Shown here piece by piece: positions 1-64,000 of a DNA stretch of 64,000 nucleotides. The first letter of the stretch is position 1. Each line of letters begins with the position of its first letter. The position numbers were made by a program, and so were the translations under genes. This DNA is from Lentisphaerae bacterium GWF2_49_21. Its GTDB lineage: Bacteria; Verrucomicrobiota; Lentisphaeria; Victivallales; GWF2-50-93. Under the pieces are notes generated by a model. That model did not search any database. It saw only the letters and a program-made list of their open reading frames with translations, and had not been told where the DNA came from. The stretch is taken from contig MHBH01000026.1 of NCBI GenBank assembly GCA_001804805.1, forward strand, positions 124,001 through 188,000, given 5' to 3'.

Positions 1-8
1 CGGGGCAT
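1..8 (-). CDS. rpsM: 30S ribosomal protein uS13, first codons only (runs off the left edge)
   Basis: On the minus strand ATG CCC CG (Met-Pro-Arg/...) begins 23 bases after the rpmJ stop and is preceded by an AAGGAAGG ribosome-binding site. uS13 proteins commonly begin Met-Pro-Arg, and rpmJ-rpsM is a conserved gene order in bacterial ribosomal operons. Only two whole codons are visible, so the call rests on context. Confidence 0.6.
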
Positions 9-31
9 ATGCTTCTTCCTTCCTTAAGGTA

Positions 32-148
32 TCAACCTTGTCTTTGTTTATGGCGGGCATTGCGCGGACACTGCACTCTGACCACGCCTTTTCTTTTAAT
101 TATCTGACAGAATTCACAACGGCGTTTTACTGAAGCTCTTACTTTCAT
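32..148 (-). CDS. rpmJ: 50S ribosomal protein bL36
   Basis: Encodes a 38-residue protein beginning [14 protein letters not shown] and ending RHKQRQG, the bL36 signature. The zinc ligands are visible: Cys11, Cys14, Cys27 and His33. Length matches the family (37-38 aa). bL36 binds 23S rRNA in the large subunit and normally sits just before rpsM, as here. The start has a GGGAG Shine-Dalgarno 8 bases upstream. A perfect GGCCTCCGGAGGCC palindrome lies a few bases further upstream. No infA or secY precedes it; the next gene upstream is an unrelated zinc-ribbon protein, so rpmJ may head its own transcript. Confidence 0.95.
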
Positions 149-165
149 ATGCAAAATCTCCCTAG

Positions 166-179
166 GGCCTCCGGAGGCC
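166..179 (-). promoter_or_regulatory. 14-bp perfect palindrome in the rpmJ leader
   Basis: GGCCTCCGGAGGCC is fully self-complementary and lies just upstream of the rpmJ ribosome-binding site. The CCTCC part could pair with the GGGAG Shine-Dalgarno. A leader hairpin affecting L36 translation is possible, but the role is inference. Confidence 0.3.
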
Positions 180-310
180 GATATTTCACGCACATTTCTC
201 CGGAAAAGCCAAATAGTGTAAAAAAATTAAGTAAATTTAACAGAGCCGCATAAAATAGGTGCAGGTTTTTAACATTCAAGCAGGATTTTCAATTATTTTT
301 AAAAATAAAT

Positions 311-345
311 AATCTCCGTAACGTCCTTTGGCCGGACCGGAGATT
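311..345 (-). terminator. Stem-loop terminator after the zinc-ribbon gene
   Basis: AATCTCCG (311-318) pairs with CGGAGATT (338-345), with an inner GTCC/GGAC stem. On the minus strand an A/T-rich tract (ATTTATTTTT) follows. It lies about 27 bases past the stop at 372, which fits an intrinsic terminator. Confidence 0.55.
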
Positions 346-371
346 CTTTATATTATAAGGTTCCCAAAATA

Positions 372-617
372 TCAGTTTTCAGGAGGCGTTATATCTAGGC
401 CGGCGCGGTTCTGGTTGGATATCCAGTTGTCCACAAAGGGCTTGAGCAGGAAATCTTCAAGTTCGTCATTCACCTCTATCCTGGCATTGCAGTATGGGCA
501 TGACGAAAAATGCTCTATGTCGTCCCTGAAGAGCATTTCAAAGCAGTTCGGGCAAATGAGGATCTTGTCGGAAGAATTCCTCAGATTCCTGAATTCATAT
601 TTTTTCGCCGAATCCAT
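372..617 (-). CDS. Small zinc-ribbon protein of unknown function
   Basis: Encodes about 81 residues with two CxxC knuckles (CPNC and CPYC) spaced about 18 residues apart, a zinc-ribbon arrangement. The rest is acidic and not recognisable. I chose the ATG at 617 (MDSAKKYEF) because AAGG lies 8 bases upstream; the ATG 15 bases earlier lacks an SD and sits directly behind a TATAAT-like element at 635-640. It is a single-gene unit with its own promoter-like A/T-rich upstream and a terminator hairpin. The function is unknown; a small nucleic-acid-binding or adaptor protein is possible. Confidence 0.7.
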   Translation of the reverse strand: MDSAKKYEFRNLRNSSDKILICPNCFEMLFRDDIEHFSSCPYCNARIEVNDELEDFLLKPFVDNWISNQNRAGLDITPPEN

Positions 618-775
618 AGTCTTAACCTTCATTAATTATACTACATATTATATATAAAAACTTAGACAAACACAATACCTGAATGTTCCTTTATGAAGAA
701 AAAAAGAGCTTTTTTTATGCCAGAATGCCTGAGCTCAAAGTTGAGGCTGGCGAAAAATGCGGATTTCGCAGACTT

Positions 776-2758
776 TCATGGATTCCTATGGATTTCAGGC
801 TTAAGAAAAATCATCTGGCTCCGAAAAAGAGGAACAACAAAAGATTTATCCCCTTTGCTGCCATTTCGCGGCAGAAGATCGGCCCCCTTGAACTCCTTTG
901 ATTCAGCACCATGAGTCTCACGGATGTATACCTTGTAGTCATTGTCACGGAAGTTTTCGGATACAAATGACAGCGCTGCCGTTGAGTCCTTTACTATATA
1001 AGGAACAGAGTCGGCAGGCACTTTCGCTGAATCGGTTGCCGATATGTAGTTGTAAGCCCCCAGCAGTTCCGTGACGCCACCATCCCTTGTTTCAATGAAC
1101 GGAGCAGGGCCCTCTGTTTTGAATCCGAGTATCCAGAGCTTACTACCGATATTTAAAACCTGAGCATAGCTGCCGTCGCCGTTGTTGTTCTCGGGATTGA
1201 GCTGGCGCGCCCATACGCTCTGCCGCCTGAACTCCCATCCCGGCAGGTAGGCATCCTCAATGAAAAGTTTTCCAGTTCCGTTCTCGGTGTTCCGGTATGA
1301 ATGGCGGTGCCCGCCGTCGCCACCAACCCAGCCCGCGCAGTGCCTGATCACGACTGTCTTCGGACTGTTGTTCTCGAATATGACCTCGCCCGGATACTGC
1401 GCATTGAAAAACATGTTCTCGAAAAAGATGGCATCCGACTTTGTCTCATCAATCCTGATCAGCGGACGCGGATTCTTTATATTACTGAAAGGTTCCTTCG
1501 CCGCGCCGAGATTGATCTCGGCACCCATTCCAAGGATTTGTTTAAGGGAACCCCGGACGATTAACGTGTCAGAAAGGAAATAAATCCTGTTGTTCGGGAA
1601 ATATATCGTGGATTTACCAGAATCTATCGCCCTTTGGATCGCAGCGGTATCATCCTTCTCTCCATCCTTGCGCGCCCCGACTGCAATCCAGTCTGCGAGA
1701 TCCGCATTCCAGTATTCCGGAGTTTCCTCGACCGCAATCAAAGAGTTCTGCAGGATTTTAGTATCACCAATGATGGATGGTCTTGTGAGCTCATTGTTCT
1801 GGATTGCAGATATGTCCACGCCATGATATTTGATAGGTTGTGGACGGTAGCCATCGACTGACAAGTTGTATAAGAACATGCTTCCTTCACAGATTACCGC
1901 AGGCTGATCAGCGAATCCGCCGGTGAGCTTGGAATCTATCAGGGTCAGCATGCCATTGCGCTTGGTGACAATTATCGCCGGAACCTTGTTCACGCTCGTC
2001 AGTCTGCGGATATGGAGCACATTCTCGCTCACGCGGATTCCGAATTTCTTCTGGCCCCTGATGGTCATGTTCTCGATGGTCATTCCATACTGTCCGTCCG
2101 CATAATCGAATCCCACATCGAATCCGATTATTGTCACATTCTTGATGAGGCCGGGACCGGGAATTATCCGTACCATTGAAATTCCGGCGACTCCCTGTCC
2201 GTCCCCGCTCTTTATCAGGACGTTTTCAATCGAGCCGATGTTGCTGACCGCGTAATCGACTCCGACCGCGCCCGGATTTCCCGAGCCTGTATCGACTGTC
2301 ATATCAAATATGTTGTTGCGGAAGGCCTTGTTGCCGCCACCGCTGGGAGTATCCCCTTTCTCCCACACCGAAGCAGTCACTATGACAGGGCTTGGCTTTG
2401 CCGGATCTGCGAAATTCGCAGACTTGTCCTTCAGGCGCAGGATGGTCTTGTCACGGTTCTGTCCCTGCAGGGTCAGGTGAGGTCTCCATAATCCTTTTGA
2501 ATTCTTCGCATACAAGGTATCGCTGATGTCATAGGTTCCTGCTGGAAAGTAAAGGACTCTGCCGGTATCGACGTTCTCGGTTATGGCCTTCTGGATTGCG
2601 ATGGTGTCATCGATGTTGTCATCGGGCTTCGCACCGTATGGCGGTAAAGTCACGTTTACAACCGCATCCTCCGGGAATATCTTATCGGGAAAGGCTTGAG
2701 AGGCGGTTGAAAAAATGAATGCAAGAAAAGAGACAAGGAAAAGGACGGTTTTATTCAT
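776..2758 (-). CDS. Secreted pectate-lyase-like (right-handed beta-helix) protein
   Basis: 660 residues. An N-terminal signal peptide (MNKTVLFLVSFLAFIFSTASQA) precedes two copies of the Pectate_lyase_3/GH28-type opening: one around residue 35 (YGAKPDDNIDDTIAIQKAI) and one around residue 355 (VGARKDGEKDDTAAIQRAI). Each is followed by the 'YFPAGTY' or 'YFPNNRIYF' strand typical of this superfamily. Between and after them lie short hydrophobic beta-helix rungs. Enzymes of this fold cleave or bind acidic plant, algal or host polysaccharides, but I cannot assign a substrate or confirm catalytic residues. Start supported by AAGG 8 bases upstream. The gene contains one perfect copy of the TGCGAAnTTCGCA palindrome at 2408-2420. 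It stands alone, with a weak A/T hairpin (699-716) downstream. Confidence 0.8.
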   Translation of the reverse strand: MNKTVLFLVSFLAFIFSTASQAFPDKIFPEDAVVNVTLPPYGAKPDDNIDDTIAIQKAITENVDTGRVLYFPAGTYDISDTLYAKNSKGLWRPHLTLQGQNRDKTILRLKDKSANFADPAKPSPVIVTASVWEKGDTPSGGGNKAFRNNIFDMTVDTGSGNPGAVGVDYAVSNIGSIENVLIKSGDGQGVAGISMVRIIPGPGLIKNVTIIGFDVGFDYADGQYGMTIENMTIRGQKKFGIRVSENVLHIRRLTSVNKVPAIIVTKRNGMLTLIDSKLTGGFADQPAVICEGSMFLYNLSVDGYRPQPIKYHGVDISAIQNNELTRPSIIGDTKILQNSLIAVEETPEYWNADLADWIAVGARKDGEKDDTAAIQRAIDSGKSTIYFPNNRIYFLSDTLIVRGSLKQILGMGAEINLGAAKEPFSNIKNPRPLIRIDETKSDAIFFENMFFNAQYPGEVIFENNSPKTVVIRHCAGWVGGDGGHRHSYRNTENGTGKLFIEDAYLPGWEFRRQSVWARQLNPENNNGDGSYAQVLNIGSKLWILGFKTEGPAPFIETRDGGVTELLGAYNYISATDSAKVPADSVPYIVKDSTAALSFVSENFRDNDYKVYIRETHGAESKEFKGADLLPRNGSKGDKSFVVPLFRSQMIFLKPEIHRNP

Positions 2759-2915
2759 TTGCAGGCCTTGTGTTGTTTAACATATTGTTTTACAAGGAGA
2801 TATGCAGCAAAATATTAGAAAAGCAGGTAAATGCAACCATGGTTTACAATTTTCCGTCTTTTTTGTAAAATTAGGTTGGCAAAATCTATATCTTTAAATG
2901 GATTTCATCATATAA

Positions 2916-2976
2916 GTAGGGTGGGCTTTAGCCCGCCAGTATGTAACTCGAAAAAGATGTTGGGCTAAAGCCCAAC
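2916..2976. repeat. REP-type palindrome pair (GTAG-footed)
   Basis: GTAGGGTGGGCTTTAGCCCG at 2916-2937 and the GTTGGGCTAAAGCCCAAC palindrome at 2959-2976 form two hairpins in the gap after the Nif3-like gene. The GTAG foot followed by a GC-rich hairpin is the hallmark of REP sequences mobilised by RAYT transposases. The same TGGGCTTTAGCCC core recurs near 52340. Confidence 0.65.
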
Positions 2977-2980
2977 ATGC

Positions 2981-3778
2981 TTAGAGAAAAGTAAACAGAT
3001 CCGGAACCTCGACATAATGGATAGGCAGTCCGGGGACTTTCGGCTTGAGCCATTCGACAAGGTAGTTCATGCCTTCCTGTTCGCTGAGGACGTGTCCGAG
3101 GATGATCAGCGAGATTTCGCGGCCCTGAAACGTGGCGTCACGCACGTATTCGCCGGTCTGCCATTCGACGGTTTCGCCACAGACTAAGGCGTCGACATCG
3201 CTGTGTTTCGACAGGAACTTTACTTGGTACTCTCCGCCATACGCGCCCACTGTCAACCCGATGCGGCTGATCTTGTGTTCAGGCCTGCCAATTACACGGA
3301 TGGTTTTCATGTTGAAAGTTTTCTTGAGTTCCTCTGCAAGTTGTTTGAGAGTGATAGGATCACGGATGAAGAGCTGCTGGTTGACCGCGCCCTGATATTT
3401 TTCCCAACCGAGTTTGTGCGCCATGCCGGTGACGATTCCGTCAGGATTATATCTGTGCCAGTTGTCATGGAACCTCCAGACGGCGATGTTCTTCTTCTCC
3501 AGCATCTTTTTCTTCTTTGCAACGACGGGATCGTCCTTGAGCCATTTCTCGACATCGTCCCTGTGGTCATAGAAGGTCGGCTCGTGGGTGATGATGAAGT
3601 TCGCACCAAGTGATTCCGCCTTTTTTATCACGTCCATCGTCACGATGAATGTAGATACGATTCCGGTCACCTTCATGTTCGGATCACCACATTTTAAAGT
3701 GTCAACGGTGTCATTCCTTATCCCCTGCGGGACTGCATCCATGATAGTGTCGATAATTTTTTGTACTGAATAGTCCAT
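2981..3778 (-). CDS. Nif3-like dinuclear metal centre protein
   Basis: 265 residues with the Nif3/YbgI (GTP cyclohydrolase I type 2 homologue) layout: an N-terminal ITHEPTFY motif giving a metal-binding His and Glu, a central WRFHDNWHRYNPDG with His residues, and a C-terminal GHVLSEQEGM with His and Glu ligands. Members are hexameric dinuclear-metal proteins of poorly defined hydrolase function. The start is supported by AGGAG 6 bases upstream. It is monocistronic between two repeat-filled gaps. Family confidence is high; the substrate is unknown. Confidence 0.85.
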   Translation of the reverse strand: MDYSVQKIIDTIMDAVPQGIRNDTVDTLKCGDPNMKVTGIVSTFIVTMDVIKKAESLGANFIITHEPTFYDHRDDVEKWLKDDPVVAKKKKMLEKKNIAVWRFHDNWHRYNPDGIVTGMAHKLGWEKYQGAVNQQLFIRDPITLKQLAEELKKTFNMKTIRVIGRPEHKISRIGLTVGAYGGEYQVKFLSKHSDVDALVCGETVEWQTGEYVRDATFQGREISLIILGHVLSEQEGMNYLVEWLKPKVPGLPIHYVEVPDLFTFL

Positions 3779-3802
3779 TTAATTCTCCTAAAGATAATTA
3801 TT

Positions 3803-3952
3803 CAACCACAGAACACTCAGAAGACACAGAAAATATAACCACGAAATACACGAAATACACGAAAAATCCATATTTGTTTTCCGTTGCTGGAATTGTCCGT
3901 TGAAAACATTGGCGGAACCAATATATTATTTTTTCATAGGAAAAAATAATAT
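3803..3952. repeat. AACCACAGAACAC-type dispersed repeat and A/T hairpin upstream of speA
   Basis: Positions 3803-3870 hold the widespread 'aaccacagaacac... ccacgaaatacacgaaatacac' repeat, related to copies at 41200, 41283, 44099 and 44450. At 3923-3952 ATATTATTTTTTC and GGAAAAAATAATAT form a 13-bp A/T hairpin about 20 bases before the speA start, which may act as a leader terminator. Confidence 0.5.
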
Positions 3953-3973
3953 TGACGGTGAAAAGATAATCAC

Positions 3974-5893
3974 GTGATAAAGAAGGAACAGCTGGAAAGG
4001 TGGACGGTCGACAATTCGACCGATCTATACGGCATACGCAACTGGGGGGCCGGATATTTCAGCATATCTGAAAAAGGCGAAGTCGTAATCACCCCCATGG
4101 GCTCCGGAAAGCCTCCGACAATAAGCATCCCCGAAGTGATCACCGGTCTCAAGGCAAGAGGAATGGACGTGCCGGTCCTTCTCAGGCTGGGCAACATCCT
4201 CGACTCGCAGATCACCATCCTCCATGAGACTTTCAGGGCGGCAATAGCTAAATTCGAATACAAGGGGGCCTTCAAGGGCGTCTATCCCATCAAGGTGAAC
4301 CAGCAGCAGCAGGTCATCGAGGAAGTTACGAAATTCGGTTCAAGATATCATCACGGCCTCGAAGCCGGCAGCAAGGCCGAACTCATTGTTGCGATATCGA
4401 TGCTCAAGGACACTGATTCATGCCTGATCTGCAACGGATACAAGGACGAGGAGTTCGTGGACCTCGGGCTTTACGCCAGAAAGATGGGGCTGAACTGCTT
4501 CTTCGTCCTCGAAATGCCCAGCGAGCTTCCTCTGATCCTCGAACGTGCCGCGAAGCTCAATGTCAAACCTCTCATCGGAATAAGGATCAAGCTTTCGACA
4601 AAGGCAGGCGGACACTGGTCCGAATCCGGAGGCGACAGAAGCGTCTTCGGTCTCAACACGAGCGAGCTCGTAGATGTCATTGACACCCTCCGCGAGAAGA
4701 ACATGCTTGACTGCCTGCAGCTTCTTCATTACCATCTCGGCTCCCAGATATCCAACATCCGCGACATCCGCGCGTCCATCGTCGAAGCGTGCCGAATTTA
4801 TTCCGGTCTTGTCGAGGAGGGTGCGAAGATGGGATATTTGGATCTCGGCGGCGGTCTCGCCGTCGACTACGATGGTTCGCACACCAATTTCCCTAGCAGC
4901 AAGAACTACACCCTTGAGGAATACTGCGCGGATATAATTGAAATGATCATGACTGCGCTGAATGAAAAGAATATTCCGCATCCGGACATAATCACTGAAT
5001 CAGGAAGGGCGACGGTCGCATATTATTCTGTCCTCGTCTTCAACATTCTGGACGTCAGCAGATTCGAGGCGATACCGCTTCCTGAAAAACTTCCGAAGAA
5101 TGCCCATGAGATGATCCATAATCTCATGGAAGTCGCAAAATCGCAGAATTCGAAAAATGTCCAGGAATCATACAACGATGCCGTTTACTACAGGGACGAG
5201 ATAAGGCAGCTTTTCAAGAACGGCGATATTTCCCTGAGGGAAAGAGCCCTGTCGGAACGGATATTCTGGCATGTGGTCGTGAACATCGCCAAGGATGTCG
5301 GAAAACTCAAGTATATCCCGGACGAGTTCGAGGGGATTGAAGCCGCCCTTGCCGACATATACTATGGGAACTTCAGCGTTTTCCAGTCGCTTCCGGACTC
5401 CTGGGCGATAAACCATCTTTTCCCGATAATGCCCATACACAGGCTCAATGAACCACCCTTGCGCGAAGCGATAATCGCCGACATCACCTGCGACTGTGAC
5501 GGGAAGATAGACAAGTTCATTGATCTGCACGACGTCAGGAAGACCCTGCCGCTGCATGAACTGAAACAGGACGAGGAATATTATCTCGGCGTGTTCCTTG
5601 TAGGAGCCTATCAGGAGACACTCGGCGACCTCCACAACCTCCTCGGGGACACCAATGTCGTCAGTGTAAGGGTGAATGAAAACGGAGGTTACGAGCTTGT
5701 CGGCGAAATTGAGGGAGACTCCGTGGCCGATGTCCTGTCATACGTCGAATATGATCCTAAAGCAATGATGGCGCAGTTCAGGGATCAGGCCGAGCAGGCC
5801 GTGCAGACCGGTAAGATAACTCCCGAAGAACGCAAGGTAATCATGGACGCATTCGAAAACGGCCTCCGCGGGTATACATATTTTGAAAGATAG
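3974..5893 (+). CDS. speA: Biosynthetic arginine decarboxylase (PLP enzyme)
   Basis: 639 residues, collinear with E. coli SpeA. It decarboxylates L-arginine to agmatine, the first step of putrescine synthesis. The PLP-lysine motif YPIKVNQ is near residue 100. Other family landmarks are GLEAGSKAEL, VCNGYKD, LLHYHLGSQISNIRDI, DLGGGLAVDYDG, TESGRA and the C-terminal VGAYQE...LGDLHNLLGDT. An in-frame TGA at 3959 and the lack of an early ATG point to the GTG at 3974. No strong SD is visible. The gene is followed immediately by a REP pair (5899-5956) that separates it from the esterase gene. Confidence 0.93.
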   Translation: MIKKEQLERWTVDNSTDLYGIRNWGAGYFSISEKGEVVITPMGSGKPPTISIPEVITGLKARGMDVPVLLRLGNILDSQITILHETFRAAIAKFEYKGAFKGVYPIKVNQQQQVIEEVTKFGSRYHHGLEAGSKAELIVAISMLKDTDSCLICNGYKDEEFVDLGLYARKMGLNCFFVLEMPSELPLILERAAKLNVKPLIGIRIKLSTKAGGHWSESGGDRSVFGLNTSELVDVIDTLREKNMLDCLQLLHYHLGSQISNIRDIRASIVEACRIYSGLVEEGAKMGYLDLGGGLAVDYDGSHTNFPSSKNYTLEEYCADIIEMIMTALNEKNIPHPDIITESGRATVAYYSVLVFNILDVSRFEAIPLPEKLPKNAHEMIHNLMEVAKSQNSKNVQESYNDAVYYRDEIRQLFKNGDISLRERALSERIFWHVVVNIAKDVGKLKYIPDEFEGIEAALADIYYGNFSVFQSLPDSWAINHLFPIMPIHRLNEPPLREAIIADITCDCDGKIDKFIDLHDVRKTLPLHELKQDEEYYLGVFLVGAYQETLGDLHNLLGDTNVVSVRVNENGGYELVGEIEGDSVADVLSYVEYDPKAMMAQFRDQAEQAVQTGKITPEERKVIMDAFENGLRGYTYFER

Positions 5894-5896
5894 TAT

Positions 5897-5957
5897 GACG
5901 GGCTTTCCAGCCCGTTATTTTATAATTTCATAAACAGGCTGGAAAGCCTGTCCTACT
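5897..5957. repeat. REP-type palindrome pair between speA and the esterase gene
   Basis: ACGGGCTTTCCAGCCCGT and, inverted, ACAGGCTGGAAAGCCTGTCC TAC form two hairpins. The second has a CTAC end (GTAG on the minus strand). The GGCTTTCCAGCC core recurs near 32280, 55070 and 60700. Confidence 0.65.
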
Positions 5958-5970
5958 AAATGGAGATTAT

Positions 5971-7929
5971 ATGAGAAAATCAGTTTCCTCCCGCAAGAAC
6001 ACCCTCCGCCTCCCCTCGATCTTCGGCAGCAACATGGTCCTCCAGCACGGAATGAAATTTCCTGTCTGGGGAAGGTCTACGCCCGGAGACAAAATCACCG
6101 TTGAGTTCTCTGATCAGAAAAGGTCCGCTGTCACAGGTAAAAATGGGAAATGGAGAGTCGTCCTCGATCCAGTTGGCATATCCCGCGAACCTCGCACTAT
6201 GACCATCACCTCTTCAAAAATCTCCAAATCATCAAATCTCCAAATCAAAAATATTCTAGTCGGCGACGTCTGGGTCTGTTCCGGACAGTCGAACATGGAA
6301 TTCTCGCTCAAGCAGAGTATCGGAGCAGAAGAGGCGATTAAGGATTCTGCGAATTCCGCAATCAGGCTTTTTACAGTCCCAAGACTTACGAAGGATGAGC
6401 CTGCAGAGGAATGCGAAGGTTCCTGGAGCGAATGCAATCCGGAAACTGTCCCGCAGTTTTCCGGTGTCGCATATTATTTTGGCAGGGAACTGAACAGGAA
6501 ACTGAATATTCCAATTGGGTTGTTACACACGAGCTGGGGCGGAACCAAGGCTGAAGCATGGACCAGCAGGGAGGCTCTGAAGGAGTTCCCCGAGTTGACA
6601 CATCTGGTCACCCATGATGTTTCAATATACAAAAAGGCACTTGAACCTTTCCGGAAAATCTTCAATTTCACAGCGCCGAAAGGACTGAAGCACGGAGTTG
6701 ACGGTACATTGCCTGATCCCGGCAGGAATCCCGCAACCGCAAAATGGTCGGAACCGGATTTTGACGATTCAAAGTGGATCGAGATGAACACGCCCGGATC
6801 CTGGGAGAGTCAGGGATACATGCTTGACGGAGCAGTATGGTTCAGGAAAAAGATAAAAATACCCTCGTCATGGGAAGGCAGGAATCTCTGCCTGGAGCTA
6901 GGTGCTCTAGACGATTTTGATGTGTCGTTCTTCAACGGCGTGGAAGTCGGACGCACAGGCAAGGAGACGGAAAACTGGTGGTCCACCCCGAGAAGATATT
7001 CGATTCCGGCAAAACTTGCCAAAAAAGGAGAGGCGGTGATCGCGATCAGGATATTCGACCAGTTCATGTCGGGCGGCATGATGGGTCCTGCTGAGAAGAT
7101 GAGGATCTATCCTGTTGGAAAGGAATGCGAGGAGATCAGCCTCAAGGGCAAATGGCTTACAGCCGTCGAACTTGGGATAATTGTCTCTTCTTCGATAAAC
7201 AGCACGAAGCTCTTCAACGCGATGATAAATCCGATTCTGTCACTCGGGATCAAGGGCGCGATCTGGTACCAGGGCTGTTCCAATGCGGACAGGGCCTATC
7301 AGTACAGGAAACTTCTGCCCACGATGATACGCGACTGGCGCAAACGCTGGAACTGCGGCGCATTTCCATTCTATATCGTCCAGCTCGCGAACTACATGCC
7401 CAACCTTGAAATTCCGGCTGAGAGCAGCTGGGCTGAACTCCGTGAGGCGCAGCTTCTGACATCTGTTAAAGTTCCGAACTGCGGGCTGGCAGTGGCAATT
7501 GACATAGGCGACGCAAAGGATATTCATCCAAAAAATAAATATGATGTCGGCCTCAGGCTTGCACTTCAGGCCTTGAAGAAGACTTATGGGAAGAAAGTTG
7601 TCTGCAACGGACCTGTCTACAAGGGAATGACTGTCAAAGGCGATTCGATAATCCTGAAGTTTGAAACTGACGGTACGGCTCTCAAATCTATCGATGGGAA
7701 AAATATCAGGAGCTTTGCAGTTGCTGACTCAAGCAAAAAGTTCTATTGGGCCGATGCGAAGATCGCAGGAAATACAGTCGTTGTCCGTTCAGACAAGGTG
7801 AAGAAACCTGTCGCTGCACGCTATGCCTGGGCCGACAATCCCGAATGCAATTTCGGGAACGACCTTGGACTGCCCGCATCTCCATTCCGCACCGACAACT
7901 GGACCTGCAGCACTAGACACGCGAAATAG
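5971..7929 (+). CDS. Sialate O-acetylesterase family protein
   Basis: 652 residues of the SGNH-type sialate 9-O-acetylesterase family, which removes acetyl groups from sialic or other acetylated sugars. Visible landmarks: N-terminal MVLQHGMKFPVWG, the nucleophile block VCSGQSNMEF (Ser near residue 107), GGTKAEAW, AIWYQGCSNADR (usually WYQGE) and the Asp-His block DIGDAKDIHP. A jelly-roll sugar-binding domain of the beta-galactosidase type is inserted at about residues 250-385. No clear signal peptide is seen (MRKSVSSRKNTLRLPS), so it may be intracellular. SD GGAG precedes the ATG. An odd low-complexity insert made from a repeated 'aatctccaaatc' unit lies at residues ~80-93, just before the nucleophile strand. 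Confidence 0.88.
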   Translation: MRKSVSSRKNTLRLPSIFGSNMVLQHGMKFPVWGRSTPGDKITVEFSDQKRSAVTGKNGKWRVVLDPVGISREPRTMTITSSKISKSSNLQIKNILVGDVWVCSGQSNMEFSLKQSIGAEEAIKDSANSAIRLFTVPRLTKDEPAEECEGSWSECNPETVPQFSGVAYYFGRELNRKLNIPIGLLHTSWGGTKAEAWTSREALKEFPELTHLVTHDVSIYKKALEPFRKIFNFTAPKGLKHGVDGTLPDPGRNPATAKWSEPDFDDSKWIEMNTPGSWESQGYMLDGAVWFRKKIKIPSSWEGRNLCLELGALDDFDVSFFNGVEVGRTGKETENWWSTPRRYSIPAKLAKKGEAVIAIRIFDQFMSGGMMGPAEKMRIYPVGKECEEISLKGKWLTAVELGIIVSSSINSTKLFNAMINPILSLGIKGAIWYQGCSNADRAYQYRKLLPTMIRDWRKRWNCGAFPFYIVQLANYMPNLEIPAESSWAELREAQLLTSVKVPNCGLAVAIDIGDAKDIHPKNKYDVGLRLALQALKKTYGKKVVCNGPVYKGMTVKGDSIILKFETDGTALKSIDGKNIRSFAVADSSKKFYWADAKIAGNTVVVRSDKVKKPVAARYAWADNPECNFGNDLGLPASPFRTDNWTCSTRHAK

Positions 7930-7939
7930 GTTTTTTCTT

Positions 7940-7946
7940 TCTAGGC
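7940..7946 (-). other. Possible truncated attC core after cassette gene 2
   Basis: On the minus strand, GCCTAGA follows the TGA stop of the 201-aa cassette gene, exactly where an attC R'' box (RYYYAAC) should start. The rest of an attC is missing: the next bases are the end of the esterase gene. This looks like the breakpoint of the cassette segment. Confidence 0.3.
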
Positions 7947-7947
7947 A

Positions 7948-8553
7948 TCATTTTTCTTCTAGCTCAAAATGCCATGGGGTTTGTGTCGACAACTTAAGCT
8001 CGAATCCTGAACGGACCAATTGCATAGCTTGAGGTAACACAGGGCGCCCAGGCACTTTCCCTGCAGCCATTCGTTTGCGCAGGTGATACTGGATTTTGCC
8101 TGCGATTTTTTCTAGAGACTCCCATTTCACTCCCTCTTCAACATCCCATTTCTGGGCACGGGCTTCACTCTGACAACCGAAATGAGACATGGTGATGACG
8201 TTGCCGGACACGCCACCAAGATATAACTGCATGAGCCCCCCACTATCAATTCTGTGGCGGAATGTATGGCCGTTACAGGATTCGGGATTGACCGAAAACT
8301 TTTCGATACTGATATTGCTCATAACGGATGGTGACCACAGTTGCAGTAGTACAGCGTTTCCGTTGCCATGTGGATCCTTGCCGAGAGGAAAGGCTTTTGC
8401 CAACTCCTCGGTAGAGTGGAACTCTCTGAGTTCAGTATCAAACTCAGAATATGATTCAAATACCCGAACGTCTGTTTCGGAAAATAAGAAATCTAGGAGC
8501 GCCTTTTGGTCGGCCTCTGCTGCAAAAAAATCAACGTTTACTGCGCGCGACAT
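7948..8553 (-). CDS. Integron-cassette protein, unknown function (201 aa)
   Basis: I do not recognise a catalytic domain. The N-terminus (VDFFAAEADQKALLDFLFSETDVRVFESYSEFD) and the internal FPLGKDPHGNG, LQLYLGG-like and KVPGRPVLPQA segments read as a compact soluble protein, with no signal peptide or membrane segment. The ATG lies 16 bases after the attC site and has AGGTGG about 7 bases upstream, the usual arrangement in an integron gene cassette. Its stop is followed by a possible truncated attC. Composition and codon choice differ from the flanking speA and esterase genes, supporting acquisition. A role in immunity or adaptation is only a guess from cassette context. Confidence 0.75.
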   Translation of the reverse strand: MSRAVNVDFFAAEADQKALLDFLFSETDVRVFESYSEFDTELREFHSTEELAKAFPLGKDPHGNGNAVLLQLWSPSVMSNISIEKFSVNPESCNGHTFRHRIDSGGLMQLYLGGVSGNVITMSHFGCQSEARAQKWDVEEGVKWESLEKIAGKIQYHLRKRMAAGKVPGRPVLPQAMQLVRSGFELKLSTQTPWHFELEEK

Positions 8554-8569
8554 TCTTTGACCACCTGAT

Positions 8570-8629
8570 GCCTAACGCCTCATAGTCTGGCAACGAGCGA
8601 AGCGAAGTTGCCAGCAAGTCTAGTTAGGC
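8570..8629 (-). mobile_element. attC: Integron attC recombination site (60 bp)
   Basis: Read on the minus strand the site starts GCCTAAC (RYYYAAC) and ends GTTAGGC (GTTRRRY), the two complementary core boxes of an attC. Inside, CTGGCAAC and GTTGCCAG form the inner L'/L'' arms around a 12-base centre. Total length is 60 bases, matching a classic '59-base element'. The stop codon (TAA) of the upstream gene lies inside the first box and the next gene's ATG lies 16 bases beyond the second, as in genuine gene cassettes. No integrase gene is in the window, so this is a CALIN-type remnant. Confidence 0.85.
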
Positions 8630-8977
8630 ATTTCCTTCTAGTTCATATTTCTCAGCAACAATCTCACACCATTCGTCTTCATTTGTTGAGACAACATAGT
8701 GGTGAAGCGTTTCTTGTGTCGAGGCTGTAGAGTCTTCTCTTAGTTTTTTTATTACTTCAGAATCTGTAATTTCTAGGACCGTGGCTTCTGGCAACCCTTT
8801 ATACCCGTTTGCCAGTTGATGGAGGAAAAGATACACAGTATGGAATTTAAAAACAATATTTCGGTTTCTCCAATCAACAAATGAAAGTATTACCGATTGG
8901 TTGTCATTTGAATGGTAACAGAACCCTCCCTCAGGATCATTCAAGTCAATATTTTGTTCAATTTTCTTATAGTTCAT
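8624..8977 (-). CDS. Integron-cassette protein, unknown function (117 aa)
   Basis: A small soluble protein (MNYKKIEQNIDLNDPEG...EKYELEGNA) that I do not recognise. It is acidic, with aromatic-rich beta-like segments (VILSFVDWRNRNIVFKFHTVYLFLHQL), and has no signal or membrane segment. It is markedly A/T-rich compared with its neighbours. Its stop codon overlaps the attC site and its ATG lies 6 bases after a GTTAGGC core at 8984-8990, so the whole gene is one cassette. The AGG of that core may serve as its ribosome-binding site. Confidence 0.75.
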   Translation of the reverse strand: MNYKKIEQNIDLNDPEGGFCYHSNDNQSVILSFVDWRNRNIVFKFHTVYLFLHQLANGYKGLPEATVLEITDSEVIKKLREDSTASTQETLHHYVVSTNEDEWCEIVAEKYELEGNA

Positions 8978-8983
8978 AATCTT

Positions 8984-9044
8984 GCCTAACTTCTTATTAT
9001 GCTGTTCCCCATAAGCAGGGTATCGAAATTACAATTTTGTAGGC
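8984..9044 (-). mobile_element. Possible degraded attC or attI site
   Basis: On the minus strand a GTTAGGC core (8984-8990) precedes the 117-aa gene. A degenerate GCCTACA box lies 54 bases upstream (9038-9044). Inner symmetry is poor (CTTATG/CATAA). It could be a worn attC or the attI end of a lost integron. Confidence 0.35.
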
Positions 9045-9143
9045 CTCTCCCCGGATTTAGCCTCAAGCCTGTCATCCTATGTATATAAGACTTAGGGTGA
9101 AACAGCCTATGCAGTGTAAAATAGACCACAACAGGCCATGAGT

Positions 9144-9353
9144 TCAACGATCTTTGTGGTTTTTTGATTTGCGATAGTATTTCTCTACGACCTTCTTTTT
9201 CTCAGGATCCCAGACGACGAGGGGTCTGCCTGTGCGGCGGCATTCCTCCTTGAGCTTGTTTACGGCGTCAGTAAGCGCCTTTAGGGCATATTTCCCGGGA
9301 TCTGAATAATCAATGGGTTCTTCAACAGGCAATGATTTGGTTATTTTTCTCAT
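9144..9353 (-). CDS. Small antitoxin-like hypothetical protein (69 aa)
   Basis: Charged 69-residue protein with the pattern 'ALKALTDAVNKLKEECRRTGRPLVVWDPEKKKVVEKYY'. This resembles a widespread class of small, solitary or toxin-linked proteins with 'A...H/ECRRTGRPLxVW...KVV'. There is no partner toxin beside it. No strong SD is seen; an A/T-rich TATATTATG sequence precedes the start. It lies just beyond the cassette segment and may belong to the same acquired patch. The functional assignment is tentative. Confidence 0.55.
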   Translation of the reverse strand: MRKITKSLPVEEPIDYSDPGKYALKALTDAVNKLKEECRRTGRPLVVWDPEKKKVVEKYYRKSKNHKDR

Positions 9354-9480
9354 AATATAGCTAAATATAAAACATTTTTTGAAGAATTAAAGTTGCTGCC
9401 GGATTCTTCTTCTATATTCCTCTATAATTTACTTTTGCTTGGAATATGCTAGTTTTATAGGTTTCAACAAGAGAGGTCAA

Positions 9481-10842
9481 ATGGAGAAAAATAGCAAATT
9501 TAAAAGAAAGAAGCTGCTGATACTTTTCACGGCAGTTCTTGTTTTCGTAGTAGCCTACGTTGCCTATTTCCTGGTTCTCGAATACAAGATTCACTCCAAG
9601 GCGCGCGAGATCCGCAATACCGGTTATCCGTCTAATCCGGAGGAACTGGATAAATGGTATCTTGAACCTCCATCCGGACAGAATGCCGCCGAATTTTATC
9701 TTGAAGCCTTTAAGAATTTTGTCAGCAAACCGGAAAATGTCGATGAAAAAATCCTGATAATATGTGGTTCAGGGGAAATCCCGGCTATTGGCGGAATAAT
9801 TCCAGCGGATGTATTGGAAAACGCTAAAAAATATCTTTTGGCAAACAGGAAAGCAATAGATCTTCTCCATAAGGCTACTGCATTGAAAACATGCAGGTTT
9901 CCGGTAGAACTGAAGGATGCTGAACGCAAACTTACCTACCATTCGAATCTCCGACAGGCGGCGAAGCTTCTCTACTTGGATGCGCTGGTGTCAGCCGAAC
10001 AAGGGGACAATGCAAAGGCATTTGAATCCGCAATGGACTCCTGCAGGCTTGCCTCGTCTCTTGAAAATGAGCCTCTGCCTGATGCCTTCATGGTTCAGAT
10101 GGCATTGGAGCATATCGCCTTGGACAACGTTGAAAGACTGCTTGTGAAAGGATGCTTTGATGAAAAACAGCTCAAGCTGATTGGTCAGGAAATATCACGG
10201 TTCGAGGAAATGAAATCGCTTGAACGGGCATATGCGGGAGAGAGAAGCCTTGTGCTCTCGGAATATTATCTCGAGGAATTCATGGAATATGCAGTCTATG
10301 ATTTTCCAGGATTTGTGAGGAAGAGCCATTTCCTGAAGCAAATTGTCTTTTTCCTTTTTGATGCCTCCCTCCTGAGGATGAACAATAATCTGTCATGCAT
10401 CGGCTTCCTATCCGAACTGGTTGAGCTTTCAAAGGGAAAACCTGAGGATGTCAATGAGAAGATGAACAAGATTGATGAGAGGATAATGAATCTTCCTGGA
10501 TACCTCTTTGCCGTAAAGATTTATATGCCTCACCTGTGTTCGATAACAGACAAGAAAATTCTTCTGGTTTCACGGGCGAGAGCTGTACGAACCGCTGTCG
10601 CAGTGGAATCTTATCGGATGAAAAACGGAAAAATCCCTGAGGATCTTGCCCTTCTCGCCCCAGGATATCTTGATTCGATTCCAGTAGATCCCGTCAATGG
10701 CAGACAGGTCCGTTACAAGAAGGATGACAAGGGATTTGTAGTCTATAGTACCGGAGCCGACGGTCAGGACAACAACGGCAATACCGGCTCAAACAGGGGA
10801 TTTTCTCAGGGAGAGGATTTTTCCGTTAGGATCGCCAGATGA
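9481..10842 (+). CDS. Membrane-anchored protein with prepilin-like C-terminal tail, unknown function
   Basis: 453 residues from the ATG at 9481 (MEKNSKFKRKK), chosen because GAGAGG lies 5 bases upstream; an earlier in-frame ATG at 9439 has no SD. A single N-terminal membrane segment (about residues 10-32) is followed by a long helical extracytoplasmic domain. The C-terminus reads 'VESYRMKNGKIPEDLALLAPGYLDSIPVDPVNGRQVRY...YSTGADGQDNNG', the ending seen in type II secretion pseudopilin-like and related proteins of Planctomycetes and Lentisphaerae. The function is unknown. Confidence 0.7.
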   Translation: MEKNSKFKRKKLLILFTAVLVFVVAYVAYFLVLEYKIHSKAREIRNTGYPSNPEELDKWYLEPPSGQNAAEFYLEAFKNFVSKPENVDEKILIICGSGEIPAIGGIIPADVLENAKKYLLANRKAIDLLHKATALKTCRFPVELKDAERKLTYHSNLRQAAKLLYLDALVSAEQGDNAKAFESAMDSCRLASSLENEPLPDAFMVQMALEHIALDNVERLLVKGCFDEKQLKLIGQEISRFEEMKSLERAYAGERSLVLSEYYLEEFMEYAVYDFPGFVRKSHFLKQIVFFLFDASLLRMNNNLSCIGFLSELVELSKGKPEDVNEKMNKIDERIMNLPGYLFAVKIYMPHLCSITDKKILLVSRARAVRTAVAVESYRMKNGKIPEDLALLAPGYLDSIPVDPVNGRQVRYKKDDKGFVVYSTGADGQDNNGNTGSNRGFSQGEDFSVRIAR

Positions 10843-11050
10843 TTTGAAGGGGGATTAGGGCAATATCTGTAAAATTAACATTCAGAGTATTGTTTCTACA
10901 GTTTTAAGTTAAAGTATCACCAGTAAACTTGGTCAGCCTCGGAAGCCTGATAAAAGCAAAAGACAAAATCCTTTGCAACATCCTTTCGGGCATTGACTTT
11001 CCCCGAAAAACTTTTAACTTTATAGGTTACATATAAAGTTATTGGAAAAT

Positions 11051-12025
11051 ATGGAACCTGTAAAAAACGGCATCAATACGTCCTCTGTAGAGTCCCTTGC
11101 CCAGCACGGGATCGGGAGGGTTTCTGTCGCCATAGGGGTCTTTGACGGCGTTCATCTGGGGCACCAGCAGCTTCTGAAGGAGCTTTTGAAGATCGCAAAG
11201 GAGACGGATTCAACTCCGGCCGCCCTTACATTTTATCCGCATCCACGGCAGATTTTGAATCCCAGCGAGCCACCGCTCCTGATTTTTTCCCAGGAAAAGA
11301 AGATCCAGCTGATAAATTCATTTGGGATCAGTACTGTCATAACGTTCCCTTTTACTGCGGAGTTCGCAAAAGACGACGCTGAGACCTTCCTGCAGGACTG
11401 CCTGTATTCCCCGGATGTGAAGCTCTGCGGGATATGCGTGGGGAAGAAATGGCGTTTCGGTGCTGGAGGGAAGGGGAACATACATACGCTCGACAAGTTT
11501 GCTAAAAAGATGGGAATCAGATTTTCCGCAGTCGAGGAGCTTATGATGGAAGGGAATCCTGTCAGCAGTTCCGCAATAAGGAGGGCTGTCACCGGTGGTC
11601 TTCTCGAGAAGGCGAACCAAATGCTCGGGCGTCCATACACGCTGACAGGAAAAGTCGAACACGGTGAGAACATTGCCACGAAGGTACTGGACTGTCCGAC
11701 AGCGAATCTTTCAGTTACGCATGGTATAATTCCTCCCAAGGGGGTATATGCAGGATTTGCAGTCCATGAAGGGAATAGATATCCTGCGGCCATTTCAATA
11801 GGTACGGCGCCGACGTTCAGGCACAAGGATCCTGCGCATCTGCTAATCGAAGCCCATTTGATGGACGGATTCGGGGAAATGATATATGGTAAGCCCCTTG
11901 AAATAGAATTTGTCAAGTATATAAGGCCGGAACTCTGTTTTTCATCGGTTGAAACGCTGAAGGAACAGATTAGGAATGACATAGACAAGATCAGGGAAAT
12001 ATTGAAAAAGGAAAAGAAAAGATGA
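11051..12025 (+). CDS. ribF: Bifunctional riboflavin kinase / FAD synthetase
   Basis: About 324 residues. The N-terminal nucleotidyltransferase domain has the GVFDGVHLGHQQLL motif and PHPRQIL. The C-terminal riboflavin kinase domain has GRPYTLTGKVEHG, the CPTANL metal/ATP motif, GVYAGFA and AISIGTAPTF. It makes FMN and FAD from riboflavin. I prefer the ATG at 11051 over a TTG 9 bases earlier; GGA lies just upstream. It contains a near-copy of the 13-bp palindrome at 11356. Its TGA overlaps the ATG of the next gene (ATGA), giving a ribF-regulator-membrane protein-coaX-trpF series. Confidence 0.92.
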   Translation: MEPVKNGINTSSVESLAQHGIGRVSVAIGVFDGVHLGHQQLLKELLKIAKETDSTPAALTFYPHPRQILNPSEPPLLIFSQEKKIQLINSFGISTVITFPFTAEFAKDDAETFLQDCLYSPDVKLCGICVGKKWRFGAGGKGNIHTLDKFAKKMGIRFSAVEELMMEGNPVSSSAIRRAVTGGLLEKANQMLGRPYTLTGKVEHGENIATKVLDCPTANLSVTHGIIPPKGVYAGFAVHEGNRYPAAISIGTAPTFRHKDPAHLLIEAHLMDGFGEMIYGKPLEIEFVKYIRPELCFSSVETLKEQIRNDIDKIREILKKEKKR

Positions 12026-12918
12026 GCGACACAAAAAAGTATACGGTGATTGAACTCGCCGAAGTCCTGAATGTACCCAGGACGACAGTGACGGACTGGC
12101 TTGTGAGGTATTCCCCGTATATCGATTATAAGATCCAGGGTAAAAGGAAGGTCTACACGGATATGTCAGTAGGCGTCCTGAAGGAGATTTCCGAGCTCAG
12201 GAACAAGGGGCTTTCCTCCTATGACATCGAGGAGGAGCTTTCCAAGCGCCATCCGGTGCATGGGGAGGTTGCCGACAGGAACCAGCCGATGGAGGAGGGG
12301 CTTGAACCGGAGGAATCCGATTCCACAAGCCTGGTTCTCAGGAAATCCATGACGGAAATGGGCGAAACCATCAAGAACACGCTTATTGAGGTGAACCGCA
12401 GGATGGAGGAGCTCGAGAAGATGAACGAGGCAAATGCCTCAAAGGCCAACATATGGTTCGCAGTCGTTGTGATCCTTATGTTCGCCCTGATATCCGTCGG
12501 CGCTTTCTTTTATCTGAAGATTGAAACCTCCTATACGGCCAACCAGACGCTCCTCCTTGAGAACAGGGCATATCTCACCGAGCTCAAGAAGGCCCAGGAG
12601 CAGATGGACGAGAACAGGAATGTCATACAGAAGAAGGAAACTGAGATCCTGAAGCTTGAGTCAGGTCTTGAAAAACAGGCCAAGGAAATGAAGGACAGCG
12701 AGGCCGCCAGGACGGCTGAAATGACCGAGCAGAAAAACAAATGGGCGGAGGAGAAGCTGAAACTGCTCAAGGATCTTGACAACGCCAAACAGGACAAGGA
12801 GAAATTGTCCCAGGTCCAGGAAGCCGTCAAAAAACAGGAAGAAGCTCAAAATGAGCAGATAAAGAAGATTGAGGAGAAGCCGGCCTTGCCTGTGGAAATC
12901 AAAGAGGAGCCCAAGTGA
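12022..12918 (+). CDS. Membrane-tethered MerR-type HTH protein with C-terminal coiled coil
   Basis: 298 residues in three parts. Residues ~5-75 form a MerR-like winged HTH (YTVIELAEVLNVPRTTVTDWLVRY...VYTDMSVGVLKEISELRNKGLSSYDIEEEL). Residues ~143-168 are one hydrophobic membrane segment (IWFAVVVILMFALISVGAFFYL). Residues ~185-290 are a long charged coiled coil rich in Lys, Glu and Gln. The DNA-binding part would face the cytoplasm and the coiled coil the periplasm. It overlaps ribF by 4 bases and the following small membrane-protein gene by 4 bases (GTGA), so all three are translationally coupled. The regulatory target is unknown. Confidence 0.75.
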   Translation: MSDTKKYTVIELAEVLNVPRTTVTDWLVRYSPYIDYKIQGKRKVYTDMSVGVLKEISELRNKGLSSYDIEEELSKRHPVHGEVADRNQPMEEGLEPEESDSTSLVLRKSMTEMGETIKNTLIEVNRRMEELEKMNEANASKANIWFAVVVILMFALISVGAFFYLKIETSYTANQTLLLENRAYLTELKKAQEQMDENRNVIQKKETEILKLESGLEKQAKEMKDSEAARTAEMTEQKNKWAEEKLKLLKDLDNAKQDKEKLSQVQEAVKKQEEAQNEQIKKIEEKPALPVEIKEEPK

Positions 12919-13181
12919 TTTTAGATCCAAAAACTATTTTCGAGGCTCTGATGCTTTTATGTTTCGGGGCCGCCTGGCCCTTTTCGATATACAGGCTGTG
13001 GAAGACGAAGGTGTCCAAGGGCAAAAGCATGTATTTCCTAGGCATATTGCTTATAGGCTATATTTCCGGCATCATGCACAAGGTCACCAACTGCCAGGAC
13101 TATGTAATATATCTTTATATAATGAACGCAGTGCTGGTCTCCATCGACATGGCTCTGACGCTTAAATATCGGAACAACTGA
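12915..13181 (+). CDS. Small PQ-loop/SWEET-like membrane protein
   Basis: 88 residues starting at a GTG that overlaps the previous stop, with GAGGAG upstream. Three hydrophobic segments are visible (about 8-27, 36-53 and 62-82). The first contains the 'FGAAWPFSIYRLWKTKVSKGKSMYF' pattern, resembling a half-SWEET/PQ-loop repeat with its conserved Pro. Such small proteins are frequent in Lentisphaerae and related genomes, but no substrate is known. It is followed by a perfect 12-2-12 palindrome. Confidence 0.6.
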   Translation: MILDPKTIFEALMLLCFGAAWPFSIYRLWKTKVSKGKSMYFLGILLIGYISGIMHKVTNCQDYVIYLYIMNAVLVSIDMALTLKYRNN

Positions 13182-13206
13182 TTTATTTTGCGGACGCAAA
13201 ATAAAT
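13181..13206 (+). promoter_or_regulatory. Perfect 12-2-12 palindrome before coaX
   Basis: ATTTATTTTGCG and CGCAAAATAAAT are exact complements separated by GA, placed between the previous stop and the coaX start. The stem is A/T-rich with no U-tract. It could be a weak terminator or an mRNA processing hairpin. Confidence 0.45.
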
Positions 13207-13224
13207 AATGAATTGAAGAAACTC

Positions 13225-13938
13225 ATGAAGCTCCTGATCATAAACATAGGTAATACCAGGGTCCAATACGGGATCTTCTCCAGGGGTAAAGTCCAGGACA
13301 TCAGATATTTCCCGACAAAGGAACTTCTTTCCAGGAAAAAATTGCCCTTCTTGCAGAATCCGGAATTGCCTGTCATCGCCTCGACGGTGGTCCCTGAGGC
13401 AAGGAAGATACTTAAAAGGAAAAATATCAAGTGGATCAGCAGGAAATCTGAGCTTCCTGTCAGCTTGAAGAGGGTCGATTCATCGACTCTCGGCGCCGAC
13501 AGGATTGCAAATGCCGCCGCGGCTGCGAAGTTCGCAAGTCTTCCGGCGATAATCGTTGATTGCGGAACTGCCATCACGGTCGACGCAGTCAACGCCAGGA
13601 AAGAGTTCATAGGAGGTGCCATACTGCCCGGGAGGACGCTTCTGAGGAGGGCTCTCAATGCCTATACCTCACAGCTCCCATTGGTATCGGTTTCCCAGGC
13701 AAAACCCAAGGCTCTGGGGAAAAACACCATATCGGCGATTTTAAGTGGAACGGATCTTGCTGTGATCGGAGCTGTAAGGGAGATAATCAGTGGAATAATT
13801 AAAGAGGCGGGTTTTAAGAAGTGCTGCATTCTAGCTGTCGGTGGAGATGCCGAATATTTTGTCAGGAACATTCCCGGCATGAAGTTCGGCGGCAGGGATT
13901 TCACCCTGCGCGGTATAGCCGCCTGCTTTGATACTTGA
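13225..13938 (+). CDS. coaX: Type III pantothenate kinase
   Basis: About 237 residues from the ATG at 13225 (MKLLIINIGNT); a TTG 12 bases earlier is less likely. Type III PanK landmarks are present: phosphate-1 loop NIGNTR, GADRIANAAAA, DCGTAITVD and GGAILPG. It phosphorylates pantothenate in the first step of CoA synthesis. With coaD at 29.3 kb, two CoA-pathway genes are in this window. A perfect TGCGAAGTTCGCA lies at 13524-13536 (encoding Ala-Lys-Phe-Ala). Confidence 0.93.
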   Translation: MKLLIINIGNTRVQYGIFSRGKVQDIRYFPTKELLSRKKLPFLQNPELPVIASTVVPEARKILKRKNIKWISRKSELPVSLKRVDSSTLGADRIANAAAAAKFASLPAIIVDCGTAITVDAVNARKEFIGGAILPGRTLLRRALNAYTSQLPLVSVSQAKPKALGKNTISAILSGTDLAVIGAVREIISGIIKEAGFKKCCILAVGGDAEYFVRNIPGMKFGGRDFTLRGIAACFDT

Positions 13939-13954
13939 CCTTTGGAGGTGTTAA

Positions 13955-14623
13955 ATGAGAGTCAAAATCTGCGGAATAAAGACTGAAACGGATGTCTTTG
14001 CGGTAATCAAGTCAGGTGCGGATGCGGCCGGGCTGCTTGTCGGCCAGGTTCATGCCTCAAGTGATTTCATATTACCCAGCACTGCGGCAAGGCTTGCAGA
14101 ACTCCTCACCCCCTATATCACGCCGGTGATAGTCACGCACCTCGCCGATGCCGATTCAATCATAGATATCGTGAAAAAGACCGATATTGTCACCCTTCAG
14201 CTCCATGGGGGGAGTTCTCTTGAGGAAGTGAAGAAAATCTGCGATGCGCTTCCGAAGAATGGGAAAATAATATATGCAATCCATGTCGTCGAAGGCAAGA
14301 TACCGCCGCTTGAGGAGTTTTATCCATTCATTGATGCAGTGCTTCTCGACAGCTACAACAAGACGACCGGGCAGGTCGGAGGGACGGGACAGGTCCACGA
14401 CTGGGCGCTCAGCGCGGAGATAGTGAGGAATTCACAGCTGCCTGTAATACTTGCCGGGGGACTCAATCCGGAAAATGTGGCTGAAGCTGTCAGGATCGTA
14501 AAGCCTTACGGTGTTGATGCCAACAGCGGCCTGAAAAATCCGGATGGCACCCGCAATACCAAGCTTTGTCTGAACTTCACGTTGAATGCCAGAAAAGCAT
14601 GGATGGAGATGATTTCCTTTTAA
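13955..14623 (+). CDS. trpF: Phosphoribosylanthranilate isomerase-like protein
   Basis: 222-residue TIM-barrel protein starting MRVKICGIKT, the PRAI signature with its catalytic Cys. It continues with LQLHGG, a VLLDSYNKTTGQVGGTGQVHDW segment corresponding to the D-x-...-GGTGxxFDW motif, ILAGGLNPENV and VDANSGLK. It isomerises phosphoribosylanthranilate in tryptophan synthesis, although no other trp gene is nearby. A GGAGG SD precedes the ATG. The last residues and the stop codon form the left arm of a 20-bp hairpin (14609-14654). Confidence 0.85.
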   Translation: MRVKICGIKTETDVFAVIKSGADAAGLLVGQVHASSDFILPSTAARLAELLTPYITPVIVTHLADADSIIDIVKKTDIVTLQLHGGSSLEEVKKICDALPKNGKIIYAIHVVEGKIPPLEEFYPFIDAVLLDSYNKTTGQVGGTGQVHDWALSAEIVRNSQLPVILAGGLNPENVAEAVRIVKPYGVDANSGLKNPDGTRNTKLCLNFTLNARKAWMEMISF

Positions 14624-14654
14624 GGCACTTGGCCGTGCCCTAAAAGGAAATCAT
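14609..14654 (+). terminator. Long hairpin including the trpF stop codon
   Basis: ATGATTTCCTTTTAAGGCAC pairs with GTGCCCTAAAAGGAAATCAT (19 of 20 bases) around the loop TTGGCC. The left arm contains the final codons and TAA of trpF. There is no long U-tract. Confidence 0.5.
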
Positions 14655-14669
14655 ATTTAGCGTGTCTTC

Positions 14670-15443
14670 ATGAAGAAAACAATTCAATACTTCCGGAAGA
14701 ATCCAGGAAGGATCATTTTTTACTCCTTGCTTCTTCTCATGGTTGCGGACGCTTTTCTTGTTGAGCCAAAGTTTTTGAAGATTAAAACTGTCTCGCTAAG
14801 TCCAAAGGCCAGCTGCAGGATAGCCCTGTTCTCGGACATCCACTACAAAGGCGATAAGAAATATCTACAGGAGGTCATTGACAGCATCAACAGGCTTTCT
14901 CCCGACATCGTCTGTTTCTGCGGAGACATCGTCGAAGATAAGAAATATCTTGAGGAGGCGTTGGGCTTTATTCGCCTGATCAGGCATCCGGTATATGGAG
15001 TGCCAGGCAACCATGAATACTGGAGCGGGGCGTCAATCACGGAAATCACTGAGGCCTTCAAGTCCACAGGAGGAGATTTTCTTGTAGACAGATCAGTTTT
15101 CAACAAGGAGAAGAACATTCTTGTCACTGGTTATGTCAATGCATTGCCAGCCAGCATTGAGGCAAGTTCAAATGCGAAGAAATTACTTCTTATGCATTAT
15201 CCAATGTCGGCAGAAGATGTTAAAAATGAAAAATTTGATCTTATCATGGCAGGGCATTCGCATGGAGGACAGATCAGGATGCCGTTCTATGGCGCACTTC
15301 ATGTGCCGTACAAGGTGGGGAAATATGAGTCGGGACTGTATGAATTCGGCGGCATCCTGCTGTATGTGAATCCGGGAGTAGGGACATTTTTTATTCCTGT
15401 CCGGTTTTTCTGCAGACCGGAGATTACGATGATTGAGCTGTAG
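14670..15443 (+). CDS. Membrane-anchored metallophosphoesterase
   Basis: 257 residues. One N-terminal membrane anchor (about residues 12-30) is followed by a calcineurin-like phosphoesterase with all metal blocks: FSDIHYKG, CGDIVED, GNHEYW and the C-terminal MAGHSHGGQIRMP. It resembles the YkuE/YaeI group, for which UDP-diacylglucosamine hydrolase or lipid-linked phosphoesterase activity is known; the substrate here is not determined. Convergent with the downstream sensor gene. Confidence 0.85.
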   Translation: MKKTIQYFRKNPGRIIFYSLLLLMVADAFLVEPKFLKIKTVSLSPKASCRIALFSDIHYKGDKKYLQEVIDSINRLSPDIVCFCGDIVEDKKYLEEALGFIRLIRHPVYGVPGNHEYWSGASITEITEAFKSTGGDFLVDRSVFNKEKNILVTGYVNALPASIEASSNAKKLLLMHYPMSAEDVKNEKFDLIMAGHSHGGQIRMPFYGALHVPYKVGKYESGLYEFGGILLYVNPGVGTFFIPVRFFCRPEITMIEL

Positions 15444-15472
15444 AACAATTCTGGATTATCAAAGGACTTATG

Positions 15473-17131
15473 TTAATTCTCCGGTGGTGACTTTTGGCTT
15501 TCCATCGATCTCGCAAGTTCAGGATAAAGCGACTTCATGCAGTCCGGACAGATGCCATGAGAGAATTTCGTGTCAGTATGCTTCATAAAATAGCTTTCAA
15601 GGATGGCCCAATATCCCTTGTCGTCGCGTATCTTCTTGCATTTGGCGCAGATTGGCAGAAGGCCGCTTAGTACTTTGACTTCTGAGAGGGCCTTCTGGAG
15701 ATCCTTTATAAGCCGTTCCCTTTCAGCCTCGGCCTCCTTGCGTTCCACATATTTCCATACTGAGTCCATTAGCAGGGAGAGCTGGCGGATGTCGGACTGG
15801 TCATAGTCAGTTTCCTTATTGGCCACTGCTGCTACTGCAACGATCTTATCCTCCACATAAACTGGGACTGTAAGATATTTGAATAGTTTTGCGTGTCCTT
15901 CCGGATATCCCTTTTTGAGAGGATGGGGAGAAAGGAAATCGTTCATGAGGATTGGTTTCCTCTGGCGGACGGCCTCGCCCCATATTCCAGTCTTTTCAAG
16001 CTGATAGACGGTCTGTGGATTGGTGATAGTGCATTCCTTCATCACGTCTTTTGACCAGGAGTTGAGGATGAATTCCTTTTTCTCCTCGTTGTAAAGGTAG
16101 ATATATCCAATTTTGCTTTTGGTGAGGGAGATAGCCTCTTCGAGCGCGAAATCGAGAAGATCCTGTATTCCTGTGGCCTTGTAATGTGAAATCTTCAGCA
16201 GGCTTTCAAGCCTGGCTTCGGAGAGCTTCTTCTGTTCAATCTCCTTCTTCAACCGTATGTTTGCAATCATCAATGTTCCCAGTATAAATACGATTATCAC
16301 AGGAATGACGGCGAGAAGTATCATCTTGATGTCCACTCCACTATAGAAAGTGGTCCATTTGTTCCTTATCGAAGTATGCTCTTCCGGGCTGATTGTAAGG
16401 ATTGCCTTGTTAAGTATGGGGATGAACTCAGACCAGTCCTTCCGGACGGCTATGCCCCATTTGACTACGAAGGGAGTGTCTGCAGCTATTTTCAGATTGG
16501 ACAGATAAAGATGGTTTATGGCGTAGACCGCTGTCGCAAGATCCCCGATATAGGCGTCGACTTCTCCAACGGCGACGGCTTTGAGCCCCTGTTCCGTGTC
16601 TGTCTTAGGCCTAAGGACTATTTTCGGATGATTTTTAGCGAGCCATTCATGTATGACATAATCCTTGTTGACGGAAACGGTTTTCCCTTCCAGATCATTG
16701 ATATTTTTAATGTCGGATCTGCTTTTTCCTGTTATGATGACATTAGGCATCTCGACGATGGTCTCTGAGAAGTTGAGGAAGTCTTCTCTTTCAGGAGTTC
16801 TGGCAACAATTGGAATTACGTCAATATCCTTTGATCTGGCTTTTTCCAGGATTTCGCTCCAGGTCGGAACGAGTTCGGGCTTGAATGAAACACCAAGCTT
16901 CTTTTCAAGTATGCGGACATAATCCGCCCCCAGGCCGGAATAATTGCCCTTATCATCTATCATGCCCCTGAAATAGCTGGATGAATCCACTCCGAGACGC
17001 ATGGTCGGATGCTTTTTCAGCCATTCCTTCTCGGATGGTGATAGGGACTTGTCCATTTCAGGGGACTGCGCCAGCAACAGGCAGGCAAATGAAAAAATCA
17101 GCAGAATGGACATGATCCTTATTCTTTGCAT
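15473..17131 (-). CDS. Periplasmic-binding-domain / GAF sensor protein without kinase domain
   Basis: 552 residues: signal/anchor segment, a bacterial extracellular solute-binding family 3 domain (about 25-260; WLKKHPTMRLGVD... EGKTVSVNKDYV...), a membrane helix near 270-292 (MILLAVIPVIIVFILGTLMIAN), a GAF domain (about 320-460), a short coiled coil, and a C-terminal 'LLPICAKCKKIRDDKGYW...HGICPDCMKSLYP' Cys-rich motif. That motif is often found at the end of PAS/GAF signalling proteins. There is no histidine kinase, GGDEF or EAL domain. It starts directly after the HD-GYP gene, so it is probably the last gene of the pga operon and senses a small ligand to modulate it. Confidence 0.8.
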   Translation of the reverse strand: MQRIRIMSILLIFSFACLLLAQSPEMDKSLSPSEKEWLKKHPTMRLGVDSSSYFRGMIDDKGNYSGLGADYVRILEKKLGVSFKPELVPTWSEILEKARSKDIDVIPIVARTPEREDFLNFSETIVEMPNVIITGKSRSDIKNINDLEGKTVSVNKDYVIHEWLAKNHPKIVLRPKTDTEQGLKAVAVGEVDAYIGDLATAVYAINHLYLSNLKIAADTPFVVKWGIAVRKDWSEFIPILNKAILTISPEEHTSIRNKWTTFYSGVDIKMILLAVIPVIIVFILGTLMIANIRLKKEIEQKKLSEARLESLLKISHYKATGIQDLLDFALEEAISLTKSKIGYIYLYNEEKKEFILNSWSKDVMKECTITNPQTVYQLEKTGIWGEAVRQRKPILMNDFLSPHPLKKGYPEGHAKLFKYLTVPVYVEDKIVAVAAVANKETDYDQSDIRQLSLLMDSVWKYVERKEAEAERERLIKDLQKALSEVKVLSGLLPICAKCKKIRDDKGYWAILESYFMKHTDTKFSHGICPDCMKSLYPELARSMESQKSPPEN

Positions 17132-17132
17132 A

Positions 17133-17738
17133 TCATCTTCCTCTTGTAATCCTGTCCAGTTTTTCTGAACATCTGTTGAAAGCTTCTACGACAGAAGGAT
17201 CGTATTTATGCCCTGAACATCTGTTGATCTCCTCTGCAACACGTGGAAAAGACTTCTTTTTGCTGTAGTTCCTGTCGGACCTCATTGCGTCAAATGAATC
17301 AGCCACGCAGCATATCCTCGCCCCGAGGCAGATCTTCCTGCCTTTGAGTCCGAGAGGATAACCAGTTCCATCCCAGAATTCATGATGTTGGAGGATTATT
17401 TTAGAAAGATCTTCCAGCTCCGTATAATATCGGGTGATTTTAAGGCTGAGGGCAGGGTGGTTTTTTATAATATCATATTCACTTTTAGTCAGAGGCTCAG
17501 GCTTGTCCAGTATTTTGGAAGGTATGAATATCTTGCCGATATCATGGTATAAAGTTCCGTTTCTGATTGTACGCAGCTCATCGGCATCACTTATACCCAT
17601 ATGTTTCGCAATGAGCACCGCCATGAGGCTGATGCGGCAGCTGTGGGAGTGGGTATACGGATCCAGCATCTTGAATACTTCATGGATGCTTTTCCCGGAC
17701 AAGTCCGGACACAGTTCATATCTTAAGATTTTTGTCAT
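17133..17738 (-). CDS. HD-GYP domain c-di-GMP phosphodiesterase
   Basis: About 201 residues from the ATG at 17738 (MTKILRYELCPD); an earlier ATG at 17798 would overlap pgaD by 83 bases. It is a stand-alone HD-GYP domain with YHDIGKI, IPSKILDKPEPLT, HHEFWDGTGYP (HHExxDGxGYP) and DSFDAMRSDRNY, so metal and substrate residues look intact. The family degrades c-di-GMP. Because PgaC/PgaD activity depends on c-di-GMP binding in characterised systems, a phosphodiesterase in the same operon would provide negative feedback. The start lies inside the 3' end of pgaD. Confidence 0.88.
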   Translation of the reverse strand: MTKILRYELCPDLSGKSIHEVFKMLDPYTHSHSCRISLMAVLIAKHMGISDADELRTIRNGTLYHDIGKIFIPSKILDKPEPLTKSEYDIIKNHPALSLKITRYYTELEDLSKIILQHHEFWDGTGYPLGLKGRKICLGARICCVADSFDAMRSDRNYSKKKSFPRVAEEINRCSGHKYDPSVVEAFNRCSEKLDRITRGR

Positions 17739-18243
17739 GATGCTTCGCCTGGTTGAGAGGCGCGTAGAGAGCCTTGAACTTTGTTTTTTTCCCGTCATCT
17801 ATTTCAATAATGTCGTCTTTAAGGAAATAAAAGTCAATGTTACTGGATTCCTGGAGAGCTAAAATATTCTCCTGATGCACCTTGTAGTACTCAGCCATCT
17901 TATCAGGTGTCGCTTCTCCCCTTGTGATACGTCGGTCTTTTCCTTTGAATCTCCAGGCATTGTAGCGGCTCCAGCCGAACATCAGGAGGTAAATAATGAT
18001 CAGGACGCCGGCGCCGATTCCGAAATATTCCGGATTGTCCATACCTTCTAGATCGATCAACTCATACTTGAAGAACCTGAGTGTCACATACCAGAGAATC
18101 ACGATAATAAGCGGACGGATCAAAATCATCCAGGCGACCCAACCGAGTATGTGAAGGCTCCATTCAGTGTAATACTTGGTCTTTGAAACCAAAGCGGGCC
18201 TGTCGATGATGAGAGGCTTGTCAAACTGTTTCTGGTCGTTCAT
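17716..18243 (-). CDS. pgaD: PgaD-like inner-membrane subunit of PNAG synthase
   Basis: About 175 residues from the ATG at 18243, which overlaps the pgaC stop (ATGA). It has an N-terminal 'KPLIIDRPALVSKTKYYTEWSL' segment typical of PgaD, two membrane helices (about 42-62 and 82-100) and a cytoplasmic C-terminal half. PgaD forms the c-di-GMP-responsive synthase with PgaC. At 175 aa it is longer than E. coli PgaD (about 137 aa), with an extended C-terminal tail that overlaps the HD-GYP gene. Confidence 0.85.
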   Translation of the reverse strand: MNDQKQFDKPLIIDRPALVSKTKYYTEWSLHILGWVAWMILIRPLIIVILWYVTLRFFKYELIDLEGMDNPEYFGIGAGVLIIIYLLMFGWSRYNAWRFKGKDRRITRGEATPDKMAEYYKVHQENILALQESSNIDFYFLKDDIIEIDDGKKTKFKALYAPLNQAKHHDKNLKI

Positions 18244-19475
18244 GACAACCCCCTGTCCGGGCTTTCCCATACAGCCAATGTATTCTTTTTCTTAAGAAGG
18301 GCCTTAGGAAAAGCGATGATCGTAGTTATGCAGGTTACGATCCAGTAGATTGCAGGATACCATATCATCCACGGAATTACTTTGAGGAGGGTTCTGTCGT
18401 ATCTCGCATCAAACATGATTCCCACTGTAAGCTGGAGCATGCAGACACCTGCCAGCATTACGCCGGTCCAACCGGGGGAAAGGACATTTCTGACAACGAG
18501 ATCCTGGGGTAGGGGCACATTGAGCAAGTGGAGGATCCAAAGGATGACCGTCAGGAGGAGCATATAGCACCACAGGACGCTTGCTGCATATTCCAGATAT
18601 ATGGGCCATATGCGGCGGTTTTTCCATGAAATCAGTTCCCGGAAATATTTTATGAGGACTTCTGCCCCTCCCTGGGACCAGCGGAGGCGCTGCTTGAAGA
18701 GACCATTCAATGTCTCTGGCACGAGGATCCAGCAGAGGGCGCGCGCCTCGTATCTTATGTCCCATTTGTCCATCTGCAGCTTCCAGCTTACATCGATGTC
18801 CTCGGTGACCATGTTGTTCGACCACCAGCCTACGTCAAGCAGGGCTTTTTTCCTGAATGCCGCGACAACTCCGGATACAGTATAAATTTTGCCAAGTATC
18901 CTCTGAGTCCTTTTAATCATTCCAATGATGGTGGAGTATTCTCCGACCTGGATCTTGGCGAGAAGTGTCGTTCTGTTCCTGACTTTCGGATTGCCTGTGA
19001 CAGCTCCAACCCTGGGGAAATTGACAAAATGCCAGAGCATCCATTTCACCGCATCCGGATCAAGCAGAGCGTCAGCGTCAATTCCGACAAGGAATTCCCC
19101 CCTGCTCGCCATTGCCGCCATAGTAAGGCCAGTTCCCTTTCCCTGGTTGCTCTTAAGGGTTATGACTCGCAGGCTGCTGAATTCCTTCTGAAGACTGCGG
19201 AGAATCTCTCCGGTCCTGTCATGGCTCGCATCATCGATTGCGATGATCTCAAAATTGCGGTAGGTCTGGAGTTGTAGGTATCTGATGGTGTCCTCGATAC
19301 ATTCCTCCTCATTGTGGCATGGGACAAGGACTGATACCATCGGATTTTCCTGAATTTCCGGCTCCTTAATGAGATATTTGTCCCTGTAGACACGGAAAAG
19401 TATGGATCCGAACATCCAGATGAAACCCATCAGAAGGGGGTAATAGAACACAAAATTGTATATGAAATCCATCAT
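18240..19475 (-). CDS. pgaC: Poly-beta-1,6-N-acetylglucosamine synthase (GT2)
   Basis: 411 residues: N-terminal membrane helix, a family 2 glycosyltransferase domain with VPCHNEEE, AIDDASHDRT, GIDADALLDPDAV, TEDIDVSWKL and the QRLRWSQGG (QxxRW) processive motif, then three C-terminal membrane helices. It polymerises UDP-GlcNAc into PNAG and extrudes it across the inner membrane. It lies between pgaB (12-base gap) and pgaD (4-base overlap), the standard order. Confidence 0.93.
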   Translation of the reverse strand: MMDFIYNFVFYYPLLMGFIWMFGSILFRVYRDKYLIKEPEIQENPMVSVLVPCHNEEECIEDTIRYLQLQTYRNFEIIAIDDASHDRTGEILRSLQKEFSSLRVITLKSNQGKGTGLTMAAMASRGEFLVGIDADALLDPDAVKWMLWHFVNFPRVGAVTGNPKVRNRTTLLAKIQVGEYSTIIGMIKRTQRILGKIYTVSGVVAAFRKKALLDVGWWSNNMVTEDIDVSWKLQMDKWDIRYEARALCWILVPETLNGLFKQRLRWSQGGAEVLIKYFRELISWKNRRIWPIYLEYAASVLWCYMLLLTVILWILHLLNVPLPQDLVVRNVLSPGWTGVMLAGVCMLQLTVGIMFDARYDRTLLKVIPWMIWYPAIYWIVTCITTIIAFPKALLKKKNTLAVWESPDRGLS

Positions 19476-19487
19476 CGGTCGTTTTTC

Positions 19488-21470
19488 CTATTTCTTGTCA
19501 AAAGGGAAATACTTTGACGATATCATGTCGGAAATGATCCTGGCGTCCGGCCTGTTTCCGATATAATCGTCCGGATAATAGGCTATATGATGGGCGCCGG
19601 CCGCCGCCAGTATCCTGAGCCATCCGTTTACGGTATCCGAATCAATCCATTTGTCCTTTTCCCAGTCGAACGCCTGCGTCTTGAATACGGTCCTGTTCAA
19701 GCCATCAGGATGCTCGGACGCCTTTTTCACAAGCGATTTCAGCCATCTTGTCTCCCAGAATATATCCTCCATTCTAGGGTATGCCATTATGACTGCGTAG
19801 TCGTAACGCTTGAGTGTCTGTGCGTAGTTCTGGCAGAACCATTCCTCGCTTTCGGGCTTCAAAAGAACTGGGGCATAGAGAGTTCTTGCAAATCGGATTT
19901 CAGGGCGGTAATAGAGGACCTTTTTCTTGATCCTGTCGGTTAGGGACATGATCTTTTCGGTCTTGAGATCCGTCCATTTGTTTTTCTGATCGCCGTTCAG
20001 CTTGTCGAACGGGATGCTCGCATCTCCGGAGATCTTGGCGTACTCCCTGAGGGCATCAGGACTGAAATCCTCGTAGTCGTTCATATATGCGTCGTCCTGG
20101 AAGATCACTCCGTCGAAATCGCAGTGCGCAGCGAGATCCTCGAATATCATCTCGATTTTCCTGCAGGCCTCCTCGTTGAACGGGGACAGGCGCTTGTACC
20201 AGGAGGTCGACGGCTGGATCTTCCCGTTGCGGAATTCGCAGACGCGCAGCCTCTCATTCTCATTTTCATCGGGGAGGACATAGGTCATGGCCGGCATCCA
20301 GGCATATACCATGATCCCCCTTATGAAGATCGAACGCGCTATCCTGCTGAAGATGTCGGCCTTGACCGGAAGGACCCTGTTGTTGAAATACACCGACGAC
20401 ACATTTCCATCGCCCTTGTCGTCGCAGAAGGCCTGAAGGTAGACCGCGGATGGTTTCAGGCTGAAGATCCTCTCTATGAAAGCATCGATGTTCTTCGAAA
20501 GTTTTTCCGGATCCGGATCATATACTGAATCGATGTCGGCATGGACAATGCGCAGCCTTTCCGTGTTGATGAACTTCCTCTGGAACATCTCCGCGAAGTT
20601 TTCTATGGACGGATTGTTCATTATCATGAAGCGCGGGATGGCTTCAGTCCTGTCCGGAGTGGCGAAGCCGTCGTCGAGGGTGAACATGAACTTGAAGCCC
20701 GCCTTCTGCGCCTCCTCAATTCCTGCATGATTGTATCTTCCATAGGGCCAGACCAGTATCTCCGGAGCAATTCCCGTCTTTTCCCTGATCAGGGAGGAAG
20801 ATTTGCCGAGATCCCCGGAGATTCTTTTCAGATATTCATCTTTTGTCTCATATCTCTTCAGATCAGGAAAGTAGGTCCTGGTCTGGATTGCCGGAGCTAT
20901 GCTTCCGAGAGGATTCATAAGGACTCCCCTGTGCTGTGCATGGCTGTGGCTTGCAATTTTCACAAGCCCGGAGCTGGCGACTTCCCGCAGCTGCTCCCAG
21001 CTCATGAACGTCTTATTGTATTCAGGTTCGTCGGGAGGAGTATCTATCCAGCTTGATACCACGGCGAGGACCGCAGGACACTTGTACAGTTTCAGCAGGG
21101 GGAATACATGCCTGTAGAAGCTTTCATAGGCGTCGTCAAATGAAATGAGAACCGCTTTTTCCGGAAGTTTCTTTTCCCCTGTTTTCGCCTTCAGGATGTC
21201 GTCCGTGCCGATGAAGCTGCATCCCTGAGACTTCAAAAATTCGAGCTGCCTGACAAAGGATTCGAGTTCGACCGCATATCCGTCCTTGTCATCGGCTATC
21301 TTGACGGGAATGTCATGGTAGCAGAGTACCAGGAAGGAATTTGCGGGGAAGCCTTTGGTGAAATCTACGGGCTTGCTGGATTTGAAATCACCTCCTGAAA
21401 ACATGGAAAGGTTCTGTGCCGCCGAGGAGAGGCAGATTATGAAAACTGTGAACAATGCAATTATTTTCAA
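19488..21470 (-). CDS. pgaB: PNAG N-deacetylase / glycoside hydrolase
   Basis: 660 residues with an N-terminal signal sequence (MKIIALFTVFIICLSSAAQN) but no clear lipobox. The deacetylase domain has LVLCYHDIP, ISFDDAYESFY, ASHSHAQHRG and VLVWPYGRYN. The C-terminal GH153-like domain (about 330-650) carries DGVIFQDDAYMND, matching the catalytic Asp pair of PgaB. It partially deacetylates PNAG in the periplasm for export. Contains a near-copy of the 13-bp palindrome at 20228. Confidence 0.93.
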   Translation of the reverse strand: MKIIALFTVFIICLSSAAQNLSMFSGGDFKSSKPVDFTKGFPANSFLVLCYHDIPVKIADDKDGYAVELESFVRQLEFLKSQGCSFIGTDDILKAKTGEKKLPEKAVLISFDDAYESFYRHVFPLLKLYKCPAVLAVVSSWIDTPPDEPEYNKTFMSWEQLREVASSGLVKIASHSHAQHRGVLMNPLGSIAPAIQTRTYFPDLKRYETKDEYLKRISGDLGKSSSLIREKTGIAPEILVWPYGRYNHAGIEEAQKAGFKFMFTLDDGFATPDRTEAIPRFMIMNNPSIENFAEMFQRKFINTERLRIVHADIDSVYDPDPEKLSKNIDAFIERIFSLKPSAVYLQAFCDDKGDGNVSSVYFNNRVLPVKADIFSRIARSIFIRGIMVYAWMPAMTYVLPDENENERLRVCEFRNGKIQPSTSWYKRLSPFNEEACRKIEMIFEDLAAHCDFDGVIFQDDAYMNDYEDFSPDALREYAKISGDASIPFDKLNGDQKNKWTDLKTEKIMSLTDRIKKKVLYYRPEIRFARTLYAPVLLKPESEEWFCQNYAQTLKRYDYAVIMAYPRMEDIFWETRWLKSLVKKASEHPDGLNRTVFKTQAFDWEKDKWIDSDTVNGWLRILAAAGAHHIAYYPDDYIGNRPDARIISDMISSKYFPFDKK

Positions 21471-21486
21471 AGTATTGGTTCCTCTG

Positions 21487-24400
21487 TTAGAACTTCCAGG
21501 TTAAAGTTGAATACAGACCCCAGGAGAAGGGACTGTCGCTGCCATAGCGTTCCTTGCCGGCCTTGCCCCCGACTATAAAACCAAAATAATCCGTCAGATG
21601 ATACTCCTGCTCATATCGGAGGTAATATTGGCTTTTGCAGTTGAAGCCCTTTTCCCAGTGTGGGCCGATTCCGATGAACATCCTGTCGGTTATGGAAGTC
21701 TCATATCGCCTGTACCAGAGATGTTCCACCATGGGCACAAGATAAATGGAAGTATAATATTTCGGGGCGTAATATTCGCTGTCCCGGTATTTTGTGTTTG
21801 TCGTAGTGGATCCCTCAAGCGCGACTCTGAATTTCCAGTATGCCGATGAGTACAATCCCTTGTCTATTTTCCAGCTGTATGTCTGGTTGAGATTGCCGTC
21901 GGAGACCCAGACATTGGAGAATCCGGCGTTGACGATCAAGTCCTCGCTGAAGCGGTACTCCGCGGAAATATTAGCCTCCTGCCCCTTTTTGCCGAACAGA
22001 AGCGCCTTCGGGGGCATGTTCAAGGTATATGAATTGTAAAAGCCCGTCAGGGTGAGATGATCGGTCGGCTTATACCTCAGCCCCGCCATGAAGCCGGGAT
22101 TTTCCGCGTGATAATCCATGGAGGCTTCGCCGAATATGGACAGATCACGGTCGAGTCGCCAGTCGAATCCGATCGCTCCGCGGAAGATGTTTCTCCTTTT
22201 CCCCTCCTGATTTGAATCCTTGGGCTGCGACGTTAAGAGCCATAACATCTCGGTGTATATCTTCCTGTCCGGATATATCGGCTGGTCGAGGCGTATGGTT
22301 ATGCCGGAACCGTCCACGAAGCTTCCTTCATTGCTGTAGTTGCTGTCGATCGTGAGGGTTCTCTTCTCCTGGAGCTCCAGGGATCTCTGCAGCTTCTTTA
22401 CTGCCAGGTCTGCCGGATAGGTTTTTGCGAGTTCCGCAGCAAGGGATCTGGCCTGTTCCCATTCGTCGTTTTCATTCAAGGTGTATGCCATTCCGATCTG
22501 GGCCGCCTTGTCCTTGGGATCAAGTGTTGCAGATATCTGGAATTCCTCCAGTGCGAGCCTGAACCAGCCACGGTAGTAATGAACATAGGCCAGGGCAGTC
22601 CTGATGTTCGTATTGTAAGGGGCCCTGTAATGGAGATCCGTCAGGTATTCATCCGCATATGAGAGCTGATCATTGTAAATGTACCACCAGCCTCGTTCAA
22701 CGGCAACATCCATCTTGTCGGGATTCTCGATGTAGACGCCGTCCGGACGCGCGAATGCCGGGGTTTCCTTTTCCAGGAACTCAAGTATTTCGTCTGCAGC
22801 CCTCTGGTCCTCGAGTTCGATCAGGCACGCATAGATGCCCTGGAGCGTAAGATAGTTGTCGGGATAACTGTCCTTGCCAGACTTTTTCAGTTCCTCATGG
22901 AGTTCCCTGTACATGGCAAGCGCTGTGTCGGGCTGGCGGCAGTAAAGGTATGCTGAAGCAACGTTCTGCCTCAGCCATGAAGGAGTATCGATGCCTTCCT
23001 TCCTGAGGTTTTCATATTCCTTGATCAGATCCTGCATCTTCTCGGCCTGGAAAAGAGCCAGTATCCTGTCGAAGCGCGCACGTATCTTGAGTTGCTCGGC
23101 GTCTTCCGCGGCTTCAGGTATGCCCTTGTATTTTTCATAAGTCAGGATATTCCCATCGATAATATCGATTGCCTTCCTGTAATCCTTCCAGGAGAGCTGT
23201 TCCGCCGCAAGATCCCCCATGATCCTTTTTTTCACCGCATATGACACGTCGTCTCCCGAGTCCTTCAGCATCTGATCCGCGAGTATTGCAGCCTTGATGT
23301 CAAGGAGGATGTGGTATTTGGCATTTACTGAAGGACGGTAGAACTTGTTTATTGAAAGAATCTTCTGGTTGAGATCATATGCCTCGATGTATTTCCTGGA
23401 AAGCTGCAGCAGTGTCACCTTCAGGAAGAGCAGATCCGGATTGGAAGGGTCAGCGGCTATCAACTCGTCGGAGATCTTCATAGCTTCCTGGATCCCTGTT
23501 TTCTCCTGTATCAGTGTTTCAACCAGCATTCTCTTGGCGTCAGCATCATCAGGATTGTTTTTCAGATAGGTCTTCAAAAAGTTTCCAGCCTCGTCGTATC
23601 TGCCTTCGACAATATAAGCTTCACAGGGCAGCATCTCCAGCCATTTCGGCGGTTTCTGGTATTTCTTCATTTCGTCCCGGATGAAAGATTGGGCCTCGGC
23701 GGCATGTCCGGCACCGACCATCGAGAAAGCTTTTCCTTTGACAGCTGAAGGATTGTCTCCGTTCAATGCCAGGGACTTTTCATAGCAGTCGATGGCTTCT
23801 GCGTATCTGCCGGTCCTCCTGTAGGCGGTTCCTGCCGCATCAAACACGTTTGCCTTCGGAGAATAGCTGTCCTTGTAATTGGAATAAACGGCAATGGCAT
23901 CCTTATATTTCTCCGCCCAGACCAGAACCATGATCTTGTCGGCCAGGATCACAGGTTTCTCGTAATTGAGTTCGATCAGCCTGTCGAAGATAACTAAAGC
24001 CTCGTCATATTTTCCATTCCTTGCGTCATGCACTGCCTTCGAATGTATTTGCGAGAGAGACTTGTTAAGCAATTCCCTATCCTTGCCGGCAGACGAAATC
24101 TTCCTGCTGATCTCGTCTATGGCCTCGTTGAGCTTTCCATCCCTTATGAGCCTGTCTGTTTCTGGTTCAACCGCCATCTCCGGTTTTTCTGTTTTCTGAA
24201 CAGATGTCTCCTCAGTTGCCGCTCTTTCAGGTTTTATGGCAGAAGGCTTGTTTTCAACCGGCATGGAGGCGATTTCCTTCGCGAGATATGCTGGAGCTTT
24301 TCTCTCTTTGTAATATTCATCGTAGAGATTTCGTGCCTCATCCTTCCTGCCAGCCCAGGAAAGCACAAGGATGTAGTCGGACATCATGGCTACATCATTT

Positions 24401-25062
24401 TCATTGTTCTTCAGAAGCCCCTTTAAAATATCAAGGGATTCCTGATGCCTGCCGGCCTTGGCGGCCTCCACTGCCTTTCCGTGTTGCGCCCTGGCATACA
24501 GTTTCCGCATCCATTCAGGGATCTCCTTCAGTCCTTTGCTGCGGGCATCAAGATATTTCAGGGCCTTTTCTGAATTGCCTGAGTTTGCACAGGCTTCAAC
24601 CATGAGCCTGACAAGAGATTCGTCCTTCTCGTTTTTTTGAAGATATTTTTCGAAGAGAGATGCTGATTCCGAATACTTTCCAAGCTTGCAGTAGACGACA
24701 GCCATTTCAACCTGGACAGGCTCAGGTATCTTGAAGTCCTTTGGAATTCCATCATATGCTTTTAGGGCTTCATCATATCTGCCGGCCCACTTGAATATCA
24801 CAACTGCGTCGCAAAGGACATCGGGTGCATTTTTGGTTTCAGCCAGGACTTTTTTGATTCCTGCTGCCGCTTCGTCATATTTGCCGTTTCTGGCATTGAC
24901 CACGGCCTGTCTGCGCTGGGAATCGGTATTGCGTGCAAACAGGTCGTCGAGGATGTCGGCACTCGTAGAGAATGCCAGCATAGAAAACAGAAATAAAAAG
25001 AATGGTTTAATATTGAATCCCGTATCTTTAGAACCCATATTGAAAAAAGCAAAATAAAACAT
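21487..25062 (-). CDS. pgaA: PNAG outer-membrane export porin with TPR superhelix
   Basis: 1191 residues, longer than E. coli PgaA (about 807). After an N-terminal signal region (FFLFLFSMLAFSTSA) come many TPR units over residues ~35-850 and a C-terminal 16-strand-type beta-barrel domain (about 890-1191) ending in Trp-Lys-Phe. The TPR part binds deacetylated PNAG and PgaB, and the barrel exports the polymer. Neither the ATG at 25062 nor the one at 25038 has a good SD, so the exact start is uncertain. It is the first gene of the operon and diverges from the diguanylate cyclase gene across a 51-base gap. Confidence 0.9.
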   Translation of the reverse strand: MFYFAFFNMGSKDTGFNIKPFFLFLFSMLAFSTSADILDDLFARNTDSQRRQAVVNARNGKYDEAAAGIKKVLAETKNAPDVLCDAVVIFKWAGRYDEALKAYDGIPKDFKIPEPVQVEMAVVYCKLGKYSESASLFEKYLQKNEKDESLVRLMVEACANSGNSEKALKYLDARSKGLKEIPEWMRKLYARAQHGKAVEAAKAGRHQESLDILKGLLKNNENDVAMMSDYILVLSWAGRKDEARNLYDEYYKERKAPAYLAKEIASMPVENKPSAIKPERAATEETSVQKTEKPEMAVEPETDRLIRDGKLNEAIDEISRKISSAGKDRELLNKSLSQIHSKAVHDARNGKYDEALVIFDRLIELNYEKPVILADKIMVLVWAEKYKDAIAVYSNYKDSYSPKANVFDAAGTAYRRTGRYAEAIDCYEKSLALNGDNPSAVKGKAFSMVGAGHAAEAQSFIRDEMKKYQKPPKWLEMLPCEAYIVEGRYDEAGNFLKTYLKNNPDDADAKRMLVETLIQEKTGIQEAMKISDELIAADPSNPDLLFLKVTLLQLSRKYIEAYDLNQKILSINKFYRPSVNAKYHILLDIKAAILADQMLKDSGDDVSYAVKKRIMGDLAAEQLSWKDYRKAIDIIDGNILTYEKYKGIPEAAEDAEQLKIRARFDRILALFQAEKMQDLIKEYENLRKEGIDTPSWLRQNVASAYLYCRQPDTALAMYRELHEELKKSGKDSYPDNYLTLQGIYACLIELEDQRAADEILEFLEKETPAFARPDGVYIENPDKMDVAVERGWWYIYNDQLSYADEYLTDLHYRAPYNTNIRTALAYVHYYRGWFRLALEEFQISATLDPKDKAAQIGMAYTLNENDEWEQARSLAAELAKTYPADLAVKKLQRSLELQEKRTLTIDSNYSNEGSFVDGSGITIRLDQPIYPDRKIYTEMLWLLTSQPKDSNQEGKRRNIFRGAIGFDWRLDRDLSIFGEASMDYHAENPGFMAGLRYKPTDHLTLTGFYNSYTLNMPPKALLFGKKGQEANISAEYRFSEDLIVNAGFSNVWVSDGNLNQTYSWKIDKGLYSSAYWKFRVALEGSTTTNTKYRDSEYYAPKYYTSIYLVPMVEHLWYRRYETSITDRMFIGIGPHWEKGFNCKSQYYLRYEQEYHLTDYFGFIVGGKAGKERYGSDSPFSWGLYSTLTWKF

Positions 25063-25113
25063 AGCTTAAAGACAACCAGTAATATATGGTTATAAAAGGG
25101 TTAAATCAATTTT

Positions 25114-26151
25114 ATGGATGATAATAACAGGCTGCTTGTCGAGATATTGAAGAACTGCCTGAAGCTGGATTCTCAGGCATATCTTCTATATAACAAGATA
25201 GGCGGTTGCTGTTCGGACGAAAATCAGAGGATCTTCTGGAACAGGCTTGCTGAGGACGAAAAGGATCATGTTGAATTCTGGAGCAAGGCACAGAAGCTCG
25301 CAGAAAAGGAACTGCTGCCAAATGTATTTGAAGATCCGGCCGCAACCTTGCAGAAATTCGAAAAGCTCCTGCAGAAAGTGCTGTATCTGATCAAGGGAAT
25401 AAAGGACTATTCCAATATGTCCGAAACCCTTGCGATAGCCTACCGCCTGGAGTTCCATATGCTCAGCCCCGAATTTGCCACCATGTTCCATATCTTCAGG
25501 AACCTTGAAGGGATTGACAATATTGAGGACGAATATGACAGGCATATAGAGGGATTCATCGCCAGTCTTATGAAATTTGGAGACAAGGTGCCTGAAGCTG
25601 AGATGCTCGGAGAGACTCTCCAGACGCTATGGACGGACTACAAGCGTCTTGCAAAGGAAAGCGCCTGCGATCTTCTTACAGGCCTTCTTAACAGGAGGGG
25701 ATTCTTCAATGCAGTCAATCCGGTGGTACATCTTGCATCCAGGAAGAAGTTCAAGGTGGTGTTCCTTATTGCGGACGTAGACCATTTTAAGAATATAAAT
25801 GATACGCATGGGCATCATCGGGGAGATGAAGTCCTGAAGTTCATTGCTTCAATAATTGAATCAAGCCTCAGGGAATCAGATATTGTCGGAAGGCATGGGG
25901 GTGAGGAGTTCATCGTTTATGCCGACTGCAAGGATCCGGACTCGATAAATCTCCTATGTGAGAAAATAAGGAAAAACGTTGAAGAGAAAACGGAAGCCGC
26001 CCTTGGTTTCAAGGTTACTGTCAGCATCGGCGCCAGTTCCGGTTTCATCGGCAACTCCGTAGAGCAGGAGATGATGGCGCTCATCCACAGGGCCGACCAG
26101 AACCTCTACAAGGCCAAGGCAGATGGCAGGAACAAGATTGTCTGCTTATAA
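25114..26151 (+). CDS. Diguanylate cyclase with N-terminal ferritin-like domain
   Basis: 345 residues. The N-terminal ~150 residues form a helical ferritin/rubrerythrin-like domain with candidate di-iron ligands (EDEKDHVEFW, LEFHML, EDEYDRHIEG). The GGDEF domain follows (about 175-345): DLLTGLLNRRGFF, ADVDHFKNINDTHGHHRGDEVL and the active site RHGGEEF. A product-inhibition I-site RESD lies five residues before GGEEF. It makes c-di-GMP. The divergent pgaA promoter is 51 bases away, so it probably feeds PNAG production, perhaps in response to oxygen or iron. Confidence 0.9.
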   Translation: MDDNNRLLVEILKNCLKLDSQAYLLYNKIGGCCSDENQRIFWNRLAEDEKDHVEFWSKAQKLAEKELLPNVFEDPAATLQKFEKLLQKVLYLIKGIKDYSNMSETLAIAYRLEFHMLSPEFATMFHIFRNLEGIDNIEDEYDRHIEGFIASLMKFGDKVPEAEMLGETLQTLWTDYKRLAKESACDLLTGLLNRRGFFNAVNPVVHLASRKKFKVVFLIADVDHFKNINDTHGHHRGDEVLKFIASIIESSLRESDIVGRHGGEEFIVYADCKDPDSINLLCEKIRKNVEEKTEAALGFKVTVSIGASSGFIGNSVEQEMMALIHRADQNLYKAKADGRNKIVCL

Positions 26152-26181
26152 ATAATTCCTCTGTCAATCGGAATTATTTAT
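26148..26181. terminator. Bidirectional hairpin between convergent genes
   Basis: ATAAATAATTCC (26148-26159) pairs with GGAATTATTTAT (26170-26181). It contains the stop codons of both the diguanylate cyclase gene and the convergent small membrane-protein gene. Confidence 0.6.
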
Positions 26182-26467
26182 CCTTCATCAGGAAGATCTC
26201 CGCATAGCTGATGATCCAGATCAGAATAAGGAAAACAGGGGATAGGATGAGATTCCTGTAGTTGAAAAGCCTCAGGTCCATTTCCTCGCCATCCAGCATT
26301 ATCTGCATGTTCCTGTATAATGGGTATGCGACCTCCCAGGTGAACCACAGGATGCAGAATATTCCTCCGGTAATCATCATCAGGCCCAGAAGCCATTTTT
26401 TAGCGAGAAGCTGCCCGACGCCAGGCGCTATAAGGTTTGCAGCAAGATATGCAGTCTTATTGTTCAA
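26174..26467 (-). CDS. Small membrane protein, unknown function (97 aa)
   Basis: 97 residues with an N-terminal 'KTAYLAANLIAPGVGQLLAKKWLLG' segment. This Gly-Gln-hydrophobic pattern resembles TM2-like small membrane proteins. Two hydrophobic helices are clear (about 28-48 and 74-92). GGAAGG lies upstream of the ATG. It is the last gene of the minus-strand block that begins at coaD, separated from fabH by a hairpin. Confidence 0.65.
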   Translation of the reverse strand: MNNKTAYLAANLIAPGVGQLLAKKWLLGLMMITGGIFCILWFTWEVAYPLYRNMQIMLDGEEMDLRLFNYRNLILSPVFLILIWIISYAEIFLMKDK

Positions 26468-26488
26468 GGACAGGCCTTCCCTTCATAT

Positions 26489-26515
26489 GTAAAAATTTCC
26501 TCAGGAAATTTTTAC
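26489..26515 (-). terminator. Perfect hairpin including the fabH stop codon
   Basis: GTAAAAATTTCC and GGAAATTTTTAC are exact complements around a 3-base loop; the arm contains the TAA of fabH. Confidence 0.5.
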
Positions 26516-27501
26516 CAGCGGAGCAGGTTTGCGCCCCAGGTTATTCCTGCGCCGAAAGCCGTGAGAAGGACATAGTCGCCACGGTCGATCTTGCCGGTCC
26601 TAACAATCTCATCAAGAGCGATCACGACTGATGCCGCCGAGGTGTTGCCGTACATATGGACATTGATGTAGACTTTTTCAGATGGGATCTCCAGCTTCTT
26701 GCCGACGGCATGGATGATCCTCAAGTTGGCCTGGTGAGGTATGAGCCAGCGTACTTCGGAAATGTCGACTTTCGCCCTGGAAAGCACATCCTGGCACGCC
26801 TTTGCCATCTCGTTCACGGCAAGCTTGAAGACCTCCTGGCCTTCCATTGACAGGTAATGCATTCTTTTCTTAATGGTTTCAGGGCTTGTTGGAATCGCAG
26901 AGCCGCCTGCCGGAACCTTGATCAGATCGTTATAGCTTCCATTGGACGCAAGCTTGCTTGCAAGAATCCCTCCGATATCATGCTTTCCAGCGCGCTTTTC
27001 AAGAATTACAGCTCCAGCGCCGTCGCCGAAAAGGACGCAGGTGTTCCTGTCCTTCCAGTCAGTCAGCATCGAGAGTTTTTCTACGCCTATGATAAGTGCC
27101 TTCCTGTAGGTCGGATTTGTGGACATCAGCGCGTTGACGATTTCAAGGGAATAAAGGAAGCCGGTACATGCGGCCTGGAGATCGAAGCAAGCGGCGTTGT
27201 AGGCCTTTAGTTTCGACTGGAGGATGCAGGCCGTGCTGGGAGTTATCCTGTCGGATGTTATTGTCGCGACGACGATAAGATCAAGATCATCCGGCTTGAT
27301 CCGTGCAAATTCCATTGCGCGGACAGAAGCCTTGTAGGCCATGTCCGAAGAAGCTTCGTTGTCAGAAGCTATTCTTCTTTCTACTATTCCTGTCCTGGTG
27401 CGTATCCACTCGTCACTGGTATCAACCATCTTTTCGAGGTCGTGGTTGGTCAGCACCTTATCGGGGACATAAGAACCTGTACCTATGATTTTTATTCCCA
27501 T
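26512..27501 (-). CDS. fabH: 3-oxoacyl-ACP synthase III
   Basis: About 329 residues from the ATG at 27501 (MGIKIIGTGSYVPDKVL), placed after the plsX stop. The catalytic triad is visible: Cys in QAACTGF, His in IPHQAN and Asn in GNTSAAS. It condenses acetyl-CoA with malonyl-ACP to start fatty-acid synthesis. The longer reading frame (start 27540) would run into plsX and is not needed. Confidence 0.95.
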   Translation of the reverse strand: MGIKIIGTGSYVPDKVLTNHDLEKMVDTSDEWIRTRTGIVERRIASDNEASSDMAYKASVRAMEFARIKPDDLDLIVVATITSDRITPSTACILQSKLKAYNAACFDLQAACTGFLYSLEIVNALMSTNPTYRKALIIGVEKLSMLTDWKDRNTCVLFGDGAGAVILEKRAGKHDIGGILASKLASNGSYNDLIKVPAGGSAIPTSPETIKKRMHYLSMEGQEVFKLAVNEMAKACQDVLSRAKVDISEVRWLIPHQANLRIIHAVGKKLEIPSEKVYINVHMYGNTSAASVVIALDEIVRTGKIDRGDYVLLTAFGAGITWGANLLRW

Positions 27502-27506
27502 AATAT

Positions 27507-28526
27507 CTAATTGCCATGTCCTTTGACTGCAATACCGCATTCGGCCAGTCTTGCAGTAATATGCTCGTTGACTTTGAATTTTACAATTTCACCTGCAACT
27601 CTTATCGCATTTTTTATGGCTTTCGGGGAGGAACTCCCATGTCCGATAATGCAGACGCCGTTGACTCCAAGCAGGGGCGCTCCGCCATATTCCTCATAAT
27701 CGGCGATCTCCTTGAGCTCCTTGAAGGCATTCTTTGCGAGAATCGCACTCGCCTGGCGGAGAGTATTCTTCGTGAACGCCTTCTTGATCCAGAACGATAT
27801 GGCTTTTGCAAGGCTCTCGCTCGATTTCAACACTATGTTGCCTACGAATCCGTCGCAGACGACGACATCCGCTACCCTCTCATAAAGGAGCTTCCCTTCG
27901 ACATTGCCGATGAAATTTATTGGCATAGTCGAAAGCATCTTGAAGGCTTCCTTGGTCAGATCATTTCCTTTGACATCCTCTTCGCCTATGCTGAGAAGCC
28001 CGACCTTGGGCCTGTGTACGCCCATGGATTTTGCAAATATTTCCCCCATTATCGCGAACTGTGCAAGATGAATGGGCTTGCAATCGACGTTGGCCCCGGC
28101 ATCGATGAATACAAAGTGTCCTTTTGTCGAAGGCATGATGGCTGCGATACCGGCCCTTTCGACTCCGGGAAGGAGTTTCATCCTGAACGTGGTGGCGGCA
28201 ACAGCAGCTCCAGTGTGGCCTGCGCTGACGACCGCATCAGCTTCTCCCTTTTGGACAAGTTCGGCGCATATTGTCATGGAAGAGTTTTTCTTGCCCCGCA
28301 CCGCCGACATGGAGGGTTCATTCATGGCTATGGCCTGTTCCGCGTGGACAAGACGAAGCCTGGGATGATTCGTTATCCCATGATGTTTGAGAAGATGGCT
28401 GATCCTCTGCTCATGGCCGACAAGAACGATATCCATGAAAGGATACAGCTCAAGGGCTTCCGCAGTCCCCTCGATTACCACCTCGGGCGCTTTATCTCCG
28501 CCCATTGCATCTACGGCGATTTTCAT
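27507..28526 (-). CDS. plsX: Phosphate acyltransferase PlsX
   Basis: 339 residues starting MKIAVDAMGGDKAP and continuing with SAGHTGA, FIDAGANVDCKP, EEDVKGN and CDGFVGNIVLK, the PlsX pattern. It converts acyl-ACP to acyl-phosphate for phospholipid synthesis. Its ATG overlaps the rpmF stop (ATGA), and fabH follows after a few bases. The rpmF-plsX-fabH order is conserved across bacteria. Confidence 0.95.
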   Translation of the reverse strand: MKIAVDAMGGDKAPEVVIEGTAEALELYPFMDIVLVGHEQRISHLLKHHGITNHPRLRLVHAEQAIAMNEPSMSAVRGKKNSSMTICAELVQKGEADAVVSAGHTGAAVAATTFRMKLLPGVERAGIAAIMPSTKGHFVFIDAGANVDCKPIHLAQFAIMGEIFAKSMGVHRPKVGLLSIGEEDVKGNDLTKEAFKMLSTMPINFIGNVEGKLLYERVADVVVCDGFVGNIVLKSSESLAKAISFWIKKAFTKNTLRQASAILAKNAFKELKEIADYEEYGGAPLLGVNGVCIIGHGSSSPKAIKNAIRVAGEIVKFKVNEHITARLAECGIAVKGHGN

Positions 28527-28705
28527 TTTTCAGATACTGTTATTGCCTGTTTTCCCTTATACGTTCCACATGAAGGACAGATCCTGTGAGGCTTCACAGC
28601 TCCGCCACAGACGGTGCAGTTCGTAGCCTGAACCCCCTTGAAACGGTTGGCCGCCTGTCTTTGGCGCCTCTTCATCTTCGACATTTTACGTTTTGGAACA
28701 CCCAT
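28523..28705 (-). CDS. rpmF: 50S ribosomal protein bL32
   Basis: 60 residues: MGVPKRKMSKMKRRQRQA, then CTVCGGAVKPHRICPSCG with paired CxxC zinc knuckles, the zinc-containing form of bL32. A GGAG SD precedes it. It overlaps plsX by four bases. Confidence 0.95.
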   Translation of the reverse strand: MGVPKRKMSKMKRRQRQAANRFKGVQATNCTVCGGAVKPHRICPSCGTYKGKQAITVSEK

Positions 28706-28757
28706 CGGAATTCTCCTTGAAATTTTATGCCCTTACATAAGCCGTCCGGCGTATGGA

Positions 28758-29255
28758 TCAAGCGTTCTTCCTCTTCCTTTTCGAGCTGGCTAAATCAAGC
28801 TTGTCGAGCTCGCTCCAGCACTCATTCCCAACTTTAGCTCCGCCGCAACGGCAGTTTTTCACATTTCTGTTCCCGCCACAGAAGGGGCAGAGCCCCTTGC
28901 AGTCGCTGCTGCAGATGAAATTTTGCGGAAAAGTGATTAAAATATCTTCTCTAAGCTCCGGAGTCAAGTCAATTTCAGATTTCTCGCCGGTTTCAAAGAA
29001 ATGGCATACTTCCCCGTACTGTATCTTGTGCTCATATTTTTTCAGGCATCTTCCGCATGTGCATTCGAGGTTGAGCTCAAGTTTGCCCGAGACGACTATC
29101 CCGCCGTTCACAAGCGTCACCGTCAGATCATAGTACATCTTTTCCGGAAATGTAACCAGATTGTCCAGCCCCTCGAACTCCATTTCGGAAACCTTTTCAT
29201 GCCCGTACAGGCGGATTCCATTGAAGTCGACTTGATTTGCATTTACCTTGATCAT
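28758..29255 (-). CDS. DUF177 (YceD-like) protein with extra zinc-ribbon
   Basis: 165 residues of the YceD/DUF177 family, almost always encoded before rpmF and linked to 23S rRNA accumulation in other bacteria. It has CTCGRC mid-protein, then FICSSDCKGLCPFCGGN and NCRCGG. The additional Cys pairs beyond the usual CxxxC suggest a bound zinc. It lies between coaD (6-base gap) and rpmF. Confidence 0.85.
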   Translation of the reverse strand: MIKVNANQVDFNGIRLYGHEKVSEMEFEGLDNLVTFPEKMYYDLTVTLVNGGIVVSGKLELNLECTCGRCLKKYEHKIQYGEVCHFFETGEKSEIDLTPELREDILITFPQNFICSSDCKGLCPFCGGNRNVKNCRCGGAKVGNECWSELDKLDLASSKRKRKNA

Positions 29256-29261
29256 ATTATC

Positions 29262-29747
29262 TCAGATGTGTTTATGCTTCTTCAATGCCTCTAGAACCAC
29301 CGGAGGCACGAAAGGCGATACGTCGCCGCCGAACCTCACCAGCTCCTTTATCATCCTCGAACTCACAAACGAATATGAATGGCTGGCCATCAGGAACACT
29401 GTCTCATAGTCGTTACATATCTCGCGGTTCATCATCGCCATCTGGAACTCATATTCGAAGTCGGATATGGCCCTGAGGCCCCTGACCACGGCCACAGCCT
29501 TGTATTTCTTCATCGCCTCCAGCAGCAATCCATCAAAGATTAGGATCTCCACTTTGGGTATGCCCTTGCATACCTCCTCGAGAAGCTTCTGTCTCTCTTC
29601 GACCGTAAACATCGAAGTGGAAGTCTTGGAATCATTCACCGCCACGCCGACAATAAGCTTGTCAAAAAGCTCCTTTGCCCTCAATATGACATCGAGATGC
29701 CCGTTCGTGATAGGATCGAAACTCCCTGGAAACAATCCGATTTTCAT
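29262..29747 (-). CDS. coaD: Phosphopantetheine adenylyltransferase
   Basis: 161 residues with GLFPGSFDPITNGHLDVI (T/HxGH nucleotidyltransferase motif), VRGLRAISDFEYEFQMA and SYSFVSSRMIKE, all diagnostic of CoaD. It makes dephospho-CoA from 4'-phosphopantetheine. It is the first gene of the coaD-DUF177-rpmF-plsX-fabH block. Confidence 0.95.
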   Translation of the reverse strand: MKIGLFPGSFDPITNGHLDVILRAKELFDKLIVGVAVNDSKTSTSMFTVEERQKLLEEVCKGIPKVEILIFDGLLLEAMKKYKAVAVVRGLRAISDFEYEFQMAMMNREICNDYETVFLMASHSYSFVSSRMIKELVRFGGDVSPFVPPVVLEALKKHKHI

Positions 29748-29785
29748 AAAATTCCCCTATGTGAATCTCCTAATATAGCATGAAT

Positions 29786-29833
29786 AATAAATTTTTCCGT
29801 TGGAAAAATTTATAAGGCTGGATTTTCCAGACC
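29786..29833. repeat. Left ~47-bp direct repeat flanking the CRISPR-Cas locus
   Basis: An A/T hairpin (AATAAATTTTTCC/GGAAAAATTTAT) is followed by a REP-like GGCTGGATTTTCCAG hairpin. An almost identical copy in the same orientation lies at 40522-40568 (three mismatches and one indel over 47 bases). The pair brackets the array and all cas genes. Confidence 0.75.
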
Positions 29834-30045
29834 AAGACGCATTTGTGTCATCAATGTTGACACTTTTGCCTGAGAGATAGCAGGGGATAAATTCCGGTTT
29901 GGGTTTTAACCGCCTTATCACATAGGTTATATGAACATCTCAATTGTCTCAGCAGTGTCGAGACTTTTATATCTCCTTGCTTAAAAGATGGTTTGGCTAT
30001 TATTTATGCTGGCGCATACAAAGTTAATATCGCCTTGATTTTGTT
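29834..30045. other. Gap between flanking repeat and CRISPR trailer end
   Basis: About 210 bases without a gene, A/T-rich, including the distal (trailer) side of the array. A TATCTCTCAGGCAAAAG stretch on the minus strand resembles the 3' end of a glycine riboswitch, but the rest of that aptamer is absent. Confidence 0.4.
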
Positions 30046-30751
30046 GTTTCAATCCACGCCCCCCGCGCGGGGAGCGACGCTTTTACGGATATCGACAATT
30101 ATTATTTTGAGGGTTTCAATCCACGCCCCCCGCGCGGGGAGCGACTGGAGAAGCATTATAACGCCGATGGAAGGGGGAGGTTTCAATCCACGCCCCCCGC
30201 GCGGGGAGCGACTTGAACTGCTGCTATAGCCTCCGCTGCTGGAACTTGTTTCAATCCACGCCCCCCGCGCGGGGAGCGACCTGCCGTCGTGCTTGTCAAT
30301 TCCGTCGCATCGATTGTTTCAATCCACGCCCCCCGCGCGGGGAGCGACTATAATACTATGGATAACCGCTTATGCAAGCCGGGTTTCAATCCACGCCCCC
30401 CGCGCGGGGAGCGACCTCGCCGGACATGAGAAAAAGAGGGTGATAAGGGTTTCAATCCACGCCCCCCGCGCGGGGAGCGACAAGCTCATTAACTGCAATC
30501 GGAAGATTCTATTCCGTTTCAATCCACGCCCCCCGCGCGGGGAGCGACTGTCGATTGCGTCATCGTTTGAAAGGGCGATCCCCTGTTTCAATCCACGCCC
30601 CCCGCGCGGGGAGCGACTTCAACTCCGGCGCGCTGACAACTGATTCCAGTGGTTTCAATCCACGCCCCCCGCGCGGGGAGCGACAGTCTAGTTTCCTTCT
30701 ATTATACTTGATAATATAGTTTCAATCCACGCCCCCCGCGCGGGGAGCGAC
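30046..30751 (-). CRISPR. Type I-C CRISPR array, 11 repeats and 10 spacers
   Basis: Eleven identical 33-bp repeats, on the plus strand beginning GTTTCAATCCACGCC and ending GGGGAGCGAC. Repeat starts are 30046, 30113, 30180, 30248, 30316, 30383, 30449, 30516, 30585, 30652 and 30719. Spacers are 33-36 bases and all different. The reverse complement (GTCGCTCCCC...GATTGAAAC) is the usual type I-C transcript, whose ATTGAAAC end becomes the crRNA 5' handle. The array is therefore transcribed on the minus strand, downstream of cas2. The leader side is 30752-30935, and the newest spacer should be 30685-30718. The lack of any repeat variant suggests a short, active or recently renewed array. Confidence 0.98.
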
Positions 30752-30935
30752 AGTCAAATTATAACTCTTTAATTATCAAAGAACAAATTATATTTTTTTG
30801 CGAAAGCCACAAAAAAATATTAATGAAGACAACATGTATTCGTATATTAAGCTGCTTTATGCTGATAATCAGGCAGTTGTAAAGTTTGCGAACCTTCGAG
30901 ATGATTATTAATCTCTTAGGGTTCGCAAATTTAAT
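30752..30935 (-). promoter_or_regulatory. CRISPR leader with embedded hairpin
   Basis: 184 A/T-rich bases between the cas2 stop and the first repeat. TTTGCGAACC (30885-30894) and GGTTCGCAAA (30920-30929) form a 10-bp stem extended by GAGAT/ATCTC. It could terminate cas2 transcription or bend the leader for Cas1-Cas2 integration. Confidence 0.6.
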
Positions 30936-31226
30936 TTAGACTATCAGCGAACCCTCAAGATCTACCGTAGGCTTTGCCCCGATATGTTCAACTTTCCCAT
31001 ACCAGTTATTTCCCAAAAAATAAAATCTCAGACTGTCTTGATCTTCATCAATTTCATCAAGCAATCTCTTTTTCAATACCGTGAATTGAGCCTGATCCAC
31101 AAGGCATTCAAAAACAGAATTCTGCACCCTCTGTCCGTAATCAAGGCAGACCTTGGCAACTCTTCTAAGCCGTTTCTGTCCATCTTTAGACGAGGTTTTC
31201 ATATCATAACTGACAAGAACAAGCAT
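30936..31226 (-). CDS. cas2: CRISPR-associated endonuclease Cas2
   Basis: 96 residues: [41 protein letters not shown], the ferredoxin-fold Cas2 pattern with the catalytic-site Asp8 and the QxSVFE strand. It forms the spacer-integration complex with Cas1. Its GGAG ribosome-binding site lies in the apex of a 10-bp hairpin that also contains the cas1 stop codon. Confidence 0.97.
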
Positions 31227-31227
31227 G

Positions 31228-31250
31228 ATAAATTTACTCCGTAAATTTAT
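31228..31250 (-). promoter_or_regulatory. Hairpin presenting the cas2 ribosome-binding site
   Basis: On the minus strand ATAAATTTAC and GTAAATTTAT pair perfectly around GGA. The cas1 TAA lies in the first arm, GGAG at the apex, and the cas2 ATG one base after the second arm. Confidence 0.5.
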
Positions 31251-32272
31251 TTCCAGATGAAAGGCGGATAGGAATCGAGATCTCCTCGGATGAATCTGGC
31301 GAAAAGCATGGCCTGAACGTATGGGATCAATCCGACATTAATCTTTTCATCAATGAATGGATGAGTAAGCTCATCTTTTTTCCTCTCCTGATAGGCCATG
31401 AGCACTTCCTTACGGGTGGCGTCGTCCATGACTACGGCTCCGCCTTCCATCTTCCTGAAACCTGTCCCGTTTACTCTCTGCAGGTTGATCAATGACAGCA
31501 CAAGCCTGTCAGCGAAAAATGGCCTCAGTTCCTCCATGAGATCAAGGGCTAATCCTGCCCGGCCCGGCCTGTCCCTGTGCAGAAAACCTACTGCCGGATC
31601 AAGACCGACAGTCTCAAGCGCGGACTGCACGTCATGGGCAAGCAAAGTATAGATGAAAGAAAGAAGGGCATTAGTATTGTCCATCGGAGGGCGCTTGTTC
31701 CTCCCCTCGAACTTGAAATCCTCCTTCTGGGAAGTGATCAGCCTGTCAAAGACGGAAAAATACGATCTTGCCAAATCCCCTTCAACTCCACGAATTTCAT
31801 CAAGTTCCTGGATTGTTCTCAGCCTTTCAAGTTGCTGGTCAATCCTCCTTGAAACCGCCTCAATGTCTCCGGAACTGTCGCCGTGATCCCTCAAGAACCT
31901 GTTCAGTACAGTCCTGCAGTTGCACAATTTTCCCGCCAGCACATGCCTTGCGATGTTCGCAGATTGCAGGACATCGTCCGAAAACCTGTATTGGGCTTTT
32001 CGCAGTAGGACGTTTCCTGACACTGGCCCTTGCACTTTGGCAAAAAACTTCCCATGCTCGCTCAGGAAAGAGACTAGCACATTCTTCTCGGTACAGAATC
32101 CCATGAGCTGAGGGCTCATTGATATCTGTCCAAAACAGACTATTCCCCCGATGGTATGGATTGGCAACCGCAGCTTCACTTCCCTTTCCACGCTGACAAT
32201 GACGCATTCGCCCTCTTTCGAGAGATAAGCACCCTGTGTTGTGACAAACAATGTGTTTAGCAGCTTTTTCAT
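31247..32272 (-). CDS. cas1: CRISPR-associated integrase Cas1 (type I-C)
   Basis: 341 residues with the metal-binding Glu in [11 protein letters not shown], His in [10 protein letters not shown] and Asp/Glu in [13 protein letters not shown], all intact. The N-terminal domain ([16 protein letters not shown]) is the I-C type. Its ATG overlaps the cas4 stop (TTATGA). No own SD is visible because a REP palindrome occupies the preceding bases, so translation probably depends on coupling to cas4. Contains a near-copy of the genome's 13-bp palindrome at 31949, which suggests long residence in this genome. Confidence 0.97.
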
Positions 32273-32916
32273 AAAAGGAGGACAGGCTTTCCAGCCTGTT
32301 CATCTATATATTTCCCCACATTCTTTCTCATCGCCTTTGGCATGCACAGTTCCTGCAACGAGCAATTGTCGCACTTCTCCTTTTCATAGACCGGAGAAGG
32401 GGTCTTTCTTTCGTCAATTAATTTATGGAGGCGTTCTATTGTTCCAATCGTCAAATTCCTCAGTTCCTCATCAAAGTGTACAACATGCCTATGCCGAGTC
32501 TTTCCATAGAAAAGAGAGCCCTCCGGGATTGGCACGCCCATCATCTCCTCAAGGCAGAGAGCCTGTGCGCATAGCTGAACTTCATCGCACCTGTTTGCTT
32601 TCGGTTTTCCGCGTTTGTACTCTACCGGATATGGAATCCATTTGCCTTCCGTATTCCTGTGAAATTCAACGATGTCTGCTTTAGCCGACAAACCAAGGTT
32701 CGTGGATTTCATTAGGAGGCCATGTTCTATCTTTGTATCCGGTCCGGAGTTTCTAAGTTTCTGTTCGTCGGCCTTTTCGTGCATGAACTCGCCTTCGAGG
32801 GTGAACCTGTTCTCCTGCCAGATCTGCTCGATATGTATCAGCGCGCACTGCCTTTCGCAGAAAAGGAAGTGCTGTAGGGCTGAAAGCTGGATAAAGCTGT
32901 CTTCCTTATCTTCCAC
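32269..32916 (-). CDS. cas4: CRISPR-associated exonuclease Cas4
   Basis: About 215 residues from the GTG at 32916 (VEDKEDSFIQLSALQHF), which overlaps the upstream orf100 stop by 11 bases. The longer frame to 33024 would overlap orf100 heavily. Landmarks: first iron-sulfur Cys in FLFCERQC, GEFMHEKAD, AKADIVEF, VEYKRGK (RecB-type nuclease) and the C-terminal CDNCSLQELC cluster. The last ten residues ([10 protein letters not shown]) are encoded by a REP palindrome (32280-32299). It trims prespacers for Cas1-Cas2. Confidence 0.93.
   Translation of the reverse strand: MEDKEDSFIQLSALQHFLFCERQCALIHIEQIWQENRFTLEGEFMHEKADEQKLRNSGPDTKIEHGLLMKSTNLGLSAKADIVEFHRNTEGKWIPYPVEYKRGKPKANRCDEVQLCAQALCLEEMMGVPIPEGSLFYGKTRHRHVVHFDEELRNLTIGTIERLHKLIDERKTPSPVYEKEKCDNCSLQELCMPKAMRKNVGKYIDEQAGKPVLLL
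32280..32299. repeat. REP palindrome inside the cas4 3' end
   Basis: GACAGGCTTTCCAGCCTGTT is the same core as the speA downstream repeat. It supplies the last codons of cas4 and removes any SD in front of cas1. Confidence 0.65.
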
Positions 32917-33208
32917 GGCTCTTCTTCCCTCTTTTGGTCTTGATGTACTGATCAATCCATTTGTTTGCCAGGCTGATGACTTTCCCATTTGGCATCCATC
33001 CGGCTTCATATTGTTCTTTGCCATAATCGCAGGAAGTATTCCAGAGGAGTTTGTCTTTCGCCCAATATGACTGGGATCTTGCTATTTCAAGGCTGATCGT
33101 ATTGTATCTCGCCCTGAAGTAGTAATATTCTCCAGTCGGCAAGGTGCCCTTGGCCTGTACGGGACAATTTCCAAATGGATTGACGCCATATTTGTTTTTG
33201 ATTTTCAT
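32906..33208 (-). CDS. Unknown 100-aa protein embedded in the cas operon (orf100)
   Basis: 100 residues with a hydrophilic, aromatic-rich N-terminal half (YGVNPFGNCPVQAKGTL, EYYYFRARYNTISLEIA, YEAGWMPNGK) and a very basic tail (KTKRGKKSRGR). The 'PVQAxG...YYFRARxxxxSLEIA...AGWMP' arrangement recalls small proteins seen in phage and mobile DNA, but I cannot name a family. Its ATG overlaps the BRO/DinD-like stop (ATGA) and its end overlaps cas4 by 11 bases, so it is translated as part of the operon. A DNA-binding or accessory role is possible. Confidence 0.75.
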   Translation of the reverse strand: MKIKNKYGVNPFGNCPVQAKGTLPTGEYYYFRARYNTISLEIARSQSYWAKDKLLWNTSCDYGKEQYEAGWMPNGKVISLANKWIDQYIKTKRGKKSRGR

Positions 33209-34026
33209 CGAATTTCTTTATTGGATTCCGGTTTATCCAAGTAATTTTTCTTCGACACAATCGATCTGCCAAGCTTTTTCTCCAGTTCCTTTCGGGCATT
33301 TCCGGCTATCCTGCCTCCTGCATGGGCGTCGTCCTTGAGCTTTTTCAGCCCCTTGGAATCCTCTGTGCGGTGGATCTCAGTCGTTGACCTCTCCCCGAGC
33401 ATTGTGAATATAAGCTCGAAGTCGTCCATGTGGTCACGGAGATTCTCCCGTTTCAATCCCTTGAGCTTCTTGTATTCGCTTGGCGTTACACCGAACGAAG
33501 CCTTTGAGATCTCAGCCGTCAAGATTTCATAATCCCTGTCCTTTTCAGCACCTCTGTTGTCCCATTCGTCGGTCAGTTCCTGACGGATGGTTATCCCGCG
33601 CATCCTTTTCTCTATCCAGTCGTCTGAATACCCTTTGAGCTTGTAGATCATCCGTGTGCGCTTAGCCGCAAGTTCCGGGTTTTCAATCTCCTGCACCCTC
33701 TCATAACCGACCTTCGCCAGCCAGCGCTTGAAGGGTTCGGCCTTGGGGGAGGGGATGGATTGGATGATTCGGAATATGCCCTCAGTGTTAGCGCAGTTCA
33801 TCTTCTGGACTCCGCCTTCTGTAGGAACTGGAAGGGGGTGGACAATTTGTCCATACCCTTTTTCGAGCTCCGGATCACGTTTCCTTAACTTGTTTAAATA
33901 GTCGGTTGGATTGACAGAATCCGTCAGTGCCTGAACGACATCCACGATGACGAACCACCATTCATCATTGTGTAGAGTCTTTCTGATTTGCTTTCCCTTG
34001 AACAATGCAATTTTCGTATTTTCCAT
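33205..34026 (-). CDS. BRO-N / DinD-like protein in the cas operon
   Basis: About 273 residues from the ATG at 34026 (MENTKIALFKGKQIRKTLH), with an AAAGGAG SD. The N-terminal BRO domain (about 5-110) has WWFVIVDVVQALTDS, DYLNKLRKRDPEL and NCANTEGIFRIIQSIPSPKAEPFKRWLA. The C-terminal half (TIRQELTDEWDNRG, SEYKKLKGLKRENLRDHM, AHAGGRIAGNARKELEKKLGR) matches DinD/phage-antirepressor-like proteins. E. coli DinD is SOS-induced and limits RecA strand exchange. Its placement between cas7 and cas4, with start/stop overlaps on to orf100, cas4 and cas1, is unusual for type I-C. Confidence 0.85.
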   Translation of the reverse strand: MENTKIALFKGKQIRKTLHNDEWWFVIVDVVQALTDSVNPTDYLNKLRKRDPELEKGYGQIVHPLPVPTEGGVQKMNCANTEGIFRIIQSIPSPKAEPFKRWLAKVGYERVQEIENPELAAKRTRMIYKLKGYSDDWIEKRMRGITIRQELTDEWDNRGAEKDRDYEILTAEISKASFGVTPSEYKKLKGLKRENLRDHMDDFELIFTMLGERSTTEIHRTEDSKGLKKLKDDAHAGGRIAGNARKELEKKLGRSIVSKKNYLDKPESNKEIR

Positions 34027-34036
34027 TCTGCTCCTT

Positions 34037-34165
34037 TCAAACCATCTCAATCATTTCCACGCCCTTCGGCAGATTCGCCTTGTCTATCTTGACCTCGTAG
34101 TCTGAAAACTCCCGCGCCGGTGTGGTAGGGGCGGATTTGCGCCCAATCTTGACACAAACTGTAAA
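34037..34165 (-). pseudogene. 3' remnant of an older cas7 (csd2) gene
   Basis: Directly after the cas7 TGA and in the same frame, 42 sense codons run to a TGA at 34037. The last ~30 read PAREFSDYEVKIDKANLPKG followed by VEMIEMV, which matches the usual C-terminal ending of type I-C Csd2 proteins ('RSFxDYEVxVDxxxLPEGVxLIE'). The resident cas7 already has a complete, different C-terminus (YSSAKVH...LKPEEIAGF). A GTAG-footed REP (34125-34144) sits at the junction. This is best explained as the tail of a replaced cas7. Confidence 0.7.
34125..34144. repeat. GTAG-footed REP at the cas7 remnant junction
   Basis: GTAGGGGCGGATTTGCGCCC: a GTAG foot and a GGGCG/CGCCC-type hairpin, placed between the resident cas7 stop and the old cas7 tail. 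Confidence 0.6.
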
Positions 34166-35041
34166 TCAAAATCCAGCAATTTCCTCAGGTTTCAAGTTAG
34201 CCAATGGAGCAAGCTCATAGGTTCCATCAGATTTTACCGATAGAGATTTATGTACCTTAGCCGAAGAATATTGACCGGCTTTGCAGTTATGCTCCCACCA
34301 TATGACCTTTATCACCTCCATGCTTCCCTCTGGACGTGCCGAAGAAGCGTCATTTTCAAAAATACGAGGAAGAACTGATTTAATGATCATAGCATCATCA
34401 TCAGAGAATAGTGTTCGCTCAGCAAGCTGTGGATTCATGCTGCCAAAGGTGACATACACACCACTGTCGACACGATGTTTCATCCCCATGGTGTCAGAAC
34501 TTCTCTTGCCATCCTTGGTATCTTCAGCGTTGACACTCTTTGTTATCTGTGTGCTAGATACACTCACTGGTTCAATACTGAAAGCAGATTGAAGCGTAAC
34601 AGGGCCGCGTATACCGATGGATACACCCGTATCACCATCATTGTCTTCAGTCTTCTTTTTCTTGTCAGATTTAAAAGCAAAGAGCTGGCCAAAAGCGCGT
34701 ACGTCTATCCATGCTTGACAGGCTTTTTTTGCCGTATTGGAGCCTCCAAGCTCTTTACCAAGTGCCGTATCGGCACGAGATTTAAGGCTTTTGGCTTCAT
34801 CACACTTGCGATCATCAGACTGAACAAATACCGCCTGCCCAGTTTTTTCGGATTCGTTAAGCGACATATAGCGTTCAACCAGCCGGTCACGAAGCTTACG
34901 CTTGAGGCAGACATCAGTGATTTCTCCTAAACCTTCATAGTCAGTACGCGGACGGTTGCCATTTAGAGGATCGCCGTTGGGATTGGCATTCTTAACGTTC
35001 ATGATGATTGCGAAGTCAATTTTCTTGTTCAGCGTTGCCAT
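34166..35041 (-). CDS. cas7: Cas7 (Csd2) backbone subunit of type I-C Cascade
   Basis: 291 residues. N-terminal FAIIMNVKNANPNGDPLNGNRPRTD and EITDVCLKRKLRD are the Csd2 signature. Further on are DVRAFGQLFAF, GIRGPVTLQSAFSIEPV and SDTMGMKHRVDSGVYVTFG. It coats the crRNA as the Cascade backbone. The length is complete for the family. Codon use is more A/T-rich than in the native genes, and no copy of the 13-bp genome palindrome is seen in cas7-cas8c-cas5-cas3, consistent with later acquisition. Confidence 0.95.
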   Translation of the reverse strand: MATLNKKIDFAIIMNVKNANPNGDPLNGNRPRTDYEGLGEITDVCLKRKLRDRLVERYMSLNESEKTGQAVFVQSDDRKCDEAKSLKSRADTALGKELGGSNTAKKACQAWIDVRAFGQLFAFKSDKKKKTEDNDGDTGVSIGIRGPVTLQSAFSIEPVSVSSTQITKSVNAEDTKDGKRSSDTMGMKHRVDSGVYVTFGSMNPQLAERTLFSDDDAMIIKSVLPRIFENDASSARPEGSMEVIKVIWWEHNCKAGQYSSAKVHKSLSVKSDGTYELAPLANLKPEEIAGF

Positions 35042-35072
35042 ATTTTCTTTCTCCTTTTATTTTGATTGATTA

Positions 35073-35507
35073 TTATTCTTCAATTTCTGTTTCTTGGATT
35101 TCAGATTCGGCTGGTTCCTTGATTACCCATTGACCCTTCAGTCTCTTGTGTTCACGCAACCATTTTCTCTGGCAATGGTAACCTAACAAATACTCCCCTG
35201 AAAGTCGACTGTCGTCTGAAAATTTACCATCAGCAAACTTTGCATGGATTTCATCGAGAAGTTCCTTGTATCCGGCAAGAAGTCCTGGTGTTCGAGAGCT
35301 GATGCGAGCCATGTATGGCGTTAATGCCGTTGCAAGGGTTCTCCAAGTTGAAAATGGATGGTCGGCAAAGCGCTGCATTAACCGAGAGGCGGTTGTATCC
35401 CTCTTTTCTTTAGCATAAAACAGAGCCGTTGATTCAATCCGCTCTGCCACAGCAAGTAGACAACCATAAAGGTAGTCACGTGTCTTGCGATCTTCTTCTA
35501 GTGTCAT
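35073..35507 (-). CDS. cas11: Cas11c small subunit from an internal start in cas8c
   Basis: Inside cas8c, in frame, an ATG at 35507 (MTLEEDRKTRDYLYGCLLA) is preceded by AAGGAAAGGAATTATAAA, a good internal Shine-Dalgarno. It would give a 144-residue helical protein from the C-terminal part of Cas8c. In characterised type I-C systems the Cas11 subunit is made this way and is needed for full Cascade. The site is seen in sequence; its use is inferred from the family. Confidence 0.75.
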   Translation of the reverse strand: MTLEEDRKTRDYLYGCLLAVAERIESTALFYAKEKRDTTASRLMQRFADHPFSTWRTLATALTPYMARISSRTPGLLAGYKELLDEIHAKFADGKFSDDSRLSGEYLLGYHCQRKWLREHKRLKGQWVIKEPAESEIQETEIEE

Positions 35508-37046
35508 TTTATAATTCCTTTCCTTATTGGTTCCTTTGTACAATGAACAGGCTATTCCTAAACATTTTTCCCATTCCCACGGCTCAAGCCCGTTTCTGTT
35601 GGAAGCGCGTTGAACAGTAGATTTTACCAAATCTTTAGGGAATGAAGAGCCATCGATAACACAGGGCAATATGCGTTCAACGGTCGCATTAAGCAGTTTA
35701 ATGCCATTTTTACCTTCAACCTTATTTCCGAAAGCAACCTTGGCTATATCTTTTGGTGCAGATGCACCTACAAAGTGTAGCTCTTTGCCATAATTCTGAA
35801 ACCAGGCAAAATCGTGATGCCACAGTTCAATGCGTTTAAGGAATTCAGATCCGTTAATCTCGCGATAGAATGTAATTGCCATTCTTCCCGGAGTTGCCGA
35901 ATCAATCCCCATAATGACTATATCTTCTGTATCGCTGATGTTTGCTTTGTATCCAGTAATCCTCTTGTTAAGACGAAGAGCGAAAGATTGGCCGACATCG
36001 CCGATTGAGGAAAAAGAGGTTTCCGAGGAATCACCTCTATCTCCAAGGAAATCAAGAGAACTCGACCATGGATCGGGAATTTCCTTCCCTTTAACAGCCC
36101 AGGAAATAAATACCTGAGTATCACTTCTGAAAGCTTGTTTCCTTCGGATAAGCCAACGAAGAGCATTGTGTGCTTTCTGAGTCGCCTCAAATGATACTCC
36201 AACAACTTGGGAAGCATCTATAAAACGTCCCTTGAATGTAAATCCAGAGGTATCATTTGATGAAATCAATTTAGCTTTATCTGCATCATGACGGAGTTTG
36301 GCCGGATGCTGTTCTGCTAATGCCTGAATATGACCTGTAACAGAGCAAATACCAAAGATCTTCTGTTGATCTGCATAATAATCGATCCAAGACTGAATAA
36401 GTGACGAAGATTCCCATGTACAGGATTCTAGTTGGTTTTTTGACTCGACTCGAAAACGTACAAAGGCATCCATTGGATTCTGCCCAGGCGGGAGAACTTT
36501 AAAAATTGAAGGCTCATTTTTTTTCTCTCCTTTCCATTCCAATGAGACTTTTTCCATACCAGAAGCATCAATTTCAATTTGAAATATGCCAGCATCTACA
36601 AGATCTTTCACCAAAGTACCCTTGCAAACATATGAAAGAATAGAATAAGCCATATCATGCTTAAAAGGTGAGTCGCACCAAGATTGGAGCGATGAAATAT
36701 AATTGTTGTATGGTTCGGATGGATTGCCTAAAAACCCGCTGGTTACCTCTCCTCCAAAACGTGTAAAATCTCCTGCAACATATTGGAGCTTATCACAGAG
36801 AGGATGATTTTTGGGCTTCTTACCAGCCCGCCCCGCAGATTCTTCTGTACATGGAATCAATGTTTTCCGTTCGTCCTTGCCTTCAATCACCTTTGAACGT
36901 ATGAATTTGCCAGTATCATCAATAACAATTTCAATATGAGCCTGCTGAGTTGTATGAGCAATTGGGAAAAGCTCTCCAGAATCTGGAATATCCCTATTGC
37001 CAGTGCAAGCTTCATAAGTTTCATATAGTTTTTGAATCCAGCTCAT
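35073..37046 (-). CDS. cas8c: Cas8c (Csd1) large subunit
   Basis: 657 residues with the Csd1 pattern: MSWIQKLYETYEACTG, FPIAHTTQQAHIEIVID, then KPKNHPLCDKLQYVAGDF, MGIDSATPGRMAITFYRE near residue 390 and SGEYLLGYHCQR near the C-terminus. It recognises the PAM and anchors the Cascade foot. It overlaps cas5 by four bases (ATGA). Confidence 0.95.
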   Translation of the reverse strand: MSWIQKLYETYEACTGNRDIPDSGELFPIAHTTQQAHIEIVIDDTGKFIRSKVIEGKDERKTLIPCTEESAGRAGKKPKNHPLCDKLQYVAGDFTRFGGEVTSGFLGNPSEPYNNYISSLQSWCDSPFKHDMAYSILSYVCKGTLVKDLVDAGIFQIEIDASGMEKVSLEWKGEKKNEPSIFKVLPPGQNPMDAFVRFRVESKNQLESCTWESSSLIQSWIDYYADQQKIFGICSVTGHIQALAEQHPAKLRHDADKAKLISSNDTSGFTFKGRFIDASQVVGVSFEATQKAHNALRWLIRRKQAFRSDTQVFISWAVKGKEIPDPWSSSLDFLGDRGDSSETSFSSIGDVGQSFALRLNKRITGYKANISDTEDIVIMGIDSATPGRMAITFYREINGSEFLKRIELWHHDFAWFQNYGKELHFVGASAPKDIAKVAFGNKVEGKNGIKLLNATVERILPCVIDGSSFPKDLVKSTVQRASNRNGLEPWEWEKCLGIACSLYKGTNKERNYKMTLEEDRKTRDYLYGCLLAVAERIESTALFYAKEKRDTTASRLMQRFADHPFSTWRTLATALTPYMARISSRTPGLLAGYKELLDEIHAKFADGKFSDDSRLSGEYLLGYHCQRKWLREHKRLKGQWVIKEPAESEIQETEIEE

Positions 37047-37777
37047 TCTGCCACCCCAATTTCTTCCGCTTCGATTAAAACGGATTTTACATTCTTCCCC
37101 TCTCCGAATGACTTTGCCGTCATCGGACGCACCAGCTTCCGTAGATTTTCAGGACATTTATCAGGTCGCTCAAACTGAATGATTCCTTTCCGCATGACTG
37201 GACGCCAAAAGCGGGCAACCAATTTGTCTTTCCCAGTTTCATCGGGATAATCAAATCCGTGGAACATTAAGCCATAGCCGACTTCCACATCTTCATCGTA
37301 TGCACCCACTCCTTCACCGAAAGAACATGGTTCCACATATCCTTGACAATCGCGTGTTCCGAGAAAGATGTCCTGTCTGCCACCGCGCTCAAGCATGCGA
37401 CGGACAATTGCATAATGTTTTCCATCAATACGGTCATTTTTTAGTTCAACCTGATTATCATTCCATTCGAAATGGGCACGGATCTGATACTCTACATCTG
37501 ATAGAAAAGTGTAGATTGCAAGGGTGTTGCCTCCTCCAAATTCGAGCGGTTTTGTTCCCTTCGTCTGGGTGCGGATTCGCTTCATCACGCGAACTTCATC
37601 GACAACCCATATAATCGTTGGTTTCCAGTAGATCGATTTGCAGACACCCTTAAGCGCTTCATAGGTTGGGATGTGGTACGAACACTTTTCTCCGCCGATT
37701 TTTGTCAGAGGATCTGTGAACAGCGCGAATCGTCCCCATAGTTTGAATTCGATTGTATTCTTTACTGTCTCATGCAT
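37043..37777 (-). CDS. cas5: Cas5c crRNA-processing endoribonuclease
   Basis: 244 residues: N-terminal FKLWGRFALFTDPLTKIGGEKCSYHIPTYEALKGVCKSIYWKP, the Cas5d/Cas5c opening, and HYAIVRRMLERGGRQDIFLGTRDCQGYVEP later. In type I-C this protein replaces Cas6, cleaving the repeat 3' of its hairpin and staying on the crRNA 5' handle. It overlaps cas3 by 8 bases and cas8c by 4. Confidence 0.95.
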   Translation of the reverse strand: MHETVKNTIEFKLWGRFALFTDPLTKIGGEKCSYHIPTYEALKGVCKSIYWKPTIIWVVDEVRVMKRIRTQTKGTKPLEFGGGNTLAIYTFLSDVEYQIRAHFEWNDNQVELKNDRIDGKHYAIVRRMLERGGRQDIFLGTRDCQGYVEPCSFGEGVGAYDEDVEVGYGLMFHGFDYPDETGKDKLVARFWRPVMRKGIIQFERPDKCPENLRKLVRPMTAKSFGEGKNVKSVLIEAEEIGVAE

Positions 37778-40256
37778 TTAAAAACTCCTCGTTGTTTATG
37801 GGTTCCAAGGATATTCCAAATTTATTGCTATAGTACTTATTATCAAGATAGAAGATATCTGTCCCTTCTTGTACACGATATAGCGCACCCTGTTCAGATA
37901 GTTTTCTGAATTCATGGGGGAAGAGATTCACCGAATACTGCTGTGCCTTACGCATTAGTTCAAACTGTTTCTCTACTTCGAAGGAGGAGCAAAGTTGATT
38001 GACCACCTCTTCCCCCTCCTTGCCATATTTAACTATCAAACTCTGCGAGGGTGCATCAATAGACTTGAAAATATCGCCAGCTGTCATAAATGATTGTCGG
38101 AGAAAAATATCTGGTTTTTTACCATACACACGCCCATAATCCTCAGTTGAAAACATATTGGAGGACAATAGATTGAGAAGAGTGTCGTTTCTGCCGGATT
38201 CTTTTGCCGTTACAGGGTAATCCATCTCATTTCTCCTACCGAAGAAGTAGTTTTGATAATACCATCCAAGCAGTAGTGGTCCAATAGGGTCAAACTTATA
38301 CTTTTCGGGATTTTCATTGAAATCATTCAATACCCTTTCGCTTTTTTCCTTTCCAACCGCTATGTCCCTTAGACAATCTATATTCTCATCCTTAGGATTT
38401 ACGATGTAGACATGGCCAGTCGCTCTTTTGCTATTGCGATTGCAACGCCCTGCAGCTTGCGCTATCGAGTCAAGTCCTGCGGTAAAACGAATTACGGAAC
38501 CGAAATCAATATCTACTCCTGCCTCAATTAGTTGAGTGCTTACACAGAGAGTCGGTTTTTGTTCGTCCAGCCGTATGCGAATCGTTTCTAATGTTTTTTT
38601 CCTATGTGCCGGACACATTCCCGTGCTCAGGTGATAAAGCTCCGCACTAATATGTTTTTCGACACATGCAAAGATTGACCTGGCTGAACGTTTCATATTC
38701 ACTATGATCAGGCAGCTTCCTGTTTTCCCCACCTCATTTGCCGCAATCTCCGCAATTTCATCATCATTCCAACCGCACGATTTGCGGGAATCAATAACTT
38801 CAACACGCTTTAATTTGTCGAACAGACCATGCACGTCGGGCATTATTTCGTTTTCGGGGGTCAGGGACAATGCCCCCTTTAGTCGGTCGACTTCACCAAG
38901 GAGAGGTTGTGTTGCAGTGCAGAGAATCACACTGCTACCACACTGGCTGACAAGGAAATTTATCGAGTTACAGAACATATGGGTACAGCGTATCGGCAAA
39001 GTCTGAATCTCGTCGAAAACAATGACAGATCTTGCCAATTGGTGCATACGTCGCGCTCCACGGGTTCCAGAACCAAAGAGCGTTTCAAGAAACTGCACCA
39101 TCGTGGTATAAACCACCGGGGCATCCCAGTTTTCAGTAAGCAGCTTCTCTTTCCAGCTCTGTCTTTCTGAACCGATATTGGAATGGTGCTCAAGAACGAT
39201 TCGCCCCTTTTCCATATTGTTTGTTTCAAGGATCTTTCTGACTACATCAGCATTTTGATCGATAATCGAGGTGAAGGGAATTACATATATGATTCGTTCC
39301 AGGTTGTGTTTCTTTGCGTGATTAAGAGCGAATCTCAGGCTTGAAAGGGTCTTGCCCCCTCCGGTTGGTACCGTCAAAGTAAACAACCCCTTGGATTTCT
39401 GAGCGGCATTCAGACAATGCTCTGAGACTTCCAAACGAATATTGTCTATTTTTGATTTCGAGGACTCAAACTCGTCAAGTTTTGTTTCCAATCTCCTGAT
39501 AAGAACATCCCACGACAGGTAGACACCATTTTGTCGATTCTTTGCAGCTTTAGGCTTCTTGGAATCAGCTGAGTCCTGACGGTCAGCATCGATAAGACAA
39601 CTGAACAGGAATCTCACTAGAAGTCCCACCTGGAATTGAAACACGATTGATTGTTGATTTTTATCTGGAACGTTTCCAAATACTCCTTTAAGTATTTTTT
39701 CCAATGGTTTGACAAGCATGCCTTCAGCCATGATCTTGTTCAATCTGCTTAGTACCTCTTCTTTTGAGAGCGCCTCAGAAAGATGAGTTTTATCATCAGT
39801 TTTCTTAAGTCTCCTCGAAAAAGTATCGGAAGTGCCATTAGAATCTGTGGAAATACAATCAATAAGGCCAGAGTGATGTGATATTAGACAAAGAGACAGA
39901 ATCTGAGCGAGAATCTTTTCTGTTGGCGTTCCTGATACAAGCTTTTCCCAAAAAAACTGACCACCAGCAGTGGAGTGATCAATCTTTCCCTTAAGTCCAG
40001 TAGCATTGACATACTCTCCGTCGGTATCGGGGTCAAGCAAGCCTACTGCTGATCTGATATAATCTTGAAATGCAGAACTGTATTTTCCAAGATCATGCAA
40101 CAGTCCGAGAATCTCTCCATAGTCTCCACAGTCAATCTTTGCCGCGTTTCTACGACACAAATCCGCAACACCCTCAAGATGTTCTTTTACGCTCTGTCCT
40201 TTTCCATCAGATTGACGAAAATGTGCAATAAATTCTACTTCTTCAGCTTCTTTCAT
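37770..40256 (-). CDS. cas3: Cas3 HD nuclease-helicase
   Basis: 828 residues. The HD domain is at the N-terminus (VKEHLEGVADLC, LLHDLGKYSSAFQDYI, SHHSGLIDC). The superfamily 2 helicase follows: TVPTGGGKTLSSLRFAL (Walker A), VFDEIQTLP (DEAD-type box), VNMKRSARS, STQLIEAGVDIDF and AQAAGRCNRN (motif VI). It unwinds and degrades Cascade-bound target DNA. The gene has its own full N-terminus, but its ATG overlaps the stop of a 54-codon frame that is the start of a different cas3 (40253-40417). Confidence 0.96.
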   Translation of the reverse strand: MKEAEEVEFIAHFRQSDGKGQSVKEHLEGVADLCRRNAAKIDCGDYGEILGLLHDLGKYSSAFQDYIRSAVGLLDPDTDGEYVNATGLKGKIDHSTAGGQFFWEKLVSGTPTEKILAQILSLCLISHHSGLIDCISTDSNGTSDTFSRRLKKTDDKTHLSEALSKEEVLSRLNKIMAEGMLVKPLEKILKGVFGNVPDKNQQSIVFQFQVGLLVRFLFSCLIDADRQDSADSKKPKAAKNRQNGVYLSWDVLIRRLETKLDEFESSKSKIDNIRLEVSEHCLNAAQKSKGLFTLTVPTGGGKTLSSLRFALNHAKKHNLERIIYVIPFTSIIDQNADVVRKILETNNMEKGRIVLEHHSNIGSERQSWKEKLLTENWDAPVVYTTMVQFLETLFGSGTRGARRMHQLARSVIVFDEIQTLPIRCTHMFCNSINFLVSQCGSSVILCTATQPLLGEVDRLKGALSLTPENEIMPDVHGLFDKLKRVEVIDSRKSCGWNDDEIAEIAANEVGKTGSCLIIVNMKRSARSIFACVEKHISAELYHLSTGMCPAHRKKTLETIRIRLDEQKPTLCVSTQLIEAGVDIDFGSVIRFTAGLDSIAQAAGRCNRNSKRATGHVYIVNPKDENIDCLRDIAVGKEKSERVLNDFNENPEKYKFDPIGPLLLGWYYQNYFFGRRNEMDYPVTAKESGRNDTLLNLLSSNMFSTEDYGRVYGKKPDIFLRQSFMTAGDIFKSIDAPSQSLIVKYGKEGEEVVNQLCSSFEVEKQFELMRKAQQYSVNLFPHEFRKLSEQGALYRVQEGTDIFYLDNKYYSNKFGISLEPINNEEFLNA

Positions 40257-40417
40257 TGCCAGCCTCCATCATATGGAAAAGGCGTAAAGGTACAAGCTAT
40301 GATTGAAAAGCATTCCGCGAACTTCGCAGACATCTCTGCGACGTTCGCAAGATGCTCGTCAAGCGGCTGCCAGGTTTCCGGCGCCTTGCCTTCAAGACTG
40401 TGGGCATAATATTTCAC
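40253..40417 (-). pseudogene. 5' remnant of an older cas3 gene, now a coupled leader ORF
   Basis: From a GTG at 40417 a 54-codon frame begins MKYYAHSLEGKAPETWQPLD and continues EHLANVAEMSAKFAECF. This is the N-terminal HD-domain opening of a typical type I-C Cas3 ('YYAHS.EG....WQPL..HL..VA..A.FA'). After about 37 codons homology stops and the frame ends in a TGA that overlaps the ATG of the resident cas3 (CAATGA). It carries two near-copies of the native 13-bp palindrome (40316, 40337), whereas the resident effector genes carry none. Translation of the remnant probably drives cas3 by coupling. Confidence 0.8.
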
Positions 40418-40447
40418 GGGCTAGAACCCCCATGTGTTTCCCAATTG

Positions 40448-40475
40448 GATATAATAACACTATACCACCTGTCAC
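40448..40475 (-). promoter_or_regulatory. Candidate promoter of the cas operon
   Basis: On the minus strand GTGACA (-35 like, 40475-40470) and TATATC (-10 like, 40453-40448) are 16 bases apart, about 30 bases before the GTG of the cas3 remnant. Confidence 0.4.
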
Positions 40476-40501
40476 ATTTATCAACTGACTATATTCAAGG
40501 C

Positions 40502-40568
40502 AGTAGGACATTTTGCGTCCTAATAAATTTTCCCATCGGAAAAATTTATAAGGCTGGATTTTCCAGCC
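40502..40568. repeat. REP hairpin plus right ~47-bp direct repeat flanking the CRISPR-Cas locus
   Basis: GTAGGACATTTTGCGTCCTA (40503-40522) is a GTAG-footed hairpin. It is followed at 40522-40568 by the second copy of the direct repeat found at 29786-29833, in the same orientation. Confidence 0.7.
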
Positions 40569-40574
40569 GGAGGA

Positions 40575-40644
40575 ATTATTTTCTCCTCAGAAATCATGTA
40601 AATCCTGTTATCCTGTCAAAATATTCTAACGGAGGAGAAAATAA
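40575..40644 (+). promoter_or_regulatory. Inverted repeat sequestering the DJ-1 gene start
   Basis: ATTATTTTCTCCTC (40575-40588) is the exact complement of GAGGAGAAAATAAT (40632-40645), which contains the SD and start of the DJ-1 gene. Between them lies a dispersed repeat (ATCATGTAAATCCTGTTATC, 40593-40617), also found at 45892-45916. Confidence 0.5.
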
Positions 40645-41195
40645 TGGCCGGTAAAATAGCTTTCCTGCTGGCGGACGGATTCGAGGAGATCGAGGCGGTA
40701 ACGCCCATAGACGTCCTGAGAAGACTCGAATTCAATGTCGTTACCGCCGGACTCAAAAAGACAGTACAGGGCTCCCACGGGATCAAAGTCGAGGCAGACT
40801 GCCTTGTGGCGGATCTCAAGGACTCCGAACTGGATGCAGTCGTCCTCCCCGGAGGACTGCCGGGAGCAACGAACTTGCGGGACTGCCCTGCAGTGATTGA
40901 GCTCGTTAAGAAAATGAATGACAGGAAAGCCGTCGTCGCCGCAATCTGCGCCGCTCCGATCGCACTGAAAAAAGCCGGCGTCATCGAGGGAAAAAATGTC
41001 ACCGCCCATCCTTCCGTGAAAACTGACCTCGCCGGTGCGAATTATACGGATAAGCTGACTGAGGTCGATGGAAATATAATTACCGGCAAAGGTCCCGGCG
41101 CCGCCTACGAATTCGCGGTCAGGATCGCGACAGCCCTCGGAAAAGGCGCAAAGGCGGAACAACTCCTTAATGTAATGTTCGTACAAAGAAAATAA
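40644..41195 (+). CDS. DJ-1/PfpI family protein (YajL-like)
   Basis: 183 residues: KIAFLLADGFEEIEAVTPIDVLRR, VLPGGLPGATNL and the nucleophile elbow AAICAAPIAL with its conserved Cys, then PGAAYEFAVRIA. DJ-1 family members act in glyoxal detoxification, protein deglycation or chaperone roles; which one applies here is not clear. GGAGGAG SD. A 100-base hairpin structure made from the AACCACAGAACAC repeat follows the gene. Confidence 0.9.
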   Translation: MAGKIAFLLADGFEEIEAVTPIDVLRRLEFNVVTAGLKKTVQGSHGIKVEADCLVADLKDSELDAVVLPGGLPGATNLRDCPAVIELVKKMNDRKAVVAAICAAPIALKKAGVIEGKNVTAHPSVKTDLAGANYTDKLTEVDGNIITGKGPGAAYEFAVRIATALGKGAKAEQLLNVMFVQRK

Positions 41196-41199
41196 GAGG

Positions 41200-41302
41200 T
41201 TAACCACAGAACACACAGAAAAAATACTTTCTTTTCCTCTGGAATTTAATTGAATATAAATGGTGTAAATAATTCTGTGTAGTCTGTGTGTTCTGTGGTT
41301 AA
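41200..41302. repeat. Large inverted repeat of the AACCACAGAACAC family
   Basis: TTAACCACAGAACACACAGA (41200-41219) and its exact complement TCTGTGTGTTCTGTGGTTAA (41283-41302) enclose about 63 bases between the DJ-1 gene and tgt. Confidence 0.7.
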
Positions 41303-42424
<1,122 letters not shown>

Positions 42425-42497
42425 CATGTATTACTCTTCGTGTTAAATCAGTTAACACGTTCCGGATTTCATGTTAAAAACATAAGGATTATCGAAA

Positions 42498-43556
42498 ATG
42501 GACATTACAAAATTAGACAAGAATATGGCGATCAAGGAGCCGGGGAAGAATCTATATTGGTATGATGCAAGCAAACTGACAATTGAAGGGGAGGGTTGGG
42601 AAGACACCGAATCTGCTTATAGCAGACTTCCAGTAAAAGCTAAAGGTATTGTAAGGGAGCCTGTTTGGGACTTGGGCAAATGTTCGGCAGGAATCAGCAT
42701 CCATTTTTCAACGGACAGCTCATCCCTATCTGTAAAATGGGACGGATTAAATTCCATGGACCATATGACTGCGGTCGGGGTCAGCGGCCTTGATTTATAT
42801 GTCAGGAACGGAGGGCAATGGAAATGGTTGGCGGTTGGCAGGCCTACGAAAAAAATGAATGAATCACAATTGTTCGCGGATCTGCCAAGTGAGACAAGAG
42901 ACTTTATTTTATACCTCCCGTTGTATAATCCCATTGGCCGGATTGAATTGGGAATCCCGGATCCTTTCAAGCTGCAGACAGCACCTCCCAGGGAAAAGAT
43001 GCCTATTGTTTTCTATGGGACATCAATAACCCAGGGAGGGTGCGCTTCGCGTCCGGGAATGTGTTATACCGCAATACTGGGTCGCTGGCTGGACAATCCG
43101 GTAATCAACCTTGGATTTTCCGGGAATGGCATCATGGAACCGGAAGTCATTGATCTGTTATGCGAACTGGAACCTGCTATTTATGTCTTGGACAATATGC
43201 CTAACATGGAAGAAAAGACCATTAACGAAAGAGAGGAGTCTGCAATCCGGAAGTTGCGAAACGCACGTCCTAAAACTCCTATTGTACTGATCGACAATAT
43301 GCTTTATTGCGATGCATTTCTGAAAAAAGACAGAATGAACCGATATTTCTCTTCAAATAAGGCCCAATATGCAATTTTTGAAAAATTGATCCGGGAAGGA
43401 ATGAAAAATTTGCATTATATAAGAGATGACAGCTTGATTGGGGCTGATGGAGAATCGACGGTCGATGGCACTCATTTTACCGATCTCGGATACATGCGTT
43501 TCTCTGAAAAACTGATTAAACCCCTGAAAAAAATATTAGAAGATTCAGGTATTTAG
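42498..43556 (+). CDS. SGNH/GDSL hydrolase with N-terminal carbohydrate-esterase-type domain
   Basis: 352 residues. An N-terminal beta-rich domain (about 1-150) resembles the accessory domain of SGNH carbohydrate esterases. The hydrolase domain shows VFYGTSITQGGC (Ser block), NLGFSGNG (Gly/Asn blocks), VLDNMPNM and DGTHFTDLGY (Asp-x-x-His block), so it should be active. No signal peptide. The substrate is probably an acyl or acetyl ester on sugar. A/T content is higher than in tgt. Confidence 0.85.
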   Translation: MDITKLDKNMAIKEPGKNLYWYDASKLTIEGEGWEDTESAYSRLPVKAKGIVREPVWDLGKCSAGISIHFSTDSSSLSVKWDGLNSMDHMTAVGVSGLDLYVRNGGQWKWLAVGRPTKKMNESQLFADLPSETRDFILYLPLYNPIGRIELGIPDPFKLQTAPPREKMPIVFYGTSITQGGCASRPGMCYTAILGRWLDNPVINLGFSGNGIMEPEVIDLLCELEPAIYVLDNMPNMEEKTINEREESAIRKLRNARPKTPIVLIDNMLYCDAFLKKDRMNRYFSSNKAQYAIFEKLIREGMKNLHYIRDDSLIGADGESTVDGTHFTDLGYMRFSEKLIKPLKKILEDSGI

Positions 43557-43598
43557 TCAGGAATTAAGATAAGACAGTTTCCAGAACTTCCAGTTGAA

Positions 43599-44054
43599 TT
43601 AAAACCAGTGGTATTTCACCCCTATCTCAAGAACAAGCCTTCCAAACGCGTAGATAAGTCCGAGAAGGATAATTCCCATGACAGCTTCAAAAGGCAGATA
43701 TATTTCCAGATATTTCCTGAAAATAGCTGCTGAGAGGGATCTGATAAAACGGTATGCGAAGAAGGGGATGAGTATATAGGTCAGGGCATTGAGACGGAAC
43801 GCTTCTGCGAAGTTCGCATGGAAAAAGGAAATGAATCCTCTCGTGAGCCCGCAGCTCGGGCAGGGGAGTCCACCGGTCCATTCCTTGAAATAGCATTTCA
43901 TGAACCTGTCACCGGGAATGTCGCTTGGCCTGTCTGCGAAGATCGCAAGGAAGAATATCGCGGAGAATATCATGAGTTCGATTCCGAACTTGAAGAACCA
44001 CTCCTTCCAGTTTGCGAACTTCGCATCCTGTACTGATATAAAAGATTTTTTCAT
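43599..44054 (-). CDS. DUF2752 membrane protein
   Basis: About 151 residues from the ATG at 44054 (MKKSFISVQDAKF); an earlier ATG at 44111 has poor coding character. It has the DUF2752 signature 'GLPCPSCGLTRGFISFFHANFAEAFRLNALTY' with its CPxCGxTR motif and three or four hydrophobic helices. The function is unknown. Two perfect copies of the 13-bp palindrome (43806 and 44013) and one near-copy (43935) fall in this gene. Confidence 0.75.
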   Translation of the reverse strand: MKKSFISVQDAKFANWKEWFFKFGIELMIFSAIFFLAIFADRPSDIPGDRFMKCYFKEWTGGLPCPSCGLTRGFISFFHANFAEAFRLNALTYILIPFFAYRFIRSLSAAIFRKYLEIYLPFEAVMGIILLGLIYAFGRLVLEIGVKYHWF

Positions 44055-44113
44055 CCTATAATGTAGTTTAAAGCAGCTTATCCAGCAAGTAATTCTATAA
44101 CCACAGAACACAC

Positions 44114-44408
44114 CAATGCCGTTAACTTAAGACATAATATGTTAATGTCTCGCATGTTATATCCTGATGATGAATCCTGAAGGGATTGAGTAATATAGCC
44201 TGTGGCTTCAGCCACAGGTTTCGTATAAAAGATGATTCGTCCTGTAGGGACGGAATATACTCTGCCCCTTCAGGGCAAAACAAATTTTGGGATTCAATAC
44301 CTATGGTTGAAACCATAGGCTTTATTACCTAACGCATTCCATGCGTATAGAGGAAAAACAATCTAACTCTCATATTATTAAAATGTTACGCTTAAGTTAA
44401 CGGCATTG
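44114..44408. mobile_element. 295-bp element with 18-bp perfect terminal inverted repeats
   Basis: CAATGCCGTTAACTTAAG (44114-44131) and CTTAAGTTAACGGCATTG (44391-44408) are exact complements. Inside are palindromes such as GCCTGTGGCTTCAGCCACAG and CCTATGGTTGAAACCATAGG but no gene. Flanks show a possible 9-bp duplication (AGAACACAC / AGAACACGC, one mismatch). It is inserted in an AACCACAGAACAC repeat. It looks like a MITE or an internally deleted IS. Confidence 0.65.
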
Positions 44409-44487
44409 AGAACACGCCCTTCGACAAGCTCAGGGCGAGAAGACTACACAGAAAAAGAATCAACCACGGAACATCCGCCTACTAAGC
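44409..44487. repeat. Repeat cluster after the 295-bp element
   Basis: CGCCCTTCGACAAGCTCAGG GCG hairpin followed by another AACCACGGAACA-type repeat. No gene. Confidence 0.5.
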
Positions 44488-45309
44488 TTAGGCTTCATTG
44501 TTGGAGTTCACGGCTTCAGCGTGCTCCTTCTGTCCGGTCCTTTTCCTCCATCTCTTATAGCTGAATGCCGGATCCGCGATCGCTGCTGATGCGAAAAAAA
44601 GCATGGCAAAAGGAAGAATTACCAGATATGTCAGCAGGTAGAATAAAAGCACTTGTAAAAGAAATTTGACAAATAATTCATTTCCCGGATATATTTTTTC
44701 GCCTGAAAGAAGTAGCATGGCTGTATATGATATCGACGAAGCTATTAATACTCCTATCGCGGAAAAGAAATTGGGTCTTTTCCTAAAAATGCCGTGGACT
44801 ATGCTTTTCCCAAAATCACCTTCAAAGTCCAATAGAGGTATATGTAAGATGAAAGCTATCAGATTTCCAATTTTTGACTCAGTTTCGCTATCCTTGAAGA
44901 CAAATCTTAATCTGTAGCCCAGTACGACTAGAATATTATAAAGGCAAGAGACTGCTATAGCGGCATATATCGTTGAGACATGAGGCGGAAGAAAAACCAA
45001 ATCCTCTTTTTCAGTCATCTGATCTGCCCTATGCCAAAGCTCAAGAGGCAGGAAAGAAATTACTATGCCGGCAATTGTTCCTGATATCAGTCCTGATATT
45101 ACAATTGAAAGTATTGACGGAGACTGGCTGTCCGAAAGTTTTTGCCTGTTGAAAATGTTTATAGCCGTGACAGTCGATGCAATTGACAGGCCTAGGATTG
45201 CGGCTCTGGCCCCCATGATGACCTGTGGATAGGAAATCACGGCGCTTAGGGAGCACAGGATCGGAGCCAGCAGGAGAAACGGGATATGCATGATCAGCAG
45301 TTTTTTCAT
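44488..45309 (-). CDS. Polytopic membrane protein, tandem paralogue B
   Basis: About 273 residues from the ATG at 45309 (MKKLLIMHIPFLLLAPILC), which overlaps the upstream paralogue's stop. Six or seven hydrophobic segments. It ends with 'ADPAFSYKRWRKRTGQKEHA', closely matched by the paralogue's 'ADPAYNYGRWKKKTGQEEE'. The two share 'HIPFLxLAPxLC' and 'RAAILGLS.A...TAVNI.NR..LS..Q.P'. It has an extra ~70 residues in the middle compared with its neighbour. Not recognised as a known transporter. Confidence 0.7.
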   Translation of the reverse strand: MKKLLIMHIPFLLLAPILCSLSAVISYPQVIMGARAAILGLSIASTVTAINIFNRQKLSDSQSPSILSIVISGLISGTIAGIVISFLPLELWHRADQMTEKEDLVFLPPHVSTIYAAIAVSCLYNILVVLGYRLRFVFKDSETESKIGNLIAFILHIPLLDFEGDFGKSIVHGIFRKRPNFFSAIGVLIASSISYTAMLLLSGEKIYPGNELFVKFLLQVLLFYLLTYLVILPFAMLFFASAAIADPAFSYKRWRKRTGQKEHAEAVNSNNEA

Positions 45310-45896
45310 TTGATTTCTTCTTCCTGCCCCGTTTTCTTCTTCCATCTCCCATAGTTGTAAGCTGGGTCAGCATATGAGGCGGCGATGAACCAGAGCAGGG
45401 CAAACGGAAATGCTCCAAGGAATGAACCCAGGAGGATTGTAATAAAAGCATCATGGTCGCTTTTTGAAACAACCGTCAATCCATATGAGATTGCCGCTCC
45501 TGCCATGACTGCTAGATAGCTGAGTCTTCCATGCTTGAAAATGAACCTGAACCTGTACCCGATGAGTATCAGTATGTTGTATGAGGCTGCACCGACGAAA
45601 TTTGAAACAACGGGAAATGAATGGAAGAATTCTAGGTTCCTTGTCAAGCAAAGAAACAATCCGCAGACCATCCCTGAAATGATACCAACCAGTGATATAG
45701 AATAGATCGTAGGAGGCTGTTCTTTGGATAGCTCTTCTCTGTTGAGGATATTGACTGCTGTCCCTGCCGCAGCGACAGACAATCCAAGTATGGCTGCCCG
45801 AAAGCCTAAAACATGTGGCATCATTATTCCGCTGAAAAAGCACAGGAATGGTGCTAGGATCAGAAAAGGGATGTGCTTTTCTAAAAGTTTTATCAT
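45306..45896 (-). CDS. Polytopic membrane protein, tandem paralogue A
   Basis: 196 residues, about five membrane helices, and the same N- and C-terminal motifs as its downstream paralogue, indicating a tandem duplication. Its ATG and ribosome-binding site (CAGGATTTACATG on the minus strand) are supplied by the dispersed ATCATGTAAATCCTG repeat at 45892-45916. The function is unknown. Confidence 0.7.
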   Translation of the reverse strand: MIKLLEKHIPFLILAPFLCFFSGIMMPHVLGFRAAILGLSVAAAGTAVNILNREELSKEQPPTIYSISLVGIISGMVCGLFLCLTRNLEFFHSFPVVSNFVGAASYNILILIGYRFRFIFKHGRLSYLAVMAGAAISYGLTVVSKSDHDAFITILLGSFLGAFPFALLWFIAASYADPAYNYGRWKKKTGQEEEIK

Positions 45897-45916
45897 GTAA
45901 ATCCTGTTATCCTGTC
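45892..45916. repeat. Dispersed ATCATGTAAATCCTG repeat (copy 2)
   Basis: Same sequence as 40593-40617 (ATCATGTAAATCCTGTTATC then CTGTC). Here it carries the start codon of the membrane-protein gene. Confidence 0.6.
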
Positions 45917-45932
45917 TAAAAATTCTTAACTT

Positions 45933-47225
45933 TTATTTCGCTCCAGTCACAAGCTTGAAATAGTCCGGAAGTTCCTCGCGTCCTGCCTTCGCGCAGATCT
46001 TCTCGCTGAGTTCCGGCGGTAAAGGGAACATCATCGATTCCGTCTTCTCCTTCTTGATCAGGCCGTGGTGTTTCCTTATGAAGCAGTGGCGCCTTGGATT
46101 GTGCATCACCTTGTTCATGCGTGCCCAGATGTCCGCAAGAGGTGTCTTAAACACGTTCCCAAAGCTCAAAGGAGTGAAATCACAGGGGCATACCTCCCCG
46201 AGATGATCGATGAAAAGGTGCTGGGTTCCTGCGCCGCATCCGAAAACTTCCGGACTCTCGATCTGGTTGAACGCGCAAACCTTCGGCAGTTTTCCCTTCC
46301 TGTTCGTCTCCACATGGAATTTGCGAATCTCGCAGATTTCATCGTCAGTGAGGAAGGCATCTTCTGGAGCATCAAAAAGATTTCCGCAGGGCATAGGCTC
46401 GATGAGCCTGAATTCATGTACACCCATCTCCTTCGCGAAACCGTAGATTTTCCTGTAATCCCTATTTTTCATGATCTCCCTGGAAAGGACTGAGCCGGTC
46501 ATGGTATAGAAACCGCTCTCCAAAGAAAGCTTAACGGCGTTGACAAGATTATCAAAGGCCTTTTCCGAACCTCTGAACGCATTTATTTTCTCCTTCTGCC
46601 AGTGGTCAAGGCTTATGCTTGTTGCAAAAAGACCAGAGGCTTTCAGCTCAGATGCCATCTTTCTGCTGAATCCGGAGCCCGAAGTGAAAACAACTGTTTC
46701 TGCTCCTCCGTCTTTTGCGGCTTTGACGAGTTCCGGCAGTCCGTCGAAGAGCATCGGTTCCCCTCCGGTGAACGAGATCAGCGATGTTCCGAGTCCATGC
46801 AGCTGGTCAATGACATTCTTCCACTGTTTGGCTGTGAACTGTCCTTTCTTCCTGCCCTTTATGCTGCAATGCGGACATTTGTTTTCGCAGTCAGCGGTGA
46901 TTGCGAGATAAGCCGACACCGGGCTCAGACTTCTGCCGGAAAGAAGATTCTCGAACATTCTGTCATAGGCGCGTCCCGGGAAGGGAGGGAGGAATGAATT
47001 GAGAACCCATTGTCCGCCGTGCCTCGTGAGCATTTCGCCGTCGAGCCATTTTTTAACGAAGGATATAGTCTTGAAGCCGGGAAGTCCGCCGGTCAGTTCT
47101 TTTTCAACATCGCCGGGCAGTCGCCTCTTTCCCTTTTTGCGAAGTTCGCCGACCACGCGTATAGGGGTCCGTGTCACTCCCGGATCGAACATCAGCCTGA
47201 GGATTTTCAAAGTCTGGAAATTCAT
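45933..47225 (-). CDS. Radical SAM protein with SPASM-like C-terminus
   Basis: 430 residues. The CENKCPHC motif (CxxxCxxC) near residue 114 binds the catalytic [4Fe-4S] cluster; LISFTGGEP is the SAM-binding GGE motif. The C-terminal part has FGCGAG and CPCDFTPLSFGNV, a SPASM/Twitch-type cluster pattern as in peptide- or substrate-modifying enzymes. It overlaps the upstream methyltransferase by four bases (ATGA), so they are co-translated. The substrate is unknown. Contains near-copies of the 13-bp palindrome at 46322 and 47138. Confidence 0.85.
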   Translation of the reverse strand: MNFQTLKILRLMFDPGVTRTPIRVVGELRKKGKRRLPGDVEKELTGGLPGFKTISFVKKWLDGEMLTRHGGQWVLNSFLPPFPGRAYDRMFENLLSGRSLSPVSAYLAITADCENKCPHCSIKGRKKGQFTAKQWKNVIDQLHGLGTSLISFTGGEPMLFDGLPELVKAAKDGGAETVVFTSGSGFSRKMASELKASGLFATSISLDHWQKEKINAFRGSEKAFDNLVNAVKLSLESGFYTMTGSVLSREIMKNRDYRKIYGFAKEMGVHEFRLIEPMPCGNLFDAPEDAFLTDDEICEIRKFHVETNRKGKLPKVCAFNQIESPEVFGCGAGTQHLFIDHLGEVCPCDFTPLSFGNVFKTPLADIWARMNKVMHNPRRHCFIRKHHGLIKKEKTESMMFPLPPELSEKICAKAGREELPDYFKLVTGAK

Positions 47226-48088
47226 CTTTTCACCGCCACGACCGCTATGTAATGATGTTTTATCAAGTCTCTTCCCTTCTGAAGTCTTTTTTCGAAGAAA
47301 TCCTTGACTTCAGGATCATCTTTGATGGGCAGAACCGAATCGAAGCCGGCGAGTATGCCCGTCTGAAGGAGCCAGTCAGTAATTAATATACCCTCTGGAG
47401 GAGTTATCTGTTTGGATCCTTCTTCCTTCCATTCTACGGTGAATCCGTTTTTTTCGAGAAGGACCAGAGTGGACGCGAGACTTTTTGGAAACGAGGGCCA
47501 CAGAGCCTTTTCAACTTTGCCGGGATATTCCAGCATGCAAGATTGGAATGCATCGAACACCGGCTTCAAAGTGTCTTCAAGGTTTACGACAAATGCGAAG
47601 ACTCCATTCTTCTTGAGCATGCGAGACGACAACTTAATAATTTCCGGCGGTTTTGAATATCCTATAGCCCATGACGAGTAGATCATTGCAGGCGCTTCTT
47701 TTTTCCATTTGTGGAGGAAATCCAGCATATCAGATCTGGAGTAGGAAATCTTCTTTGTTCCTGCAGTTCTTTTTTCGGCGGCGGAAAGCATGTTCTCCGA
47801 GATGTCCGACGCGAATATCCTGTTGTCCGGAAATTTTCTGGAGAGCTTTTCCGTGGAATATCCGGTTCCGCATCCAAGTTCGATGATAGGAGAAGAACTG
47901 TCAAGACATGGAATCCTGGAAACAAGATCATCGGTGACGGCGACGAGGTTCTTAAGCCAGGTCGTGTCGTAGGACGGAGCGACGGAGTCGTAACCGCGCC
48001 TGTAGTCTTCGCGGGACATCCAGCGTCCTGAAACTGCGAGTTTCGCAACGCGGGCGTTCAGCCTGAGCAATGAGCTGATCCGGGCCAT
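47222..48088 (-). CDS. Class I SAM-dependent methyltransferase
   Basis: 288 residues. Rossmann-type SAM motifs: IIELGCGTGYSTEKLSRKF (motif I), RIFASDISENML (motif II) and PAMIYSSWAIGYS (post motif). An N-terminal helical part precedes 'YDSVAPSYDTTW', common in methyltransferases of the ubiquinone/biotin-synthesis type. Coupled to the radical SAM gene and preceded, two bases away, by a 26-codon lipopeptide gene. Confidence 0.85.
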   Translation of the reverse strand: MARISSLLRLNARVAKLAVSGRWMSREDYRRGYDSVAPSYDTTWLKNLVAVTDDLVSRIPCLDSSSPIIELGCGTGYSTEKLSRKFPDNRIFASDISENMLSAAEKRTAGTKKISYSRSDMLDFLHKWKKEAPAMIYSSWAIGYSKPPEIIKLSSRMLKKNGVFAFVVNLEDTLKPVFDAFQSCMLEYPGKVEKALWPSFPKSLASTLVLLEKNGFTVEWKEEGSKQITPPEGILITDWLLQTGILAGFDSVLPIKDDPEVKDFFEKRLQKGRDLIKHHYIAVVAVKR

Positions 48089-48089
48089 T

Positions 48090-48170
48090 TCACACGGGGC
48101 CGCATCCTGCGAGCAGGACTGCCATGGCGACGGTGATAACTATCATCGCGACTTTTACTACGGTATTCAT
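48090..48170 (-). CDS. 26-aa lipopeptide with a lipobox
   Basis: Minus-strand ATG at 48170 opens a 26-codon frame: MNTVVKVAMIVITVAMAVLL followed by AGCGPV and TGA. It has a hydrophobic signal helix and a textbook lipobox (LLAGC) with only three residues after the Cys. GGGGAATT lies upstream of the ATG. Size and form recall entericidin-type small lipoproteins. The stop is one base from the methyltransferase ATG, suggesting co-translation. Confidence 0.6.
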   Translation of the reverse strand: MNTVVKVAMIVITVAMAVLLAGCGPV

Positions 48171-48304
48171 GTTGTTAATTCCCCTTTCCCGGGTTCAATC
48201 TACCGGTGGAAGAATGTTAATTCAAGGGGAAGAAGATACTGATTCCTCCAGTTCCCATAATCTATAAGTTAGTCGTGTAAATGTCTGTGAAGGTCTGTGG
48301 CAAA

Positions 48305-48916
48305 CTATTTGATTACCGCATACCATTCGCCAAGTCCTCCAAGGATCATCTGGACTGAGACCGCTGCTACAATAAGACCGGTTATCCTGATAAGAGGGCC
48401 GATGACGTTGAACCTGTCGAGTATTTTTGCAATCCATATTGAGCTGACCATGAGGACGAAATTTACGGCAAGGGCAATTGTGATTGCGATCATTGTGTGT
48501 TCTATTCCCGATAATACCCTGTATGAAATGGCGGCCGTTATGGTGCCGGGGCCTGCAATAAGCGGTGCTCCGAGCGGGACGACCGAGAGATCGGAAAGGC
48601 TTCCGTGCAGGCTGCTTTCATAGAACCTTCCATTTCTCACCGCCTGCAGACCTATGATGAAGAGTATGATGCCGCCGGCGACTTTCAATGAATAGATCTC
48701 CACATGGAAGACAGATCTCAGTACGAGATTCCCGAGAACTGTCACAAGGAGGAGTATTATGAATGCGACGACAGTGGACTGCAATGAAAGGCTGATGAGC
48801 TTTTTCCCTGAAAGAGGGGGCTGTATGGATGAGAGCAGGAATATCTTGCTGGCAGGATTTATAAGCGCAAGGAAATAGAGGCTGGACTCAAGCAATATTT
48901 TCATGTCGATATTCAT
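48305..48916 (-). CDS. MarC-family membrane protein
   Basis: About 203 residues from the ATG at 48916 (MNIDMKILLESSLYFLALINPASKI); the first ATG at 48952 and one at 48904 are alternatives and none has a strong SD. Six membrane helices and the MarC landmarks ALINPASKIFLL, GGIILFIIGLQA and VPLGAPLIAGPGTITAAIS. The family has no settled function despite its name. Confidence 0.88.
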   Translation of the reverse strand: MNIDMKILLESSLYFLALINPASKIFLLSSIQPPLSGKKLISLSLQSTVVAFIILLLVTVLGNLVLRSVFHVEIYSLKVAGGIILFIIGLQAVRNGRFYESSLHGSLSDLSVVPLGAPLIAGPGTITAAISYRVLSGIEHTMIAITIALAVNFVLMVSSIWIAKILDRFNVIGPLIRITGLIVAAVSVQMILGGLGEWYAVIK

Positions 48917-48990
48917 TGCGGAATAATGTCGTGCATGCTGATTTATTTTCAAATGGGCCGATAAAATTCAAATATATATTTTAAATTCCC

Positions 48991-49018
48991 TTGACATGGA
49001 CGCATGAGGCGATATTAT
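48991..49018 (+). promoter_or_regulatory. Sigma-70 type promoter of the Fur/PerR-type gene
   Basis: TTGACA (48991-48996) and TATTAT (49013-49018), 16 bases apart, a near-consensus promoter directly before the operator. Confidence 0.75.
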
Positions 49019-49020
49019 AA

Positions 49021-49037
49021 ATAAGAATGATTCTTAT
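49021..49037 (+). promoter_or_regulatory. Fur/PerR-type operator
   Basis: ATAAGAATGATTCTTAT is a perfect 8-1-8 inverted repeat, close in form to PerR and Fur boxes. It begins 3 bases after the -10 element, so repressor binding would block initiation. It implies autoregulation. Confidence 0.75.
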
Positions 49038-49056
49038 TCTTAATGATGAGGCGGAA

Positions 49057-49434
49057 ATGTTGCTTACAAGACAGAGAAAAACCATTATAAGGGAGTTGAA
49101 GAAGCTCAAAAGCCATCCAACTGCGGATGAGTTCTATGAGCTTATCAGGAAGAAAACTCCCAAGGTCAGCATGGCATCAATATACAGGAACCTGGAAGTC
49201 CTTTCGCAGACGGGCCATATTATGAAAATTGAGTCCTGTGGATGTCAGATGAGGTTTGATGGCGAAACCAACCCCCATCATCACCTCAGATGCCTCAAAT
49301 GCGGAAGGATTTCAGATTTCATGCCGGACGGAGCTAAGCTACTTGATAGCTCGCTAGAGGAAATGAAGAAACTCAACAGCTGTGTTTGCGGATATAGGAT
49401 TGAATTTACAGGAACCTGCTGCAAATGCGGATGA
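49057..49434 (+). CDS. Fur/PerR-family metalloregulator
   Basis: About 125 residues from the ATG at 49057 (MLLTRQRKTIIRELKKLKSHPTADEFYE), behind GAGGCGG. The ATG at 49027 lies inside the operator and is unlikely. The winged-helix part has VSMASIYRNLEVLSQTGHI (YRNL recognition helix). The metal part has NPHHHLRCLKCGRISD and two further Cys pairs (CVCG and CCKC), a structural zinc site. Immediate neighbours are rubrerythrin, superoxide reductase and ferritin, so a peroxide- or iron-responsive PerR/Fur role is likely. Confidence 0.88.
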   Translation: MLLTRQRKTIIRELKKLKSHPTADEFYELIRKKTPKVSMASIYRNLEVLSQTGHIMKIESCGCQMRFDGETNPHHHLRCLKCGRISDFMPDGAKLLDSSLEEMKKLNSCVCGYRIEFTGTCCKCG

Positions 49435-49475
49435 ACTTAAGGTGAAATTTAAATAAACAATACGGAGGTGGGGAA

Positions 49476-50054
49476 ATGGGTAAAGGCATCAAAGGGACGG
49501 AGACGGAGAAAAATCTTTTGAAGGCGTTCGCGGGGGAATCCCAGGCGAGGAACCGCTATTCTTATTCTGCGAGTACCGCTGAAAAAGAAGGCTATGAGCA
49601 AATAGCCGCGATTTTCGAGGAGACGGCCGATCAGGAACGTGTCCATGCGAAAAACTTCTTCAAGCACCTTGAAGGCGGGGATCTTGAGATCACAGCCTCT
49701 TATCCCGCTGGGAAAATAGGGACGACTGAGGAAAACCTCACCCATGCCGCCGCAGGAGAACATCACGAGTGGAGCAATCTTTATCCGTCATTTGCGGATA
49801 TCGCCGAAAAGGAAGGATTCAAGGATGTCGCAGTCCTTTTCAGGATGGTTTCAAATGCCGAAAAGGGGCATGAGGCCCGTTATAATGACCTTCTTAAGAA
49901 CTTGAAGGAAGGAAAGGTCTTCAAAAAAGACTCCAAGGTCAAGTGGCAGTGCAGGAAATGCGGATACATCCATGAAGGCAATGAGGCTCCGAAGAAGTGC
50001 GCTGCCTGCCAGCATCCACAGTCCTACTTCGAGATCAAAAAGGAGAATTGGTAG
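49476..50054 (+). CDS. Rubrerythrin
   Basis: 192 residues: ferritin-like di-iron domain (TEKNLLKAFAGESQARNRYSY, ETADQERVHAKNFF, AAAGEHHEWSNLYPSFA, NAEKGHEARY) followed by a C-terminal rubredoxin-like domain (CRKCGYIHEG, CAACQHPQ). It reduces hydrogen peroxide in anaerobes. GGAGG SD. It lies 41 bases after the Fur-type regulator and is probably on the same transcript. Confidence 0.95.
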   Translation: MGKGIKGTETEKNLLKAFAGESQARNRYSYSASTAEKEGYEQIAAIFEETADQERVHAKNFFKHLEGGDLEITASYPAGKIGTTEENLTHAAAGEHHEWSNLYPSFADIAEKEGFKDVAVLFRMVSNAEKGHEARYNDLLKNLKEGKVFKKDSKVKWQCRKCGYIHEGNEAPKKCAACQHPQSYFEIKKENW

Positions 50055-50141
50055 TTTCCCTACCTGGACTTGAAATATGGAAACTTGCGGGATAGCTTCG
50101 TTGCCTGAGATGGCATACATAAAATATAAGGAGAGACAAAA

Positions 50142-50519
50142 ATGGCTAAAAGACTTGAAGTGCTCAAATGCTGCAAAGGAGTCACGTTCGAAGTGCTGAC
50201 CGACGGTGACTGTCTCGATATTACGTGCTGCGGAGAACCTGTACAGGTGGTCAAGGAGAACAGTGTAGACGCCGCCAAGGAGAAGCATGTTCCCGTGATC
50301 CAGCAGGGAAAGACTGGAGTCAAGATAGTCGTTGGTTCAGTTGCGCACCCCATGGAGGAGAAACATTATATCCAGTGGATAGAAGTGATCAACGGAGACT
50401 ATGTCAACCGCAAGCATCTCAAGCCCGGAGACGCTCCCGAGGCTGAGTTCTTTGTTCCTAACACAGGAAAACTTATCGTCCGTGCCTATTGCAACCTGCA
50501 CGGCTTATGGAGGGCATGA
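50142..50519 (+). CDS. dfx: Desulfoferrodoxin / superoxide reductase
   Basis: 125 residues. The C-terminal catalytic iron site is complete: EKHVPV, SVAHPMEEKHYIQWIE and YCNLHGLW supply the four His and the Cys ligand. The N-terminal desulforedoxin-type domain is altered: family members have CxxC then CC, but here the first pair is adjacent (K-C-C-K, residues 10-11) with CC at 29-30 and an extra Cys24. The extra iron centre may be changed or lost. It reduces superoxide using rubredoxin, which is encoded downstream. Confidence 0.92.
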   Translation: MAKRLEVLKCCKGVTFEVLTDGDCLDITCCGEPVQVVKENSVDAAKEKHVPVIQQGKTGVKIVVGSVAHPMEEKHYIQWIEVINGDYVNRKHLKPGDAPEAEFFVPNTGKLIVRAYCNLHGLWRA

Positions 50520-50521
50520 TT

Positions 50522-51064
50522 ATGATACCCAAAAAGATTGAAGCGATTTTAAACGACCAGCTCAGCTTCGAGCTGTATTCGGCGTATATCTATCTTGCGA
50601 TGGCCGCACATCTCAAATTCATGGGCCTCAACGGCTTTGCGAACTGGATGAAGGTGCAGGCGCAGGAGGAGACTGTCCACGGAATGGGTTTCTACACCTT
50701 CATCATTGACCGCGGCGGGAAGGTTGAACTGAAGGCTGTCCCCCAGCCCAAGTCGGATTGGAAATCAGCACTAGTGGCCTTTGAAGGCGCCCTTGAACAT
50801 GAGTGCCTCGTCACTTCGAGGATCAACAAGATCGCCGCCCTTGCTGAAGCTGAAAAGGATTTCGCCACAAAAAATTTCATCCAGTGGTACATCGGTGAGC
50901 AGGTCGAAGAGGAGGCTAACGCCACCGAGATCATAAACGAACTCAAGCTCGCTTCGAATTCGAGGGAAGCCCTGCTCATGCTCGACAGGGAAAAGGCAAT
51001 GAGGGCTTTCGTGTTCCCGGTCATCCCAGGCGGATTGAAGGCTCCAGGCGCCGCAGCGCCGTGA
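50522..51064 (+). CDS. Ferritin (FtnA type)
   Basis: 180 residues from the ATG at 50522 (MIPKKIEAILNDQLSFELYSAYIYLAMAAH), with GGAGG 8 bases upstream inside the end of dfx. Ferroxidase ligands are visible: Glu in NDQLSFELYSAY, Glu-x-x-His in QEETVHGMGFY, Glu in EHECLVTSRI and the QWYIGEQVEEE helix. It stores iron and removes Fenton substrates. Confidence 0.92.
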   Translation: MIPKKIEAILNDQLSFELYSAYIYLAMAAHLKFMGLNGFANWMKVQAQEETVHGMGFYTFIIDRGGKVELKAVPQPKSDWKSALVAFEGALEHECLVTSRINKIAALAEAEKDFATKNFIQWYIGEQVEEEANATEIINELKLASNSREALLMLDREKAMRAFVFPVIPGGLKAPGAAAP

Positions 51065-51074
51065 CGGGAGACAT

Positions 51075-52283
51075 ATGAACAACATCGGGAAAGCCATTAA
51101 AATAAGCGACAAGGTCTATTGGGTCGGGGCGGTCGACTGGACCGTCCGTGATTTCCATGGATATCAGACTTCCAGGGGAACCACTTACAATGCCTATCTC
51201 ATCATGGCCGACAAGATCACGCTTGTCGATACTGTTAAGGCGCCGTTCAAGGATGAACTCCTCTCCAGGATATCGTCGGTCGTCAATCCATCTGAAATAG
51301 ACTATATCATCTCGAACCATTCTGAGATGGACCATTCCGGATGCCTGCCGGAGATGATTGAAATCATCAAACCGGAAAAGGTGTTCGCATCGGCCATGGG
51401 ACAGAAGGCGCTCGAATCGCATTTCAGGATCGGTTCGAAGATAACTCCTGTCAAAACCGGTGACAGCGTCTCCCTCGGCAACATGAACATCAGCTTCATC
51501 GAGACGAAGATGCTGCACTGGCCCGACAGCATGGTCAGCTACCTGAAGGAGGAGCAGATACTCTTCTCACAGGACGGATTCGGGATGCATCTGGCGGTGG
51601 ACAGGATCTTCGACGATGAGAACAGCTGGGACATTATCGAGGAGGAGACGGAAAAGTATTTCGCCAACATACTCATGCCTTATTCAAACCTCATACTCAA
51701 GCTGCTGGCGTCGCTCAAGGAAATGAACCTGCCAATAAAGCTTGTCGCTCCAGACCATGGACCGATCTGGCGTTCCAACTTCGGGAAAATCGCCGGACTC
51801 TATGGGAAATGGTCCGAGCACAGGCCGGTTCCACGGGCGATTGTCGTATATGACACGATGTGGAACAGTACAGCGCTCATGGCAAAGGCCGTTGGCGAGG
51901 GGCTCAGGGAGACAGGCATAGAATTCAAGATCCTTCCGATGGGACAGAGCCACAGGAGCGATGTGGCCACCGAGGTCCTGAGATCAAGCGCGATGATCGT
52001 TGGTTCTCCTACCTTGAACAACAATATCTTCCCGACAATGGCTGATGTACTTACCTATATCAAAGGGCTTCGTCCGGCAAACATGATTGGCGCCTCTTTC
52101 GGCTCATATGGATGGAGCGGGGAGTCGGTCGGCCTGCTGAATGACTTCCTGAAGTCGATGGAAATCGAGGTTGTCGGCGAAGGTGTCAAGGCCAAATATG
52201 TTCCGACCGAAGCGGATCTGAAAGCCTGTTTCGAGCAGGGAAAACTTGTCGGAGAGAAGCTCAAGGCAAAAATAGGGAAGTAA
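51075..52283 (+). CDS. Flavodiiron protein (FprA; O2/NO reductase)
   Basis: 402 residues: metallo-beta-lactamase di-iron domain with SNHSEMDHSG (HxExD-H), an ETKMLHWPDSM segment, FSQDGFGMHLA and APDHGPIWR, then a flavodoxin domain from residue ~255 (VVYDTMWNSTALMAKAV, SPTLNNNIFP, SYGWSGES). It reduces O2 to water (or NO to N2O) with electrons from rubredoxin. Only 10 bases after ftn, so it is in the same operon. Confidence 0.95.
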   Translation: MNNIGKAIKISDKVYWVGAVDWTVRDFHGYQTSRGTTYNAYLIMADKITLVDTVKAPFKDELLSRISSVVNPSEIDYIISNHSEMDHSGCLPEMIEIIKPEKVFASAMGQKALESHFRIGSKITPVKTGDSVSLGNMNISFIETKMLHWPDSMVSYLKEEQILFSQDGFGMHLAVDRIFDDENSWDIIEEETEKYFANILMPYSNLILKLLASLKEMNLPIKLVAPDHGPIWRSNFGKIAGLYGKWSEHRPVPRAIVVYDTMWNSTALMAKAVGEGLRETGIEFKILPMGQSHRSDVATEVLRSSAMIVGSPTLNNNIFPTMADVLTYIKGLRPANMIGASFGSYGWSGESVGLLNDFLKSMEIEVVGEGVKAKYVPTEADLKACFEQGKLVGEKLKAKIGK

Positions 52284-52330
52284 CGGAGTTCCGGCGTGAC
52301 GGTGTACCGGAGAACCAATAAATTGGTATC

Positions 52331-52417
52331 CGATAAAAGTAGGTTGGGCTTTAGCCCGACATTTCTTAAATCAAAAATCATCAATCCTCCTTCGCCAAGG
52401 CTACGGAGGACAGGTCA
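52331..52417. repeat. REP palindrome and CCTCC...GGAGG repeat before rubredoxin
   Basis: GTAGGTTGGGCTTTAGCCCG AC (from 52337) is a GTAG-footed REP of the same type as 2916. It is followed by a CCTCCTTCGCCAAGGCTACG GAGG hairpin. Confidence 0.6.
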
Positions 52418-52443
52418 AAAATCGAAAATATATGGAGGTTTCT

Positions 52444-52605
52444 ATGGACAAGTATGTATGTGATGCGTGTGGCTGGGTTTACGATCCCGCGAAGGGCGAT
52501 CCTGATCATGGCGTGGCGCCCGGGACTGCGTTTGTGGATCTCCCTGATGACTGGACCTGTCCGGAATGCGGAGTCGGCAAGGATTCATTCTCCAAGCAGG
52601 AATAA
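52444..52605 (+). CDS. Rubredoxin
   Basis: 53 residues: [20 protein letters not shown], then [28 protein letters not shown], with the two CxxC(G) iron knuckles. GGAGG SD 5 bases upstream. It is the electron carrier for the flavodiiron protein, rubrerythrin and superoxide reductase encoded just upstream, closing the oxygen-defence cluster. Confidence 0.97.
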
Positions 52606-52632
52606 AATCCTTTGCAGGGTAGCAAAGGATTT
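52605..52632 (+). terminator. Terminator of the oxygen-defence cluster
   Basis: AAATCCTTTGC and GCAAAGGATTT form an 11-bp stem right after the rubredoxin stop, followed by a short T run. The 309-bp MITE begins inside its end. Confidence 0.65.
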
Positions 52633-52947
52633 TAGGGAACCTCTAAAAATTCGCATTTGGCGCGTTGCGGAAGTTTTTTGAAAGCTCAAAAAGAATTTCT
52701 GACAGAGGCGTATCCAAAGCGATACGCCGACTGAGGTCGAAGATCCCGAGTCCACAGGAGCTCGGGAAACATTATTCTTTGAGCCAAAAAGATCCGCAAC
52801 CCAAAGGGCGACAGATTCTTATGGATTCCGACATCGTCGCAAATCCAGTCACAGCCCGTTACAGGGCTGCTCGTGGCGTTTGCTCCTTGCCGTTTCTCCA
52901 TAATCTCCTGTCGCGCGCCATATGCCAATTTTTACAGGTTCCCTTTA
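52631..52947. mobile_element. 309-bp MITE with 30-bp inverted repeats and TTTA target duplication
   Basis: Left end GGGAACCTCTAAAAATTCGC... (52635-52664) and right end (52914-52943, complement GGGAACCTGTAAAAATTGGC...) match at 27 of 30 positions. TTTA flanks both sides (52631-52634, 52944-52947). The interior has no gene. It inserted between the rubredoxin terminator and the TIGR02757 gene and provides the sequence just before that gene's start. Confidence 0.85.
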
Positions 52948-52948
52948 T

Positions 52949-53740
52949 ATGAAGAATTTCACAAGAAAAAATCTTGACCTTCTCTACTCGAAGTTCAATA
53001 AAAGGGGGTTTGTCCATCCTGATCCCCTGGAATTCCTATACCATTACGACAATCCCTGCGACAGGGAGCTTGTCGGTCTTGTGGCCTCATCTCTTGCCTA
53101 TGGGAATGTAAAGCAGATCCTGAAGAGCGTCTCAAAAGTCCTCGACAGGATGAAATCCCCTTATTCTTTCCTGATGGACGCTGGCAGAGACGAACTGTTT
53201 TCAGCTTTCAAGGGATTCAAACACCGTTTTACGACCGGCGAGGAGATCTCAATACTCCTGAATTCTGCGAAATCGGCAATCCGTAAATATGGTTCTCTGG
53301 AGGGCTGTTTCATGTCCGGATACAAGGAGAAAGATACCGATCTGATCCCGGCAATGATGAGTTTTGTAAGGATACTGAGCGCGGATTTCAAGAACGGTGA
53401 AACATACCTTCTTCCATGTCCCGGCCGAGGAAGCGCCTGCAAGAGACTCAATCTCTATATGCGCTGGATGGTGAGGAAGGACGACGTGGATCCAGGCGGC
53501 TGGGACAATGTCCCGAGATCAAAACTCCTGGTGCCTCTTGACGTCCATATGTGGAACATCTGCAGCAAGGCCGGCTTTACGGAACGTAAACAGGCGAACC
53601 TGAAGTCCGCCGTCGAAATAACTGCGAAATTCGCAGAACTCAATCCGGAAGATCCGGTTAAATATGATTTCTGCCTGACCCGCTTCGGCATCCGGGATGA
53701 ACTGGAATATGAAGACATGAAGAAACACGCAAAGAGCTGA
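52949..53740 (+). CDS. TIGR02757-family protein
   Basis: About 263 residues from the ATG at 52949 (MKNFTRKNLDLLYSKFNKRG). The earlier ATG at 52922 lies within the MITE end and adds only MITE-encoded residues. Landmarks of the family: HPDPLEFLYHYDNPCDRELVGLVASSLAYGNVKQI, FKGFKHRFTTGEEI, KRLNLYMRWMVRKDDVDPGGW and PLDVHMWNIC. It resembles an HhH-type DNA glycosylase fold, but the function is not established. No clear SD remains before this start, possibly because of the MITE. It contains a perfect palindrome copy at 53623-53635. Confidence 0.85.
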   Translation: MKNFTRKNLDLLYSKFNKRGFVHPDPLEFLYHYDNPCDRELVGLVASSLAYGNVKQILKSVSKVLDRMKSPYSFLMDAGRDELFSAFKGFKHRFTTGEEISILLNSAKSAIRKYGSLEGCFMSGYKEKDTDLIPAMMSFVRILSADFKNGETYLLPCPGRGSACKRLNLYMRWMVRKDDVDPGGWDNVPRSKLLVPLDVHMWNICSKAGFTERKQANLKSAVEITAKFAELNPEDPVKYDFCLTRFGIRDELEYEDMKKHAKS

Positions 53741-53794
53741 ACCGCTCTGAGGGGGTTCGGGAACTGGAAATTAGGAAACGTATTAAATGTGGTA

Positions 53795-53885
53795 CAGCCA
53801 TCTCGGCTGTAATTAAAGACACAGGCGAGACGCCTGTATCACTTTCTTGAGGTCGCCCTCCCAAGGGCGGCGACATAAATCGGCA
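53795..53885. repeat. Cluster of short palindromic repeats
   Basis: TACAGCCATCTCGGCTGTA, ACAGGCGAGACGCCTGT and GCCCTCCCAAGGGCGGC hairpins in the gap before the permease gene. No gene in this gap. Confidence 0.55.
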
Positions 53886-53899
53886 ATTGGAAATCGGCA

Positions 53900-54955
53900 A
53901 TGATAATCTATCTAAATGAATGTTGGTCCACTCTCTGCCAGATGGCTCCGTACCTGCTTTTTGGTTTTCTATGTGCAGGACTCCTTTCTGTCCTGATCTC
54001 CCCGGAAACTGTCAAACGGCATCTCGGGGGCAGGGGATTCATGCAGGTGTTTAAAGCTTCGCTCTTTGGAGTTCCCCTCCCGTTGTGCTCCTGCGGAGTC
54101 ATTCCACTTTTTGCAGCGCTTAGGAAGCATGGTGCGGGAAAAGGTGCAGGCGTATCTTTCCTCATATCCACCCCCCAAACCGGCGCAGATAACATGTCGG
54201 TGATCTACAGCCTGCTCGGACCTTTTTTTGCTATATTCAGCCCTATAGCGGCTCTTCTTTCCGGCATTTTCGGAGGAATGATGGTCGATCTCCTGGACAA
54301 GAAAGAACCGGAGAATAAGGACGTGGAGAAGGAGGAGAAGAGTTGCTGCCATGAGGAAAAGGAGGAGGAGTCCTGCTGTGGAAAACACGTCAGGAAGGAA
54401 AGTTTGTTAAGGAGGATATTCATATATGGCTTTGTCACAATGATGGATGACATCGCAAAATCCCTTCTTGTGGGGATACTGATAGCTGCGGCAATATCCG
54501 TAGCCATGCCAGGGAGCTGGTTTGCCGGTGATATCGGAAAAGGTCTTTCCGGCATGCTCATCATGATGCTTTTTGGAATTCCACTCTATGTGTGCTCCAC
54601 TGCATCAATCCCCATAGCCGCCGTACTTATTGCAAAAGGAGTTTCTCCAGGCGCTGCATTTGTATTCCTTATGACAGGTCCGGTCACTAACGCCGCTTCA
54701 ATTGCAGTCGTCTGGAAGCTGTTAGGCAGGAGAGCTACAATGATTTACCTTGGCTCCATAGCGGTGTCTGCACTGGTCCTGGGGACTGTCCTTGACAGCA
54801 TCGGTCCAGTAAGAGAATCAGTTGTCCAGACGGTCTGCCATCAGGAGGGATCTTCGACTATTCTTCAGCAGATCTCGGCATGTGTCTTAATCCTGCTGAT
54901 GACTGTTTCCCTGCTGAAACCGATTTTCAGGAAGAGAAATGGAGAAAAATCCTAG
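53900..54955 (+). CDS. Heavy-metal permease (SO_0444 / ArsP-like)
   Basis: 351 residues, eight or more membrane helices in two repeats. Each repeat has the permease core: FGVPLPLCSCGVIPLFAALRKHGAGKGAGVSFLISTPQTGADN in the first and FGIPLYVCSTASIPIAAVLIAKGVSPGAAFVFLMTGPVTNAAS in the second. The central cytoplasmic loop is rich in Cys and His (EKSCCHEEKEEESCCGKH), a probable metal-binding stretch. Family members export Cu/Zn or organoarsenicals. Confidence 0.85.
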   Translation: MIIYLNECWSTLCQMAPYLLFGFLCAGLLSVLISPETVKRHLGGRGFMQVFKASLFGVPLPLCSCGVIPLFAALRKHGAGKGAGVSFLISTPQTGADNMSVIYSLLGPFFAIFSPIAALLSGIFGGMMVDLLDKKEPENKDVEKEEKSCCHEEKEEESCCGKHVRKESLLRRIFIYGFVTMMDDIAKSLLVGILIAAAISVAMPGSWFAGDIGKGLSGMLIMMLFGIPLYVCSTASIPIAAVLIAKGVSPGAAFVFLMTGPVTNAASIAVVWKLLGRRATMIYLGSIAVSALVLGTVLDSIGPVRESVVQTVCHQEGSSTILQQISACVLILLMTVSLLKPIFRKRNGEKS

Positions 54956-55002
54956 TAATGGTACATGCTTCCGCCGTCGCAAAGAAGCTATGGAGGACAT
55001 GG

Positions 55003-55196
55003 GAAACACGTACCTACTTGGAATGACGGCGAATAAATTCGCCTACTCCTTTGAAACTTGCCTCTGAAGTAGGTCGGGCTTTCCAGCCCGACAAGATGGC
55101 GGCCAGGAATGACCGCCCTACTTAACCGGTAAAAGTTTCTTATTGATAAAACTGCGACCTCCGCAGTCGGTCGCTACAAACATCTTTGCCAGACAC
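55003..55196. repeat. Cluster of REP-type palindromes
   Basis: GACGGCGAATAAATTCGCC, GTAGGTCGGGCTTTCCAGCC CGAC, a GGCGGCC/GACCGCC hairpin ending CTAC, and GCGACCTCCGCAGTCGGTCG CTAC occur one after another. Several have the GTAG/CTAC foot. This gap holds no gene. Confidence 0.65.
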
Positions 55197-56372
55197 CTAT
55201 TCCGCCTTGGGCGGTTCAGCGGTCTTTAGGGCTTCATCCTTCTTCTCTTCCTTTGTCTTCAGGAATTCCTTGCGGGCCTTAAGGACCTGGGAAAGATCGC
55301 CTTTGGAAACGGTATAAAGCCATTTTGCGAGCGATTTTTCATGTTCGAGCTTCTCCTTGAGGTTCTCGTTTTTGGCCTTGAATTCATTATCCAGCTTTTC
55401 CTTGTCTTCAGGCTTTTCATCTTTTCCGGATTCACGCTGTTCAGGTATAACCGCGGAAGTTCTGACATTTACAAGATATTTTTCAGCATTACCCTCGGAC
55501 GGAGCGAAGTTTATCTCATATTTGAAACCGTCGGCAGTCTCGATTTTTACAGTTTCACCTGCGAAATCAGCAGGGCATGTCTTCACATCCATGAAAGAGG
55601 TATTCTTGAAAAAACCGTTTAGCGGCTGGAGTTTGGCATCATCTAGAGTCTCGTCTTCCTTTAGATCCGGAAGTGTGAGTTTTCCACTCTGCGCATCTTT
55701 TGCAATCTTCCAGTTCTCCTCAGGGTTTTTCCTCTTCACCTCGATTGTGTTCATATTGTCGATCTCAAACAAGGTCTTGTCAGTCCAGCTCAACGGATCT
55801 GGATTTGCACCTTCAAAGCTGTTATTTACGAGTTTAGGCTGGAATTTGCCGTCGCAGATCATCACATAGCATCCGTCAGGCGTTGCTCCGCCTAAAAATG
55901 GATTGGGATTTTCCTCCTTCTTGAAATGCTTCTTGCCGATAAGAAGGGATGCCATTTTCCTGCCGGCATCTCCGGAGAATTCCACAAGCACTGCCGTACC
56001 CTTTTCCCTGTCGGAATCTCCAAGACTGAGCTTTTCCAGCTGGGATTTCACGGCATTTATGTTCTGGATGGATTTTATTTCCATCAGATTCTTCAGGAAA
56101 TTAATGATCTTGCGGTAATCCCCCTGATATGAATCCTTTTCGGAAACTATCCAGGATCCATCTTCATTTTTCCTGAGGGTCGCTGTCCGGGCTCCGGACG
56201 ATACAGTGAAGCTCGCTATATTGTTGACATCCAGATCTCCGAAGAGATTTTCGCCTGTGGCGCTGTACTTGCTGCTGTTCCACGACGAACTGTCCTCCTT
56301 GATGAGGAAATATATTGACAGCCCGATCACAGCAAGGACGAAAAGGGATATGATAAGCTGTTTTCTGTTCAT
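55197..56372 (-). CDS. DUF4340 protein of a Gld-type ABC system
   Basis: 391 residues: one N-terminal membrane anchor (LIISLFVLAVIGLSIYFLI), then a repeated DUF4340 beta-domain ('LFGDLDVNNIASFTVSSGARTATLRKNEDGSWIVSEKDSY', later 'LFEIDNMNTIEVKRKNPEENWKIA') and a charged C-terminal coiled coil. It overlaps gldG by four bases. DUF4340 proteins regularly accompany GldG-type ABC transporters, where they are thought to be extracytoplasmic partners. Confidence 0.85.
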   Translation of the reverse strand: MNRKQLIISLFVLAVIGLSIYFLIKEDSSSWNSSKYSATGENLFGDLDVNNIASFTVSSGARTATLRKNEDGSWIVSEKDSYQGDYRKIINFLKNLMEIKSIQNINAVKSQLEKLSLGDSDREKGTAVLVEFSGDAGRKMASLLIGKKHFKKEENPNPFLGGATPDGCYVMICDGKFQPKLVNNSFEGANPDPLSWTDKTLFEIDNMNTIEVKRKNPEENWKIAKDAQSGKLTLPDLKEDETLDDAKLQPLNGFFKNTSFMDVKTCPADFAGETVKIETADGFKYEINFAPSEGNAEKYLVNVRTSAVIPEQRESGKDEKPEDKEKLDNEFKAKNENLKEKLEHEKSLAKWLYTVSKGDLSQVLKARKEFLKTKEEKKDEALKTAEPPKAE

Positions 56373-58249
56373 TTGACAAAACTCCTTCTATTCCTGAAGA
56401 TGGCGAATCCTATGCCAAACAGAATTACAATGCCCGGCATCAGCGCGATGTTTATCCATTTCAGCCTGGTTTCAAGGGAATCTATGCCCTGTCTCAGCTC
56501 CTTGCGGAGGACCTTGAGATCCTGCTTCGCCTTGGTCTCCTTCTGCCGGAAATTCTTGATCTCCTCCTTCTGTTCAGGGGAGAGGATGGATTTCTGGTTT
56601 TTCGACTTCTGCTCCTGAAGTTTCGACAGGCGTTCCTGAGCTTTTGTAAGATCCTCCTCGAGTTCAAGGATCTTGTTCTTGAACTTCTGTTCAGCCTGGG
56701 ACTGCATTGTCTTCACAACGTTGAAAGGGCGGGAAATGACTTTCCTTGACCTTATCTGGATCAGATCGCTGTCTCCGGCCATGTAACCGACGAGGTTATA
56801 GAAAAGGCTGAGGTTGTCATTGAGAGGCTGCGTTATGGTCTGACCGAAGATGTTGCTTGTCTTTACGCAGAGCTCGTCGAAAATCATGTCCGAATCCGCT
56901 ATCAGGACTACGACGCTGTCCTTCTGGGACTCCTTGATGGAATCGCCTGCGGGAGCTGCCTCCTTCTTTCCAGCGGCTTCTGGTTTCCCGTCCGGGAAGG
57001 CCGTCTTGAATTTTCCTGAAAGCTTGATTGCAAGGGCATATTCCTTGTCGTCGGGCTTGAATTCCTTCACGACCATTTCAAAGTTGCTGGCAAGATAGGA
57101 ATTTATGAGATGCGAGTCCCTGGTGCTTTTCATGAGAATGCTCTTCTTCAATCCGTCGGCAGGTTCCCCGGTGAATGCTCCGCCGAACGCCTCGGTGACG
57201 CTTTCAAGCTGGGAAGTGAAGACCTCCTCCTTGTTCAATCCGTCGGATGTGATGTCTATGACCGTCGGGAATGACATTCTCTTTTCAGGAGTCACCATCC
57301 TTTTGCAGTAGGTCATGTCGGCAACGACCATTTCCTGGTCGAATCCTATGTTCCAGGCCTTGAGAAGCTTGTCAAGGCTTGAATTGGTCATTGGTGGCTG
57401 CATGGCGGTCCTGTCGTTCTTGGCAGTGGCGGCGGCATAGAAGGAATACGGATCAAGGAACGCTATCACCTTTCCTCCCTTGAGTATGTACTGGTCGATG
57501 GCGTACTGCATCTTTTCGGAAATTCCAGCAGGATGGACGATTACAAGAAGTTCGATGGATGGATCTATCTTTTCACTGGCCATTGGAATTTCGAGGAGCT
57601 CATAATCCGTCTTGAGTTCCCTGAAGGCCATCCATGGGGGTGTCTGGTTGAACTGCCCCATCTGCATCATCATAGGAGTCGGCTTCTGTCCCATCACTGG
57701 AAGAGCACTCATTACCCCGATCAGGCTTTTCCTGGTCCTTGTGATCTGCGATATCGCCCTTGTCACGTCGTATTCAAGAAGCTGTTCCCGATCAGGTGAC
57801 AGGAATGGCAGGGCGACGGTCTGGTCAAGGCACTGGACCGCGAGCCCGAGATAGATCTTGTCGCCGGTATTCAGCGGCTGGCCAGTGACACCATCCATCA
57901 CGGCAGAATCCTCGGCTTCGGAATCCGGGACGGGATCATATTTTTCAATTATGATCCTGCTGCCGGCGGTCTGCCTGTATTCATTAAGCAGGTCGAGCAC
58001 CCTTGCGGCATAGTTCTTAAGGAAAGAAGGCATGTTCGAGGACTTCGTGTAATAGAGCTTGAGGGTCACGGGCGTGTCCAGCTTTTTCAGGACGCTCCTG
58101 GTGCTCTGTGAAAGCGTGTATAGCTTCTCCTCGGTGAGATCGAGCCTGATATTTATCTTTGATGCAATGAAGTTGACTGCCACGAAGATCAGGAACAACG
58201 CAATTATCCCTATGGCCGAATAAATAAGATTTTTATTTCTCTTGTTCAT
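56369..58249 (-). CDS. GldG-family ABC transporter auxiliary protein
   Basis: 626 residues: N-terminal membrane helix, GldG domain (LDLTEEKLYTLSQSTRSVLKKLDTPVTLKLYYT; FLDPYSFYAA), a coiled coil near 540-590 and a C-terminal membrane helix (IALMPGIVILFGIGFAIFRNRR). In Bacteroidetes GldG works with GldA and GldF; here the matching ATPase and permease are encoded directly upstream. Confidence 0.88.
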   Translation of the reverse strand: MNKRNKNLIYSAIGIIALFLIFVAVNFIASKINIRLDLTEEKLYTLSQSTRSVLKKLDTPVTLKLYYTKSSNMPSFLKNYAARVLDLLNEYRQTAGSRIIIEKYDPVPDSEAEDSAVMDGVTGQPLNTGDKIYLGLAVQCLDQTVALPFLSPDREQLLEYDVTRAISQITRTRKSLIGVMSALPVMGQKPTPMMMQMGQFNQTPPWMAFRELKTDYELLEIPMASEKIDPSIELLVIVHPAGISEKMQYAIDQYILKGGKVIAFLDPYSFYAAATAKNDRTAMQPPMTNSSLDKLLKAWNIGFDQEMVVADMTYCKRMVTPEKRMSFPTVIDITSDGLNKEEVFTSQLESVTEAFGGAFTGEPADGLKKSILMKSTRDSHLINSYLASNFEMVVKEFKPDDKEYALAIKLSGKFKTAFPDGKPEAAGKKEAAPAGDSIKESQKDSVVVLIADSDMIFDELCVKTSNIFGQTITQPLNDNLSLFYNLVGYMAGDSDLIQIRSRKVISRPFNVVKTMQSQAEQKFKNKILELEEDLTKAQERLSKLQEQKSKNQKSILSPEQKEEIKNFRQKETKAKQDLKVLRKELRQGIDSLETRLKWINIALMPGIVILFGIGFAIFRNRRSFVK

Positions 58250-58258
58250 GTTTGTTGG

Positions 58259-58999
58259 TTATCCTGCTGCATGGTTCTTGAGTATTATGCCTGTCGTCAT
58301 CAGGCAGAACAGAATTATCGAAAGGAAATAGACAATGTCCCTGAGGTCCACTACGCCCCTCTGGATGTTTGCGAAATGAGGCATGACGCTGAACGCCGAT
58401 ACGATGTCCACAAGCTGGACCGGAGCCCAGTTCACGAGCAGATCTGTGACAGGCGGCCAGCCCGCGAGAATCAGGAAAAGGCATATGACAACTGAAATGA
58501 TGAAGCTCACGACCTGGCTCCTTGTTATTGCCGAGGTCATTCCCGAGATGGCAAGATATGAACCAGCCAGCAGGATGCTTCCGATATATCCGCATGCTAT
58601 CACTCCATAGTCGGGATTACCGAGATAGGATACTGTGATGACCATCGGGAATGTGAGGACAAGGGCAATAGCGATGAAAAGCCATGCGGCCAGGAATTTC
58701 GCCGTGATGGCCTGGGCATAGGTGACTGGCATCGTGAAGAAGAGCTCAAGCGTCCCGAGCCTCCTCTCGTCCGCCCAGAGATGCATTCCTGCGGCCGGCA
58801 CCAGGAACAGGTACAGCCAGGGATGCCATTGGAAGAATCCGCCAAGCGTGGATTCGTTCATTTCAAAGAAATTGTTTATCATGAATGTGAAGAACCCGGT
58901 CAAGCCCAGGAAAATCACTATGAAAACATAGGCGACAGGGGAGTTGAAATAGGTGTACAGCTCCCTCTTTATTATCGCCGTGATGTTGGATATCGCCAT
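58259..58999 (-). CDS. ABC-2 type permease (GldF-like)
   Basis: 246 residues, six membrane helices, with the N-terminal IKRELYTYFNSPVAYVFIVIFLGLTGFF and the MHLWADERRLGTLELFFTMPVTY segment typical of GldF/NosY-like permeases. Nine bases before gldG and 80 bases after the ATPase gene. Confidence 0.9.
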   Translation of the reverse strand: MAISNITAIIKRELYTYFNSPVAYVFIVIFLGLTGFFTFMINNFFEMNESTLGGFFQWHPWLYLFLVPAAGMHLWADERRLGTLELFFTMPVTYAQAITAKFLAAWLFIAIALVLTFPMVITVSYLGNPDYGVIACGYIGSILLAGSYLAISGMTSAITRSQVVSFIISVVICLFLILAGWPPVTDLLVNWAPVQLVDIVSAFSVMPHFANIQRGVVDLRDIVYFLSIILFCLMTTGIILKNHAAG

Positions 59000-59079
59000 A
59001 AAGCCTCCATATTAATAGTCGTCGGTCGTCCGTATTCAGTTATAGAAGCTTTCCTCATTCAAAGAATGATGGAAAGATT

Positions 59080-60030
59080 CTATGCGGCATTGCCGCGTGT
59101 CATCGCGTAGAACACCTCGTCAAGGCGGCCTTCCTCGACTTTTATCTGTGTCAGCGGCAGTCCCTGGTTCTTCACTACTTCAAATATCTTTCTGCGGACT
59201 TCCGTCTTGTCGGCCTGTTTTGAGGTTGTGACCTTTATCACAACAGTTCCTTTTGCATTTGCATCCGCTTCCGATCTGCTCACTCCGTCGATCAATTTAA
59301 GTCTTTCTATTATCTCGGCTGCGTTCCCTTCTGCAAACTCTAGGGTGAACGTACCGGCGTTTTCGGATTTATCCTTCATCTGCGCGGCGGAACCGTCGAA
59401 GATCTTCTTCCCTTTGTCGATTATGAGAACCCTTGAACAGACCGCATCAACTTCCTCGAGGATATGTGTCGAAAGGATGATAGCCTTCTTTTCGCTCATG
59501 GATTTTATAAGGTTGCGGATTTCGCGTTTCTGGTTCGGATCAAGCCCGTCGGTCGGTTCGTCCATTATCAGCACGTCGGGATCATGGATTATCGACTGTG
59601 CCAGACAGGTGCGGTGGCGGTATCCTTTTGAAAGAGTGTCAACGGACTGGTGCATTACTGGATTGAGGAAGCAGGTTGTAATCGCATGTTCAATCTTCTT
59701 CTTTTTCTCAGCGCCGGAAAAACCGCGTATTTCAGCTGCGAAATTAAGGAAGCCGTAGACAGTCATGTTGGCGTAAAGAGGGGCGTTTTCCGGAAGATAG
59801 CCCATGAGGGACTTGGCCTTAACTGGATTGGTCTCTATATCGAATCCGCCGACGGTCACCTTCCCCTTTGAGGCAGGTATGAAACCGGTGATGATCCTCA
59901 TGGTGGTGGATTTTCCTGCGCCGTTCGGCCCTATGAACCCGAGAATCTCCCCCTTTGTGACTTCAAATGATATGTCATCGACAACAAGCTTGTTTCCAAA
60001 CCATTTGTACAGATTCTCAACTTTTATCAT
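59080..60030 (-). CDS. ABC transporter ATP-binding protein (GldA-like)
   Basis: 316 residues: GPNGAGKSTT (Walker A), LSKGYRHR (signature), VLIMDEPTDGLDP (Walker B) and STHILEEV (H-loop), followed by an ~80-residue C-terminal domain common in GldA-type ATPases. First gene of the four-gene transporter operon. Confidence 0.93.
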   Translation of the reverse strand: MIKVENLYKWFGNKLVVDDISFEVTKGEILGFIGPNGAGKSTTMRIITGFIPASKGKVTVGGFDIETNPVKAKSLMGYLPENAPLYANMTVYGFLNFAAEIRGFSGAEKKKKIEHAITTCFLNPVMHQSVDTLSKGYRHRTCLAQSIIHDPDVLIMDEPTDGLDPNQKREIRNLIKSMSEKKAIILSTHILEEVDAVCSRVLIIDKGKKIFDGSAAQMKDKSENAGTFTLEFAEGNAAEIIERLKLIDGVSRSEADANAKGTVVIKVTTSKQADKTEVRRKIFEVVKNQGLPLTQIKVEEGRLDEVFYAMTRGNAA

Positions 60031-60218
60031 AGAAAATCCCCATTTATTTAAAACAATGGATGACTGGATGGAAGCATATTAAAGGCATTATCATAGAATG
60101 CACTTATTGGAATTCAGAAGACTCATGTCTTTAGAGTTGATTAAATCGAACCCAACCATCCACTCATCCATTAATCCAATCATCCAATCTTAAAAACCGT
60201 ATAATCTGACACGCAAAG
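60031..60218. repeat. CCAATCATCC-type simple repeat gap
   Basis: Contains 'ccatccactcatccattaatccaatcatccaatc' and an inverted counterpart (aatggatgactggatgga). No gene. Confidence 0.45.
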
Positions 60219-61175
60219 TCAGAAAATGTTCCCTGAAACTAAAAAATCTTTCAAATTTCTCAGCAGGGGTATTTCAAGGGGATTTATGAGGTAGGCTGTT
60301 TTCCGTCCGACAACTCCCCATATTTCCGGGTCGGTTTCCTTGTAAAGCACTATCGTCGGAACTCCGAGGAATCCAGCGAGATGGCTGACTCCTGAATCAT
60401 TTCCGATGAACAATTTGGTTTCGCTGAGGATGTCGGCAAGGGAGGAAGAGTTTTCAGGTGTCAGGATTTTTTCAGGAGGGAAAAACTTCGTTGAACCATT
60501 TTCGATTTCCACAGGGCCAAGAATGAATTTCACATCTGTTTTAAAGTGATCTTTTGCGTATTTCGCAGCCTCCAGGTAGAACGCAGGTGAATAGTTCTTT
60601 TTTGAACTTCCGCTGCCGGGATGTACGTAAATGGTATTTTTTGCAGGGAAGTAGGGTTCGGGTATCAACGTCAACGGATCTGGGATGAAGCCAACGGAGG
60701 GCGGACTTTCCAGTCCGCCATTTAAATTGGCTTTTGGCGGGTTGGAAAACCCGCCCCCCTTTGAAAGATCTATTTTAAAATAGTTCAAAACTTCCCTCAG
60801 ATGATATTTTGCAACATGGAGTTTTTCTGATGGGAAAGGTTCTATAGGCGCAAAATCACAGCCAGAATTCTTCTTCAGGAGTTCCACAGTTGTCCTTGCA
60901 TCTTTCAACCACAGGACTCCTTTTCCAGGCTTGCCGAGTTCTTCGGGAATTACACCGTTTTCAAAGAAGTTCTGCATCTTTGCGGATTCCGCGTCATGAC
61001 ATTCGTCCATGATACCGAGTTTCACTGCAAGCTTCATGTAGTCCGGACGCCCGAGTCCTACGAACTTATATTCAGGGAAATGTTTTTTCAGTAGGAGGAT
61101 CGCCGGCCATGACAGGATGAAATTCCCCAGCGCCCCGCGATGGCAGATAAGAAAAGTCTTGTTGTTGTCAGTCAT
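60219..61175 (-). CDS. Glycosyltransferase family 9 (heptosyltransferase-like)
   Basis: 318 residues: GNFILSWPAILLLKKHFPEYKFVGLGRPDY at the N-terminus, and the nucleotide-sugar site IYVHPGSGSSKKNYSP plus LFIGNDSGVSHLAGFLGVPTIVLY in the C-terminal domain. GT9 enzymes add heptose or similar sugars to lipopolysaccharide. The stretch KGGGFSNPPKANLNGGLESP (about residues 141-160) is encoded by two REP palindromes (60700-60719 and 60736-60755) inserted in frame between the two lobes. Confidence 0.88.
   Translation of the reverse strand: MTDNNKTFLICHRGALGNFILSWPAILLLKKHFPEYKFVGLGRPDYMKLAVKLGIMDECHDAESAKMQNFFENGVIPEELGKPGKGVLWLKDARTTVELLKKNSGCDFAPIEPFPSEKLHVAKYHLREVLNYFKIDLSKGGGFSNPPKANLNGGLESPPSVGFIPDPLTLIPEPYFPAKNTIYVHPGSGSSKKNYSPAFYLEAAKYAKDHFKTDVKFILGPVEIENGSTKFFPPEKILTPENSSSLADILSETKLFIGNDSGVSHLAGFLGVPTIVLYKETDPEIWGVVGRKTAYLINPLEIPLLRNLKDFLVSGNIF
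60700..60755. repeat. REP palindrome pair inside a coding sequence
   Basis: GGCGGACTTTCCAGTCCGCC and GGCGGGTTGGAAAACCCGCC are two hairpins of the same class as the intergenic REPs. They keep the glycosyltransferase reading frame. Confidence 0.75.
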
Positions 61176-61476
61176 TATGCTTCAACCAATTTTGATTTTA
61201 ATAGTTTCTGTGGAAATGTAACGAAAAGTTCAGGGATTCCAAGTCCTGATTCTTAGATTTTGCTTGTAGCAGGCGAACACAATGTATTGATGATCGATTC
61301 CCCTAGGCCGTATACAATCTTATATGTTGTGCCCTAACGTCCAAAGTCTTGACTTTTTTCTGGCATATGTTCTATTCTTAAAATTGAATGGTTTTTGATG
61401 CAGATAGTGTGCAGGGGGAAATCTTATCCTGTTTTGTTAGTTCGATAAAGAGAAACATGAGGTAAGAATTTAAATA
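61176..61476. other. A/T-rich gap with no recognisable gene
   Basis: About 300 bases. TTGACT near 61350 could be a -35 element for the following gene, but no clear -10 is seen. GAGGTAAGAATTTAAATA precedes the next ATG. No repeat or RNA gene recognised. Confidence 0.4.
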
Positions 61477-62418
61477 ATGAATGAAGGCATCAGCCAGTAT
61501 ATTGGTTATGGCTTGTTTTTGGGAGCTATAATTCTTGCCTATCTTACTTCATCGCTGATTACGAAAAAGCTGAAAGTTATTATTGATAATAAACCGACGA
61601 CAGTCCAATCAGCTACACTGAAATATAAATTGACACTCTGGACTTGCAGATTACTACCACCAATATGCCTTCTCATATTTATTGAATTTAAAATCCTTGA
61701 CGCACTTAAAAATCCATTTGCAGATGTTTTGTCAATATTTTTCATGCTATCATTTTTCCCATATCTTGCATTAACGTGTTTCTTTATTCCAGCTCTATAT
61801 CTTGTTTTAAATGATAAGTATAGTGATTTTAAATATATTATCTACGCTTACTGCTTTGGCTTATTCACATGGGGAATCGCTCCAACTGTTTATTATTGGA
61901 TTAAAATTGACAAGATTTTAGAAAATATGATTCGGAGCCAAGGTCGCATCCCACCTGTTCCCTATGGATTGGGCGAAGATATAAAGACCCCTCCGTATGA
62001 CTATTTGCCTGTTTTAAAAGAAGAAATTGATTTAATTAACCATTGGCGATTTCAAGGAGTAAATTATATCTCCAGCTACATAAGCAAGCCTGATAATCCA
62101 CCATCATTGACAAATCTTGATGAAGCTTTCCTCCTTTGGAGAAATCAATCAAGCGATTCAAAACCCAACGTAAATGATTTCACAAATGGATTGTCTATTT
62201 TATTCGCAGATTGTTTTTTTGCTGAAACAGATTGTCAGTGGGTATTGGTGGATGTCCAGCTTGAAACACATTTGGCTGTGTTCCATAAGAAAAGTGGATG
62301 TAGTGTGAATGTCAGAGATATTTTTGCAAAAAGGATACAGAATACTGAACCCTGGATAAAATCATTGTTTCATGCAATTTCAAAAGATATAAATAGCAAA
62401 ATACAACAGTCCCGGTAA
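61477..62418 (+). CDS. AT-rich membrane protein with DUF3806-like C-terminus
   Basis: 313 residues. Four hydrophobic helices in the first half (about 10-25, 50-70, 85-112 and 120-142). The C-terminal part 'LDEAFLLWRNQSS...VNDFTNGLSILFADCFFAETDCQWVLVDVQLETHLAVFHKKSGCSVNVRDIFAKRI' resembles DUF3806-type domains found near immunity and polymorphic-toxin loci. The gene is clearly more A/T-rich than its neighbours, suggesting acquisition. The function is unknown. Confidence 0.65.
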   Translation: MNEGISQYIGYGLFLGAIILAYLTSSLITKKLKVIIDNKPTTVQSATLKYKLTLWTCRLLPPICLLIFIEFKILDALKNPFADVLSIFFMLSFFPYLALTCFFIPALYLVLNDKYSDFKYIIYAYCFGLFTWGIAPTVYYWIKIDKILENMIRSQGRIPPVPYGLGEDIKTPPYDYLPVLKEEIDLINHWRFQGVNYISSYISKPDNPPSLTNLDEAFLLWRNQSSDSKPNVNDFTNGLSILFADCFFAETDCQWVLVDVQLETHLAVFHKKSGCSVNVRDIFAKRIQNTEPWIKSLFHAISKDINSKIQQSR

Positions 62419-62421
62419 ACA

Positions 62422-62580
62422 TCAAGAAAGTGCTTGTTTCATAACGCTGTCTTTGTAGGGAAATAAATTCTTAATAGCATATAACATTGCATACGCTCCA
62501 TCTCCGGGTGCAGGCAAGTCTATGTTCGCGAAAAATGTCCCCTCTGTTATTCCGTCCAGCATGTCTTTGGATTTGTGCAT
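62422..62580 (-). CDS. 52-aa protein translationally coupled to the DUF4143 ATPase
   Basis: The ATPase stop and the ATG of this frame share bases (TAATG). It encodes MHKSKDMLDGITEGTFFANI, then DLPAPGDGAYAMLYAIKNLFP and a short tail, ending in TGA at 62422. It has convincing residue composition but no family I recognise. It may be a partner of the ATPase or the surviving start of a longer gene. Confidence 0.55.
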   Translation of the reverse strand: MHKSKDMLDGITEGTFFANIDLPAPGDGAYAMLYAIKNLFPYKDSVMKQALS

Positions 62581-63818
62581 TACAGGTCTTTCCAGGATAT
62601 GGCTGTCACCTTGTCGGCTATCTGCATGGGTCTTCTGCAGCGGCAGACAATAAAGCCCTTTCGACAGGCCTTCTTGTTCTCGTCAATGAACCTGACAAGA
62701 TGCCTGGCATCGCCTGCAGTGGGGGTTTCCGTCCATTTCACTTCCACTGGTACCAGCGAGCCGTCTGCAAGTTCAACGATGAAATCTATTTCAAAACCAT
62801 CTTTTGTGCGCATGTAGAAAAGCCTGCCATTGCCGATGTAGCCGAGTCTTTTCCAAAGTTCAATGCCAACCCATTGTTCAAAAACAGGACCTGGATTCGC
62901 CATGATAGTCTGCGGGGATGGAAGAAGACCGGCCGCCGAATTCCTTACCCCGGTGTCAAACAACAGGAATTTAGGAGTTGAAAGAAGATTCTTCCTCTGG
63001 CTTTTGGAGAAGGCGCTGACGAAAAAGCCTATGAACATGTCCTCAAGGAGCTGGTAATGGGATTTTACCGTCGGAATTGATATTCCTGTAACATTGGAAA
63101 TTGCAGTGTAGTTGAGGATGTTGCCTGATTCGATTGCGGCAAGACGGAGAAAACGCAGGAAACCTCCCCAGTCCTTCACGAGTGATTCCCTTCTTATTTC
63201 CTCTTCGAGATGAATAGCTGAATAGGATTCCAGTATGTTGGGACGATCGCGTTCTTCGGCCGTTACCACCCCCGGAAGAGAGCCATACGCAAGCCGGTTC
63301 TCAATTGGCCATTCGTGGAAAGGCTTCAGTCTTATCTTTTCAGGCCAATCCAATGAAAGCGGGAATATTTTCTCGCTTGGCGAGGAAGCAGGCTGTTCAG
63401 GAAGGACAAGGGGGAACAAATGATGCAGGAAGCTCCTTCCTGGAAGCAGGTTTGTTCCGGCTTTACGCAGTTTGCGGGCTGAACTTCCGCACAAGATGAA
63501 TTTCCATCTGTGACGATCATTGTCATAAAGATGCTGTACGGCGTCAAATATGGATGGGACGAACTGGACTTCATCGACAAATACGGTTTTAGATTTGTTT
63601 GAACGGGGTATTGCCAGGCAGATGCTTTTGAACTCGTCCGGATTGGAGAGATGGCGCATCCTTTCTCCAGGATCGGAAAGGTCGATGACAAGCGCATCGG
63701 CGGGAAGAAGTGATTTGATCAGGGTGGATTTTCCCGTCTGCCGGGCACCGAAAAGAATATGGACGAACGGGCGTTCCATCTTTTCGGACATTATTGAGGC
63801 GTACCAGCGGGTATACAT
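62580..63818 (-). CDS. AAA ATPase with DUF4143 domain
   Basis: 412 residues: ILFGARQTGKSTLIKSLLP (Walker A), KTVFVDEVQFVPSIFDAVQHLYD (Walker B), ILCGSSARKLRKAGTNLLPGR (sensor 1), an HTH-like NYTAISNVTGISIPTVKSHYQLLEDMF, and the C-terminal DUF4143 nuclease-like part (FEQWVGIELWKRL, DGFEIDFIVEL, VPVEVKW, resembling the D-ExK nuclease core). These are widespread, often multicopy proteins of uncertain role. AGGAG SD. Two palindromic operators lie upstream. Confidence 0.88.
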   Translation of the reverse strand: MYTRWYASIMSEKMERPFVHILFGARQTGKSTLIKSLLPADALVIDLSDPGERMRHLSNPDEFKSICLAIPRSNKSKTVFVDEVQFVPSIFDAVQHLYDNDRHRWKFILCGSSARKLRKAGTNLLPGRSFLHHLFPLVLPEQPASSPSEKIFPLSLDWPEKIRLKPFHEWPIENRLAYGSLPGVVTAEERDRPNILESYSAIHLEEEIRRESLVKDWGGFLRFLRLAAIESGNILNYTAISNVTGISIPTVKSHYQLLEDMFIGFFVSAFSKSQRKNLLSTPKFLLFDTGVRNSAAGLLPSPQTIMANPGPVFEQWVGIELWKRLGYIGNGRLFYMRTKDGFEIDFIVELADGSLVPVEVKWTETPTAGDARHLVRFIDENKKACRKGFIVCRCRRPMQIADKVTAISWKDL

Positions 63819-63834
63819 GGATATCTCCTTCTAA

Positions 63835-63888
63835 TATAAAGATGACTTTATAAAAGAGCTACTAATATAAAGCGCACTTTATATTAGT
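63835..63888 (-). promoter_or_regulatory. Two palindromic operator-like sites upstream of the DUF4143 ATPase
   Basis: TATAAAG-ATGA-CTTTATA (63835-63852) and ACTAATATAAAG-CGCA-CTTTATATTAGT (63861-63888). The second is a perfect 12-4-12 palindrome. Both share the TATAAAG half-site with a 4-base centre, pointing to one dimeric regulator, possibly the ATPase's own HTH part. Confidence 0.65.
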
Positions 63889-64000
63889 CAAGTCAATCAT
63901 GGAGATTATTCCGGCATTTCCTCGGCGTGTTTCTTCGTTTAACGATCTTTTATCTTTCCTGAACACTGACACCTGAACACTGGCAATTGCTGGATTTTGC
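63889..64000. other. Right edge, no gene
   Basis: Ends in 'ctgaacactgacacctgaacactgg', a simple dispersed repeat. No coding sequence is supported. Confidence 0.4.

Follow-up and report, generated by a model that had tools for sequence, protein, structure and literature searches.

A repeated leader of about 165 bp, dispersed over the genomes of a Lentisphaerae bacterium and two congeners, probably provides integrase-less, attI-like sites at which gene cassettes are captured by an integron integrase (IntI) acting in trans; the action of IntI is what we infer from sequence comparison. In the usual picture, there is one attI per integrase, and arrays without intI are decay products or off-target insertions. 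Here, a repeated attI-like leader underlies the arrays without intI, whose contents vary from species to species.

The starting point was a window, that is, the whole stretch of 64 kb that was analysed. It is part of contig C26 of a metagenome-assembled genome (MAG) of 5.9 Mb in 91 contigs (G000). All the genomes compared are draft assemblies, mostly MAGs, in which the arrays at intI break off at contig ends, leaving the assembly incomplete at these points. On the minus strand of the window, the leader is followed by its junction with a cassette, a 117-aa gene, an attC, a 201-aa gene and the remnant of a second attC (Table 1).

Table 1. Features of the window locus and of related loci.
Feature	Position	Strand	Basis or remark
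Leader (attI-like, promoter-like)	8987..9152	-	match to leader model R1 at 8986-9152, 141 bits
Putative promoter pair	9118..9147	-	TTGAAC 9147-9142, spacer 18, TATTTT 9123-9118
attI-like core CATAATAAGAA (9001-8991) and junction G8990^TTAGGC	8984..9001	-	leader homology ends here; GTTAGGC at 8990-8984
Cassette 1	8576..8989	-	first T past the junction to the G of R'; bounds are the G^TT at the leader and in the attC
117-aa gene, cassette 1	8624..8977	-	ORF
attC of cassette 1	8570..8629	-	model R3; fold; R'' GCCTAAC 8629-8623, R' GTTAGGC 8576-8570
201-aa gene, cassette 2	7948..8553	-	ORF
R'' remnant TGCCTAG, truncated attC of cassette 2	7941..7947	-	read by eye
Orthologous leader pair 1	window / G001:C10:60.5 kb		
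Orthologous leader pair 2	C26:47.7 kb / G001:C44		
Orthologous leader pair 3	C58 / G001:C10:26 kb		only the left flank shared
N-terminally extended IntI	L013 9232-10515; L014 2443-3753; L015 1131-2621		
Cassette of ~230 bp, G000	L016 8018-8316; L185; L190; L163		
Cassette of ~230 bp, relatives	G002 L204, L207, L209, L210; G001 L197; G003 L221, L218, L220; G007 L224		
Toxin-antitoxin-like cassettes	L164 123-628; L169 8471-8994; L167 8462-9047; L157 7967-8518		
Neighbourhood of the 69-aa ORF	G001 L043 4147-5344; window 9144-9353		

The window carries genuine integron gene cassettes. A sequence-only reading had described two genes of the same orientation linked by a 60-bp attC, with the stop of the first inside the attC, the start of the second 16 bases beyond it and an extra GTTAGGC core ahead of the first gene. 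Each of these points was borne out, and the stop was placed in R''. The same reading took the outer sites to be truncated or decayed. This is right for the end of cassette 2, where the TGCCTAG remnant agrees with the expected GCCTAAC in GCCTA only and lies about 12 bp past the stop of a sialic-acid-specific acetylesterase-like gene. The upstream GTTAGGC, in contrast, is the junction of leader and cassette. A decayed attC was ruled out at this point, as the preceding sequence is the repeated leader; the GTTAGGC itself complements the R'' of the attC that belongs to cassette 1. No Rfam family matched window positions 7000-10000.

The attC of cassette 1 has R'' and R' with AAC...GTT and a covarying inner hairpin, the inner arms being CTGGCAAC (L'') and GTTGCCAG (L'). 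It was matched with 49.6 bits (E 6e-11), as the sole match in the 64 kb, by an independent covariance model (R3) built from 15 sites of other arrays of the genus, with the window site and the leader-linked sites left out. The pattern GCCTAACN20-50GTTAGGC is found a single time in the 5.9-Mb genome; its reversed control is absent. The folding of the site is better than that of shuffled sequences (z -3.1 on the plus strand and -2.3 on the minus strand). Over 24 attC sites, the inner helix covaries with a score of 0.275, compared with 0.144 in shuffles (0 of 500 as high), and this score is well above that of slid registers. The model and the folding had both been proposed as checks by the sequence-only reading, together with a search for further attC sites, which found arrays of the same attC type beside IntI genes.

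The two cassette proteins belong to no Pfam or PADLOC family, and the one NCBIfam match is at chance level (blaPER, 17 bits versus a cut-off of 650). Among 388 genomes of the phylum, relatives of the 117-aa protein were found in two, and the 201-aa protein has one distant relative. The latter comes from another family of the phylum and has no obvious attC in its flank as judged by eye.

The leader ends at CATAATAAGAA^GTT, which resembles attI cores. A DNA search with positions 9150-8978 picked up numerous copies in G000, G001 and G003; G002 and 17 more distant relatives gave none. A profile search of 31 genomes yielded 18 matches in G000, 9 in G001 and 4 in G003, some of them partial or split, and no match in the 28 other relatives. 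Copies with an intact 3' end number about 17 in G000, 7-8 in G001 and 4-5 in G003, where the count takes in G003:C783, recognised by eye from its cassette. A GTDB-wide scan with an exact leader pattern, which misses variants, was positive for Lentisphaerae bacterium GWF2_50_93 only. There is a main type (about 14 copies in G000), and there are diverged types (C28, C23, C71 and others) of the same layout.

The invariant or nearly invariant parts of the leader include TTGA, TGGTCTATTTT and GAGGCTAAATC. In the alignment, TTGA and TGGTCTATTTT fit a -35/-10 pair with a spacing of 18. The family consensus TTGACT/18/TATTTT is conserved, with TTGAAC as the -35 element of the window copy; a simple promoter scan made no call for the window pair. 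The leader may well carry a promoter. With a weak consensus fold (-5.1 kcal/mol) that shows hardly any covariation, it was rejected as a structured RNA or riboswitch. The homology between leaders stops at G^TT, and in most copies an unrelated gene starts some 10-30 bp further on. Some crossover points are mutated (ATT, GCT) and some attC sites behind leaders are decayed, so several of these loci may be inactive.

Several neighbours of the leader were recorded by eye. At G003:C451 (L095/L173 3500-3612), the sequence immediately past the leader GTT resembles the 5' end of a group II (IIC-like) intron, and an intron-like end follows a leader cassette in G000:C5 (L083 590-710). A 340-aa helix-turn-helix/zeta-toxin-like gene stands ahead of the leader-adjoining 69-aa ORF in G001; it is not in the window.

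Most leaders are followed by a gene and an attC. Across the 460 kb of leader loci, 16 matches to the independent attC model have E<0.005, all of them behind a leader and on the same strand. Of the 15 G000 leaders whose downstream sequence is long enough, nine have a model attC no further than 1 kb away, compared with 0.07 expected, and decayed or truncated attC sites are visible by eye behind further leaders.

In a cassette circle, the 3' part of the cassette and the first bases of that cassette together form the attC. Consequently, if an insertion point is genuine, the bases past it must complement the R'' of the cassette inserted there. Ten of 13 junction pairs, those read automatically by a script, are perfect in the four variable positions. 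In total, 45 of 52 letters match, while the mean of shuffles is 21 and none of 20,000 shuffles was as good. Of the three imperfect pairs, one (L174) had been read in the wrong register and is perfect in the correct one; the L170 pair, skipped by the script, is also perfect. More perfect junctions (C43, C23, G001:C98, G001:C20) come from a targeted search and carry less weight. Read from these bases, the junction of leader and cassette is a product of the attI x attC type. The same complementarity gives strong support to recombination having taken place at the leader end.

Three leaders stand at orthologous places in G000 and in a second species, G001, and carry different cassettes. In DNA comparisons, flank and leader align and the cassettes do not. 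At the window locus, G001 has kept the leader and flanks and has other cassettes with their own attC. In G003, speA directly adjoins the 467-aa gene, with neither leader nor cassette. The sequence-only reading would have been contradicted by conservation of the two genes here in relatives without attC sequences, and these two genomes gave no such case. The G001 cassette at the window locus is 93.6% identical to one behind the diverged leader of G003:C783, and the cassette behind the G000:C61 leader is 90% identical to a G002 cassette, with the match beginning at the leader boundary. The same cassettes are also found elsewhere without this leader. On the evidence of these comparisons, cassettes move independently of the leader.

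These comparisons bear on two other explanations. Leader and cassette could have spread jointly as one transposable unit, with the attC as a mere passenger, and the unit is indeed present in one species and absent in another at the window locus (G003) and at G001:C98 versus G000:C77. This is highly improbable given that orthologous leaders have different cassettes, that the same cassettes occur without this leader and that the junction bases belong to the cassette. Alternatively, IntI could have inserted cassettes off target at attG-type sites, and an unrelated repeat would happen to end in a good G^TT. The likeness of the leader core to attI is short, and insertion at attG by IntI is described in work cited in passages of PMC12901181 and PMC12444791. 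Nevertheless, every insertion point has the same 130-170 bp ahead of it, most leader copies are occupied, and the contents have changed at orthologous copies, which means that the same point was used repeatedly. An off-target origin is therefore quite improbable.

Two kinds of cassettes recur. One, about 230 bp long and lacking an obvious gene, has R'' TTTTAAC together with AAAGAGATTATCTCACAGAGCCACAAAGG or a variant and is often alone. Its many copies in several genomes of the family make it a dispersed, non-coding, solitary cassette. Several other cassettes contain toxin-antitoxin-like pairs (RHH/RelE-like and BrnT/BrnA-like, by eye) and are shared between species with 82-92% DNA identity.

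In G000, three IntI exceed the curated cut-off (C21, C52 and C78) and a fourth (C35) is truncated; each is near a contig end with its array pointing away. The C52 array has one attC with arms and loop almost equal to those of the window attC. Neither the first 17 kb of the window nor the leader loci searched showed any similarity to IntI, and the matches over the cut-off in the whole genome are on contigs other than that of the window. The window locus is therefore integrase-less locally but not genome-wide, since IntI genes lie on other contigs. The earlier description of cassettes without an integrase, CALIN-like, in a chromosomal gap is thus correct for the locus and incomplete for the genome; the intI search it had suggested found none near the window but three full genes and one truncated gene elsewhere.

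The three full IntI are 427-496 aa long and are extended at the N-terminus by some 100 aa or more ahead of the IntI model region. At a contig end of G000:C17, there is an array of about 11 attC (L189 6098-10273) with no intI within the examined stretch; it may connect to an intI contig. A second type of attI-like end, CGTATAATAACA^GTT or a similar sequence, stands ahead of integrase-less attC sites of G000 at L187 (C13), L188 (C17:1113) and L185 (C76). This end resembles the intI-adjacent attI; no intI similarity was found in the stretches examined.

The main rival is independent loss of intI at each locus, in which case the leaders would be relics of separate complete integrons of one family. 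Loss of intI does occur, as indicated by truncated or fragmentary IntI at C35, G001:C78, G001:C50 and G002:C79. The integrase-less G000 sites with a core of the intI-adjacent type (C13, C17:1113, C76) also speak for this rival. However, leader loci show no trace of intI in the stretches searched, while true remnants are visible at other sites. The leader model does not match the intI-adjacent regions, the orthologous loci in the second species also lack intI, and about 17 parallel losses would be needed. This rival is weakened and is considered rather unlikely.

The likeness between the leader and the intI-adjacent attI is limited to about 10 bp. The core before G^TT is AACCGCATAATAAGAA in the leader, GCAACGCCTAATAACA at C35, ATTTCGTAGAATAACA at G001:C78 and ATTCCTTATAAATACA at C21; published cores are AAACAAA^GTT (attI1) and AATAAAAT^GTT (attI2) (PMC12901181). 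Outside the core, the leader is unlike the intI-adjacent regions. As at an attI, the cassette is joined at G^TT, and the following bases come from the cassette, according to the junction complementarity. The leader is not classed as a canonical attI because it is not immediately beside intI. It nonetheless seems to work like an attI with a Pc.

Among known systems, attI is described as lying immediately beside intI, and CALINs are integrase-less attC clusters that can be used in trans (PMC9668308, PMC12444791, PMC9024848). The window locus resembles a CALIN in its attC-bearing cassettes, usable by IntI in trans, with no intI nearby. By default, IntegronFinder 2 requires at least two attC for a CALIN, and single-attC CALINs are allowed as possible true positives (PMC9024848); the window has one intact attC and a truncated remnant. 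CALINs are usually read as degraded or detached arrays, whereas the window type builds on a repeated attI-like leader that carries a promoter-like pair, and it often has only one or two attC. With the attI and Pc of a complete integron, it shares the G^TT crossover, the A/T-rich core before it, the promoter-like pair upstream and cassettes that point away. It differs in its many copies per genome and in its position away from intI, so intI, attI and array do not stand together as in a complete integron. The sites called attG, as far as the passages citing them in PMC12901181 and PMC12444791 describe them, also receive cassettes at chromosomal places away from the integron; they have a short consensus only, whereas the leaders share about 130-170 bp of homology and are reused. 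Delta-attI-type cassettes of class 1 and 2 integrons likewise have attI sequence away from its normal place, but these are attI fragments that replace attC at the cassette 3' end inside an integron (PMC12901181), while the leaders are independent. In the literature searched, which left most subscription journals outside, no description of multi-copy integrase-less attI leaders was found, and queries for orphan or multiple attI gave irrelevant matches only.

The preferred reading, capture at dispersed attI-like sites, would work as follows. The platform would consist of the leader with its promoter-like pair and the crossover point CATAATAAGAA^GTT, followed in the window by two captured cassettes, of which the second has lost part of its attC. 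Each copy of the leader would be a separate chromosomal docking site. IntI encoded elsewhere (three full genes) would excise cassettes as attC circles and insert them at the leader G^TT, downstream of the leader promoter. Recombination by the IntI of G000 in trans, the activity of the promoter and the manner of leader spread are what we infer from this arrangement. We lean slightly towards the broader proposal of a distributed integron, in which about 17 dispersed attI-like sites, each bearing a promoter, share a few IntI, cassettes can be taken up in an expressed first position at many chromosomal places simultaneously, and the docking site itself spreads.

If this is true, such a genome can give each of many cassettes a promoter of its own directly upstream. 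The origin of CALINs would gain another route, and the function of attI would be open to study by the comparison of many natural copies.

Follow-up and report, generated by a model that had tools for sequence, protein, structure and literature searches.

The window, as we call the whole stretch of 64,000 nucleotides from Lentisphaerae bacterium GWF2_49_21 analysed here, contains a gene (25114–26151, +) that encodes a ferritin-like domain (FLD) joined to a GGDEF domain and lies divergent from a pgaABCD operon for PNAG synthesis. We propose, with a probability of about 0.55, that this FLD-GGDEF protein is a metal- or redox-state-controlled diguanylate cyclase dedicated to the neighbouring polysaccharide synthase, a reading in which we infer the metal binding, the signal and its direction, the enzymatic activity and the action on PgaCD. 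The protein would probably turn on slime production locally, under the control of metal or redox state.

A ferritin-like domain ahead of an intact GGDEF domain

The open reading frame has an ATG start, encodes 345 amino acids and agrees exactly in its coordinates with the one singled out by the original prediction; no GGDEF protein other than its product was detected in the draft genome. The GGDEF domain (residues 184–341; 25663–26136, +) matches Pfam at E=1.5e-38. By motif reading, the RxxD inhibitory site, RESD (residues 253–256), ends five residues ahead of the GGEEF active site (residues 262–266), the two being contained in RESDIVGRHGGEEF (residues 253–266; 25870–25911, +), and both motifs are conserved in an alignment of FLD-GGDEF relatives. 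The active site and I-site had been described as intact, and this is what we find. GGEEF has the GG(D/E)EF form of an active diguanylate cyclase and, on these motifs, we regard the protein as a putative enzyme of that kind.

Residues 1–181, assigned by profile, AlphaFold and structure matches to FLD and its C-terminal linker helix (25114–25656, +), have no Pfam match above cut-off. Rubrerythrin (PF02915) scored 15.0 bits over residues 10–110, below its cut-off of 22.8, and the domain is therefore not placed in that family. Neither a hemerythrin nor a CZB family was among the three Pfam matches up to E 1, so that the protein groups with neither the hemerythrin-DGCs nor the CZB-DGCs; the hemerythrin-DGC ligand set consists of five His, one Glu and one Asp, whereas the only invariant histidines here are H52 and H144. 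None of the 20 best NCBIfam stretches extends into the N-terminal domain before residue 168.

A profile of FLD made from seven relatives matched solved ferritin-like proteins (1vjx, 1.5e-5; 5n5e, 2.8e-5; 2fzf, 6.1e-5) and matched the solved structure 3EZU at 5e-27. AlphaFold, given the window protein and six related sequences, returned a model with a mean pLDDT of 89.9 for the whole protein and 90.6 for FLD alone. Searched with the FLD model, Foldseek placed 3EZU at the top (4.2e-5, TM 0.67) as the sole match under 0.001, and VIA-align gave the same structure a Z of 14.0. Rows 2–50 among the VIA-align matches listed had Z from 11.3 to 9.9 and were mostly ferritins, bacterioferritins, Dps, YciF and rubrerythrin; because the program cautions that values below about 13 count for little with helical bundles, the fold assignment leans mainly on the ligand pattern and the sequence profile. 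The VIA-align and profile matches point to a four-helix bundle of the ferritin-like superfamily, and the profile matches to 1vjx, 5n5e and 2fzf, together with the structure comparison, bear out the earlier claim that a ferritin-like domain stands ahead of GGDEF. The whole-protein model superposed on 3EZU with a TM of only 0.51, so that this structure does not corroborate how the model arranges the two domains.

A candidate metal site with two histidines and a tyrosine

A canonical di-iron carboxylate site is made up of E, ExxH, E and ExxH, which supply four carboxylates and two histidines. In the AlphaFold model of FLD, the ligand candidates are predicted to be spread over four helices: D19 in helix 1 (codon 25168–25170, +), E49-x-x-H52 in helix 2 (25258–25269, +), E113 in helix 3 (codon 25450–25452, +) and Y141-x-x-H144 in helix 4 (25534–25545, +), with Y141 at the position of the canonical Glu. 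We aligned the window protein with nine full-length relatives that are 35–67% identical to it. The FLD residues invariant in these 10 sequences are Y26, W42, E49, H52, W56, E113, L117, H144, F148, L172 and L179; among the 62 D/E/H/K/R/C residues of the domain, only E49, H52, E113 and H144 are invariant. Position 19 is D in eight sequences and E in two. Position 141 is Tyr in nine and Phe in one, the canonical ExxH Glu being absent from all 10.

Ligand counts were also taken over FLD rows from 12 cyclase-type genes or gene pieces and one from genome G229, leaving out L030, which did not align. D/E19, E49, H52 and E113 are kept in all 13 rows, H144 is kept in all 12 that cover its position, a count to which the additional piece L041 contributes, and 11 of 12 have Tyr141. 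Identity to the window's FLD is 28–62% (seven sequences). Free-standing ferritin-like proteins of 159–179 amino acids (L028, L029, L031 and L032), which are distant relatives of FLD, keep E49 and H52.

The ligand motifs proposed originally, DEKDHVEFW, LEFHML and EDEYDRH, hold all four invariant D/E/H/K/R/C residues, for which the chance is 0.0018 given that 14 of the 62 such residues fall in the three motifs; the helix-1 candidate D19 had been missed. As a ligand motif EDEYDRH stands only in part: H144 is invariant, but the rest is not, and Tyr141 occupies the place where the ExxH Glu is expected. With this Glu of helix 4 replaced by Tyr or Phe, FLD does not carry a canonical di-iron carboxylate site. 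As read from the alignment, the candidate site would comprise two His, three carboxylates and one tyrosine, and these conserved candidates, combined with the predicted fold, suggest that FLD binds metal.

The pga operon divergent from the cyclase gene

Between the listed starts of the FLD-GGDEF gene and pgaA lies a divergent intergenic region of 51 bp (25063–25113), in which promoter- and terminator-like patterns do not rise above those of shuffled sequences (1 and 0 sites in a scan of 24950–26300, compared with 2.6 and 1.0 in shuffles). No Rfam family reached its gathering score between 15000 and 29000. The other neighbour of the cyclase gene is a 97-amino-acid open reading frame without a significant Pfam match.

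The minus strand carries, in order, pgaA (21487–25062; TPR and PgaA barrel by Pfam, barrel 4e-24), pgaB (19488–21470; GHL13 8.1e-105, polysaccharide deacetylase 5e-19), pgaC (18240–19475; a GT2 synthase with QRLRW and TED motifs) and pgaD (17716–18243; PgaD 2.2e-21). All four PNAG synthase genes are therefore present in one operon, as predicted from the domain matches to PgaA, PgaB, PgaC and PgaD. They are followed by a gene for a stand-alone HD-GYP phosphodiesterase (17133–17738, −; HD_5 2.7e-32) and, as the last gene of the apparent operon, by one for an SBP_bac_3 and GAF protein (15473–17131, −; Pfam). The reading frame of pgaD is open to 18270 and that of the HD-GYP gene to 17798; a pgaD start at 18243 gives a 4-nt overlap with pgaC, and an HD-GYP start at 17738 gives a 23-nt overlap with pgaD. 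The same two overlaps occur in the related locus L010, which suggests coupled translation, and L010 also has a relative of the SBP-GAF protein after HD-GYP (65.6% over 343 amino acids, cut by the end of the stretch).

The HD-GYP protein (201–221 amino acids, depending on the start) has intact HDIGK and HHEFWDGTGYP motifs, as expected of a phosphodiesterase of this type. According to the relevant part of PMC8461298, c-di-GMP in E. coli binds PgaC and PgaD, stabilises their complex and activates synthesis. At the level of sequence, then, the locus does combine a maker (the cyclase), a breaker (HD-GYP) and an effector (PgaCD) of c-di-GMP, as had been proposed.

Two further features of the window can be recorded here. 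The SBP-GAF protein ends in about 60 residues (LLPICAKCKKIRDDKGYW...CPDCMKSLYPEL) outside any Pfam match, and this tail recurs after a ferritin-like domain in G229 (L027 1468–2232; 45.9% over 61 amino acids). Elsewhere, at 30936–34050 (−), are genes for Cas2, Cas1 and Cas4, preceded on the minus strand by a 100-amino-acid open reading frame without a Pfam match and by a gene for a Bro-N protein (5.2e-14).

Distribution of the gene and c-di-GMP inventory

The distribution of FLD-GGDEF is patchy. Within the class, 6 of the 148 genomes sampled have the N-terminal domain, and across the phylum sample the FLD profile found a match in 22 of 387. FLD is joined to GGDEF in 10 of the 22; the remainder were set aside, since in G229 FLD is followed by a different tail and the weak matches in 11 genomes come from reading frames that look like free-standing ferritin-like or rubrerythrin-like proteins. 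Within the order, 10 of 137 genomes match at 1e-8, which adds G451, whose gene is cut by a contig end, so that no GGDEF part is visible. FLD-GGDEF was not found in a genome of the same genus, G415, which is 77% complete. Six of the loci come from Lentisphaerae GWF2_50_93, GWF2_44_16, a MAG labelled Victivallis vadensis, a Lentisphaerales MAG and two Victivallaceae MAGs.

The window genome (G000), a 5.9-Mb draft that is 95% complete, has one GGDEF match, and a domain scan of this draft returned no EAL and no PilZ. It has two HD_5 matches, the second HD-GYP protein lying outside the locus, and three MshEN matches, which are further possible c-di-GMP targets, so that PgaCD is not the sole candidate. 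A single GGDEF match was also seen in three other carriers of FLD-GGDEF (G133, G394 and G408), making four of 10; each of the remaining carriers has between two and four, one match being below cut-off. Three genomes of the same family without FLD-GGDEF have none. Absence is provisional, the carriers being drafts, 72–95% complete. Cytochrome bd subunit I, the only oxidase type searched, was found in one carrier (G122) and not detected in the other nine, including the window genome, which tells little about oxygen use.

Polysaccharide synthesis genes beside the cyclase gene in relatives

We compared the surroundings of the gene in 11 genomes, namely the 10 with FLD-GGDEF and G451, which has the FLD part only. 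At three of the 11 loci there are pga genes: these are divergent in G000 and G122, and lie on the same strand in G394, in the order pgaC-pgaD-FLD-GGDEF-receiver/HD-GYP. At four others (G117, G133, G144 and G451) the locus has an HlyD-like gene and a GT2-PilZ synthase gene. HlyD_3 passes its cut-off in L013 and L014 but not in L012; the PilZ part is weak, with 23.6 bits in L012 (cut-off 22.5) and 22.2 and 16.5 bits, both below cut-off, in L013 and L014, and the G451 protein was called by its 67% identity to that of L012. In G144, two FLD-GGDEF genes (L014 3840–4952 and 8360–9007, −) flank one HlyD-like and GT2 operon; the contig ends within the second of them, the rest of which may be on L015 (3–422, −).

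The remaining loci are more varied. On a 6.6-kb contig of G267 (L043) the gene is accompanied by NfrA_C-TPR, DUF4434 and UDP-GlcNAc 2-epimerase genes, and no NfrB gene was seen on this contig. G108 (L011) has divergent GH114 and TPR genes, the contig ending inside the TPR gene. These resemble pelA and pelB, and a Pel locus was considered and rejected when PelG was not found in G108; we think it likely to be a polysaccharide locus of no assigned type. PelG was found in two of 10 genomes (G144 and G391), on contigs other than that of FLD-GGDEF. No polysaccharide synthesis gene was seen at two of the 11 loci: G408, where there is HD-GYP only and then the contig end, and G391, where 10.9 kb was available on one side and the contig ends about 0.5 kb away on the other.

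As a control, we used 12 other GGDEF loci from G108, G117, G122, G229, G267 and G391. A GT2 gene was in the stretch at seven of 11 FLD loci, compared with one of 12 control loci (Fisher p=0.009), a value that is indicative only, since most of the sequences behind the profiles came from FLD loci, which are thereby favoured, the stretches differ in length, with the window stretch taken whole, and the genomes are related. A thirteenth control locus, L108, was left out because its match is below cut-off and the scan of the loci gave no GGDEF hit in it; it holds a GT2 match, which would make the control two of 13. A separate HD-GYP gene, called with a profile also built mostly from FLD loci, occurs at six of 11 FLD loci and none of the 12 others, three of which have HD-GYP in the same reading frame as GGDEF. 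This gene adjoins the cyclase gene in G117, G133, G394 and G408; in G000 and G122 it stands at the end of the pga operon that is distant from the cyclase gene.

PgaD was above cut-off in six of the 387 genomes and FLD-GGDEF present in 10, with both in three (p=2.4e-4, kinship ignored), two of these three belonging to one genus. The PgaD genomes without FLD-GGDEF are G085, G328 and G329. In G085, which is of the same family as the window genome and in which no GGDEF was detected, PgaD and HD-GYP are fused (L096 201–1433, −; PgaD 2.9e-21, HD_5 8.7e-25, HD-GYP motifs intact), and this natural fusion supports the view that HD-GYP acts on the PgaCD pool. The original prediction had tied the cyclase to PNAG. 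The link between cyclase and synthase does recur in relatives, but it is not specific to PNAG: because FLD-GGDEF is also found beside other likely polysaccharide synthases, the link appears to be with exopolysaccharide synthesis generally, of which PNAG is one case.

A proposed mechanism and its alternatives

We envisage that the FLD four-helix bundle, in the cytoplasm, would hold a metal, most likely iron, through D19, E49, H52, E113 and H144, with Tyr141 in the position that the fourth carboxylate takes in a canonical site. Helix 162–184 would relay the state of the bundle, metal or redox, to the GGDEF domain and so set the rate of c-di-GMP synthesis, the I-site giving product feedback. The c-di-GMP made would activate the PgaCD synthase encoded next door and would be removed by the HD-GYP enzyme of the pga operon; in relatives, the same FLD-GGDEF module would serve other polysaccharide synthases. 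By analogy with V. cholerae Bhr-DGC, we weakly favour the reduced form as active and the oxidised form as inactive.

FLD might instead report the availability of iron, manganese or zinc by its metal occupancy, and not O2 or redox state. DgcZ, a cytosolic zinc-binding diguanylate cyclase with a CZB domain that regulates poly-GlcNAc in E. coli, provides a precedent (described in part of PMC8262984). We reason also that an incomplete ligand set could lower affinity and make occupancy variable, and cytochrome bd subunit I was not detected in nine of 10 carriers, so that O2 need not be a routine signal. Carboxylate-rich, two-His ligand sets in a ferritin fold are, however, those of redox-active iron sites rather than zinc sites, and the flanking reading frames, pgaA and the 97-amino-acid one, are not metal uptake or storage genes; on balance we consider an occupancy sensor unlikely. 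That FLD is a structural or small-molecule-binding input domain, its metal ligands being relics, seems to us decidedly improbable. Relics would drift, whereas here it is the charged residues among the ligands that stay invariant in a domain otherwise only 28–62% identical; the idea draws on 3EZU, which keeps the architecture without E49, E113 and H144 and features in a figure that deals with unidentified bound ligands (in the portion of PMC2954221 concerned).

An ordinary diguanylate cyclase feeding a whole-cell pool would make adjacency to pga incidental, with other targets such as MshEN ATPases mattering equally. The three MshEN matches fit such a pool, as does the detection of only one GGDEF, since every c-di-GMP target would then depend on FLD-GGDEF. 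Set against these is the recurrent adjacency to varied polysaccharide synthesis genes, in several families and in different gene orders, and we think a purely global role rather unlikely. The dedicated, metal- or redox-controlled cyclase remains our preferred reading. A bolder form of it, which we put forward tentatively and rate somewhat below even, is that FLD-GGDEF proteins are a distinct class of sensor cyclase, responding to O2, peroxide or iron through a ferritin-fold site of two His, three carboxylates and a tyrosine. Together with HD-GYP, they would form an exchangeable cassette beside different synthases (PNAG, GT2-PilZ/HlyD and probably Nfr-type) and would be the only cyclase of the cell in some bacteria. 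In such a class Tyr141 could possibly act as a tyrosinate ligand or redox partner.

Comparison with known systems

The architecture itself is not new, being already known in structure from 3EZU. This protein of Geobacter sulfurreducens (NP_951600.1; structural genomics) has the same two domains and matches residues 7–343 of the window protein (phmmer 1.2e-60), which thus belongs, over its full length, to the 3EZU type. The N-terminal domains are alike at the Z of 14.0 given above, but T, Q and Y replace E49, E113 and H144 in 3EZU, which thus lacks three of the five ligand candidates and shows that the architecture can exist without the full site. We take 3EZU to be the product of locus tag GSU0542. 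A search of the open-licence literature found no functional study of it; 3EZU is named in an alignment legend (in the part concerned of PMC4215984). A form whose site looks complete seems not to have been described in the open-licence literature searched, where, among the matches listed and in the text that these offered, no study of a ferritin-like cyclase was found. One paper (PMC10599522) was considered as a link between ferritin and GGDEF and discarded, the ferritin-like protein and the GGDEF text being unrelated entries in the portion concerned.

Of the characterized systems, DgcZ (YdeH) with PgaCD in E. coli likewise combines an N-terminal metal-binding domain with a GGDEF domain to control poly-GlcNAc (from the relevant parts of PMC8262984 and PMC8461298). 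It differs in that its domain is a CZB zinc domain, not a ferritin-like one. In E. coli, dgcZ is also not known to lie beside pga. V. cholerae Bhr-DGC, a hemerythrin-GGDEF protein, shares a non-heme-iron domain ahead of GGDEF, iron being only predicted in our case; it is redox-controlled, its reduced form being ten times more active, and its ligands are the hemerythrin five His, one Glu and one Asp (as given in the sections concerned of PMC9388753). Its fold is that of hemerythrin, whereas the window FLD is ferritin-like with two invariant His. Another diguanylate cyclase, P. gingivalis PG_0686, is reportedly a hemerythrin protein.

DgcJ-NfrB exemplifies one diguanylate cyclase dedicated to one exopolysaccharide synthase in local c-di-GMP signalling, and a gene for a WecB-like epimerase is part of some nfr loci, joined in most pseudomonads by one for a diguanylate cyclase (according to part of PMC8669469). 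L043, with NfrA_C-TPR, epimerase and FLD-GGDEF, is comparable to such loci; it differs in being without NfrB on its contig, and a ferritin-like sensor is not mentioned in the part of PMC8669469 that describes DgcJ-NfrB. Redox and O2 control of c-di-GMP has been reviewed for heme (PAS and globin), hemerythrin, flavin and disulfide sensors (in the corresponding parts of PMC8846402), and the word ferritin is absent from the main text of that review.

A ferritin-fold sensor, if true, would add a type to the known O2 and redox sensors of c-di-GMP signalling, and the uncharacterised structure 3EZU would gain a family with a testable function. One detected cyclase beside a PNAG synthase would also offer a simple natural system in which to compare local and global c-di-GMP signalling. 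As judged by analogy, the window locus would resemble known systems in placing a metal-controlled diguanylate cyclase at the service of an exopolysaccharide synthase; it is unlike them in the fold of the sensor, in a ligand set that is unusual, in having only one detected cyclase and in that the module is used again beside different synthases.
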